A stretch of 42,007 nucleotides of DNA, taken from assembly GCA_025358435.1 (NCBI GenBank), contig JANYJQ010000117.1:1-42007 (forward strand), read 5' to 3'. Of the stretch, positions 1 through 42,007 are shown in pieces. The position numbers and the translations under genes are program-made. Positions within the stretch are counted from its first letter, which is position 1. Every line of letters begins with the position of its first letter. The notes beneath the pieces were generated by a model. That model was not told the DNA's origin, searched no databases, and saw nothing but the letters and a program-made list of their open reading frames with translations. This stretch comes from Holophagaceae bacterium. GTDB taxonomy: Bacteria; Acidobacteriota; Holophagae; Holophagales; Holophagaceae.

Positions 1-304
1 TGATTGGGCGTGCAGACATAAGGACTTCCAGATCAAGCGCAACACCCGCTTTGAGCCCGCTGGTTCTAGGTTTCCTGTAATAAATCCAGCCACGCGATTC
101 CGCGAAAAGGCCGAACTTATGGAGCGCCAGGAAGACTCCAACCACGATCAACATCGCCAGCGTCAGCACCACAAAACCTGAATGCTGAAAGTTCACATAG
201 TCGCGGAAAACATTAGCCAGAACGACAAGAACGAAAAGGGCGCAATTCGAAAAGATATACACCCATAAAGTTGGGATGGGGAACCACTTTCGTCGAGTGT
301 TCAT
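1..304 (-). CDS. Hypothetical membrane protein (partial, runs off the window)
   Basis: An open frame reads from an ATG at 304 down to base 1 without a stop, giving the first 101 residues of a protein whose C terminus lies outside the window. It starts MNTRRKWFPIPTLWVYIFSN. Two hydrophobic stretches, about residues 12-31 and 43-62, look like membrane helices, followed by a basic, polar segment. An AGGGGTG sequence sits a few bases before the ATG and could serve as ribosome binding site. No family was recognised. Base composition here is lower in GC than in the genes after 1.5 kb, as for the next two genes, so the three may form an accessory group. Confidence 0.55.
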   Translation of the reverse strand, partial: MNTRRKWFPIPTLWVYIFSNCALFVLVVLANVFRDYVNFQHSGFVVLTLAMLIVVGVFLALHKFGLFAESRGWIYYRKPRTSGLKAGVALDLEVLMSARPI

Positions 305-345
305 GGATCACCCCTGGAATCGAATGTGTAACCAACCGAACCAGG

Positions 346-549
346 TTAGGTACCTTGCCTGTGGGTTTTGTAAAAGTGAATGGAAACTAAAATTGAGGAC
401 AGAAAGAAGGCGGCCATAAACCCGGACAGGAAACCCCCGACTGAGTCATTGAAATGAACCAGCCCAAGAGTCCGCATTCCCAGGATGCCGAGAGCCAGAG
501 CGGTAATGCCCCAGAAGAACCAGACTTTCTTGATGGTGGTGGGGAGCAT
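346..549 (-). CDS. Small two-helix membrane protein, hypothetical
   Basis: This 67-residue product has two predicted membrane helices, about residues 8-26 and 37-57, separated by a short loop with a conserved-looking His-Phe-Asn-Asp. The tail is short and basic. The start is supported by a good GGAGG ribosome binding site just upstream of the ATG at 549. No family is recognised. It lies between another small membrane protein and a YidC-like insertase, all on the minus strand. A membrane-insertion substrate or accessory role is possible but is only a guess from position. Confidence 0.55.
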   Translation of the reverse strand: MLPTTIKKVWFFWGITALALGILGMRTLGLVHFNDSVGGFLSGFMAAFFLSSILVSIHFYKTHRQGT

Positions 550-684
550 TTGGACCTCCAGCGTGGCGCATGATATTAAAATTTTACCTGCCCTGCTGAA
601 AGCCGGGGTTCTAAAGCATGAAGGTCGTCAAGCGAAGCAAGGCCCAAATTAGATGAGAAGTCGAGTCGTGCTGATGGGTCAAAG

Positions 685-1344
685 TCACAAGTTGTTCGCC
701 ACTTGTGGAGAAAGCCTTGCCAGCATGCCTCTAAGCGCAATGGTCTGAACAACCGTTACTGCGTTGGAGGTAGCCCAATATATCCCGAGGGCGGATGGCA
801 ATGCGGCGATGGCGAAAATGGAAACCAAGACGGAAATTGCCACCATGATGAGCATTGATGCGTTGGCAGTTGCTTCGGGCATGAGTGCCATACCCAGCAA
901 CATAAGGGCGCCCACGAGAGCGGTCAGCATTAAGTCTGGTTTGGCAAGGTTGGGTATCCATAAAAACCTTGAGTTGAACACCGTGCGCTTGAGACATTGA
1001 AAGACCCCGAGGCCAAATATTCCCTGTACGCCCATGTTTAGCATGGACACGCTATCAGTGACCGTGATTCCCTTTTCGCGATAAAGCGCCATTGTTCGAG
1101 TCACTAGCTCAGATGGGTTGTCTTTGTAGGTGTTGCGTAGTTGATCCAGGGCAGGCTTGATCTGCTCGAGGGCCACTTTGTTCTTTTGCGACCTATAAGC
1201 GGCCGTAAGCGAAATGGGCATCATCGCGGCACGTGCAATCAATGTGATAACGATGATCGAAATTGCTTCGGAGAAACCAAAGTGTATGGATAGGTAGCCT
1301 AGAGATGCTTGAAGTAAGTGTGTCCACAAGGTCCACAATTCCAT
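685..1344 (-). CDS. Short YidC/Oxa1-like membrane protein insertase
   Basis: This 219-residue protein resembles the conserved core of YidC/Oxa1, which inserts and folds proteins in the inner membrane. A first helix carries an arginine (R38 in LIARAAMMP), matching the conserved hydrophilic-groove arginine of the family. A charged cytoplasmic hairpin follows (about 50-90, with the typical LEQIKPALDQLRNTYKD pattern), then a run of further helices to about residue 205. It lacks the large periplasmic domain of Gram-negative YidC and has no lipoprotein signal. It is far shorter than a housekeeping YidC of about 540 residues and is not next to rnpA/rpmH, so it is probably a second, specialised paralogue. 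GGAGG precedes the ATG at 1344. Confidence 0.75.
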   Translation of the reverse strand: MELWTLWTHLLQASLGYLSIHFGFSEAISIIVITLIARAAMMPISLTAAYRSQKNKVALEQIKPALDQLRNTYKDNPSELVTRTMALYREKGITVTDSVSMLNMGVQGIFGLGVFQCLKRTVFNSRFLWIPNLAKPDLMLTALVGALMLLGMALMPEATANASMLIMVAISVLVSIFAIAALPSALGIYWATSNAVTVVQTIALRGMLARLSPQVANNL

Positions 1345-1507
1345 CGACGACCTCCTGATGTAAGGTGAAAATTATCCTGATGACAACTTCAGGTTGGCCA
1401 GATCCTAGAAAACCGTATCCCGGCTCTACCAGGTGATGCAGTGAATTTCGACGAGCAGTGTGATTTCGAGGCCAATTGGTCCAGGGAGAACGCGGAACGG
1501 ACCGGCC

Positions 1508-3451
1508 TCAGCGCTGCAGCACCAGCAGCGTTAGATCGTCATCCAGAGCTTGGCCTTCTGTGAATTCGGACACGGCACCAAGAATGCTTGTGATGGAACA
1601 TTGCCCCGGCTCTGCCAACAAGGCTTCCAGGCGGTCCTCGCCAAAGAGTTCGCGGGTGGGCGAGGCAGCTTCGCTGAGTCCATCGGTGTAGCAGATCAGG
1701 CTGTCGCCTTTCCCCAGGGTGCCGGTGCAAGTATCCAGATTCTCCTCGAACCGTTCCAGGCTCAGGCCCACGCCAAGGCCTCGCGGAGACAAACGCTCCA
1801 CATGGCCATCCGCGCGGCAGAGAAAGGCCGGTGGGTGGCCGGCCCGAACCAGTTCGAAGGCTCCGCTCACCGGATCGAATACTCCATAAATAAGCGTGAT
1901 GAACATGCGCTTGGAATGAATATGCTTTTCACACCAGATCTCATTGAGCCTGATGGCGACTTCCCTTGGGTTGCGCAGAACCTTGTCCAGCGCCGCCACC
2001 ACGCCCTTGGTTTCGGCTGCATAAAATGCAGCTGAAGTGCCCTTGCCGCTCACGTCGGCGATGAGAAAAGCGAGGCGTCCATCCGAGAGCTTGAACAGAT
2101 CGTAGTAATCCCCGGCCACGTCCTTCGCGGGCAGGATCGTAGCGTGGACAGCCGCGCTGCCAGGCAGCATCGGAATATCAGGGAGCAGATGCATCTGGAC
2201 CTCCCTGGCGACGCGCAATTCCTCTTCCATGGCGAGGCGCTGGTCACGTTCTTTCTGGGATGTCACAAGGCGCTCGGCCATGACGTTGAAAGCAGTCGCC
2301 AATTGGCCGACCTGATCCTTCGTGCGGGGTCTGATCCGCGCGCTGAAGTCGCCTGCTGAAAGCCGGCCGACACCTGCAAAAAGATCGTCCACACTGCGTC
2401 CCAATTGCCGTGCCAGGTAGAGCCCCATGAAAAGGGCCATGAATTGGATGCCGGCCAAAAAGATCAGCAGCACAGCAAGGGCCACGAAGATTGCAAAGGT
2501 CTCCACGGATTGGTTGCCGCTTTCACCCGTGAATCCATAACCGCGGATCAATTCCCGCAGGCTGGTTTCTGGCGTCGCGGTGAGCCTGAGATCCTCATGG
2601 CCTGTGCCCCAATCCAGGATCTTCAGGCCCACCGTGGGAAGACGGAAGGGATGAAAGGCAATCGTGCCCTTCAACGCGTCGCCTTGGGACCAAGCGGCCA
2701 AAGGTTCAACTTTCTCATCGGGTATGAAGGACTGGAAATTCTGTTCCATGGGCGAATCGTTCACATCCCGGCCCTTGAATTGGATGATGGCTGGCTTGCC
2801 CTGGATGTCCGGGGTGCGGTCCAAGCGGTAGGCCATGCGCCCGCCCCATAGTTCCTTGCTGCGATCCGCCAGGCTGCCAAGCGATAGATTCAACAACCGG
2901 AAATGGTCCCCCTCGACACTCACTGCGCGAAGAAATATGCCCTTCCCCTTTAAGGGCGAATCGTCATTCCACACCAGCCCCACGAAATCTGGCTTCACAC
3001 CCTCCGGGAGTTTCTGAACCCTTGCCACCCATACGTCTCCAAGCAACTGAAGATTCTGCCGGGCGACCTGGTCCGAAGATTCCTGGCTGGCCGTTTTCAG
3101 GGCGGATTCAGCGGTCTTGATGTTTCCTTGCAGGGTGCGGCTCACCTGCCCGCCGATGCTCACCCAACCCAGGCTGACGAAGAGCAGGGAGAGGATCAGG
3201 GCGGGCAGCACCGAGAGCAGAATGAGGATGAGCCAAAGGCGCCTGGAAACCTTGAACATCCACTTGCGCCATGACCAGCGTAAGGCGAAGAAACCAAGCA
3301 CCGCGGCCGCGAGCCAGAATGCGCAGCCGGAGGGAACCATGAGGGCCAGCGGCCCATGCGATCCGGGCGTGAACGCCAGCACCGCATAGGGCACTCCCAG
3401 GGCCAGGGTCATCCAGGCCCAGCGCGGGCGCAATCGGGCCAGGAAATTCAT
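1508..3451 (-). CDS. Membrane HAMP-domain PP2C (SpoIIE/RsbU-type) phosphatase
   Basis: A 647-residue signalling phosphatase. N-terminal hydrophobic segments (about 13-30, 35-60 and 73-98) precede an extracytoplasmic region (about 100-318), a further helix (320-346), a HAMP linker (347-400) and a C-terminal SpoIIE-type PP2C domain (435-647). The PP2C motifs are present: GDYYD near 448, DVSGKG near 467, AGHPPAF, YTDGL and a final DDDLTLLVL. Enzymes of this family dephosphorylate STAS anti-anti-sigma proteins, so an external cue sensed by the middle domain could feed a partner switch. The fabG stop overlaps the ATG by one base (TGATG), implying translational coupling; a GTG one codon earlier is also possible. 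Confidence 0.85.
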   Translation of the reverse strand: MNFLARLRPRWAWMTLALGVPYAVLAFTPGSHGPLALMVPSGCAFWLAAAVLGFFALRWSWRKWMFKVSRRLWLILILLSVLPALILSLLFVSLGWVSIGGQVSRTLQGNIKTAESALKTASQESSDQVARQNLQLLGDVWVARVQKLPEGVKPDFVGLVWNDDSPLKGKGIFLRAVSVEGDHFRLLNLSLGSLADRSKELWGGRMAYRLDRTPDIQGKPAIIQFKGRDVNDSPMEQNFQSFIPDEKVEPLAAWSQGDALKGTIAFHPFRLPTVGLKILDWGTGHEDLRLTATPETSLRELIRGYGFTGESGNQSVETFAIFVALAVLLIFLAGIQFMALFMGLYLARQLGRSVDDLFAGVGRLSAGDFSARIRPRTKDQVGQLATAFNVMAERLVTSQKERDQRLAMEEELRVAREVQMHLLPDIPMLPGSAAVHATILPAKDVAGDYYDLFKLSDGRLAFLIADVSGKGTSAAFYAAETKGVVAALDKVLRNPREVAIRLNEIWCEKHIHSKRMFITLIYGVFDPVSGAFELVRAGHPPAFLCRADGHVERLSPRGLGVGLSLERFEENLDTCTGTLGKGDSLICYTDGLSEAASPTRELFGEDRLEALLAEPGQCSITSILGAVSEFTEGQALDDDLTLLVLQR

Positions 3452-4197
3452 CACGGCATCAGCATCCCGCCATTGACGCTCAACACCTGGCCCGTCAAGT
3501 AGCCCGCTTCATCAGAGGCCAGGAACCCAACCGCCACGGCGATGTCCGCAGGCGTGCCCATACGGCCCAAGGGGATGTTCTTGGTGAATTCCGCTTTCAC
3601 CTCGGGTGAAAGGCCAGAGGTCATATCTGTTTCGATATAGCCGGGTGCGACAGCGTTGGCGGTGACATTGCGCGCGGCCAGTTCACGGGCCACGGATTTC
3701 GTCAGGCCGATCAGGCCCGCCTTGGCCGCCACATAGTTGCTCTGGCCAGCATTCCCCATCTGCCCCACCACAGAGGCGATATTGATGATGCGGCCCCAAC
3801 GTTGTTTCATCATGGGTTTGGTGGCCGCTTGGATGGCCGTCCAGGCACCCTTGAGATTGGTGTCGATGACGGTGGAAAAATCTTCTTCCTTCATCTGGAT
3901 CAGCAGCTTGTCCCGGGTGATGCCCGCATTGTTCACCAGGATGTGGATGGCGCCATGGCGCTCCACGACCGCGGCTACGGCAGCCCTCACGCTATCGCTG
4001 CTGGAAAGGTCCATGACGATGTGGTCAGCCTTTCCGCCATTGGCCTGGATGGCAGCGGCCACGCTCTGCAATTTAGCCTCGGTGCGTGCGGCGCAGACCA
4101 CCATGGCCCCTTGCTGCGCCAATTGGATGGCAATCGCTTCTCCGATGCCCTGGGAGGCACCGGTCACAAGGGCCACCTTGCCGCTGAGATCAAACAT
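3451..4197 (-). CDS. fabG: 3-oxoacyl-ACP reductase FabG
   Basis: A 248-residue short-chain dehydrogenase that matches FabG, the NADPH-dependent 3-oxoacyl-ACP reductase of type II fatty acid synthesis. The cofactor motif GASQGIG is at 13-19, NNAG at 89-92, N114, and the catalytic S142, Y155 and K159. The C terminus (LTGQVLSVNGGMLMP) is typical. An AGGAG ribosome binding site precedes the ATG at 4197. It is separated from plsX/fabD (9.2-11.3 kb), where fabG is often found, and instead heads a two-gene unit with a PP2C phosphatase. Other SDR substrates cannot be excluded, but length and motifs fit FabG closely. Confidence 0.9.
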   Translation of the reverse strand: MFDLSGKVALVTGASQGIGEAIAIQLAQQGAMVVCAARTEAKLQSVAAAIQANGGKADHIVMDLSSSDSVRAAVAAVVERHGAIHILVNNAGITRDKLLIQMKEEDFSTVIDTNLKGAWTAIQAATKPMMKQRWGRIINIASVVGQMGNAGQSNYVAAKAGLIGLTKSVARELAARNVTANAVAPGYIETDMTSGLSPEVKAEFTKNIPLGRMGTPADIAVAVGFLASDEAGYLTGQVLSVNGGMLMP

Positions 4198-4361
4198 GAA
4201 TGCTCCTGAAAACCGCTCCAGCCTAGGTCGCCGGAAAGAAATGATTATGACACCCGACGACGGGCCGCGGCATCAGCCGCCGTGATGCACGGGCGCAAAA
4301 GGCGATGGCCAGTGCCTGCCGGCCGATTGACCGGGATAAGATCGTTGCTACGGAGGATTCC

Positions 4362-6530
4362 ATGCGCATCCCGATTGTCTGGGCACTCGCCCTCACGTCC
4401 ATCGCTTCCGCCCAGGAAATCCGCCATCCCGAACTGGACGCGCTCCTTCAATCCGTGGATGCCAAGCGCCTGCATGGCACGGTGGCGAAACTCGTCTCCT
4501 TCGGAACCCGCAACACCCTATCCGACACTGCCTCCGAAACCCGCGGCATCGGGGCTGCCCGGCGCTGGCTGGCCATGGAATTCAGTTCTCTCGCGAAGAC
4601 ACCAGGTTCCCGGCTCCAGCCCTTCGAGGACCGCTTCACCTCAGAGCCGGGACCGCGCATTCCGAAGGCGGTCGAAATGATCAACACCGGGGTGATGTTG
4701 CCAGGCACCGATCGAATGCGGATGAAAGAAGCAATCGTGCTGACGGGCCACTACGACTCCCGCGCGAGCGATGTCCTGAATGCCTCGATTGATGCTCCGG
4801 GTGCCGTGGATGATGGCAGCGGAACGGCTCTGACACTTGAACTGGCCCGCGTGATGGCGGCGGAAAAACCTGCCGTCAGCGTCTACTTCGTGGCGGTGGC
4901 AGGGGAGGAACAGGGACTCAAAGGCTCGGCCCACCTAGCCAAACGCTTGAAGGCCGAAGGGGTCCGCGTGCTGGCCATGGTGAGCGTGGACATCGCGGGC
5001 AACAGCGAGGGCCAGGATGGCGTGAAGGACAACGTCCATGGCCGGCTTTGGTCCGAAGGTGTGCCCGCTGCTGAAACGCCGGAGCAGAAGCGGTTGCGGC
5101 AGGCCCTTGGCACCGAGAATGACGGTCCGGCCCGTGAATGGGCTCGGTACGTGAAACGCACGGCGGAACGCTATGTCGAGAACCTGGATCTGCTCGTCAT
5201 GCTGCGGCGGGACCGCATTGCGCGCGGTAGCGACCACATGAGTTTCGCCGCTGAAGGATTCCCAGCCATCTGCCTGCGCGAGATGCACGAACACTATGAC
5301 CGCCAGCACCAGGATGTGCGGACCGTCGCCGGACGGAGCTACGGCGATGATCTGGAGCACTTCGACGCCGCCTACACCGCCAAGCTCGCGAAAGGCCTGG
5401 GCGCGGCCATCTGGAACCTCTCCCATGCTCCCGCCCCGCCCACCGAAGTCACCCTGGGCGGCGCCGTGAGCCCGGACACGCGCCTGGTTTGGAAATTGCC
5501 TGCGGACCCGCGCATCACGGGCATCCGGCTCTACCGCCGCCACGACGACGCCGTAGCCTGGCAACGCGTCCAATCCTTCCCCAAGTCCGACCGCCTCGTG
5601 CTCAAGGATGTCCCGCCGGACAATGAAGCCTTTGCCGTGGCCACGGTAGATGCCGAGGGCATTGAGAGCCTGCCCGTCTCGCCCTCTCGACTGGAATCAA
5701 CGCCACCCCCAGCCAATGCTGCCATCCCATCCAAAGGAACCGCCATGCGTGAACCCACCTACGCCCCCCATGGTCACTTTTGCTGGCTCGAACTGGCCAC
5801 CACGGACCTCGAAAGCGCGAAAACCTTCTACGGTTCGGTCTTCGGGTGGACAGTCTTTGACATGCCCAGTTCAATGGGCAACTACACCATTTTCAGGCTC
5901 CACGGGCTGGACGTCGCGGCCGCCTACCAGATGGATCCGCAGCGGCCCACGCTGGCGCGTTGGAACGCCTATGTGGCCGTGCAGAGCGCCGATGAAAGCG
6001 CGGCCACGGCAGTTGAACTGGGCGGGAAGCTCCTCACGGGGCCCTTCGATGTGGAGAACATCGGGCGCATGGCTTTAATCCAGGATCCCGGCGGAGCGAC
6101 CTTCGTGTTGTGGCAATCCATCAAGCATTTTGGCGCTGGAATCTTCGGTGAACCCAATTCGCTTTGCTGGACCGAACTGATGGCCCACGATGCGAAGCAG
6201 GCCACTGAATTTTATTCCGGGCTCTTCAAATGGGATGCCGGAGTAAAGGAGTCGGGAGACATCAAGTACACGGAATGGCGGCTTCACGGCACCGCGGTGG
6301 GCGGCATGGTCACCATGGAGGGCAGCGCCTTCGAGGGCACTCCGAGCCAATGGGCGAGCTATTTCGCCGTGGACGATTGCGATGCGAAAACCGCGGCCGC
6401 CCAGGCCGCTGGAGCCAAGGTCCTTAATGCCCCTACGGATGTTCCAGACTTCGGACGGTTCGCCGTGCTCCAGGATCCTCAGGGAGCGGTGTTCTACATC
6501 ATCAAGCGGTTGAAAAGCCAGCCGGCTTGA
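4362..6530 (+). CDS. Secreted M28-family metallopeptidase fused to a double VOC (glyoxalase-like) domain
   Basis: A 722-residue fusion. Residues 1-17 look like a signal peptide ending ASA-QE. Residues about 20-370 form an M28 zinc aminopeptidase: H130 (GHYDSR), D150/D151 (DDGSG), E182/E183 (GEEQG), D210 and a C-terminal EHYD histidine near 311 are the expected metal and catalytic residues. A fibronectin-III-like segment follows to about 450. After a Pro/Ala linker, residues 462-722 are two VOC domains in tandem, each beginning with a Trp-x-Glu-Leu strand and carrying FYxxxFxW. The start at 4362 is chosen because ACGGAGG lies just upstream and the signal peptide begins there; an upstream in-frame ATG at 4305 has no such support. 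VOC proteins of this kind are normally cytoplasmic and separate. An internal ATG at 5745 after AAAGGAACC could be an independent start. Confidence 0.8.
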   Translation: MRIPIVWALALTSIASAQEIRHPELDALLQSVDAKRLHGTVAKLVSFGTRNTLSDTASETRGIGAARRWLAMEFSSLAKTPGSRLQPFEDRFTSEPGPRIPKAVEMINTGVMLPGTDRMRMKEAIVLTGHYDSRASDVLNASIDAPGAVDDGSGTALTLELARVMAAEKPAVSVYFVAVAGEEQGLKGSAHLAKRLKAEGVRVLAMVSVDIAGNSEGQDGVKDNVHGRLWSEGVPAAETPEQKRLRQALGTENDGPAREWARYVKRTAERYVENLDLLVMLRRDRIARGSDHMSFAAEGFPAICLREMHEHYDRQHQDVRTVAGRSYGDDLEHFDAAYTAKLAKGLGAAIWNLSHAPAPPTEVTLGGAVSPDTRLVWKLPADPRITGIRLYRRHDDAVAWQRVQSFPKSDRLVLKDVPPDNEAFAVATVDAEGIESLPVSPSRLESTPPPANAAIPSKGTAMREPTYAPHGHFCWLELATTDLESAKTFYGSVFGWTVFDMPSSMGNYTIFRLHGLDVAAAYQMDPQRPTLARWNAYVAVQSADESAATAVELGGKLLTGPFDVENIGRMALIQDPGGATFVLWQSIKHFGAGIFGEPNSLCWTELMAHDAKQATEFYSGLFKWDAGVKESGDIKYTEWRLHGTAVGGMVTMEGSAFEGTPSQWASYFAVDDCDAKTAAAQAAGAKVLNAPTDVPDFGRFAVLQDPQGAVFYIIKRLKSQPA

Positions 6531-6971
6531 TCATTCCTTCGTCCGCAACCCCATGGTCACGGTCCCCGGATCTAGCTTTTCCCCGGGTTTCGTGATGGGA
6601 ATGATGAGGCTGGGGCTGAACATTTCTCCATCGACCCTCACCTTCAAAGTGGTCGCTTCGGGAGGCAGCAGCGTGATGGTGCTGAAACTATCCATCAACT
6701 GTCGCGTAGAGGCTGTGATCGCATACGTCCGCGATTCTATCTGCGGAGAAGCCGCTTCGACCGACTTGAAACCCGCGCCCACCGATTGGATCCGAAGGCT
6801 CACAGTCTTGGCGTCCAGACGCTCTGCCATGGCCACCAGACCCGCGCCAGGATGAGCCATGAGATTTGATTTGAGTTTGTTCACGGCTTCCGTCCAGGGG
6901 TCGGATTGAACCTCTACGATGGCTGGCGGTATCGTGGCACCAGCTAGAAGGATGGGCAGCATCGAAAGCAT
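6531..6971 (-). CDS. Hypothetical exported protein
   Basis: A 146-residue protein with a short hydrophobic N terminus (LSMLPILLAGATIPPAIVEV) that looks like a signal peptide. The rest is mixed alpha/beta with several Thr/Val-rich strands and no recognised motif. An AAGGAG ribosome binding site precedes the ATG at 6971. Its stop codon abuts the stop of the convergent peptidase gene with no base between them (TGA then TCA on the plus strand), so there is no room for a separate terminator. It lies downstream of the alpha/beta hydrolase gene's 3' end on the opposite side of a 12-bp tandem repeat. Function unknown. Confidence 0.6.
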   Translation of the reverse strand: MLSMLPILLAGATIPPAIVEVQSDPWTEAVNKLKSNLMAHPGAGLVAMAERLDAKTVSLRIQSVGAGFKSVEAASPQIESRTYAITASTRQLMDSFSTITLLPPEATTLKVRVDGEMFSPSLIIPITKPGEKLDPGTVTMGLRTKE

Positions 6972-7020
6972 GGTTTCTCCTTGGTTGCCTACTGGATGTC
7001 CACCATGCCACCAAGGTTCC

Positions 7021-7044
7021 AGCCATGCTAGCAGCCATGCTAGC
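7021..7044. repeat. 12-bp perfect tandem duplication (AGCCATGCTAGC twice)
   Basis: Two exact copies of AGCCATGCTAGC lie head to tail. Each contains the palindrome GCTAGC. The second copy includes the TAG stop codon of the hydrolase gene, read on the minus strand. It looks like a small slippage duplication at the end of a gene. Confidence 0.6.
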
Positions 7045-8365
7045 GCAGGGTTTCCAGCCAGCGTTCCAGCGGCGATAGATCCGCCATGGGCGTGGAATCG
7101 TTGTAGCCGCTCATGGCATTGGCGCCGTTGATCTCGGATCGAGGCCGCGTCTCTTTTCTAAGCAGATGATTCGCATCCACGAGATCGATGACCTTGGGCT
7201 TCAGCGATTCAGGCAGCGTAGCGGGTTTCCAGGTCTGCACATCCTTATCGCCCCACACGATGGCCATGGGCATGGCCACCCGCTCGGCCATGGCCAGGGG
7301 ATCCAGGTCCAAGGTGGACCGCACGAAAGCCGCGGTTTCAGGGCGCATGAAGCTCTTTGCCAAGTTGGCGACGCCAGGGTAGACGCCAGTCTTGAGTTCA
7401 GGGGCATCGGGTTTTCCATTGCGGATCGCATTGAGCATGGAGTCCACGAATTCCAGATTCACTTCCTTGGTATCCGGGGGAAGCTGGACTTCGATCTGGG
7501 CGTGGATGGTCTTCGCCATGCTCTGGCCGGGAAGGCCGACGAGCAGCAGCGCATCCGCATCCTTGCTCGCGATGAGGGAAAGCAGCGCGCCCTCGCTGTG
7601 GCCGATGAGCAAAAGCTTTTTGCCCTTGGCTTCCGGCAAGGCCCTGGCAGCGCGGAGGGCCGCCTGGATATCGCCCACCTGGGCATCCAGCGAGATGTCG
7701 AGCTTGGGATCCTTTGAACCGATGAAGCGCTTGTCGTAGCGCAGGGAACCAATTTTCCTGGTTTGCAGCCACAGCGCGAAATCCCTGCCCGCGTGGCCGA
7801 TGGGCATCAGGCTGCTGACCCAATCCCGGTCCGTGGGACCGCTGCCCGCCACCATCACCGCGAAATAAGGGTGGGCTCCGCCCGCGAGCACGCTGCCCTT
7901 CAGCGGAAAGGCGTTGAAGCCGGGGAAGCCTAGATCCCTGCCCTGAATGGAGGTGGTTGGCGCCGGATCCTTGATCGCGGAGGTTGATCCCTCCCGTTGA
8001 AGTTTGAAGGGGAAGCTCTGTCCGCTTTGAGTGAAGGTGCCCCGCAGCGCGCCATCCGCCTCCAGGCGCCCCTTGAAGGCTGGATCCCCGGGGATTCCGG
8101 GCATCCGGAAAGCCACGGAGCCTCCTTCAACAAGCACTTCCGCCAGCGCAAAATCTTTCAACCCTTGGACTGGAATCGAGATGCGGCCGCTCCAACCTTC
8201 GGCCTTGGTCAGCTCCACGTGGATTCCCAGTTCCATGCCAGGGATTTGGATCGAACCGGTCCAGGCTCCCACCGGAGATGGAACAAGTTTGGGGGCTTCG
8301 GCCTGTGGCGCGGCCTGCACCAGGGCTGGGAGTAGCAATGCATTCAACATGGGAGCAAGGGACAT
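7040..8365 (-). CDS. Secreted alpha/beta hydrolase (serine esterase/peptidase-like)
   Basis: A 441-residue protein. A signal peptide (about 1-19, MLNALLLPALVQA-AP) is followed by a beta-rich N-terminal domain (about 30-125) and an alpha/beta hydrolase domain. The nucleophile elbow GHSEG is at 255-259 (S257). The acid is probably the second Asp of WGDKD near 371, and the histidine that of DANHLLRK near 393. The combination resembles exported hydrolases that pair a small beta domain with an alpha/beta fold. The start at 8365 is preferred over an ATG four codons upstream because GGAGA lies six bases before it. Substrate is unknown. It is encoded downstream of the HTH/membrane pair but with a separating gap of 45 bases. 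Confidence 0.75.
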   Translation of the reverse strand: MSLAPMLNALLLPALVQAAPQAEAPKLVPSPVGAWTGSIQIPGMELGIHVELTKAEGWSGRISIPVQGLKDFALAEVLVEGGSVAFRMPGIPGDPAFKGRLEADGALRGTFTQSGQSFPFKLQREGSTSAIKDPAPTTSIQGRDLGFPGFNAFPLKGSVLAGGAHPYFAVMVAGSGPTDRDWVSSLMPIGHAGRDFALWLQTRKIGSLRYDKRFIGSKDPKLDISLDAQVGDIQAALRAARALPEAKGKKLLLIGHSEGALLSLIASKDADALLLVGLPGQSMAKTIHAQIEVQLPPDTKEVNLEFVDSMLNAIRNGKPDAPELKTGVYPGVANLAKSFMRPETAAFVRSTLDLDPLAMAERVAMPMAIVWGDKDVQTWKPATLPESLKPKVIDLVDANHLLRKETRPRSEINGANAMSGYNDSTPMADLSPLERWLETLR

Positions 8366-8410
8366 CGGATTCTCCATTTGTTTGGGAATAGGGGATGGGC
8401 TTTGTTCGAT

Positions 8411-8845
8411 TTACTGTTTCCAGCGGAGATAAAGTGTCGAACAGAATTTGGTCAGGGCCATGATTACGAGCACGACCACGAGGAAAGGATCGAAGGGCAG
8501 ACCTGCGCCAGGATCTGCCCAGTGCTGGTAGGTCTGATAGAACCCGGCGCCCACGATGGAGAACACGGCGGCAAAGGAGCAATTCCGCTCGATGATGAGC
8601 TGGTGCAGCCGTTCCCGCTCATCGTGGACCTTGCCCAACTGGGCCATGATCACGATGCAATCCAGAATGAACACGCCACCGAACGTCCCCATGAGAATCG
8701 CCTTCGGTTTAGGTGGCAGAGGAAGGGCGGCCAGGATTGCGAAGATGGCCGCGGCCCCAAGGATATAGGCCCACCCTTGCCATGTTTTGGCGGCGATCCC
8801 CCAGCCCCCTATCCGATAGGTGAACCATTCAGTCCTTCCGAGCAT
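8411..8845 (-). CDS. Four-helix membrane protein partnered with an HTH regulator
   Basis: A 144-residue integral membrane protein with about four helices (roughly 23-42, 49-68, 88-106 and 119-137) and a charged central segment (KVHDERERLHQLIIERN, about 72-88). It resembles small membrane proteins of the DUF2178 type, which often accompany a short XRE-family regulator; I assign this by layout and hydropathy only. Its start overlaps the end of the upstream HTH gene by 17 bases, and a GGAGG site within that gene precedes the ATG at 8845, so the two are translated from one message. Role unknown. Confidence 0.6.
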   Translation of the reverse strand: MLGRTEWFTYRIGGWGIAAKTWQGWAYILGAAAIFAILAALPLPPKPKAILMGTFGGVFILDCIVIMAQLGKVHDERERLHQLIIERNCSFAAVFSIVGAGFYQTYQHWADPGAGLPFDPFLVVVLVIMALTKFCSTLYLRWKQ

Positions 8846-9053
8846 GATGCGCCTCCGTAATCCCGAACAGGTCTTCGACCCGGCAGTTGAACGCTTGGCT
8901 AAATTTCAGGGCCAGTTCGAGAGAGGGCACATATTTTCCCCCCTCGATGGAAATGATGGTTTGTCGTGATACCTGCACCTGCTCCGCCAGTTTTTCCTGG
9001 GTCAGCCCGTGGGAATCCCGGAAAGCTTTAAGCTGGTTTTTGGTGAGCGCCAT
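8829..9053 (-). CDS. Small XRE-family HTH transcriptional regulator
   Basis: A 74-residue protein that is almost entirely one HTH_3/Cro-CI domain: LTKNQLKAFRDSHGLTQEKL, then the recognition helix region SRQTIISIEGGKYVPSLELALKFS. It ends with the DLFGI typical of YgzD-like regulators. The ATG at 9053 is preferred over a TTG at 9080, since the latter would place the palindromic operator at 9070-9107 inside the coding sequence. The gene overlaps the downstream membrane protein gene. Autoregulation through the upstream palindromes is likely but inferred. Confidence 0.8.
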   Translation of the reverse strand: MALTKNQLKAFRDSHGLTQEKLAEQVQVSRQTIISIEGGKYVPSLELALKFSQAFNCRVEDLFGITEAHHARKD

Positions 9054-9069
9054 GGTGATGTAAACCTCG

Positions 9070-9107
9070 CTTGACGACAAGCATGCTTTACGTCAAGTAT
9101 GCTTGTC
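9070..9107. promoter_or_regulatory. Nested inverted repeats upstream of the HTH regulator (probable operator)
   Basis: Three perfect palindromic elements interleave in 38 bases. CTTGACG (9070-9076) pairs with CGTCAAG (9091-9097). GACAAGCAT (9076-9084) pairs with ATGCTTGTC (9099-9107). A 10-bp palindrome AAGCATGCTT lies at 9079-9088. On the minus strand a TTGACA lies at the upstream edge and could be a -35 box. The block is 17-54 bases before the HTH start codon, so it is well placed for repression by the HTH protein itself. Confidence 0.6.
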
Positions 9108-9250
9108 AACCATAATTCGAAAATAGTTTCCAGATCCAGCTTGCAGCCTTCTCTCGAAGGCGCGGATTGGCTGGCTGTCGCCCATGCGGGCGTCCATCGT
9201 TGGGGGCTTTTCAACCCCTGCGGAGCTTGGTGATGAAGCCTGGGCTGCCT

Positions 9251-10189
9251 CTAGCCCAGCTGCGCCAGATCTTCTGGACTGCCGATGCTGAAGGAACTGA
9301 CCTCGATACCCGCTTCCTTGGCCTGGCGCTTGGCGAGGCCGCTGAGAACCTTCCCGGGCCCGAGTTCGATGAAGGTCGTGACACCCTGTTCCAACAGCAA
9401 CGCCAAGGTCGCCTGCCAGCGCACCGCACCGGAAATCTGGCGCACCAGGCCGTCGCGCAGGGCCTCTGGCTCGCTCGCGAGGGCCACGTCTACATTGTTC
9501 ACCAAGGGGCAGGCGGGCTTCGCAAAGTCAAGCCCGCCAAGGATCGGCGCCATGTGTGCCTGGGCCGGCTTCATGAGCGGACTGTGGAAGGGCGCACTCA
9601 CCGGCAGCTTCATCATCTTGCGACCGCCCCGGGCCCTGGCGGCCTCCATGGCTGCTTCCACGGCTTCCGCATGGCCCGCGATGACGATCTGGCCGGGTCC
9701 GTTGAAGTTGGCAGGCACGACAATTTTTCCACTCTTTTCGGAGCCTTCCTGACAGGCTGCTTCCACATCCGCCGCGCTCATGCCGAGGATGGCCGCCATG
9801 GCTCCCACGCCCACGGGCACGGCCGTCTGCATGGCCCGTCCCCGCTCGCGGACCGTTTTCACCGCCGCGTCGAAGTCAAGCGAGCCGATGGCCACCAGCG
9901 CGGAGTATTCGCCCAGGGAATGGCCGGCGGCAAAATCGGGCTTCGGCAGGCGATCGCCGTAGGTGCGCGCCACCATGATGGAATGGGTAAGGATGGCGGG
10001 CTGGGTGTGCTCGGTGAGTTTCAAAGTCTCTTCAGGGCCCTCGGCCATGAGGTGGGAAAGAGGAAATCCCAAGGCCGCGTCGGCTTCCTGGAGCACCTTG
10101 CGGGCCGCGGGTTCAGCTTTGGCCAGGGCCACGCCCATGCCCACAGACTGGGAGCCCTGCCCTGGGAACAGCCACGCTGCTTTGCTCAT
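9251..10189 (-). CDS. fabD: Malonyl-CoA:ACP transacylase FabD
   Basis: A 312-residue acyltransferase that loads malonate onto acyl carrier protein for fatty acid synthesis. The family signature FPGQGSQ is at 8-14 and the nucleophile motif GHSLGE at 89-94 (S91). The catalytic histidine is in APFHSPLM near 200, and the C-terminal ELGPGKVLSGL is conserved. The start at 10189 is supported by GGAG upstream and by the family's usual N terminus; a longer in-frame opening overlaps plsX and lacks similarity. plsX ends 14 bases upstream, so the gene belongs to the yceD-rpmF-plsX-fabD unit. acpP and fabF do not follow; the next gene is the HTH regulator. Confidence 0.95.
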   Translation of the reverse strand: MSKAAWLFPGQGSQSVGMGVALAKAEPAARKVLQEADAALGFPLSHLMAEGPEETLKLTEHTQPAILTHSIMVARTYGDRLPKPDFAAGHSLGEYSALVAIGSLDFDAAVKTVRERGRAMQTAVPVGVGAMAAILGMSAADVEAACQEGSEKSGKIVVPANFNGPGQIVIAGHAEAVEAAMEAARARGGRKMMKLPVSAPFHSPLMKPAQAHMAPILGGLDFAKPACPLVNNVDVALASEPEALRDGLVRQISGAVRWQATLALLLEQGVTTFIELGPGKVLSGLAKRQAKEAGIEVSSFSIGSPEDLAQLG

Positions 10190-10203
10190 TGAAAGCTCCG
10201 ATT

Positions 10204-11262
10204 TCAGGCTTTGGGCGTCAGCTTCGCCAGATGGGCCTGGATGCGTTTGTTGATGCCATGCTCCGTCGACCTCAATGCGGCGCCGATGGCGTTCCGCACG
10301 GCGTGCGCATCGCTGGAGCCGTGGCCGATGACCGACACGCCTTTGATGCCCAGGAGCGGCAATCCGCCGTATTCCCGGTAGTCCAACTGCTGGAAAAATC
10401 CCTGGAGCCCAGGTTTCACAAGCCATGCGCCGGCCTTGGCCCTGAGACTCGATGTGAGCGCGGCCCGAAGTCCGTCCTTGATGAGCTTGGCCATGCCCTC
10501 GGCGCTTTTCAGCACGATGTTGCCCACGAAACCATCGCAGGCGATGACGTCGAAGCGGCCATTCCAGATATCACGCCCTTCGGCGTTCCCGATGAAATTG
10601 AGGCCCATCTCCCGCAACAATGCCGCAGCGTCCCGTGTGATGTCGGTGCCCTTGCTCTCCTCTTCGCCTACGCTCAGGATGCCCACCCGCGGGTTCGCGA
10701 TTCCCAAAACCTTCTCGGCGTAGACCGAAGCCATCAGGCCGAAACAGGCGATATGCTCGGCGCGCGAATCGATGTTGGCGCCGACTTCCATGAAGATCGT
10801 CGGACTACCCGTGAGGTTCGGCATCGGGCTCGCCAGGCCCGGGCGCTCCACGCCTTCGAGCTTTCCGATCACCAGCGTGCTGGCCATCATGGCGGCGCCG
10901 GTATGGCCCATGCTCACCATGCCGTCGGCCATGCCATCGCGCACCAGTTGAGCCGCCACGCGGACGGAGCTGTCCTTCTTTTCTTTCAGGATGACCTTGG
11001 GGGCATCCTCGAAGGTGACCACTGAACCTGCGTGGACCACGTTGAGGCGATTCATCAGCCCTGGCGTCCAACCAGAGCCCGGCCTGGACATCAATGACTC
11101 CAGCAGGGCCTTGTCCCCCACCAGATGGACGAAAAGGCCCTGCCAAGTCTTGAGCGCCTTCTGAGCGCCGTGCAACGTTGCATCGGGGGCGTGATCGCCC
11201 CCCATGACGTCGAGCGCTATTCGATGAACCGTCCGAACCGCTTGTTCCGCATGATCCGACAA
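10204..11262 (-). CDS. plsX: Phosphate acyltransferase PlsX
   Basis: A 352-residue PlsX, which converts acyl-ACP to acyl-phosphate for phospholipid synthesis. The N-terminal signature IALDVMGGDHAP (residues 15-26), MGHTGAAMMAS and CDGFVGNI are family hallmarks. The only usable in-frame start between an upstream in-frame TAG and the conserved signature is TTG at 11262. It lacks a Shine-Dalgarno sequence but begins 7 bases after the rpmF stop, so initiation probably depends on coupling to rpmF translation. fabD follows directly. Confidence 0.93.
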   Translation of the reverse strand: MSDHAEQAVRTVHRIALDVMGGDHAPDATLHGAQKALKTWQGLFVHLVGDKALLESLMSRPGSGWTPGLMNRLNVVHAGSVVTFEDAPKVILKEKKDSSVRVAAQLVRDGMADGMVSMGHTGAAMMASTLVIGKLEGVERPGLASPMPNLTGSPTIFMEVGANIDSRAEHIACFGLMASVYAEKVLGIANPRVGILSVGEEESKGTDITRDAAALLREMGLNFIGNAEGRDIWNGRFDVIACDGFVGNIVLKSAEGMAKLIKDGLRAALTSSLRAKAGAWLVKPGLQGFFQQLDYREYGGLPLLGIKGVSVIGHGSSDAHAVRNAIGAALRSTEHGINKRIQAHLAKLTPKA

Positions 11263-11269
11263 AAGCGGA

Positions 11270-11452
11270 TCAGGCTGTGGCTACGTGGACGGCCTTCTTG
11301 CCGCGGTAGAAGCCGCAAGAGGGGCACACACGGTGCGGCATCTTTGAGGTGCCGCAGTTGGAACAGCTTGCGGGGCTATGGGTTTCAAGGCTGTCGTGGG
11401 TACGGCGGCGGTCGCGGCGGGCCCTACTGTGGCGTCGCTTTGGATTAGGCAT
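11270..11452 (-). CDS. rpmF: 50S ribosomal protein L32
   Basis: A 60-residue L32 with the usual N terminus MPNPKRRHSRARRDRRR. It has the zinc-binding form of the protein, with C30-x2-C33 and C43-x2-C46. An AGGAG ribosome binding site precedes the ATG at 11452. It lies between yceD and plsX, the standard arrangement in many bacteria that links ribosome assembly with lipid synthesis. Confidence 0.97.
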   Translation of the reverse strand: MPNPKRRHSRARRDRRRTHDSLETHSPASCSNCGTSKMPHRVCPSCGFYRGKKAVHVATA

Positions 11453-11499
11453 GGTGGACTCCTATTCGTCTTCAGGGTGGTGACTTGATACTACCTGCT

Positions 11500-12057
11500 T
11501 CAATCGTCCAGCTTGAGGTTGGGCCGGATGTTCGCAAGAGCCTTGGCCAACGGGCTGGGCTCCTTCTCATAGGATACCGAAGCATTGAGCGTGCCACGGA
11601 AAAGACAGGTATCGAAATTCGCGCACTTGCCTTTTTCGGTGTCCAGGCAGGTGGGCGCCATGGAACGGCCCAGCATCAGTTGCTGCCGCACCAATTCCAG
11701 TTCGTCGACATGGTCGGATTCCAGGTAGACCAGATCAAGATCCTGGCTGCCGAGCGAATGGGAGCCACCCTGCCGGAGTTCCGCTTCGCGGCTGCCCAGA
11801 AACTGGGCGCGCACATCGAGCGGCACTTCGATGGGCGCCAGGCAGCGGGAACACGAGGTTTCCCAGGTGCCCTTCCCAGAAACATCAAGGAACACATCTT
11901 TGTTGCTGGGCTGCGCGAAGACACTCCAGGTGACGCCGGTAAAGGCCTCGGGCTGACCCGTGACAGCCTCAGCTTTGCTGGAGCTTTCCAACGCCAGCCG
12001 CGCGGAGGTTCCGCGTTCGTGAAGGCCCTCGTCGGGCAACCGGGAGAGATCGATCAT
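11500..12057 (-). CDS. yceD: DUF177/YceD family protein
   Basis: A 185-residue member of the DUF177 (YceD) family, which is usually encoded just before rpmF and is implicated in 23S rRNA biogenesis. The central GTWETSCSRCLAPIEVPLDV with its Cys-x2-Cys is characteristic. Additional cysteines (TCLDTEKGKCANFDTCLF) lie near the C terminus. The start codon overlaps the stop of the upstream prepilin-like gene as ATGA, and no strong ribosome binding site is visible, so translation is probably coupled to that gene. That coupling to a pilin gene is unusual for yceD. Confidence 0.85.
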   Translation of the reverse strand: MIDLSRLPDEGLHERGTSARLALESSSKAEAVTGQPEAFTGVTWSVFAQPSNKDVFLDVSGKGTWETSCSRCLAPIEVPLDVRAQFLGSREAELRQGGSHSLGSQDLDLVYLESDHVDELELVRQQLMLGRSMAPTCLDTEKGKCANFDTCLFRGTLNASVSYEKEPSPLAKALANIRPNLKLDD

Positions 12058-12539
12058 TTTTCGGGCTTTGCGTCGGTGGCGGGAGCACCGGCGGCAGCAG
12101 GACTCTTGCCGCTGCCCGTGGAAGGCGCTCCTGATATTTCACCGGGTTTGCGGGTGTACTTGGGACGATCTTCCTGATTGTTGGGATCTCCCAGAGTGGA
12201 GACCTCATACCCGGCCTTGCTGCACTTTCCCTCGAAGGGTTGGTCGAAGCCATCTCTTGAAGGGACATTTGCGGGAATCATATTCTCTTTCACCAACGGC
12301 GAACCAGCATCCACCATCGCTTCGAAGCTGCCGAAATCCGGGTATTTGCCGTGCTTGAGATAGTACTGGTCCATACCCTCCCCCACAGTCTTCAATGTGT
12401 CCTGGGATTTCAGGTAGTGGGCTTTGGCTGTGAATTCCTGAGTTTTCTTGAATCCAAGCGTGGCAATGACCGCGATGATCATCATCGCGACCAGAAGCTC
12501 GAGGAGCGAAAAGCCTTTTTGGGTCCTGCGTCGGGTCAT
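12054..12539 (-). CDS. Type IV prepilin / GspG-like pseudopilin
   Basis: A 161-residue protein with a class III signal: a short basic leader (MTRRRTQKG) and a cleavage site G9|F10. Glu at position +5 (E14) follows in the hydrophobic helix FSLLELLVAMMIIAVIATLG. The soluble part resembles GspG-type pseudopilins (YYLKHGKYPDFGSFEAMVD), with a Pro/Ala/Gly-rich tail (about 135-161). GAGGAG precedes the ATG at 12539. A longer upstream extension is rejected as it reads through low-complexity intergenic sequence. The PilR-like activator upstream and PilB/GspE near the window's end fit a pilus or secretion role. Confidence 0.85.
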   Translation of the reverse strand: MTRRRTQKGFSLLELLVAMMIIAVIATLGFKKTQEFTAKAHYLKSQDTLKTVGEGMDQYYLKHGKYPDFGSFEAMVDAGSPLVKENMIPANVPSRDGFDQPFEGKCSKAGYEVSTLGDPNNQEDRPKYTRKPGEISGAPSTGSGKSPAAAGAPATDAKPEK

Positions 12540-12682
12540 GGATATATCTCCTCGGATGAAGGGCACCCAAGCATTCCAGTGTGCCATAGATGGGAGAAGT
12601 GACAAGGATTGATGTTGGGCGGTGGGCTGTGGGCAGCAGGCTGTTTGCGGTAGGCTGTTTGTGGCCTTCTGTCGCACTAAAT

Positions 12683-12705
12683 ATGACGCGCCGAAGGCGC
12701 CTCAT
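12683..12705 (-). terminator. Possible hairpin after the PilR-like gene
   Basis: ATGA-C-GCGCC-GAA-GGCGC-C-TCAT folds as a hairpin with one C-C mismatch, in the 197-base gap between the activator stop and the prepilin start. There is no clear T run, so it may be a weak terminator or a pause site. The rest of the gap (about 12600-12730) is degenerate GGCTGT/GGCGGT-type sequence that looks like decayed repeats. Confidence 0.3.
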
Positions 12706-12736
12706 CGGAACCTACCGCCCCCAGCCTAGAGCCTAA

Positions 12737-14191
12737 TCAGCCCTCTTCCTCCTCGGCTTCCACTTCCACATTCGGCGGGAAATCCTTGGGCCAGGGGAAT
12801 TTTCTAGGCAGGGCTTCGATGCCGCCCAGGTGGCCCAACCAATAGCGGTAAGCCCTGAAGGTCATGCCCAGATGCTTGGCTGCCTTGGTCCGGTTGCCAG
12901 TCTGTTCCATCAATCCCTGATGAAGGAAATAGCCTTTCAGCACGGTGAGGTAGGCTTCCAGATCAAAGCCTCCGGCGGGAATGGCAAGCCCAGGTGTTGT
13001 CGGGCATTCGGGGCCGCGTTCCACGTCGTTCAGCAGATTGTCGGGGAAAAGATCCCTGCCGATGGCACCGCCCGGACTCAGGGCGACACAGCGTTCCATC
13101 AAGTTCTCCAATTCCCGCACATTGCCTGGGAACCGATATCGCTCCAGCACCCGAAGGGCCTCAGGCTGAAGATACATTGAGGGCTTGTTGAGTTTTTTGA
13201 TGGAGCGGCGCAGGAAATGCTCGATGAGCACCGGCAGGTCTTCCCGTCGATCCCTCAAAGGTGGCAGCTCGATGTTCAGGATGTTCAGGCGGTAGTATAG
13301 ATCCTCCCTGAACTTGCCCTCTTCCATGCGTTCCCGCAGATTGCGGTTCGAAGCGCCGATGACCCGGACATCGACGGGCCGTTCTTCCGTGGCCCCCAGC
13401 CGGCGCAATTTTCGCTCTTGCAGCACCCGGAGCAATTTCACCTGCAGCGGCAATGGCATCTCGCCAATTTCGTCCAGGAGCAGGAACCCGCCATTGGCTT
13501 CTTCAAAGAGCCCGCGCTTCACGCCCGTGGCCCCTGTGAATGCGCCTTTTTCGTAGCCGAACAGTTCGGATTCCAGCAGAGCTTCCGGAAGCGCCCCGCA
13601 GTTCACGGGAATGAAAGGGCCTGAACCCCGCTCGGAATAGCGATGGATCAGCCGCGCCACGATTTCTTTTCCCGTGCCGCTCTCGCCGGTGATGAGCACG
13701 GTGGTATCCGCGCGGGCGATCTTTCCCACCAGCGCCTGGATTTTGCGGATGGTGTCGCCCACACCCACCAGATCGCCTATGTCCGAAATTTCGTGGCTTG
13801 GGCCGGGCTCCGACTCCTGGAAAATCCCATGCAAAACTTTTGTCAATTCAGCAATGTCATTCTTGGTCTTGGTAAGGAAGTCCACGGCCCCCAGATTCAA
13901 GGCTTGAACAGTCGTTTCGGTGGTCGCAAAAGCAGTGAGGATGACCGCGGGGACCGCGATATTTTTTTCTTTCATCCAGGTCAGCAGTTCAATGGCAGTG
14001 CCGTCTCCCAGCCGCAAATCCGAAACGATGGCATCGAAGTGTTCTTCCTCGAGTGCAATCCGGGCCTCCTTGAGGCAACCCACCGCCTTGGTCTTGAATC
14101 CTTGGGGAGTCAGACCCATTTCCAGCACCTCGCGGAAACTGGGCTCGTCTTCCAAGATCAGGATGGAGCGGGTGGCAGGCAATGAGGTCAT
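12737..14191 (-). CDS. NtrC-family sigma-54-dependent response regulator (PilR-like)
   Basis: A 484-residue activator. An N-terminal receiver domain (about 8-125) has acidic residues ED near 14-15 and phospho-acceptor D58. The AAA+ domain has Walker A GESGTGKE (169-176), the sigma-54 contact motif GAFTGA (216-221) and a RFPGNVREL motif. A Fis-type HTH near 435-460 (GNRTKAAKHLGMTFRAYRYW) resembles that of PilR. Start at 14191 is preferred to an upstream TTG at 14227, though no strong ribosome binding site is seen. No histidine kinase gene is adjacent. The prepilin gene downstream supports a pilus role, but targets are inferred; sigma-54 promoters were not confirmed. Confidence 0.85.
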   Translation of the reverse strand: MTSLPATRSILILEDEPSFREVLEMGLTPQGFKTKAVGCLKEARIALEEEHFDAIVSDLRLGDGTAIELLTWMKEKNIAVPAVILTAFATTETTVQALNLGAVDFLTKTKNDIAELTKVLHGIFQESEPGPSHEISDIGDLVGVGDTIRKIQALVGKIARADTTVLITGESGTGKEIVARLIHRYSERGSGPFIPVNCGALPEALLESELFGYEKGAFTGATGVKRGLFEEANGGFLLLDEIGEMPLPLQVKLLRVLQERKLRRLGATEERPVDVRVIGASNRNLRERMEEGKFREDLYYRLNILNIELPPLRDRREDLPVLIEHFLRRSIKKLNKPSMYLQPEALRVLERYRFPGNVRELENLMERCVALSPGGAIGRDLFPDNLLNDVERGPECPTTPGLAIPAGGFDLEAYLTVLKGYFLHQGLMEQTGNRTKAAKHLGMTFRAYRYWLGHLGGIEALPRKFPWPKDFPPNVEVEAEEEEG

Positions 14192-14242
14192 GGGGTCAGC
14201 GCCGGAAACGATCAGAGGAAGGGGCAAGCCGGGATCTTCATG

Positions 14243-14824
14243 TTACTTCACGGCCTCGAATTCCCAGACCACATGTGAGCAGCGGCCTCGGCGGATTTGG
14301 TGCGCTGCGTAAACCTTTTGCCACAGTCCGTCAGGACGTGGAAGGTAGAGGGTGTCGGAGCCGGGGCGCCCCAATTGCACTCGACGTGCGATGAACTCCC
14401 CTGTGAACCCGTACATCGTTGCCATCTTTTGAGGCTGGACAAAGTAGAGATGGGTATCCACAGAGATGATGTTCACGTGGGTCGGATCCTGAAAGGCGGC
14501 TTTGTGAGGGTACACCGGCGTGCTCGCGTACAAGAGGCCGCCTGGTTTCAGCACCCGCCAGATCTCATTCATGAGCTCGATAAACGGGAAGCGCGTCGAG
14601 TGCCCATCGGCCGTAGGCAGGACTCGTGGCATATGTTCAAAGAAATCGTAGGCCGACACTGAATCGAAGCTGTTGGAATCGAATGGGATGGGCTGCATCG
14701 CCAAGTTGGCGCGCCGAACAGGTCCCGCACCCTCGTCTCCCGATAAGTCGATCCCGAACAGTTCATCGCGTTGGTAGGGGTTGCGTGGCTTGGCGCCGCA
14801 GCCCAAGTCGAGGTGGGTTGTCAT
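14243..14824 (-). CDS. Class I SAM-dependent methyltransferase
   Basis: A 193-residue methyltransferase of the type 11 kind. Motif I is HLDLGCGAKPRN (residues 4-15), the acidic loop is GIDLSGDEG, and the post-I segment is FDSVSAYDFFEHMPR followed by WRVLKPGGLLYASTP. The start MTTHLDLGCG leaves almost nothing before motif I. It is the last gene of the polysaccharide operon, so the likely substrate is a sugar or glycan end group; that is inference. No strong ribosome binding site precedes the ATG. Confidence 0.8.
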   Translation of the reverse strand: MTTHLDLGCGAKPRNPYQRDELFGIDLSGDEGAGPVRRANLAMQPIPFDSNSFDSVSAYDFFEHMPRVLPTADGHSTRFPFIELMNEIWRVLKPGGLLYASTPVYPHKAAFQDPTHVNIISVDTHLYFVQPQKMATMYGFTGEFIARRVQLGRPGSDTLYLPRPDGLWQKVYAAHQIRRGRCSHVVWEFEAVK

Positions 14825-14942
14825 TTGGAGTTCTTTTTCATCGGATTTTGGTGGGGGGCTGACCTGATTCCTTACCTTGGGTTGATGTCGGAGAGTCTAA
14901 AGGAGCTTTCGCCCGAAGTCCTGTCCTGCTGAGTTTTTTCGT

Positions 14943-16450
14943 TCAAGATTCAAATAATAATAATTTTTCAAATAATGATTGGAAACGCTTTGAGTTTATT
15001 TCCATCGAATATTCGTCTTGCACGAATTTTAACCCGTTTCCCGATAATTCCTCCCATAGCTTTCGATCGAAATACAATTTACAGATTTCTTCCACCCACC
15101 TTTCAGGGGTATCCGCCACAAGAACATGCTGTTCGTGCACCAGGTCCATACCTTCTATTGCTATTGGTGAAACGACGTTGGGAACCCCATAGCCCATGGA
15201 GGTTGCCAGCTTCCCCTTGAGGCCTGCGCCAAACCGCAGTGGAGCAACGCACAGCCTCAAAGTTGGGAATAGGCCATCAAGGTCTGGGATGAGGCCATGG
15301 ATCTTAATTGAATCATCTATCAACGAAGACAAATCAGAAGGAAAACCTTGGCCAATAATATCAAATTGAACGCCAGGCATCTTCATTTTTAGTGAGGGCC
15401 AAACTTCATTTAGAAAAAATCGCATAGCGTCCACGTTCGGATGATGTGTAAAATTCCCGATGAAGGCGATATTTTTACTGTGTTGAAAATCAGCGATCTT
15501 TGGTGATAATTCACGTATTAATGGAATTATTGCAATTTTTGAAATATCAATGTCTGGAGCTATTAGGTTCAACTCAGCTGGACTTATCAAGATGCTGGCA
15601 TCGGCGTGATTGAGGTAATAAAGCTCTTTGCTGCGGAATTTTTCTGCCTTGCGCGCAAGGCTTCTGCTCTTTTCGATAAAAGCGCGCCGTCCCACGCGTA
15701 AAAAATTCAAATCAACGGTGTTGAAAATTATTTTTGCTTTTGGCGCTACCTCCCGAATTTTATTAAAACTGTTCTGGATTGTCTTGATTCGTGAAATAAA
15801 TATTAAATCATAATTTTGATTTTTCTTGAAGTGAAATTTTAAATTGATAAAATAAGGTCTATAAAAACAGCGAACTCCTTCTTGTTCTAGCAATTGAGTA
15901 TAATAGTAAACATATTTAGGCCGATAAAGCGGAATGTAATCAACTTGAAAGCCTAGATTTATCATGATGCGAAGAGCGTTGAACATATCCATGGAACCTG
16001 AATCCCGATCAGGCTTGGGAGTCTGATTGTCAAGAACCAGAATCTTTCTTTTTAAATTTTTAGTTATTTGTACATTTTCCCGATTATTACGTTCAGGTTG
16101 TATGAGGAGTTGTTTTTTCCATTTTTCAATGAAGTGAAGGTGATTGGTTATTTGGTGAATCTTCACGCCTTGCGTTGTTTTTTTTCCAGCTGTCATTCCT
16201 TCAAAGTGAATGACTTTTGAAGCCGGTTGATAGTAAACCTTGAGCCCATTCTGCCTGATGGAAAAAGCAAGATCGGTATCCTCATAGTAGGCTGGCCGGT
16301 AACGTGTATCAAATTCTCCAATCCTTTTAAATAATTCCGCAGGAATCATGATCGAGGCACCGCTGCAGTAATCCACTTGGCGAAGATAGTTGAATTCAGG
16401 ATCACCGATATCTTGTCCCTTCCCTCTGTTTGAGGCGGAGCCATCCCGGA
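14943..16450. other. Low-GC island within the glycosyltransferase gene
   Basis: The 3' two thirds of the gene are AT-rich and Lys/Asn/Ile-rich, in contrast to GC-rich sequence on both sides. The switch is gradual around 16150-16450, near the end of the GT2 domain. This indicates a mosaic gene from recombination with foreign DNA. Confidence 0.6.
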
Positions 16451-17072
16451 AAACCGCACCGCCGGCTTCCTGAAGCGTCATGTCTGGATAGATGAGCATC
16501 GACCCAGCCAGACCGCAGTCCTTATGGCTGGTAAATGTATGTTCCAGCGCCTCGATCCACCCGGGAAGGACCAGCGTATCGTTGTTGAGAAAAATCAAAT
16601 ATTTCCCGATGGCCAGCTGGGCCCCCGTATTGCACGAATCCACAAATCCAAGGTTCGTTGGGTTCCTGTGGTACCGGACCCCAGGCAGCCCGGAAAGCGA
16701 ACGTTCTGTTTCATCGGTGGATCCGTCATCCACCACGATGATTTCGAACGGAGTATCGGTGACCAGATCCGCCAAAGAGAGCAGGCATCGCGAGGTGAAG
16801 GGAAACTGGTTGAAGACCGGGATGATAATGCTGACCCGAGGGCTTCCACAGCTCTTGGAGGCAAATGCCTGGGCAACCCTGGAAGACAGGTCCTCGACTG
16901 GTATCGATCCGTAATGACTTACACATCGGCGAAGCGGTTTAAGCAGCTTCCGGCGAAAAGGGAAGGTGGCCAAGGACGAAAAAAAGCCGCCGATCTGGTT
17001 TCGAATCCGGCGCCCCTCACGGAATAGCCTGGAGGACTCCTTCACCGCGGTTCTTTGTGGGGCTTGGCTCAT
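14943..17072 (-). CDS. Bifunctional glycosyltransferase (GT2 plus GT4 domains)
   Basis: A 709-residue enzyme with two transferase domains. The GT-A (family 2) domain spans about 79-300: VSIIIPVFNQ, VVDDGS (114-119), FLNNDT (161-166) and EDTDLAF. A GT-B (family 1/4-like) domain follows from about 343: KILVLDNQTPKPDRDSGS, IAFIGNFTHHPNVDAM, then the nucleotide-sugar end GAGLKGKLATSMGYGVP. Such fusions build rhamnan or O-antigen-like chains. Start at 17072 is chosen because the upstream continuation runs antisense-like through rfbB. Composition is strikingly mixed: 12 of 60 bases are G/C at 15781-15840, against 35 of 60 at 16681-16740. So the second half looks acquired from a low-GC donor. Confidence 0.85.
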   Translation of the reverse strand: MSQAPQRTAVKESSRLFREGRRIRNQIGGFFSSLATFPFRRKLLKPLRRCVSHYGSIPVEDLSSRVAQAFASKSCGSPRVSIIIPVFNQFPFTSRCLLSLADLVTDTPFEIIVVDDGSTDETERSLSGLPGVRYHRNPTNLGFVDSCNTGAQLAIGKYLIFLNNDTLVLPGWIEALEHTFTSHKDCGLAGSMLIYPDMTLQEAGGAVFRDGSASNRGKGQDIGDPEFNYLRQVDYCSGASIMIPAELFKRIGEFDTRYRPAYYEDTDLAFSIRQNGLKVYYQPASKVIHFEGMTAGKKTTQGVKIHQITNHLHFIEKWKKQLLIQPERNNRENVQITKNLKRKILVLDNQTPKPDRDSGSMDMFNALRIMINLGFQVDYIPLYRPKYVYYYTQLLEQEGVRCFYRPYFINLKFHFKKNQNYDLIFISRIKTIQNSFNKIREVAPKAKIIFNTVDLNFLRVGRRAFIEKSRSLARKAEKFRSKELYYLNHADASILISPAELNLIAPDIDISKIAIIPLIRELSPKIADFQHSKNIAFIGNFTHHPNVDAMRFFLNEVWPSLKMKMPGVQFDIIGQGFPSDLSSLIDDSIKIHGLIPDLDGLFPTLRLCVAPLRFGAGLKGKLATSMGYGVPNVVSPIAIEGMDLVHEQHVLVADTPERWVEEICKLYFDRKLWEELSGNGLKFVQDEYSMEINSKRFQSLFEKLLLFES

Positions 17073-17131
17073 GTGATCCCGTGTTTGGATTCGGCCCGCT
17101 GGCCGTTCATGGTCATTGGCAACAGGGAAGA

Positions 17132-18112
17132 TCAGATCGGCTGGGGGAGGTACCACGCGACGGTGGCCCGGAGCCCGGATTCGAATATGTGCTCGGGCCT
17201 CCAACCCAATTCCCTTTGGGTTTTGGTGGCGTCGATGGCATAGCGCCGGTCGTGGCCCGCGCGGTCCTCGACAAAGGCCTTCAGCTTGCGGCTGGTCCCC
17301 TGGGGGCGGCCGAGATGAGCATCCACTGTGTCGCAGAGCAGGTCCACAAGGTCGAGATTTCTCTGCTCGTTGTCGCCGCCCACGCAATACGTCTCGCCTG
17401 CAACGCCATTCAACATCGCCACCTCCAGGGCAAGGCAATGATCCTCCACATACAACCAGTCCCGCACGTTCTGCCCATCGCCGTAAATGGGTATGGGCTC
17501 GCCTTTCGCCATGCGCGTGATCGCAAGCGGAATCAGCTTTTCGGGGTGCTGCCGCGGTCCGTAGTTGTTCGAACAGTTCGTGGTCACCACGTTCATCCCG
17601 TAGGTGTGGTGGTAGGCCCGCACAAGGTGGTCGCTGCCGGCCTTGCTGGCGCTGTAGGGGCTATTCGGCGCGTAGGCCATGCCCTCGTGGAACTTGCCGG
17701 TCTCGCCCAGGGAGCCATAAACCTCATCGGTGCTGATGTGGAGAAAGCGGCAGGCTTGGTCGCCTGCCCAGGCTTGCCGAGCAGCTTCCAGCATTGAGAA
17801 GGTACCCACCAGGTTGGTCTGGATGAACTCCGCAGGACCCGCAATGCTGCGGTCCACGTGGCTTTCCGCAGCCAGGTGGAAGATTTTCTTCACCTTGTGG
17901 CGTTCGATCAGGTGGCGTGCCAATTCAAGATTCTGGATATCGCCAACCACCAGATCCACGCCTTCCAGGCCCTCGATCTGGTGTGGATCCGCGGCGTAGG
18001 TGAGCTTGTCGAGCACCAGGATGAGGTCCCCAGGATGCCGGCGGCGCCAGTGATGCACGAGGTTCGAACCAATGAATCCGGCTCCGCCGGTAATGAGAAT
18101 GGTCTGAGGCAT
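17132..18112 (-). CDS. rfbB: dTDP-glucose 4,6-dehydratase
   Basis: A 326-residue extended SDR that makes dTDP-4-keto-6-deoxyglucose, the second step in dTDP-rhamnose synthesis. The NAD motif GGAGFIGSN is at 9-17. The catalytic STDEVYG includes D129 and E130, and YSASK gives Y153 and K157. The HVDRSI segment that follows AAES is typical of RmlB. A GGAG site precedes the ATG at 18112. It lies in the same operon as rfbA, rfbC and rfbD, but after the RgpF-like gene. Confidence 0.95.
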   Translation of the reverse strand: MPQTILITGGAGFIGSNLVHHWRRRHPGDLILVLDKLTYAADPHQIEGLEGVDLVVGDIQNLELARHLIERHKVKKIFHLAAESHVDRSIAGPAEFIQTNLVGTFSMLEAARQAWAGDQACRFLHISTDEVYGSLGETGKFHEGMAYAPNSPYSASKAGSDHLVRAYHHTYGMNVVTTNCSNNYGPRQHPEKLIPLAITRMAKGEPIPIYGDGQNVRDWLYVEDHCLALEVAMLNGVAGETYCVGGDNEQRNLDLVDLLCDTVDAHLGRPQGTSRKLKAFVEDRAGHDRRYAIDATKTQRELGWRPEHIFESGLRATVAWYLPQPI

Positions 18113-18128
18113 GTCATCTCCGAAGGGC

Positions 18129-18923
18129 TCAATTCATCAGATTGAGATCAAATCCTGTGCTTTGGATGAGCCTTCGCAGAGAATCCATCCGGATCCCATA
18201 CGGGTTCTCCCTGAAGAGCATGATCTTGAAGTAAGGCATTCCCTCCAAGATCATCAAGTCAGGGTAGAACAGGGTTGGATTTTTCTTGGGACGAATCCGA
18301 TTCACCGCGGATTTCCGAAAAACGAGATTTTGCAAGAAGGGGCTTCTTCGATTGCCGTTCGGAAAGGCTGCGCCGCCCTGGAATCCGTTTTCCTGAAGGT
18401 AGGTTGTCAGGCCCAGTTCATAGGCAAGCACGACGTTGAGCCTGGAGCGATAGGGCAGGACGGATGAAAAGAATTCACGGAAACTGGACGATGAAAACAC
18501 CTGTTTCCGGAATACGAGGAAAAACGATTGCAGGTGAGGCAATATTTCCCTGGATTCCGTCATGCCCCAGAAATCGCAAGGCGTGCCGTCCATCCGTTGG
18601 AAAATGGGAGCCAGTGGATGGATCGGGCCGACAACGCTCGAATTCGTAAGAACCAATTCATCGAAGGATGAAAAATCAAGATCCTCCAACGCGTCCTTCC
18701 ACATCCCGAAATCCAATCCCCGGTTTTCATGTAGAAGTGTGCGCTCCACATAGGGAGCCACCTTTTCAACCTCTTCGGAGGGGAGTGGAGAATTGGAAAT
18801 GAAATGGATCCTGCCGCCCAACGCCTTGAGAGCTTGAAGATGGTACAAGATATAGGGTTTGACCCGGTTCTCTGCGTCAAAGTGGGCAAATAGGATCAAG
18901 CGGTTCAAAGCCCCTCCGCTCAT
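18129..18923 (-). CDS. RgpF-like rhamnan synthesis protein
   Basis: A 264-residue protein resembling the rhamnan synthesis F family (RgpF), involved in assembling rhamnose-containing cell-surface polysaccharide. Characteristic stretches are FISNSPLP (41-48), HENRGLDFGMWKDAL (65-79) and LTNSSVVGP (92-100). The ATG at 18923 overlaps the rfbD stop as ATGA; the longer in-frame extension into rfbD is rejected. Being locked between rfbD and rfbB supports a role in rhamnose use. It is shorter than full-length RgpF proteins and may be a single-domain form. Confidence 0.75.
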   Translation of the reverse strand: MSGGALNRLILFAHFDAENRVKPYILYHLQALKALGGRIHFISNSPLPSEEVEKVAPYVERTLLHENRGLDFGMWKDALEDLDFSSFDELVLTNSSVVGPIHPLAPIFQRMDGTPCDFWGMTESREILPHLQSFFLVFRKQVFSSSSFREFFSSVLPYRSRLNVVLAYELGLTTYLQENGFQGGAAFPNGNRRSPFLQNLVFRKSAVNRIRPKKNPTLFYPDLMILEGMPYFKIMLFRENPYGIRMDSLRRLIQSTGFDLNLMN

Positions 18924-19765
18924 TGAGCCAGCTTCGAATAATGCGCTACCACTTCCGCGAGGCCGTCGATCCATTCCCCCATGCAATCGCTCCCCAGCTC
19001 TTTCCGATGGGCTCCGTCAAGCACCGAATAGGCCGGCCGGGGAGCGGGGAGCGGATAGTCCGCAGTCGCGCATGGGCTTAGTCTGGCGTTGATTCCAGTG
19101 AGGCGGAATATTTCCTCTGCGAAGCCGTACCACGTCGTCTCGCCCCTGCAACTGGCATGCACCAATCCCTGCCAATCCTCCTCTATGGCCAGTTGAAGCT
19201 GGCGGGCCAAGGCACGGCAACTCGTGGGGGTGCCTCGTTGATCGTCCACGACCCGTAATTCCCTTCCCTGGCGTGCGGCGTTCACCATGGTCAGAAAGAA
19301 GTTCTTGCCCCAGGCGTCGTAGAGCCAGGCGGTGCGGGCCACCAGATGATTTCTTGAACGAAGGGCGGCCTGCTCGCCCAGCAGCTTGGTCCGGCCGTAG
19401 GCGCAGCGGGGTGCCACGGGGTCGGCTTCCAGATAGGGCCGCGTGCCCTGCCCATCAAAGACATAGTCTGTGCTGATCTGCACGAGCTTGGCACCGAGCC
19501 CGTCACAGGTTTCCGCCAGCCATGAGACCGCCGTTCCGTTTATGAGGGTGGCCAGCGCTTCTTCGGTCTCGCACCGGTCGACCTGGGTGAAGGCTCCAGC
19601 GTTGACCACCACCTCTGGTTTCAGTTCCTGCAGGACGCGCTGGATGGCTTCCTGCCGGGCGAGATCCAATTCTGCTTCCGGAGGGCAGATCACTTCATGG
19701 CCGGTCCAAGTTTCCCGAATGGCGCGGGCCAGCTGGCCGCTTCCGCCGGTCACCACGATCCGCAT
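18920..19765 (-). CDS. rfbD: dTDP-4-dehydrorhamnose reductase
   Basis: A 281-residue RmlD, the last step of dTDP-L-rhamnose synthesis. The nucleotide-binding TGGSGQL is at 6-12, STDYVFDG at 98-105, and the catalytic YGRTK gives Y123 and K127. Its start overlaps the rfbC stop by one base (TGATG), and its own stop overlaps the RgpF-like start. The chain of overlaps indicates one message. Confidence 0.93.
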   Translation of the reverse strand: MRIVVTGGSGQLARAIRETWTGHEVICPPEAELDLARQEAIQRVLQELKPEVVVNAGAFTQVDRCETEEALATLINGTAVSWLAETCDGLGAKLVQISTDYVFDGQGTRPYLEADPVAPRCAYGRTKLLGEQAALRSRNHLVARTAWLYDAWGKNFFLTMVNAARQGRELRVVDDQRGTPTSCRALARQLQLAIEEDWQGLVHASCRGETTWYGFAEEIFRLTGINARLSPCATADYPLPAPRPAYSVLDGAHRKELGSDCMGEWIDGLAEVVAHYSKLAQ

Positions 19766-20265
19766 CAGACGTAGATCCTTCGGGCAGCCTCATCCTTCAC
19801 GAAGGGATTCTCCGGATCATCCTCGTGGCGGATCTCGTCGATGGGTTCGAGCTTGCCTTCGCCCGCGAAGAGGCGGTTCGGGCAGTTGAGTACCCAGCCG
19901 GGCTCATGGCTGACGCAGCGATAGCAATGCACCACGCCCTTAGGGACGATCACTGAGCCAGGGTTGTTGAGGCCCAGGAAAAGCTCCATGCGGTTCAGGT
20001 AGCTGGGGCTGTCTGCTCGGTTGTCCCAAAGGGTCAACTTGAAATCGCCGGGTCCGACCCAGGCGAAGAGATCTGCCTGGTCGACGTGCTCGTGGGGCCC
20101 GCGCAGCACACCGGGACGCGTGACGCTGATGTAGGCCATGGCGGGATGGAACTCGGCGGTGAGTTCATCATGGCGGAAGATCTCCGCCAGCCAGCCGCGC
20201 TCGTCCACGAACTTCTTGATGGCCGTGACCTTCACACCTTCGATGGGACCCTTCTTGAACTGCAT
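19765..20265 (-). CDS. rfbC: dTDP-4-dehydrorhamnose 3,5-epimerase family protein
   Basis: A 166-residue cupin-fold protein in the position of RmlC between rfbA and rfbD. The family-defining RGLHYQ motif is altered to RGPHEH, keeping the catalytic histidine (H58). GVVHCYRC retains the second conserved histidine region (H113). Length is somewhat below the usual 180 residues. The start at 20265 overlaps the rfbA stop by one base; a longer in-frame opening into rfbA is rejected. Function as the rhamnose-pathway epimerase is likely from context, with the divergence noted. Confidence 0.85.
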   Translation of the reverse strand: MQFKKGPIEGVKVTAIKKFVDERGWLAEIFRHDELTAEFHPAMAYISVTRPGVLRGPHEHVDQADLFAWVGPGDFKLTLWDNRADSPSYLNRMELFLGLNNPGSVIVPKGVVHCYRCVSHEPGWVLNCPNRLFAGEGKLEPIDEIRHEDDPENPFVKDEAARRIYV

Positions 20266-21014
20266 CAGATCTTCCTCATGATGTTGGGAAAGGGCATGGC
20301 CTCTCCGAGCGCCAGTTCGTTGGCCTTGGCCAAGCTGGGGTAAGTGCCCGCATCGGACCACCAACCCTGGAAGGTGCCGAAACTCATCTGGCCCTTCTCG
20401 ATGTAGGCATTGTTGACGTCCGTGATTTCCATCTCGCCACGTCCGGAGGGTTTCTGGTGGCGGATGATATCGAACACCTGGTTGTCGTAGAAGTAGATGC
20501 CGGTCACCGAGAGATTCGATTTCGGCTCTTTGGGCTTCTCCTCGATGCCCACCACCCTGTCTCCCACCACTTCGGCTACGCCGAAACGGTGCGGATCCGT
20601 CACGGGTTTAAGCAGGATGCGGGCCCCCTGCCCCTGCTGCTCGAAAACCTTGAATTCATCCACCAGGCTGTCCTGGAAAATGTTGTCTCCCAGGATGACG
20701 CACAGGTGTTCATCGCCCGCGAAGTTCTCGCCCAGCGCCAGGGCCTGGGCGATGCCGCCGGCCTCGTCCTGGACCTTGTAGGTGAAATGGCAGCCGAATT
20801 CCTTGCCCGAACCCAGGCAGCCCACCACATCGCCCATATGCTCGGTTCCTGTGACAATGAGGATCTCTTCGGCCCCGGCTTCCTTCAGTTTCCAGACGGG
20901 ATGCCAAATCATGGGTGCATAGCCCACGGGGAGCAGATGCTTGTTGGTCACTTTTGTCAGTGGAAAAAGGCGTGAACCCGTGCCTCCAGCCAGCACGACA
21001 CCTTTGATTCGCAT
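20265..21014 (-). CDS. rfbA: Glucose-1-phosphate thymidylyltransferase (short form)
   Basis: A 249-residue nucleotidyltransferase that starts dTDP-rhamnose synthesis by joining glucose-1-phosphate and dTTP. The signature LAGGTGSRLFPLT (8-20) is followed by NKHLLPV (24-30, K25). ILGDNIF and VTGIYFYD are typical. The length is that of the short RmlA forms that lack the C-terminal regulatory part. The ATG at 21014 is chosen from the family N terminus and GGGGG upstream. It is the first gene of the polysaccharide operon. A divergent glycosyltransferase starts only about 32-41 bases away. Confidence 0.93.
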   Translation of the reverse strand: MRIKGVVLAGGTGSRLFPLTKVTNKHLLPVGYAPMIWHPVWKLKEAGAEEILIVTGTEHMGDVVGCLGSGKEFGCHFTYKVQDEAGGIAQALALGENFAGDEHLCVILGDNIFQDSLVDEFKVFEQQGQGARILLKPVTDPHRFGVAEVVGDRVVGIEEKPKEPKSNLSVTGIYFYDNQVFDIIRHQKPSGRGEMEITDVNNAYIEKGQMSFGTFQGWWSDAGTYPSLAKANELALGEAMPFPNIMRKI

Positions 21015-21046
21015 GTGACCCCCGTTGACGGTACTTTCATGATGAG

Positions 21047-21946
21047 GTGACATTCTTGCACGAAAACCAGGCCCCTGACGCACTCGTGCCCGCAGTGGTG
21101 CTGGTTCATTTCGGGCCACCGGAGCTCACCCGGCGGTGCCTGGAATCCCTTCGCGATGATGAAACTGAGCCTCACGCCGTGATTGTCGTGGACCACGGTC
21201 CAGAGCCGGGTCTCGGCAGCAGCCTTGAGGGCGCACATCCCCGACTGACAGTTCTCGATGATTTCAGCAATCCAGGCTTCGGGTGCGGGTGCAATCGGGG
21301 TGCTCAACATGCCTTCGCGGGCGGTGCCCCGGCCGTGTGGTTTCTGAACAACGATGCCGTGCTTGAATGCCCCACGCTGGAGCCTCTTTTTCGGATGGCG
21401 GAAGCGAATCCCCAGGTGGCCCTCTGGGGCACGCATCAAATCAACGGAAGCCGGCGGCAAGGCGCGGATCGCATGGACGGTTGGTATTGCCGTGGAGTTC
21501 ACAGTTCCCCGGTTTCACTGCCTCAAGGGTGCCGGCAGTTGGGACCCCGGGAATCCCTGAGCGGCGCTTCGATTCTGTTACTCCGCCAGGCCTGGGACCG
21601 AATCGGTCCCTGGCCCACCAAGTATTTCCTGTACTGGGAGGATGCTGCCCTTTGCCGAAAAGCCCACGCTCTCGGGCTCCCCATCGTTCTGACGCAGCTT
21701 CAGATCCTTCACCGCAGTGCCCGCACCGTCGGCAAACGGAGCCCGCTTCAGGCCTTCTACAGCGCACGGAATCGACTGCTGCTGCACAGAGAACTTTATC
21801 CGGAAGGGGGCTTCGAGCGCTTCTGGATCGCGTTGTATGTTCTCCAGATGCGTGTATTTCAAGGCCGCCTGAGGTTGGTGAGAGCTGCCTGGCATGGCAT
21901 ATGGGCTGCCCATCGGCTGGAGACCAAGCGGGATCCCCGTTATTGA
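21047..21946 (+). CDS. Family 2 glycosyltransferase
   Basis: A 299-residue GT-A enzyme related to rhamnosyltransferases such as those encoded near rfb genes. It has AVVLVHFGPPELTRRCLESL, VVDHGPEP, FSNPGFGCGCNRG and WFLNNDAV, followed by the EDAALCRKA segment. Its likely role is adding a sugar to the glycan built by the neighbouring operon. The start is uncertain: GTG at 21047 is given, but AGGTGA lies well spaced before a TTG at 21056, which may be the true start. It is transcribed away from rfbA. Confidence 0.85.
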   Translation: MTFLHENQAPDALVPAVVLVHFGPPELTRRCLESLRDDETEPHAVIVVDHGPEPGLGSSLEGAHPRLTVLDDFSNPGFGCGCNRGAQHAFAGGAPAVWFLNNDAVLECPTLEPLFRMAEANPQVALWGTHQINGSRRQGADRMDGWYCRGVHSSPVSLPQGCRQLGPRESLSGASILLLRQAWDRIGPWPTKYFLYWEDAALCRKAHALGLPIVLTQLQILHRSARTVGKRSPLQAFYSARNRLLLHRELYPEGGFERFWIALYVLQMRVFQGRLRLVRAAWHGIWAAHRLETKRDPRY

Positions 21947-22042
21947 ATGGGGCCACTGCGCATCATGCCTGGCCATCTCGATGCCCAAATTATTTTTTCG
22001 CAACGGCTTGACGTAGAATCAGGGAATGTTCAGAGGTTCCCC

Positions 22043-23017
22043 ATGCGCCTAGCACTGCTCCTTACAATCCCGGCCCTTGTGCTCGCGGCCCAGGATCCAG
22101 CCCAGCCCGCCATCAGCTTCGATGCGATGCACTTCGACTTTGGCAAGATCTCGCCGGACAAAAAGGTCAGCCACAAGTTCAAGGTCTTCAACAAGGGCAC
22201 GGCCATCCTCAGCATCACCGGGGTGAATCCTTCCTGCGGCTGCACCTACACCGCTCCAGCCAAATGGTCGCTGACGCCGGGCGAATCCACTGAAATCGAA
22301 GCCATCTTCAACCCGACCGGTTATCGCGGCCCCGTCCGCAAATCGTTGGTGGTGATTTCGAATGATCCGAAAAATCCTAGCCAGACCCTCACCTTCGAAG
22401 CGGACATCACCCAAGAGATCAATCTGAAGAGCAATTCCCTTTTCTTTCTCGACGTGCCCCGCACCAAACCCATGAATTCAAGCGTGCGTCTGGAAAGCGG
22501 CAATGGTGAAAAAGTGGAGATCACTGAAGTCAAGGCGGCAGGCGCTCCCTATTACCGCTTTTCCTACAAGAACGAAGGCCAGGATGCGGTTCTGGACATC
22601 ACCTTTGATGGCAAGCTGGTGCCGAGCGGCCAGCAGCGGGGCGCTGACACCATCACAGTGCGCCATACCAACCCGCGGGTCCCCCCCATCGTGCTCACCT
22701 CGCAATGGGAATTGAAGCCTGCCATTTCCGTAAGCCCCGACAAAGTGGTGTGGCAGGAACAGGCTGGCAAGGAATTGCGCACGAAACTCGTGCTGAAGAG
22801 CACCACCGGCAAGCCTTTTCTATTGAAATTCGAGAGCTGCACCAATGCCAATGTGCGCCTGGAGGGCCTCAGTAGCCAACCAGCCGCGCTGCAGGAATTC
22901 ACTGTCGTCCTGGGCAAGGGCGCCAAGCCTGGCACCACCAACGATTGGTTGACGTTTTCCACAAGCGACCCCGACCAGCCTCAGCTGCTAGTGCGCATTG
23001 CCGCCATCCTCAGCTGA
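22043..23017 (+). CDS. Exported DUF1573 family protein
   Basis: A 324-residue protein with a signal peptide (RLALLLTIPALVLAAQ, cleavage near 16). It contains repeated Ig-like beta domains of the DUF1573 type. The first has the hallmark FDFGKIS, F-VFNKGTAILSI and NPSCGCT (63-69, with C65 and C67). A second, more divergent domain follows. The start at 22043 is supported by AGAGG upstream and by the signal peptide. Function of the family is unknown; cell-surface or adhesion roles are plausible. Confidence 0.8.
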   Translation: MRLALLLTIPALVLAAQDPAQPAISFDAMHFDFGKISPDKKVSHKFKVFNKGTAILSITGVNPSCGCTYTAPAKWSLTPGESTEIEAIFNPTGYRGPVRKSLVVISNDPKNPSQTLTFEADITQEINLKSNSLFFLDVPRTKPMNSSVRLESGNGEKVEITEVKAAGAPYYRFSYKNEGQDAVLDITFDGKLVPSGQQRGADTITVRHTNPRVPPIVLTSQWELKPAISVSPDKVVWQEQAGKELRTKLVLKSTTGKPFLLKFESCTNANVRLEGLSSQPAALQEFTVVLGKGAKPGTTNDWLTFSTSDPDQPQLLVRIAAILS

Positions 23018-23021
23018 GACG

Positions 23022-23984
23022 GTGGAAGGAACTACTCAGGAGCCCCGCGCCCAAAAGCATCTCTTGGCGGTGTTCGGACTGCTCTCCACCGCCCTGGTGT
23101 GGGGCGGGACCTTCGCGGCTGTGGCCTACGCGCTCCGTGCGGGGCTTTCGGTCAATGCGCTGCTGAGCCTGCGATTCACCCTGGGTGCCTTGGCCCTGGG
23201 TGTTGTTCTGGTGGCTCTTCGAATCAAACCCACCCGACGGGAGATGCTGGATGGCCTGTGGCTGGGTCTGGTGCTCGCCACGCTCTTCTGGTTCCAAACA
23301 GATGGATTGCGCTTTACCACCACGGCCAAATCAGCCTTCATAACCGGGCTTTACGTCATTTTCACTCCGATGATTTCCATGCTGGTGGGAGACCGCCTCA
23401 GGGCTTCACACGGCATCGGGGCCGGTCTCGCGCTCACCGGATTGCTGTTGCTGGTCTACCAACCAAGCCTTTCCTTCGGCGGCTGGAACCGGGGGGATTC
23501 CGAAACCTTGGTGAACGCGATGCTGGTGGGCGTGCACATTGTCATGACAGGCCACTTCTCCCGCCGTGGCCGGGGCTGGGTGCTGGCCTGGAGCCAGGTG
23601 GCCGTGGTGGGGGTGCTTTTCTCCATCGCCGCCGCCTTCTCGCCCGCGCCCTACGGATTCCAGGGAATAACCGCCTCCTTCCATATTCCGGGCATATGGA
23701 TTGCGCTGGCCTATCTGGCGCTCCTCGCGACCACATTGGCCTTTTATGTTCAAAGCGCCATGCAGGCCTACGTGAGCGCCACAGAAACCGCAGTCCTGTT
23801 CTCAATCGAGCCAGTGTTCGCAGCCACCGTTGCCATCAGCGGATGGATTCCAGGCATAAAGGAACATCTGAGCCCAAGGCAGTGGGTTGGAGCCGCGCTC
23901 ATCGTCAGCGCGACCCTGCTCGCGGAACTGGGGCCAAGGCTCTGGAAGAGCCGGGACATCGCGGAGGAAGAGGCCATAGGGTAG
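23022..23984 (+). CDS. EamA/DMT-family membrane transporter
   Basis: A 320-residue protein with about ten membrane helices in two EamA repeats, the layout of drug/metabolite exporters. The opening LSTALVWGGTFAAVAYALR and the loop LRFTTTAKSAFITGLYVIFTP are typical. The second repeat has TETAVLFSIEPVFAA. GTG at 23022, five bases after the DUF1573 stop, is the likely start; a TTG at 22998 within the previous gene is an alternative. The substrate cannot be predicted. Confidence 0.85.
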   Translation: MEGTTQEPRAQKHLLAVFGLLSTALVWGGTFAAVAYALRAGLSVNALLSLRFTLGALALGVVLVALRIKPTRREMLDGLWLGLVLATLFWFQTDGLRFTTTAKSAFITGLYVIFTPMISMLVGDRLRASHGIGAGLALTGLLLLVYQPSLSFGGWNRGDSETLVNAMLVGVHIVMTGHFSRRGRGWVLAWSQVAVVGVLFSIAAAFSPAPYGFQGITASFHIPGIWIALAYLALLATTLAFYVQSAMQAYVSATETAVLFSIEPVFAATVAISGWIPGIKEHLSPRQWVGAALIVSATLLAELGPRLWKSRDIAEEEAIG

Positions 23985-24043
23985 AGGTTTGCAGTTGAAG
24001 CTCAGCGGACGATGGCGACTTCAAATCGGCAATCGGCTATTTT

Positions 24044-25210
24044 TCAGTCCACCCGGTCCACAACCACCAAGGTCACATCATCGCTGAAAGTCGCTGGGCC
24101 GTTGAAGGCTTTGACCTGCTCGATGAGCTGTATCGCCGCCTGCTCCGCATCGGTCGGAAGATCCTCACAAAAGCCCATGAGCCCTTCTTCGCCAAGGTAG
24201 GTGCGATTCTCCCGCTCCACTTCATCCAACCCATCCGTGAAAAGCACCAGGCGGTCACCTACGTGGAAGTCGGCGTGCTGGGAGGTGAATGGCAGATCTG
24301 CATCAATGCCGAGCATGAATCCTTTTCCGCTGAGTTGTTCCGGCTTGCCGATCTTGCCGGAATCGCCGGCCGGAATCTTGAAGGGCGCGGGATGCCCAGC
24401 CACGACATAGGCCATCTTGCCCGTGGCGGGGTCCAGATGCGCCAGGAAGGCCGTCGCGAACTGTTCGGCCAGGGTGTTCCTCGAAAGATCCTGATTCATG
24501 CCCACAGCCCAGGCAAGGGGATCAAGGCTCAAGCGAAGATGGCTTTCAAAGGATGTCTTCACCATGGACGAGATCAGGGCCGCCGTGACTCCGTGCCCGC
24601 TGACATCGGCGATCATCAAGGCTGTGCTGCCATCGGGCAAGGGCGCAATGGCGTAGATGTCGCCGCCGATGCCATCTGCGGGGAGATATCGGTGCGTGTA
24701 TTGGATGCCTGGCGCGATACCGGGGAGTGCCGGCAGCAGACCCATCTGGAGCCGGGCAGCCAGTTCCATCTCGCCGTTCACGCGATCCTGGAATTCTCTC
24801 AGCACGACATTCTGCCGCTTGATTTCATTCTGCATGGCGATGATGCGGAAAGCGCTGTCCACCTTCGCCATCACTTCCTGCGCATGGAAGGGCTTCGAGA
24901 TCATGTCGTCAGCGCCGATGTTCAAGCCGCCGATCTTGCTCATGCTGCCGTCAAGAGCCGAGACCAGCATGAAATAGATGTCTTTCGTGGATGCGTTGGC
25001 TTTCACCTGGCGGCAGAAATCATCCCCGGCCATCTCGGGCATCCGCAGATCGGAAATGATGAGATCCGGTTGGAGCTTGCTCATTTCCTCAAGGCCGCGG
25101 ATGCCATTCTCCGCCACAAGCACCTGGTAATCCGCGCGCTTGAGATAGAAGCTCAGGATGTCCCGGATGGGAGGCTCGTCATCCACCACAAGCACCACAC
25201 CCTTGCTCAT
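24044..25210 (-). CDS. Response regulator with C-terminal PP2C (SpoIIE) phosphatase domain
   Basis: A 388-residue two-domain protein. The receiver (about 4-120) has DDE at 10-12, phospho-acceptor D54 and K105 in SKPF. After a helical linker (about 125-155), a SpoIIE-type PP2C domain runs to the end, with GGDIYAIA, ADVSGHG, AGHPAPF, FTDGLDE and DDVTLVV. Such RsbU/RssB-type enzymes dephosphorylate a STAS protein when the receiver is phosphorylated. The STAS gene lies 88 bases upstream on the same strand, the expected partner. GGAG is found before the ATG. The convergent transporter ends 59 bases away. Confidence 0.88.
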   Translation of the reverse strand: MSKGVVLVVDDEPPIRDILSFYLKRADYQVLVAENGIRGLEEMSKLQPDLIISDLRMPEMAGDDFCRQVKANASTKDIYFMLVSALDGSMSKIGGLNIGADDMISKPFHAQEVMAKVDSAFRIIAMQNEIKRQNVVLREFQDRVNGEMELAARLQMGLLPALPGIAPGIQYTHRYLPADGIGGDIYAIAPLPDGSTALMIADVSGHGVTAALISSMVKTSFESHLRLSLDPLAWAVGMNQDLSRNTLAEQFATAFLAHLDPATGKMAYVVAGHPAPFKIPAGDSGKIGKPEQLSGKGFMLGIDADLPFTSQHADFHVGDRLVLFTDGLDEVERENRTYLGEEGLMGFCEDLPTDAEQAAIQLIEQVKAFNGPATFSDDVTLVVVDRVD

Positions 25211-25298
25211 GCTTGAAATGCTCCGGGACTAAGGGTGGATCAGTGTGGAGATGGCACTGGAATAGGGAATCTGGCGGCGCTAGGGCTCACCGAACCAA

Positions 25299-25637
25299 TC
25301 AAGCGCCTCTCAGGGCATCCTGCTCAGTGGTGAAGATGGAGAAATAATTCGTGAGATTGGTCTGGTCGAAGGTCTTCTTGACCTGGGCAGGGAGGCCGCA
25401 TAGGTGGAGTTTGCCGCTGCTCTTGTCGACACTGTTGCGTGCGGCCACCAGGAGGCCGAGTCCAGAGGAATCGATGAAGCTGACGCCTTCCAGGTTGATG
25501 ACCAGGAGCTTGGGCTGCTGCTGCGCGACAGTATCCCGGATCACGTCCCTTAGTTGGGCGGTCACCTCGAAGTTCACCTTGCCCTGGATGGTCACGATCG
25601 CGGCGTTACCCTCTTGGCGGGCCTGGATGTTCAACAT
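25299..25637 (-). CDS. STAS-domain anti-sigma factor antagonist
   Basis: A 112-residue single STAS domain of the SpoIIAA/RsbV type. The phosphorylation loop is FIDSSGLGLLVAAR (54-67), with S57/S58 aligning with the regulatory serine. In this family an anti-sigma kinase phosphorylates the serine and a PP2C phosphatase restores it. A strong GGAGG lies before the ATG at 25637. The upstream gene's stop overlaps the start by seven bases. The RR-PP2C phosphatase downstream is the likely activator. No anti-sigma kinase is encoded here. Confidence 0.9.
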   Translation of the reverse strand: MLNIQARQEGNAAIVTIQGKVNFEVTAQLRDVIRDTVAQQQPKLLVINLEGVSFIDSSGLGLLVAARNSVDKSSGKLHLCGLPAQVKKTFDQTNLTNYFSIFTTEQDALRGA

Positions 25638-26794
25638 GGCGCTTCCTCCAATTTTATTCCTCTTAGGACTCGTCTTCGAACTGCATCGCGCTGCCGCTGT
25701 TTGTATTCGCCATGGGAGGCTGGTCCCGATCGCGCGCTTTGAAACCCGGAGGGTTCCATGACTTGGACTTCGTGTGCGAAGAAAAACGTAAACTCTTCCT
25801 GCTCTTGGATCAACTGAGGAATCTTAACGCGGGTCGCATCACCTGGGGCAAGGCTCTTTGAAATCTTCTCCAGAAGCGCTACCGCCGGGTTGGGCAGCCG
25901 GATCAAGGTCCTGACGGTAAATTGCACTGCTTTGTAATCCTGGCTTGTGAAAGGATTCCCTCCATTTACCTGGGTTTTTGGCATCAGACGGGCACAAATA
26001 GCTTCCCGTTCGGGGCTTCCCACGGCTGGAATGGCGAAGCCTTCGGGCAGTTCACCCGTCCAAGCCTGGAGCGCATCCATATCCACGAGCAGATTCCTGC
26101 TTCGGGATGGCTTGATATGGGTGGGCATAAGTACATGGTGGTCCAACAGAAAGCGGATCACCAGCAGAACGCCGAGACGATCCTCAGCCACGAGCCGGAT
26201 GCCAATCTGGTCGTAGATGGTTTCCGCCACGTTTTCGGGCTTGTGGAGCATTTTCAGAAGCATGGAGGCCCGATCCTTGTTCTGCTTGCGCTCCGCCGCA
26301 ACGAGGGGCACTTCGTAGTCCCCGCGGAGCACCCAGGTCCCGTCATCAAGGGCCACCAAAAACTGATCGTAGGGCTCGAAGACCTGGGCCTGGATGTCCT
26401 TGAGATTGCGGAGGTTCACATTGTGGTCGATGTGGAAGAGCGTGTGCATCACTCTCAGCACAACGCAGGCCCAGTGGGAAAGCTGATCCTGGGGGCGGAA
26501 GGACGCCCAGACCAGGAGATCCTCGGGATCCCTCAACTCCCGGATCTCCAAGGGAATTGCTTCCACCTGGCCTTCGAGAATCACCCAGCCCAGGAACTCG
26601 AGGGCATTCCCAAACACCTGGACCACATGGGCTCTTTGGGCTGGTACATCCAGGTCATAGCCATAATTCCGCGCAAAGCCCCTAGCAGAGCGGTGATCCA
26701 GAATATTCAGGCTGCCCATGTCGATGGATGATTCGCCTCCGAGGACGACACGGGTGGCTTCGGGGGGAAGTGGAAAGAGCGATACGCGAGCCAT
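25631..26794 (-). CDS. Protein with RelA/SpoT-like nucleotidyltransferase motifs, function unknown
   Basis: A 387-residue protein not assigned to a characterised family; it may belong to an uncharacterised group (TIGR04552-like, from memory). By eye, residues 165-345 follow the order of RelA/SpoT synthetase motifs. ERKQNKDRASMLLKM (168-182) resembles the R-x-K-x3-S-x3-KM substrate loop. YDQIGIRLV (194-202) matches D-x-I-G/A-I-R, with D195 as metal ligand. DYKAVQFTVR (286-295) resembles GYxSLHxxV, and HEVQV (341-345, E342) resembles E-x-Q-I-R-T. The residues 1-160 are novel to me. It is coupled to the STAS gene by overlap. It begins 26 bases past the atpE terminator; only AAGG precedes the ATG. 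Confidence 0.55.
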   Translation of the reverse strand: MARVSLFPLPPEATRVVLGGESSIDMGSLNILDHRSARGFARNYGYDLDVPAQRAHVVQVFGNALEFLGWVILEGQVEAIPLEIRELRDPEDLLVWASFRPQDQLSHWACVVLRVMHTLFHIDHNVNLRNLKDIQAQVFEPYDQFLVALDDGTWVLRGDYEVPLVAAERKQNKDRASMLLKMLHKPENVAETIYDQIGIRLVAEDRLGVLLVIRFLLDHHVLMPTHIKPSRSRNLLVDMDALQAWTGELPEGFAIPAVGSPEREAICARLMPKTQVNGGNPFTSQDYKAVQFTVRTLIRLPNPAVALLEKISKSLAPGDATRVKIPQLIQEQEEFTFFFAHEVQVMEPSGFQSARSGPASHGEYKQRQRDAVRRRVLRGIKLEEAPC

Positions 26795-26819
26795 GGGCGC
26801 CTTAGTGTAGTGCTTACCT

Positions 26820-26848
26820 TAAAAAACAGGGCGCAAAAGCGCCCTGTT
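26820..26848 (-). terminator. Rho-independent terminator after atpE
   Basis: On the minus strand a perfect 9-bp stem (ACAGGGCGC with GCGCCCTGT, plus-strand 26826-26834 and 26839-26847) with a TTTT loop is followed by a run of T. It lies about 27 bases past the atpE stop. It is one of the clearest terminators in the window. Confidence 0.9.
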
Positions 26849-26874
26849 GAGAACCAGTCGATCGAGAGCCCGGT

Positions 26875-27174
26875 TTACTTGATGGCGAATGCAGCCACCA
26901 GGGCGTAAATCACCAGGGCCTCGATGAGGGCCAGACCGATGATCATCGTGGTGCGGATGTCGCCGGCGGCCTGAGGATTGCGGGCGATGCCTTCACAAGC
27001 GGCGGAAACGGCCTTGCCCTGACCCAAACCGCAACCTGCTGCGGCGATGGCGAGGGAAAGGTGAGCCAGGAACCGCACTGGGGTTCCTCCTTCGGCAACC
27101 GCGGGCGCTGCGGCCTGGGCAAATGCCATGGTCGCGACCATGAACAGGAAGGCGGTAGTGAGGAACTTCTTCAT
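26875..27174 (-). CDS. atpE: ATP synthase Fo subunit c
   Basis: A 99-residue c subunit, the proton-carrying ring of ATP synthase. The two helices are about 36-62 and 74-98, joined by the polar loop ARNPQ. The ion-binding carboxylate is E85 in [12 protein letters not shown], with no following Ser/Thr of the sodium type, so protons are likely. The N-terminal 20 or so residues ([20 protein letters not shown]) look like a signal peptide, longer than in E. coli. The ATG at 27174 is preferred, since GGAG lies six bases ahead; an upstream ATG at 27186 is less likely. The b, delta and F1 genes do not follow; a terminator does. Confidence 0.93.
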
Positions 27175-27256
27175 GGAAGTCTCCAAAAAAGAGGGGGCAG
27201 GGTTCGGAATCCCGCTTCCCAGGTGGTGAAATGATGCGGTACGAAGTCTCAGGGCC

Positions 27257-27982
27257 TTAATGATCGTGGGCCACGGCGCCCGACAAGTAGATGGTCGCCA
27301 GCATGGTGAACACGAAAGCCTGGATGAAGCTGAAGAAGAGGCCCAGAACCATCAACGGCACTGGCAACAAGATGGGCAGCAGACCGAAGAAAATCCCGGC
27401 CACAAGGTGTTCGCCAGCGATATTGCCGAAAAGTCGCAGGGAGTGGCTCAGGTTGCGGGCGAGCAGGCCAAGGATCTCCAAGGGGAACATGAAGGGCGCC
27501 AACCACCAGATGGGTCCTGTGAAATGCGCCCAGTACTTGAGAAAGCCCTTTTCCTTCATGCCGTGGAAGTTGTAGTACGCAAACACCAGCAGAGCCAAAG
27601 CCAGGGTCACATTCCAGTTTGCCGTTCCAGGACTCAAACCAGGGATGAGGCCGAAGACATTGTTCAGGAATATGAAGAGCGCCAGTGTGCCGATGAACGG
27701 CAGGAAATGGTCCGGGTGGTGGTGGATGTTGTCCGATACAAGGCTGCGAAGCCCCGTGGTGACGAATTCCAGCACTTGTTGCATGGGGCCGGGGATGCGG
27801 TTCTTCTTCACCACGGACACGATGATCACGGTGGCGATGGCCGCCAGGATGGCGTTCAGCAGATAGTCGTAGCGCTCGATGAACGACATGGGCGCGCCAT
27901 CCATGAAGGAACCCCAAGCATGCCGGGATAGCCCCAACAGGTTGGTCAGGAATTTGGCGAGCTCTGAAGCATGATGTTCCAT
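27257..27982 (-). CDS. atpB: ATP synthase Fo subunit a
   Basis: A 241-residue subunit a with five or six membrane helices, forming the proton half-channels. The conserved [12 protein letters not shown] segment (181-192) contains R183, the essential arginine equivalent to E. coli R210. The N-terminal part carries HH and helix [21 protein letters not shown] precedes the ATG. The gene sits between the small AtpI-like gene and atpE. Confidence 0.95.
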
Positions 27983-28006
27983 CGGGATTCCTGGGTAGAA
28001 GACCGT

Positions 28007-28429
28007 TCAGTCATGTGGAGCATTCGGAGGCCTAGTGCGGAACGAGGCCACCGCATGCCATCCGGCCACCAAGAGGATCGCCATAACGAAGAGCATGAGG
28101 CCCGTCGCCATTGGGAGACCTTCTTGAGGCACGATCACCATCATCCCACGCAAACAGAGCACGATCAACGCCAGTTTCACCAGCGTAAGGAAGCCGTAGA
28201 ACCAGCGAAGCCGCACTTTGGGAGTGAGCATCCTGGCCACGATGATCCGGTGCAGCCGCCAGAAGGCCAGGGAGATCAGGCTGCCCACCACGAAGGCAAA
28301 GACCGCATTCCGCCCCCGAAATGCCCAGGCCAGCGCCCCGGGAACCACGAGAATCCACTGGAATCGGCTGACGGCCTTCAGGGTCCCGCTTCCAGGATCC
28401 TGGCCCAGTTTCCGGCCTTCAAGGCTCAC
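28007..28429 (-). CDS. ATP synthase subunit I-like membrane protein
   Basis: A 140-residue protein with about four membrane helices (roughly 24-37, 42-60, 79-97 and 106-124), matching the size and position of the ATP synthase I (AtpI) family. AtpI assists c-ring assembly. It uses a GTG start at 28429, with GAGGAA upstream, and overlaps the end of the preceding gene by 11 bases. Assignment rests on position and hydropathy. Confidence 0.65.
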   Translation of the reverse strand: MSLEGRKLGQDPGSGTLKAVSRFQWILVVPGALAWAFRGRNAVFAFVVGSLISLAFWRLHRIIVARMLTPKVRLRWFYGFLTLVKLALIVLCLRGMMVIVPQEGLPMATGLMLFVMAILLVAGWHAVASFRTRPPNAPHD

Positions 28430-28739
28430 GGCGTTCCTCGTCGTCTCGGACGGGCCCTTCAGTGGGTTCAGTGGGTTCAGTGGGCTCAGCGGGTTCAGGG
28501 GCAGGTTTCACCCTCGCCATCCTCGCGGTCACTTTGTACAGCTCGTAGAAACCCGTGGCGATGCCCCAGGCGAGGCCCCAAAGGCCACCTGCGTAGGCGT
28601 GGCCGAAATACCCGCCGACATAGCGGCCAATGAAATATCCCAAACAGATGGCGATGGGAAAGACCATTCCCATGGCAATGAGATCACCCCACAGGGCTCG
28701 TTCCCTGGGAGTGCCACCTTCAGGCTTGAGACTTGGCAT
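28419..28739 (-). CDS. AtpZ/AtpI-like small membrane protein with a PTE-repeat tail
   Basis: A 106-residue protein with two glycine-rich membrane helices (about 18-37 and 42-62; GYFIGRYVGGYFGHAYAGGLWG), the pattern of AtpZ-type proteins at the start of Fo operons. Its tail has tandem Pro-Thr-Glu triplets. The ATG at 28739 is used; a longer frame would run through the nuo terminator hairpin. It is the first gene of this ATP synthase unit. Confidence 0.6.
   Translation of the reverse strand: MPSLKPEGGTPRERALWGDLIAMGMVFPIAICLGYFIGRYVGGYFGHAYAGGLWGLAWGIATGFYELYKVTARMARVKPAPEPAEPTEPTEPTEGPVRDDEERREP
28458..28499. repeat. 9-bp tandem repeats encoding Pro-Thr-Glu triplets
   Basis: Three exact TTCAGTGGG copies are followed by two degenerate ones, all in frame in the AtpZ-like gene. 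They encode a repeated PTE motif on the minus strand. Such arrays vary in number by slippage. Confidence 0.7.
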
Positions 28740-28758
28740 CGGGTTTCCCGGTCGCTTG

Positions 28759-28787
28759 AAAAAAGCGCGGGAAGTCTCTCGCGCTTT
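28759..28787 (-). terminator. Rho-independent terminator after nuoN
   Basis: On the minus strand AAAGCGCG pairs with CGCGCTTT (plus 28780-28787 and 28762-28769) around a 10-base loop, followed by a T run. It lies 22 bases past the nuoN stop and before the AtpZ-like start, separating the nuo and atp units. Confidence 0.85.
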
Positions 28788-28808
28788 CAAGTTTAAATTC
28801 TACGGGGC

Positions 28809-30326
28809 TTATTTATTCGAAAACTCCATCACAACGGCGGGAGCCTCCTTTTCGAACCAGCGGATATCGTCTGTCCATTTCAGCAATTGAGGCCCAAAGG
28901 CCGTCCCGACCAGAACGAGCGCGCAGGCCGTGCTGATGAGGAACTTGGAGTACGAATCCATCGGCTCCACTTCGCCTTCGGCAGGCTCCTTGAAATACAT
29001 CTGTTTGACCACTTCCAGATAGTAGAAGGCGCTCACGGCGGACGTCAGCAAGGCGATGACCACCAAGGTGGTGAAGCCCTGCTCCACCGCCAGGAGGAAG
29101 ATGTAGAACTTCCCGAAAAAGCCGATGAAGGGCGGAATCCCCGCAAGGCTCAATAGAAATACGAGCATGGAAAATGCCAGCACAGGATGACGCTTGCCCA
29201 TGCCGGCGAAGTCTTCAATGCGTTCGCCTTCATTCTTGCCCTGAAGGTAGATGAGCACCGCGAAGGCCCCGGTGTTCATGAAGAGATACAGCAGCATGTA
29301 GAGCCAAACCGCCTGGGCTCCAGCCTGGGCATCCCGGCTCAAAACGCCCAGCAGCATGTACCCCACGTGGGCGATGGAGGAATAGGCCAGCAGCCGCTTC
29401 AAACTTTGCTGCTTGATGGCCGCAACGTTGCCAAGGATCATGCTGGCGCCGCAGATGAGCATCAGGGGCGCCTCCCACTCATACGAAATGCTATGGAAGC
29501 CGGTACCGAAAACCCTCAGGAACACGGCCAGCGAAGCAGCTTTGGGCGCGGTCGCCAACCAGGCTGTGATGGGTGTCGGGGCCCCGTCGTAAACGTCGGG
29601 AGACCACATATGGAAAGGCACCGCCGCAACCTTGAAGCAAAGGCCCACGAGCACCATCAGCACACCGGAATAGACCAGCAGGCTCTTATCCTGGGAAACC
29701 ACCGCCAATTTCTGGTTCAACTCCGTCAGGTTTGTCGTGATGCCCCCCGTCGCGGCGAACAGCAGCGAGATTCCGAACAGCATGATGCCGCTGGAGAACG
29801 CCCCCAGCAGGAAGTACTTCATGCCGGCCTCGATGCCGCGCTCCTGCTGGCGCAGATAGGCCACGAGAATGTAGATGCAGAGCGCCATCAGCTCGATGGA
29901 GAAGTAGATCGTCACCAGATCCACGGCGCCGCACATGAAGAGCATGCCGCTGGTGGCGAACAGGATCAGCGCATAGTATTCCGCCGTATGTTCCACCAGG
30001 GCGCCTAGCACTTTCTGGCTGAGCATCACGGCGAAGATCGAGGCCAGGATGCAAAGCACCTGGAAACCCTTGGCCAGGCCGTCCACCTTGTACATGGCGG
30101 AGAAACCGAGCCCATTGGGCGTGTAGATGGAAAGCACCAGCGAAACCACCAGGATCGCCATGGTGGGGATGGCCCACTTGTGTTTCTCAGCCTTGGTCCA
30201 TGGCAACAACCAGGTATCCAGGGGCCATAGCATCAGCAACCCCGAGACCATCAGCAGAATGTGAGGCCAGATGTAGTGGATGTCGTGGCTGAGGTTTTCC
30301 CAAAGCCCCGGTGCGAAGGAAGGCAT
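28809..30326 (-). CDS. nuoN: NADH-quinone oxidoreductase subunit N
   Basis: A 505-residue antiporter-like membrane subunit of complex I with about 14 helices. Conserved charged sites are seen: SIELMALCIY (the Glu) and CFKVAAVPFHMWSPDVYDGAP (the Lys). It ends the nuo operon. The ATG at 30326 overlaps the nuoM stop by one base, and GGGGGAGG lies within the end of nuoM. A terminator follows. Confidence 0.96.
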   Translation of the reverse strand: MPSFAPGLWENLSHDIHYIWPHILLMVSGLLMLWPLDTWLLPWTKAEKHKWAIPTMAILVVSLVLSIYTPNGLGFSAMYKVDGLAKGFQVLCILASIFAVMLSQKVLGALVEHTAEYYALILFATSGMLFMCGAVDLVTIYFSIELMALCIYILVAYLRQQERGIEAGMKYFLLGAFSSGIMLFGISLLFAATGGITTNLTELNQKLAVVSQDKSLLVYSGVLMVLVGLCFKVAAVPFHMWSPDVYDGAPTPITAWLATAPKAASLAVFLRVFGTGFHSISYEWEAPLMLICGASMILGNVAAIKQQSLKRLLAYSSIAHVGYMLLGVLSRDAQAGAQAVWLYMLLYLFMNTGAFAVLIYLQGKNEGERIEDFAGMGKRHPVLAFSMLVFLLSLAGIPPFIGFFGKFYIFLLAVEQGFTTLVVIALLTSAVSAFYYLEVVKQMYFKEPAEGEVEPMDSYSKFLISTACALVLVGTAFGPQLLKWTDDIRWFEKEAPAVVMEFSNK

Positions 30327-32011
30327 CAGTGACCTCCCCCTGGAGCTGCATGCGCTTCAGATACCTCTGCCTTCGGCTCAGAAGCGTGTTCTGCGGGCGC
30401 GGTTCCATGTTCCTTGGTTTCAGGCGCTTCCTGGGCTTCCATCCCATGCATACCGACCTTGGCGGCTTCAGCCTGCTTGGCGGCAAGGGATTCAGCCTTG
30501 TAGAAGTCCGGCTGCACTTGCATCACTAGCTTGGCAACGGGCTTGTCCATGATGTCCATGAAGGGCTTGGGGTAGAGCCCGATCCACACGGCCACGATGA
30601 TCAGGGGCGTGAAGTAGGCGATCTCGCGGAAGTTCAGGTCCGCCATCTTGGTATTCACTTCTGAGATGGGTCCGAACATCACGCGCTGGAACATCCAAAG
30701 CATGTAGGCGGCGCCCAGGATGATTCCGGAAGTGGCTGCCACAGCCACCCAGGGCCAGGTCTGGAAAGTGCCCATGAGAATGGTCGCTTCACCAATGAAG
30801 CCATTCAGCAAAGGCAGTCCGATGCTGCTCATCGTCATGAGCATGAAGATGGTCGCGTAGATGGGCATGGTCTTCGAAAGTCCGCCGTAGTCGGCGATCA
30901 TGCGGGTGTGGCGGCGTTCATAGACGATGCCCACCGCAAGGAATAGTCCCGGTGTCGAAACGCCATGGTTGAGCATCTGGAACATCGCGCCCTTCATGCC
31001 CCATGGGTTCATGGCGAAAATGCCCAACATGCAAAGCCCGAGGTGGCTCACGGAGGAATAGGCCACGAGCTTCTTCATATCCTTCTGGATCATGGCCACC
31101 AGGGCGCCGTAGACGACGCCGATGAGGGCCAGCGCCAGGAACCAGGGCATCAGTTCCTTGGTGCCTTCGGGGACGATGGGCAGCAGAAAACGCACGAAGC
31201 CATAGGTGCCCATCTTCAGCAGGATGCCTGCCAGGATCACGGAGCCGGCGGTTGGCGCCTGCACGTGGGCGTCCGGCAGCCAGGTGTGGAAGGGGAACAT
31301 CGGCACTTTGATGGCGAAGGCCAGGAAGAAGGCCAGGGTCAGCAGGATCTGGAAGGTTTTGGTCTGGCTCGCGATGAGCTGGACGGTCTGGGCGCTCTGG
31401 AACGAGGCAATGGAGAAATCGTATTGGCCGGTCGCCTTGTGCTGCAGGAAATAGATGGCGAAGATCGCCACGAGCATCAGCACCGAGCCGGAAAGCGTAT
31501 ACAGGAAGAGCTTGATGGCGGCATAGAGCTTTTGCGGGCCGCCCCAGATGGCGATGAGGAAGTACATGGGCACCAGCATCACTTCCCAGAAGATGTAGAA
31601 CAGGAACATGTCCTGGGTGATGAAGACGCCAAGCATGGAAGTCTGCAGCACCAGAAGCCAGATGTAGTACTCCTTCCAACGCTCCTCGATGTTGCCCCAG
31701 GAGCAGAGCGCCGCGATGGGGCCGGTGAACGTGGTCAAAAGCCAGAGCAGCAGGGAAATGCCATCCATCCCGACGCTGAATTTGACACCGAGGCTCGGCA
31801 TCCAGTCGCAGACATACGCGAACTGCACGGCGTCGCTGCCCCGGTTGTATTGGAACCAGAGCGGCACGCTCAGCAGAAAGCTGGCGACCATGATGGCGAC
31901 CGTCGCCTTCTGGAAGACCTCGCGCTTCTCGTTGGGAACGAAGAGCAGGCCGAGCCCTCCCAGAATGGGCAGGAAGGTGGCCAAAAGCATCAATTGGGCT
32001 GTACCGCTCAT
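30326..32011 (-). CDS. nuoM: NADH-quinone oxidoreductase subunit M
   Basis: A 561-residue antiporter-like membrane subunit of complex I, with about 14 helices. The proton-path residues E143 (FWEVMLVPMY), K235 (AIKVPMFPFHTWLPDAH) and K266 match the family positions. The C-terminal extension (about 500-561) is Ala/Glu/His-rich and low in complexity, unlike the usual end of NuoM. The ATG at 32011 has TTGGAG upstream; a TTG four codons earlier is less likely. Confidence 0.96.
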   Translation of the reverse strand: MSGTAQLMLLATFLPILGGLGLLFVPNEKREVFQKATVAIMVASFLLSVPLWFQYNRGSDAVQFAYVCDWMPSLGVKFSVGMDGISLLLWLLTTFTGPIAALCSWGNIEERWKEYYIWLLVLQTSMLGVFITQDMFLFYIFWEVMLVPMYFLIAIWGGPQKLYAAIKLFLYTLSGSVLMLVAIFAIYFLQHKATGQYDFSIASFQSAQTVQLIASQTKTFQILLTLAFFLAFAIKVPMFPFHTWLPDAHVQAPTAGSVILAGILLKMGTYGFVRFLLPIVPEGTKELMPWFLALALIGVVYGALVAMIQKDMKKLVAYSSVSHLGLCMLGIFAMNPWGMKGAMFQMLNHGVSTPGLFLAVGIVYERRHTRMIADYGGLSKTMPIYATIFMLMTMSSIGLPLLNGFIGEATILMGTFQTWPWVAVAATSGIILGAAYMLWMFQRVMFGPISEVNTKMADLNFREIAYFTPLIIVAVWIGLYPKPFMDIMDKPVAKLVMQVQPDFYKAESLAAKQAEAAKVGMHGMEAQEAPETKEHGTAPAEHASEPKAEVSEAHAAPGGGH

Positions 32012-32041
32012 GAAAAACTCCAAACGAATATCACTTCAAGA

Positions 32042-34333
32042 TCAAGCGAGAAACTTCCAAAAGGCGAAAGCGAGGAAACCGAGAATCATCACAAAGGCGT
32101 AGTTCTGGACCTTGCCGCTCTGCAGGGCCCTGAACCCCAGAGAACCCTGCTGCAAGCCCCAAGCCACGGCATTCACCAGGCCGTCCACCACCTTGGCGTC
32201 GAACCAGTCGCTGGCTTTGGCCATGGTCACCGTGAAACGCGCGGCGCCATTCACCGTGCCATCGATCACCCAGTTGTCGAGGCTCCATAGCTGCGCCGAG
32301 AATTGCTTGGCAGGGCCGATGATCATCGCTTCGTAGAACTCGTCAACGTAGTACTTGGCATTGACCCACTCGTAAACCTGGGGGAAGCGTGCCACGAAAG
32401 CCTTGGCTTTGGACCAGCTTGGATCAGAGATGTACATCCACCAGGCGAGGCCCATGGCGCTGAGCGCCCAGACGATGGCGAAGCCCATTAGAATGTACTC
32501 GATGGATTCCGCGGCGTGGTGTCCTGCATGGACCGCACTCACCTGGTACAGCAGGGGCTCCACCCACTTGGAAAAATGTTCAAGCCCGCCCAGGCTTGGA
32601 GGCAGGTTCAGGAAGCCCAGCACCACTGCCAGAACCGCGAAAATGAAAACCGGCACCCACATGTTCCAGGGGACTTCCGCAGGGCCATGGTTGTGCCCGG
32701 CATGGCCGTGATCCGTAAGATCGTCCGCCGCGTGGGCATGGAGCCCGGGATTGGTGTGGGCATCCGCGTGGCCATCGTCAAGAGCGTGATCATCGCTGGC
32801 GTGGTGGACCTCGCTGGGCACCGTCAGGCCATAGGGATCGCTCCCGGCGCCGCGGTACTCGCCAAAGAAGGTCATGGCCATGAGCCGCACCATGTAGAAG
32901 GCCGTGCAGAAGGCCGCCAACATTCCCATGCCCCAGCACACGTAGTAGAACGTACCTTGGCCGTTCCAGCCATGCTCGAAGACCTTCCACAAGATCTCAT
33001 CCTTGGAAAAGAATCCAGAGAAGGGCGGCACACCCGCGATGGCCAGGGTGGCCAAGCCCATGCTGGCGAAGGTCCAGGGCATGACCTTGCGCAATCCACC
33101 CATGTTCCGCATGTCCTGTTCGTGGTGGCAGGCCACAATGACCGAGCCCGAACCGAGGAACAGGCAAGCCTTGAAGGCAGCGTGGGTGAAGACATGGAAC
33201 ATGCCCGCCGAGAAGGCGCCAGCGCCTAGTCCCATGAACATGAAACCCAGCTGGGACACGGTGGAATAGGCCAGCACCTTCTTGATGTCGTATTGTGCGA
33301 GGCCCATGGTCGCGGCAAACAACGCGGTCAGGGAGCCCACCAGCAGCACCAGGGAAAGGGCAAAGGGCGCCTGGACGTAAATGAAATTGAGCCGGGTGAT
33401 CATGTAGAGGCCCGAGGTCACCATGGTGGCCGCATGGATCAGCGCGCTCACCGGAGTCGGACCCGCCATGGCATCCGGCAGCCAGACATAGAGCGGAATC
33501 TGCGCGGACTTGCCCATGGCGCCCACAAACAAACAGCTGGCGCTCAGGTTAAACCAGAAGGTGGGCGTGGCCGTGTGGCCAAAGAGCGTGATGGCAGGAG
33601 CCGCGCTGAGGTTCCGCACCATGCCCATCATCGTGTCGTAATCGACATTGCCGAACAGCATGATCAGCAGGAAGAAGCCGATCATGAACCCGAAATCACC
33701 CACCCGGTTGAAGACGAAAGCCTTCTTGCCCGCCACCGCAGCGTATTCCCGGTCGAAATAGAACCCGATGAGCAGATAGGAGCAGACGCCGACGCCTTCC
33801 CAGCCCAGGAACATCATCAGGATGTTGGCGCCCAGCACCAGGTTCAACATGGAGAACACGAACAGGTTCATGTAGGCCATGAAGCGGTAGTAGCGGCCGT
33901 CGTTGCGTTCTTCGGCCATGTATCCCGTGCTGAACAGGTGGATCAAGAAACCCGCGCCGGTCACCAGGATCGCCATGGCTGCGCTGAGCGCGTCGAATTT
34001 GTAGGCCCACTTGATGGTCGCGGTGCTGAGGCCGCCCAAAACCCTTGCACCGCCCAGGTCGAACCAGGTCCAAAGGTTCTGGTGGATGGACCGTGAGCCC
34101 TCAGGCATCGCAAGCAATTGGAAGAAGAAATAGACCGTGAGGAGGAAAGAGATCCCGACCGAGCCAAGGGCGATTGCATCCACGACCTTGGTGCTTTTGA
34201 GTCGCCTACCGGTAAGCCCATTGATCAGGAAACCGAAGAACGGCAGGAATGGGATGAGCCAGAGGATGCCGCTGCCCGTGCTGGCGGCGCCTGCGGCTTC
34301 CACCATGTGACTCGCTGCTTGTTCGATAATCAT
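32042..34333 (-). CDS. nuoL: NADH-quinone oxidoreductase subunit L
   Basis: A 763-residue complex I subunit, the distal proton pump with a long lateral helix at the C terminus. Key sites: E179 (LGWEGVGVCSYLLIGF), K275 (GAMGKSAQIPLYVWLPDAM) and K388. A His/Asp-rich linker at about 509-550 holds eleven histidines in roughly 40 residues, between the antiporter core and the lateral helix. Length exceeds the typical 610-690 residues partly because of this. GGGGAA precedes the ATG. Confidence 0.96.
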   Translation of the reverse strand: MIIEQAASHMVEAAGAASTGSGILWLIPFLPFFGFLINGLTGRRLKSTKVVDAIALGSVGISFLLTVYFFFQLLAMPEGSRSIHQNLWTWFDLGGARVLGGLSTATIKWAYKFDALSAAMAILVTGAGFLIHLFSTGYMAEERNDGRYYRFMAYMNLFVFSMLNLVLGANILMMFLGWEGVGVCSYLLIGFYFDREYAAVAGKKAFVFNRVGDFGFMIGFFLLIMLFGNVDYDTMMGMVRNLSAAPAITLFGHTATPTFWFNLSASCLFVGAMGKSAQIPLYVWLPDAMAGPTPVSALIHAATMVTSGLYMITRLNFIYVQAPFALSLVLLVGSLTALFAATMGLAQYDIKKVLAYSTVSQLGFMFMGLGAGAFSAGMFHVFTHAAFKACLFLGSGSVIVACHHEQDMRNMGGLRKVMPWTFASMGLATLAIAGVPPFSGFFSKDEILWKVFEHGWNGQGTFYYVCWGMGMLAAFCTAFYMVRLMAMTFFGEYRGAGSDPYGLTVPSEVHHASDDHALDDGHADAHTNPGLHAHAADDLTDHGHAGHNHGPAEVPWNMWVPVFIFAVLAVVLGFLNLPPSLGGLEHFSKWVEPLLYQVSAVHAGHHAAESIEYILMGFAIVWALSAMGLAWWMYISDPSWSKAKAFVARFPQVYEWVNAKYYVDEFYEAMIIGPAKQFSAQLWSLDNWVIDGTVNGAARFTVTMAKASDWFDAKVVDGLVNAVAWGLQQGSLGFRALQSGKVQNYAFVMILGFLAFAFWKFLA

Positions 34334-34382
34334 GCGTTCCCCAAATCTTTTCGAATCAACCGGATCATCAGGATCATTTGTT

Positions 34383-34685
34383 TCAACCCTTCAACAGATT
34401 GATTTCATCAACCTGGATGTTGCCCTTCTTGCGATACAGGGCCACCACCAAAGCGAGTCCCACCGCCACTTCTGCCGCTGCAAAGCCCATCACCAGCAGC
34501 GCGAACGCCTGGCCATGGACCGTGCCTGACAGCCGGGCGAAGGCGATGAAATTCAGATTGGCCGCGTTGAGCATGAGCTCCACGCACATCAGGATCACCA
34601 GCGCGTTGCGGCGGATGAGCACACCGGCCACGCCCACCGACCAGAGCAGGAATGAGATCAGGAGCACCGCGTTCATCGAGACCAT
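34383..34685 (-). CDS. nuoK: NADH-quinone oxidoreductase subunit K
   Basis: A 100-residue subunit with three membrane helices. The two conserved membrane glutamates are E36 (CVELMLNAANL) and E72 (AAAEVAVGLALVV), at the same positions as in E. coli NuoK. AGGAG lies seven bases before the ATG at 34685. It follows nuoJ closely. Confidence 0.96.
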   Translation of the reverse strand: MVSMNAVLLISFLLWSVGVAGVLIRRNALVILMCVELMLNAANLNFIAFARLSGTVHGQAFALLVMGFAAAEVAVGLALVVALYRKKGNIQVDEINLLKG

Positions 34686-34694
34686 ATGTGGCTC

Positions 34695-35243
34695 CTATAC
34701 CCTTTCCGATTTCGCCAGCACGATGGCCCCGACGAGGGCCACCAGCAGGATCACCGAGAGGATTTCAAAAGGCAGGATGAAGTTCGCGAAAAGGCCGCGG
34801 CTCACCGCTTGCGCGTTGCCCAGGTTTTCCGTGGCGCCCACCAGGCCTGGTTGGAGTGTCAGGGCCTCGTTCGTGCTGGCGCCGAAGAGCGCTGTGCGGA
34901 ATACACCTGCGAAAGCGAGCAGGCCGAGTCCGACGAGCGGAATCGCGAATTTCGTCTGGGTCTGGAATATGCCCTTCTCCTGATACTTGGTGAGTTCCAC
35001 GAGCATCACGACAAAGAGGAAAAGCACCACAATTCCGCCTGCGTAGACCAGCAATTGCGCCACACCCAGGAACTCCGCCTGCAGTGAAAGGAAACAACCC
35101 GCCACGCAGATCATCGAGAATAGGAACCCGATGACGCTATGAACGGCGCTCTTGGAGAAGATCAACACACCAGCGCCACCCACGGCCAACAGGCCGAAGA
35201 TCACGAACATGTATTGGCCGAGCTTGATGAGGAGTTGTTCCAT
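34695..35243 (-). CDS. nuoJ: NADH-quinone oxidoreductase subunit J
   Basis: A 182-residue membrane subunit of complex I with five helices. The third contains the typical AQLLVYAGGIVVLFLFVVML segment, with the pi-bulge region. AAGG lies before the ATG at 35243. It is between nuoI and nuoK. Confidence 0.95.
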   Translation of the reverse strand: MEQLLIKLGQYMFVIFGLLAVGGAGVLIFSKSAVHSVIGFLFSMICVAGCFLSLQAEFLGVAQLLVYAGGIVVLFLFVVMLVELTKYQEKGIFQTQTKFAIPLVGLGLLAFAGVFRTALFGASTNEALTLQPGLVGATENLGNAQAVSRGLFANFILPFEILSVILLVALVGAIVLAKSERV

Positions 35244-35280
35244 GGCGGACCTTGAAAGAAGAACAGCTGGTGCGGAGGAG

Positions 35281-35799
35281 TTAGTCCTCGCTGGAGACTG
35301 AGTAGTGGCTCACGGGCGTGGGGTCGAACATGTTCTGGAACCCGCCTTCCATCGCGTGGGAGAAATCCTCGCGGTTGTAAGTGGCCAGCTCGAACTGGTG
35401 GTTCAGGATGATGGAATCGAAGCCGCAGCTCTCAACGCAGAACTCGCAGAAGATGCAGCGTTCCATCTCGAAGTCGTACCGGATGGGAAAGGGGGTTTTG
35501 CGGCCCTCCTTTTTGCCTTTTTCGATGGTGATGACCTGGGTGGGGCAGATCTTTTCGCAAGCCATGCAGCATACGCATTTGACCTCGCCCTGCTCATCCT
35601 TGATCATCTGCAGCCGGCCGCGGAACCTAGGCATCAGCGTCGTGGGGACTTCGGGGTATTCCACCACGACGTGGGTGCGCTTGAGGCCGCGGTTGGCCTG
35701 GCGAAGGACCTTGCCGAAATATTTCCCGGTGAGTTTCATGCCCCCGTAGATGTCGAAGGGGATCAGGGTGCGGAGCAACGAATATCTCGGTGATGCCAT
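35281..35799 (-). CDS. nuoI: NADH-quinone oxidoreductase subunit I
   Basis: A 172-residue subunit with two [4Fe-4S] clusters (N6a and N6b) that pass electrons to NuoB. Cysteines: C75, C78, C81 and C85P in the first motif, C115, C118, C121 and C125 in the second. The usual proline after the last cysteine is Gly here (ESCGFDS). GAGG lies before the ATG at 35799; a longer frame antisense to nothing but overlapping nuoH is rejected. It is the likely entry point from any ferredoxin donor in this operon. Confidence 0.95.
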   Translation of the reverse strand: MASPRYSLLRTLIPFDIYGGMKLTGKYFGKVLRQANRGLKRTHVVVEYPEVPTTLMPRFRGRLQMIKDEQGEVKCVCCMACEKICPTQVITIEKGKKEGRKTPFPIRYDFEMERCIFCEFCVESCGFDSIILNHQFELATYNREDFSHAMEGGFQNMFDPTPVSHYSVSSED

Positions 35800-35807
35800 T
35801 GTCGACC

Positions 35808-37031
35808 TCAGGCGGCGTAGCGGAGCAAGGCCGCGATGACGAACATGACCAGCGTGTAGGGGATCAGGAACTTCCAGCCCACGTCCATGAGCTGGTCGTA
35901 GCGGTAGCGTGGAACCGTCGCGCGCACCCACAGGAAGACAAAGAGCAAGAAGAATATCTTGAGCAGGAACCAGAGAATGCTCGGGGTGCAAGTCCAGGCC
36001 AGGAATGCGCTAGGGCTGTTCTGGAAAAAGTGGTTCCAGGTCGGCTGAAGCCCGAACGGCAAGAGATAGTGGCCCCCCAGGAAGAAGGCGCTCGCCAGGG
36101 CGGAAACCGTGATCATCGAGGCATATTCAGACAGGAAGAAAAAGCTGAACTTCATGCCCGAGTATTCCGTGTGGAAGCCCGCCACCAGCTCGTTTTCGGC
36201 CTCGGCCAGATCGAAGGGCGTGCGGTTGGTTTCGGCGAACCCGCATGTGGTGTAGACAAAGAAGCCCACAAACATCAGCAACGTCCTGCCGATGCCCACC
36301 AGCCCATTGACTGGAATGTCCGTGGCCATGCGCGTGCTCATCTCGTTGAAGTTCAGGGAGCCCGTGAGCACCACCGGGACCAGAAGGCTGAGGGTCAGGG
36401 GCACTTCATAGCTGACGATCTGGGCCGCGCTGCGGAGGCCGCCGAGCAGCGGGTACTTGGAGTTGGAGGCCCAGGCGCCCAGAACGATGCCGTAAACGCC
36501 CACGGAGGCCACGCCCAGGATGAAGAGCAGGCCAACATTCAAGTCCGTCAGAAACCCGTAGAACGGAAGACCGCCCAGATAAGGGAATTTCGCGGGGAAG
36601 TAGAAAAGTGCGCCGGGCGCGAAACCGATGGCTGCAAACACGGTGAAGGCCGCCACCATTGCCAGCGCGGGGGACAGCACAAAAACCGCTTTGTCAGCTT
36701 CAATTGGAACGATGTCCTCCTTGGTGAGGAGCTTGAGGGCATCTGCGATGAACATGGGCAGGCCGCGGAAGATTGAAATCACGGGCCATCTTCCCAGCCA
36801 CCACATGAACCCATTCAAACCACCCGTAAAGGTCCGGGACTGATGGGTCCGGCCTCGCTGCGCGCCCCAAAGTCCGCCGGCCACCCGGGTGGCGCCCAAG
36901 CGCACCTGCACGTAGCCGATCACCTTGCGTTCTGCAAAGGTGAGCAAGGGGACCAGCGTCATCACGAACCCCATGACCACAACGATCTGCAGCAGGGAAA
37001 TGACCAGATATTGAGTCAGCGTCGGCGTCAT
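35808..37031 (-). CDS. nuoH: NADH-quinone oxidoreductase subunit H with loop insertion
   Basis: A 407-residue quinone-site membrane subunit of complex I. Typical segments: FAERKVIGYVQVRLGATRV (32-50), FIADALKLLTKEDIVP (94-109), AETNRTPFDLAEAENELVAGFHTEYSG and the final WVRATVPRYRYDQLM. Between RV-GGLWG and LPMFIADALK lies an extra segment of about 35 residues (about 56-91) rich in Trp/Arg/Gly, missing from the usual RVGP-GLLQPIADGIK junction. It adds much of the excess over the normal length of about 330 residues. GAGGATT lies before the ATG. Confidence 0.95.
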   Translation of the reverse strand: MTPTLTQYLVISLLQIVVVMGFVMTLVPLLTFAERKVIGYVQVRLGATRVAGGLWGAQRGRTHQSRTFTGGLNGFMWWLGRWPVISIFRGLPMFIADALKLLTKEDIVPIEADKAVFVLSPALAMVAAFTVFAAIGFAPGALFYFPAKFPYLGGLPFYGFLTDLNVGLLFILGVASVGVYGIVLGAWASNSKYPLLGGLRSAAQIVSYEVPLTLSLLVPVVLTGSLNFNEMSTRMATDIPVNGLVGIGRTLLMFVGFFVYTTCGFAETNRTPFDLAEAENELVAGFHTEYSGMKFSFFFLSEYASMITVSALASAFFLGGHYLLPFGLQPTWNHFFQNSPSAFLAWTCTPSILWFLLKIFFLLFVFLWVRATVPRYRYDQLMDVGWKFLIPYTLVMFVIAALLRYAA

Positions 37032-37053
37032 TGTTGAATCCTCATCGATCTAC

Positions 37054-37117
37054 GCTCGGGGATCATCGATCCACCTCGGCCGCCCCTAAATGGCTCGGGG
37101 ATCATCGATCCACCTCG
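37054..37117. repeat. 25-bp perfect direct repeat at the nuoD-nuoH junction
   Basis: Two identical 25-base copies (37054-37078 and 37093-37117) start 39 bases apart. The second includes the final Glu-Val-Asp-Arg codons and the TGA of nuoD; the first repeats them after the stop. A degenerate third copy (TCATCGATCTAC) precedes nuoH near 37042-37053. It marks the place where nuoE, nuoF and nuoG normally lie. Confidence 0.75.
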
Positions 37118-38202
37118 CCGAGCACGACGTCCAGGGTTCCGATGGCGGCGATCACGTCCGCCAACAGGCGGCCTACAACCATCTTGGACAAGGCCTGGAG
37201 GTTGATAAACGAGGGTGCCCTGATATGCATGCGATAGGGATTCTGTCCGCCCTTCTCACCGACAAAGTAATAGCCCAATTCACCTTTGGGGGCCTCGATG
37301 GCGTGGTAGACCTCGTTCACTTCGGACTTCAGAACTTTGGGGAGCTTGGCCATCACCGGGCCTTCGGGAAGTCCGTCCAGGCACTGATTGATGATCCGAT
37401 GGGCCTGGCGCATTTCTTCCAGACGCACCAGGTACCGGGCGTAGGTATCGGCTGCCGTCTGGGTCGCCACTTCGAAATCCATTTCCGCATAGGAGGCGTA
37501 GGGGAACGCCTTGCGGATGTCGTAGTTCGAGCCGGCCGCGCGAAGCACCGGCCCCGTTACTCCGAGAGCAATCGCATCTTCGGCATTGAGAAGGGCCACG
37601 CCGATGGTGCGCTTCTTCCAAATGCGGTTTTCCGTGAGCAGCGTCTCGTATTCATCGATGCAATCCAGAAACCTGGCCTGAAAGGCGCGGACCAGCTTTT
37701 CGAGGCCCGGCGGAAGGTCTTCCCGCAGGCCGCCGATGCGGAAGGCGGTGGTGGTGAGCCTCGCACCGCAGAAGGCCTCGAATATGGAGAGGATTTCTTC
37801 ACGTTCACGAAAGGCGTAGAGGAAGACCGTCATCGCTCCGATGTCGAGCGCGTGGGTGCCCAGCCACAGCAGGTGCGAGGTGATGCGGTTCAGCTCCGTG
37901 AGCATGGTGCGGATGTAATGGGCGCGCCGTGGAACCGTGATGCCAAATAGTTTTTCAACTCCCTCGGCCCAACCGAGGTTATTGCTGACCGAAGCCACAT
38001 AGTCCGTGCGGTCCGTCCATACCTGGCCCTGGAAGAAGGTCTTGTTCTCGCAGATCTTTTCCACACCCCGATGCAGGTAGCCGATCATCGGCGTGCAGCG
38101 GGTGATGGTCTCGCCGTCCAGATGCAGCTTCACCCTTAGCACCCCATGAGTCGATGGGTGCTGCGGGCCCAGGTTGATTTCCATTTCCTCGGTTTTGAAC
38201 AC
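37102..38202 (-). CDS. nuoD: NADH-quinone oxidoreductase subunit D
   Basis: A 366-residue subunit of the complex I hydrophilic arm that helps form the quinone site. The quinone contacts are conserved: H19 in QHPSTHG and Y68 in TDRTDYVA, at the 49-residue separation known from Thermus Nqo4. The C terminus ends in the usual LGEVDR. The start is GTG at 38202, with AGGAG seven bases ahead. nuoC is upstream with a 25-base gap; NuoC and NuoD are separate, not fused. Confidence 0.96.
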
Positions 38203-38227
38203 CAGGAACTCCTAATACGCGTTTGCT

Positions 38228-39883
38228 TCAGTCTGCCTTCGGGACCTTGAGATTGATGCCCATGTTCCCTGCCTGTTCCATGGCCATCCGCATGAGCACT
38301 CCGGAACGGTCCTCGCGGAAATCGATATCCCGCTGGCCCCAGCCGAGGGTGGGATATTCCTTGCGGAGCGGATAGCCTTCCCAGTCCTCCGGGCAGAGAA
38401 TCCGAGTCATGTCCGGATGGCCGCTGAATCGGATGCCGAACATGTCGTAGATCTCCCGCTCCATCCAATTGGCGGACGGGTAGATCTCCACAGCGCTCTC
38501 CAGGTCCTGCCCTTCCTTCACCAGCACACGAATCCTAAGTCGCTTCCGGCGGCTGATGGACGTGAGTTGGTAGACGACGGAAAACGCAAACCCATTCGCC
38601 GCCGGATAGTGCGTTGCGGTCTGATCCGCCAGCATTTCGTACCGTAGCGAGGCGTCGCCTTTGCAGAACATGAGAGTCTCGATCAGGCCGTCTGGATGCA
38701 CTTGCAAGATCAGCTCGCCGCTCTGCTCGAAGGCCTGGGAAACCTTTCCGTCCAGCAGGTCCATGAGGTGCAGCAGGTCGGGATCCTTGGCTTCAGAGGG
38801 CGCCGGGAATTCCATGTCCGTATCGTTCTTTTTCGGAAGCGCGCGTACGGGCGGTTTCGGGGCATCCTTCCCCTCAGCCAGGGCCTTGGCTTTCGCGGTT
38901 TCAAAATCCGCCTGCTGCTTGATCCACTTCGCCTCGTCCGCGGCCATGGCAGCCTTCTGTTCTTCCTGGTAGGTGTGCAGGCTTGGCAAAGGCACGGTCT
39001 TCGGCATCACCACCTGGCGATTCGGTGCGGATTTGTAGTCGATGACATAGGGACCCGCTGCGACTTCGACCGCCGCATGCGCTTCGGCCTCCACCACCGG
39101 AGGCGGCACAAGCGTCGCTTCTCCGATCACTTCGTACTTGATGACTTCAACGGGGCAGTTCGCGGCGGCGGTGATGATGCTGCTGATAAGCCGCTCCCCA
39201 TCCGACGGATTGAGGCCGCTTTTCTCTGCCCGGTTCTCGGATTCCTTGCCATCCGCCCGGACGCCAGCCTTGATCGTGCAGGTCGTCTCGGTGACGCGGA
39301 ATACTTCGGGGCTGTCTGCTTCGCAAGCGTTGCAGACAATGCAGCCTTCTTCGATCCACACCTTGGTGACGCGGGGTTTGGCTGCCTCGGTTATGGATGG
39401 TGCAGCTGCGGGGGATGGGGCAGCGGCAGCGCGGATGTTGGCCGTTGTCCCAAGGGCCGCATCAACCGCATTTTCTATGTCGGTATCTACCACATGTGGC
39501 ATAGGCGCAGGTGTCGCAGGCAGAGGTGACACAGGGGGCGCGGCTTCTGCGGCAGAGGCGGGCGCGATAGGGGTAGCTGGGGTTGTTGGAACTGGAACCA
39601 CAGCAGCAGTCGGCTTAGCTGCAGCGCTGGCCACCTGGTCGAACTTGATCACTTCCACGGGACAGCTGGCGGCAGCCGCAATGATGGCTTCTTCAAGGTT
39701 CGCCTGCAGGTCCGGCTTCAGTTCCGCCTTCTCCTCGCGGTTCTCGCTCTCCTTGCCATCCTGGCGGGCCTCGCCCTTGATGTGGCAGCTGTCCTCGGTG
39801 ACATGGAAGACATCAGGGCATTCGGCCTCGCAGGCGTTGCAAACGATGCAGCCTTCTTCGATCCAGACCTTCGTGATTGCCAT
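38228..39883 (-). CDS. nuoC: NuoC with two N-terminal ferredoxin-like domains
   Basis: A 551-residue protein, about three times the usual NuoC. Residues about 365-551 are NuoC (30-kDa subunit), including EIYPSANWMEREIYDMFGIR and the RILCPEDWEGYPLRKEYP region. Residues 1-80 and 171-250 are two similar ferredoxin-like domains. Domain 1 has C12, C15, C18, C22, C33 and C74-P. Domain 2 has C181, C184, C187, then S191 instead of Cys, C202 and C243-P. The pattern fits single [4Fe-4S] ferredoxins like that of Thermotoga, in which three N-terminal cysteines and the C-P cysteine bind the cluster and two others form a disulfide. Ala/Pro linkers (about 85-165 and 255-300) and a helical stretch (about 305-345) separate the domains. 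Fused ferredoxins could bring electrons to the neighbouring NuoI/NuoB clusters. Confidence 0.88.
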   Translation of the reverse strand: MAITKVWIEEGCIVCNACEAECPDVFHVTEDSCHIKGEARQDGKESENREEKAELKPDLQANLEEAIIAAAASCPVEVIKFDQVASAAAKPTAAVVPVPTTPATPIAPASAAEAAPPVSPLPATPAPMPHVVDTDIENAVDAALGTTANIRAAAAPSPAAAPSITEAAKPRVTKVWIEEGCIVCNACEADSPEVFRVTETTCTIKAGVRADGKESENRAEKSGLNPSDGERLISSIITAAANCPVEVIKYEVIGEATLVPPPVVEAEAHAAVEVAAGPYVIDYKSAPNRQVVMPKTVPLPSLHTYQEEQKAAMAADEAKWIKQQADFETAKAKALAEGKDAPKPPVRALPKKNDTDMEFPAPSEAKDPDLLHLMDLLDGKVSQAFEQSGELILQVHPDGLIETLMFCKGDASLRYEMLADQTATHYPAANGFAFSVVYQLTSISRRKRLRIRVLVKEGQDLESAVEIYPSANWMEREIYDMFGIRFSGHPDMTRILCPEDWEGYPLRKEYPTLGWGQRDIDFREDRSGVLMRMAMEQAGNMGINLKVPKAD

Positions 39884-39912
39884 ATCTCTTTTTCCTTCCG
39901 GAGGCCTGCGGC

Positions 39913-40431
39913 CTAACTCACCGATTCAAAGATCTCGGCGTATTTATCGGCCATGGAGCTGGTCATGATTTTGTCTTGGAGTTTCAGGAATCCATAGATC
40001 AGACCCTCGGGACGGGGCGGGCATCCTGGGATGAAGACGTCCACGGGCACGATCTTGTCCACGCCCTGGATGGTGTGATAGCTGTCGAAGGGTCCGCCGG
40101 CTGTGGCGCACGAGCCCATGGCGATGACCCACTTGGGCTCTGGCATTTGGTCATAGAGCTTCTTGATCACCGGAGCCATTTTGTAGGTCACAGTGCCCGC
40201 CACGATCATCAAATCACTCTGGCGGGGGGTGGCCCGGAAGATGCCGGCGCCGAAACGGTCGAAGTCGAACTTGGAAGCCCCGGCGGCCATCATCTCGATG
40301 GCGCAGCAGGCAAGGCCGAAGGACATGGGCCACACGCTGGTGGCGCGCGCCCAGTTGATGACGCGTTCGACTTTGGTGGTGATGAGGATGTGCTCGAGAA
40401 CGTCTGGTCCATTCATGCCATTCATTCCCAT
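39913..40431 (-). CDS. nuoB: NADH-quinone oxidoreductase subunit B
   Basis: A 172-residue subunit carrying cluster N2, the last Fe-S cluster before quinone. Its ligands C42, C43 ([10 protein letters not shown]), C108 (GSCAT) and C137 (PGCPPRPEG) have the same spacing as in E. coli. The start at 40431 is supported by AAAGGAG; an in-frame extension reading through nuoA is rejected. The start overlaps the nuoA end by 10 bases. Confidence 0.96.
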
Positions 40432-40775
40432 GTGAGAGCTCCTTTGGCCCAGATGTACCCATAACCGAACAACAGCAGGAACAGGAAGAACAGCATCTCG
40501 ACCAGGCCGAACAGTGCCAATTCCTTGATCTGGATGGCCCAGGGCATCAGGAAAACTGTTTCCACATCGAAGATCAGGAACATCACCGCAACCATGTAAT
40601 AACGCACTGAGAATTTCTCGCGGGCCCCAGTGGTGGGCGTGATGCCGCATTCATAAACCATGTACTTGTTCAAATTGGGAGATTTGGGCCGGAGCAGGCG
40701 GGCGAGACCCCAGACTATGGGCGGTGTCGCCATAGAAATGAGCAGAAGTAACAGAATCGGGGCATAACCTCGCAT
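40422..40775 (-). CDS. nuoA: NADH-quinone oxidoreductase subunit A
   Basis: A 117-residue membrane subunit with three helices. It has the conserved loop [20 protein letters not shown] and [16 protein letters not shown] is before the ATG at 40775. It is the first gene of the nuo operon and overlaps nuoB. The structured intergenic region at 40848-40953 lies in its presumed leader. Confidence 0.96.
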
Positions 40776-41079
40776 ATGGACTCCGGAGCCAAATTAGCCG
40801 TTGCAGCAATCCGATCTTGTGATTTTCATGTTGCTCCGGCATAGAGGCTCCAGCTTTGCGAGCGTAGTGAGCAAGAGAGCGCACTGCGCTTGATAGCTGG
40901 AGGGGCCCTAACGAACTAACCAGAAAAGCACCGGTTAGTTCACAATGGCCCCTAATTCTGCGGCTTAAGCCCGGCGCGGGTCAACGATAGATTCCGACAC
41001 TGAGGGTCCAATGTGACCATCGGCATGGAAAAACCGAGTCATGTGAAGCCTTCTCTCCAAAGACGGCATACCATATCTC
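40776..41079. promoter_or_regulatory. Divergent intergenic region between nuoA and the pilB-like gene, with inverted repeats
   Basis: This 304-base gap holds the start signals of two divergent units, though no clear -35/-10 pair was found. Two inverted repeats stand out. CTCCAGCT (40848-40855) pairs with AGCTGGAG (40895-40902), enclosing AGCGC-ACT-GCGCT. GAACTAACC (40913-40921) pairs with GGTTAGTTC (40933-40941), inside AGGGGCC (40901-40907) and GGCCCCT (40947-40953). They could form RNA hairpins in the nuo leader or act as protein-binding sites. No gene was found here. Confidence 0.5.
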
Positions 41080-42007
41080 ATGGCCGCACTCGATCCCTCA
41101 CTCCCCCATGAAGAGAAAACCCTGGTCTTGGAGATGCCCGACAAGGGCGACAAGACCCTGGCCGGCGATCTGACTCAGACAGACATGAGGCCCGAGCGCC
41201 TGCTGTATCCATCCCTGGATCTCACCAAGGAACCCGTGGATTTCGCACTTTTCCAGGCTATATCGCTGGACACCATGCTCAAGCACCATTTCGTGCCGGT
41301 GCAGGAGCGGGAGGGCGTCCTTTGGCTGGCCATGGCGGATCCCTTGGACGTGGTCACCCAGGACATGCTGCGGATGCAGCTCAAGCGCCCTTTGAAATTC
41401 GCCGGCGCTCCCCAGTCCCAGATCCAGGAAGTGCTCAAGAAATCAGAAAGCGGACAGAAGGCACTTGATGAAGTGGGCGAGGCCTTGAAGGTCCAGGTGC
41501 TCAGCGCAGAGGATGTGGATGATGAGGCTCTGGATCTGGAGAGGCTCACCGACAAGGACGAAGCCCCCATCGTGAAGCTGGTGGATACCACCATCTTCAA
41601 CGCCTTGCAGAGGCGCACTTCAGACATCCACCTGGAGACCACCGCCGCGGGTTTCCTGATCAAATACCGCATTGATGGCAGCCTCTATCCCGCGGCCGAT
41701 CCCATTGATAAGCGTTTTGCGTCCGCCATCATCAGCCGCGTCAAGGTCATGAGCGAGCTGGACATCGCCGAAAAGCGCAAGCCCCAGGACGGCCGCTTCA
41801 AACTTAAAGTGCGCGGCCGCGCCATCGATTTCCGCGTGAGCATCATGCCCACCATCCACGGCGAAGACGCGGTCATCCGCATCCTCGACAAGGAGAACCT
41901 CAGCGAGGAATTCAAGACCCTCAACCTCGACATCCTGGGGTTCTCGCAGCTCGAGCTGGTGCGGCTGCGGCGGTTCTCCAAGGAGCCCTACGGCATGTTC
42001 CTGGTGA
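41080..42007 (+). CDS. PilB/GspE-family ATPase (partial, 5' part)
   Basis: The first 309 residues of a type IV pilus or type II secretion assembly ATPase; the gene runs off the window just before the Walker A loop (RRFSKEPYGMFLV...). The N-terminal part (about 1-130) resembles the N1 domain. The catalytic-domain start is seen in IVKLVDTTIFNALQRRTSDI, HLETTAAGFLIKYRIDG and ISRVKVMSELDIAEKRKPQD, followed by GRFKLKVRGRAIDFRVSIMP. An in-frame TGA at 41044 limits the start to the ATG at 41080, which has no obvious ribosome binding site. The prepilin-like and PilR-like genes at 12-14 kb are possible partners. Confidence 0.85.
   Translation, partial: MAALDPSLPHEEKTLVLEMPDKGDKTLAGDLTQTDMRPERLLYPSLDLTKEPVDFALFQAISLDTMLKHHFVPVQEREGVLWLAMADPLDVVTQDMLRMQLKRPLKFAGAPQSQIQEVLKKSESGQKALDEVGEALKVQVLSAEDVDDEALDLERLTDKDEAPIVKLVDTTIFNALQRRTSDIHLETTAAGFLIKYRIDGSLYPAADPIDKRFASAIISRVKVMSELDIAEKRKPQDGRFKLKVRGRAIDFRVSIMPTIHGEDAVIRILDKENLSEEFKTLNLDILGFSQLELVRLRRFSKEPYGMFLV

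Follow-up and report, generated by a model that had tools for sequence, protein, structure and literature searches.

The window analysed here, a 42,007-nucleotide stretch of DNA that its relatives assign to Holophagaceae (Acidobacteriota), comes from a MAG that is 76% complete. It carries an operon for 11 complex I subunits in the order nuoA-B-C-D-H-I-J-K-L-M-N (28809-40775), and nuoE, nuoF and nuoG are absent from the operon in the window. The third gene, between nuoB and nuoD, encodes a NuoC preceded by two ferredoxin domains (Table 1). It starts 29 bases past nuoB and ends 25 bases ahead of nuoD. As the first-pass annotation had it, the reading frame is uninterrupted and has a good start, with 551 codons without an internal stop and AAGGAAA upstream of the ATG at 39883. 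The NuoI of this operon matches TIGR01971 with 97.5 bits, under the cut-off of 113, and it also matched complex I NuoI structures. A pilB-like ATPase gene (41080-42006) is divergent from nuoA, and it is kept as a neighbour in genera g2 and g9.

Table 1. Genes of the 11-subunit operon and parts of the fused nuoC gene, with positions in the window
Feature	Position	Strand	Remarks
nuoA	40422..40775	(-)	PF00507
nuoB	39913..40431	(-)	PF01058; probable start, ORF runs further upstream
nuoC fusion gene, 551 aa	38228..39883	(-)	Fd1 - linker - Fd2 - linker - helix - NuoC
Ferredoxin domain 1 (Fd1), residues 1-82	39638..39883	(-)	Single [4Fe-4S] type; Pfam, AF2, Foldseek
Linker 1, Ala/Pro-rich, residues 83-169	39377..39637	(-)	Predicted disordered; evolves fast
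Ferredoxin domain 2 (Fd2), residues 170-252	39128..39376	(-)	63% identity to domain 1
Linker 2, residues 253-300	38984..39127	(-)	Predicted disordered
NuoC N-terminal extension, family-specific, residues 301-385	38729..38983	(-)	Contains helix 302-336; shared with the unfused NuoC of Geothrix
NuoC domain and C-terminal tail, residues 386-551	38228..38728	(-)	PF00329, TIGR01961; Foldseek complex I NuoC/NDUFS3
nuoD	37102..38202	(-)	From sequence; 44% identity to second NuoD set in G058
nuoH	35808..37031	(-)	
nuoI	35281..35799	(-)	Probable start; basic hairpin GKKEGRK separates two 4Fe-4S motifs
nuoJ	34695..35243	(-)	Gene order conserved in relatives
nuoK	34383..34685	(-)	
nuoL	32042..34333	(-)	
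nuoM	30326..32023	(-)	
nuoN	28809..30326	(-)	Last gene of operon

Domains of the fused protein

The NuoC part is well supported by profile searches. Pfam places Complex1_30kDa (PF00329) at residues 394-512 (3.5e-40; 137.9 bits versus a cut-off of 22.5), and the NCBIfam model TIGR01961 matches with 133.8 bits versus 122.45. The NuoC domain that had been proposed at about residues 365-551 is therefore present, but its Pfam bounds differ from those proposed and follow a helix of 35 residues in the AlphaFold model. This helix belongs to the extension that is common to unfused Holophagaceae NuoC.

The two ferredoxin-like domains with matching cysteine patterns, also picked out in the first-pass annotation, were recovered. 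Fer4_15 and Fer4_13 match residues 9-80 (Pfam, 7e-9), and domain 2 alone matches Fer4_13 (5e-5) with 24.3 bits, slightly below the gathering score of 24.5. The ligands of domain 1 are C12-x2-C15-x2-C18 ... C74-P, and the pattern in domain 2 is identical. Each domain has four cluster cysteines in sequence and a ferredoxin fold in the AF2 model. In that model, built from 28 aligned sequences, pLDDT is about 85-96 in the two ferredoxin domains and over most of the core of NuoC, and residues 88-166 (pLDDT about 30) and 257-298 are disordered. Foldseek matched the NuoC core to NuoC/NDUFS3 structures of complex I, and domain 1, modelled alone, to the single-cluster ferredoxins 1iqz, 2z8q and 1vjw, with modest E-values (0.002-0.04) and probabilities of at least 0.96 in the first twelve matches. 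The predicted isoelectric points are 4.4 for domain 1 and 4.8 for domain 2.

Conservation of the ferredoxins and their free counterpart

The cluster cysteine pattern is kept in all 20 fused ferredoxin domains that were extracted. An accessory fifth cysteine (C22) is variable, and was lost in domain 2 and in the free ferredoxin of g1. Pairwise dN/dS values, where computable, were 0.03-0.12 for domain 1, 0.04-0.14 for domain 2, 0.03-0.07 for NuoC and 0.14-0.24 for linker 1, ratios that are approximate given the high synonymous distances. Linker 1 is not conserved, with a dN of 0.28-0.57 and many gap columns. Judged from these coding sequences, both fused ferredoxin domains are under purifying selection.

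A free ferredoxin of about 84 residues occurs in nearly every Holophagaceae genome, including those with the fusion; that of the window MAG (C116:1126-1377) adjoins a thiL-like gene. The fused domains are about 55-75% identical to this free family ferredoxin or to each other. The family ferredoxin was not found outside Holophagaceae in 396 sampled Acidobacteriota genomes, where all 36 hits were within the family. Outside the family, the closest ferredoxins detected are free Planctomycetota proteins, Kuenenia among them (L079, L066, L070), which may reflect transfer between phyla. The loop from the third cysteine ligand to the fourth is shorter in the free ferredoxin of G065 (L186 2037-2312) than in the rest of the family.

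Genus g2, with genomes of 0.9-1.2 Mb, still carries the fusion. Alongside the fused NuoC, it retains the free ferredoxin and the two sets of complex I genes, as in G001 (about 1.2 Mb; L149, L156, L147).

Distribution and history of the fusion

A search of NuoC homologues for N-terminal ferredoxins, proposed earlier as a check, found in-frame fusions in 11 other Holophagaceae genomes, bringing the count to 12 of 77 in four genera (g1, g2, g6 and g9). A 13th case is G056, in which the two halves of the fusion lie at contig ends. NuoC carries two ferredoxins in g1, g2 and G054 of g6, and one in G055 of g6 and in G065, G066 and G070 of g9. It has none in Geothrix (g3, 47 genomes in the family search), g4, g5, g7, g8, g10 and g11, nor in G069 of g9; in G067 and G068 of g9 the locus is truncated by a contig start and was left unscored. 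Given that the unfused NuoC of the family starts at the extension that follows linker 2 in the window protein, the fusion consists of modules added before an existing family-type NuoC.

The fused nuoC of G058 (L004, JANXPB010000161.1) has an in-frame TAG at codon 530 of the frame from 4905. It directly follows YPSANWM in the NuoC domain, the rest of which is intact in the same frame, and stems either from an error in sequencing or from a recent nonsense mutation.

Outside Holophagaceae, there was no full-length match to the fusion among the best 80 of 189 hits in 84,980 species genomes, in a search that was seeded with exact peptides and that divergent fusions could escape. The fusion was absent from the two other families of the class that were searched, and none of the plasmid records covers 80% of the fusion query.

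In a tree of concatenated complex I sequences, g1, g2 and g6 group together, apart from g9, which forms a second clade with the unfused G069 as its basal member. Two earlier trees were discarded, one small and poorly resolved, the other mixing NuoL/M/N paralogues in truncated loci. An AU test did not reject a single clade of all fused ferredoxins (p 0.57, on a short ferredoxin alignment). Either the fusion was gained twice, or it was gained once and later lost in places. Within the clade of g1, g2 and g6, domain 2 looks, if weakly, like an old copy of domain 1.

A second, NADH-type complex I

Genes of the NuoF family are present in all 48 high-quality Holophagaceae genomes. NuoE and NuoF are encoded with or near nuoA2B2C2D2 in G001, G009, G054 and G058; in the four examined loci that have both EF and ABCD (L135, L136, L138, L149), EF is always close to A2-D2 and never with the 11-subunit operon. 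The NuoF of this second set is a true NuoF, over the cut-off of TIGR01959. The family's NuoG is shortened to about 490 residues, comprising TIGR01973 positions 1-293 and a short remnant of the molybdopterin domain, and its gene stands alone beside purH, away from other nuo genes (L148 2309-3760; G000:C165:10896-11801).

A second HIJKLMN set occurs in all five genomes inspected, including the window MAG (C31:5397-12807), and exactly two NuoH loci were found in 23 of the 24 genomes tested, the 24th adding one weak match. Of the second complex, NuoG and H2-N2 were seen in the window MAG; no A2-F2 cluster was detected in this 76%-complete genome, and all four congeners have NuoF-family genes. The NuoI and NuoC of the 11-subunit operon differ from those of the NADH-type set.

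Given this second complex I with NuoEFG, the idea of an organism that gave up its NADH module is rejected for the family, and the fused complex is the isoform that lacks this module. The suggestion of the first-pass annotation that ferredoxins act in place of the NADH module thus applies to the fused complex, with its operon lacking NuoEFG, but not to the family as a whole.

Proposed function of the tethered ferredoxins

Given that the ferredoxin domains are intact, conserved and under selection, and that their operon lacks NuoEFG, the best reading is that the tethered ferredoxins feed the complex. A natural fusion of ferredoxin to NuoC suggests that ferredoxin feeds a complex I that has no NADH module. 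The fused-NuoC complex is probably an 11-subunit, NADH-module-free ferredoxin:quinone oxidoreductase that carries its electron donor in cis. We also lean, with somewhat less confidence, towards a self-wired proton pump whose two tethered [4Fe-4S] domains stand in for the NADH module, an arrangement that two separate lineages of the family either gained or retained.

In this scenario, each fused ferredoxin would bind one low-potential [4Fe-4S] cluster, and the 2-oxoacid:ferredoxin oxidoreductases PFOR and KOR could reduce the tethered domains, directly or via the free ferredoxin. POR_N genes of PFOR/KOR are present in 23 of the 24 genomes tested, and two of the three reduced g2 genomes have one KOR-type gene. 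A tethered domain, with its acidic surface, would dock on a basic patch at the NuoI/NuoD apex, and electrons would pass from the docked ferredoxin to N6a, N6b, N2 and quinone, with proton pumping as the result. Tethering would raise the local concentration of the donor, and two domains might act as a relay or store two electrons. The family's NADH-linked complex I would be an enzyme of its own.

The predicted net charge of the NuoI hairpin, taken from sequence, is +1 to +3 in the fused-type isoform versus -2 to 0 in the NADH-type. Since the basic hairpin occurs in unfused genera too, it may support the use of ferredoxin in general and not the tether, and free ferredoxin probably feeds the same complex in Geothrix. 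The absence of the fusion from most of the family (Geothrix) and from G069 implies that tethering is not essential; fusion probably makes the pairing of ferredoxin and complex permanent.

Other explanations have to be weighed against a tethered donor. Electrons could flow in reverse, from quinol to the tethered ferredoxin, such that the proton gradient would supply reduced ferredoxin to biosynthesis or to reverse 2-oxoacid synthesis. KOR and PFOR enzymes are reversible and are encoded in these genomes, and a tether makes as much sense for an acceptor as for a donor, but this direction requires a high proton-motive force and we consider it rather unlikely. The fused ferredoxins might instead be docking or assembly modules, an electron buffer or a sink for oxidative stress, with a free partner feeding N6a. 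We regard such a role as unlikely: it would fit the range of zero to two ferredoxin domains among relatives and the retention of free ferredoxin in fused genomes, but not the conservation of the ligand cysteines and fold under purifying selection.

In principle, the 11-subunit complex could serve as a docking site for the second complex's NADH module, and the family does encode homologues of NuoE, NuoF and NuoG. If the complex borrowed them, it would be an NADH dehydrogenase and the ferredoxins an accessory entry or exit point. That EF adjoins A2-D2 of the other set in four of four loci and never the fused-type operon, and that the operon's NuoI and NuoC are unlike those of the NADH-type set, makes borrowing very improbable. 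That a frameshift, a chimeric assembly or a mis-called start joined separate genes is scarcely credible: the window does come from an incomplete (76%) MAG, but an assembly artefact is ruled out by the same in-frame join in 11 further genomes from separate assemblies and four genera, three of them single-contig genomes, probably of isolates.

Comparison with known systems

The first-pass annotation knew of no described precedent, and we likewise found no report of a NuoC-ferredoxin fusion in the open-access literature. A 2024 study, in the passages cited here, treats the direct donor of the 11-subunit complex I as an open question and relates that a common donor protein in all bacteria with the complex was sought unsuccessfully (PMC11238625, citing Moparthi and Hagerhall 2011). 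With a house ferredoxin built into one of its core subunits, the complex offers a definite donor candidate and makes the question testable, and one family offers natural versions of the same complex with zero, one and two ferredoxins for comparison.

According to the same passages, Desulfitobacterium hafniense DCB-2 has the same 11 genes in the same order without EFG, and ferredoxin derived from PFOR is among the proposed donors; unlike in Holophagaceae, the complex is described there without a ferredoxin fused to NuoC (PMC11238625). Published fusions of NuoC, namely NuoCD and NuoBCD (PMC12361115), join core subunits, whereas the NuoC encoded in the window is extended by two redox carriers that belong to a family of soluble donors. 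The ferredoxins of Thermotoga maritima (1vjw), Bacillus thermoproteolyticus (1iqz) and Pyrococcus furiosus (2z8q) have the same C-x2-C-x2-C ... C-P ligands and fold, but they are soluble carriers, whereas those of the fused protein are domains of a respiratory subunit.

The likeness to NDH-1 of Cyanobacteria and plastids lies in a complex I core without EFG, which in NDH-1 takes electrons from ferredoxin at N6a of NdhI. In the cyanobacterial complex, the docking site of the acidic ferredoxin comprises the NdhI hairpin and NdhH, and its electrons enter at N6a (PMC7021789, PMC6992706), a precedent for the mechanism proposed here. NDH-1 has the additional subunits NdhS, O and V, for which the Holophagaceae operon has no genes. 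Its ferredoxin is a free [2Fe-2S] protein of the plant type, whereas in the fused complex the ferredoxins are of the bacterial [4Fe-4S] type and are covalently attached to NuoC, the counterpart of NdhJ.
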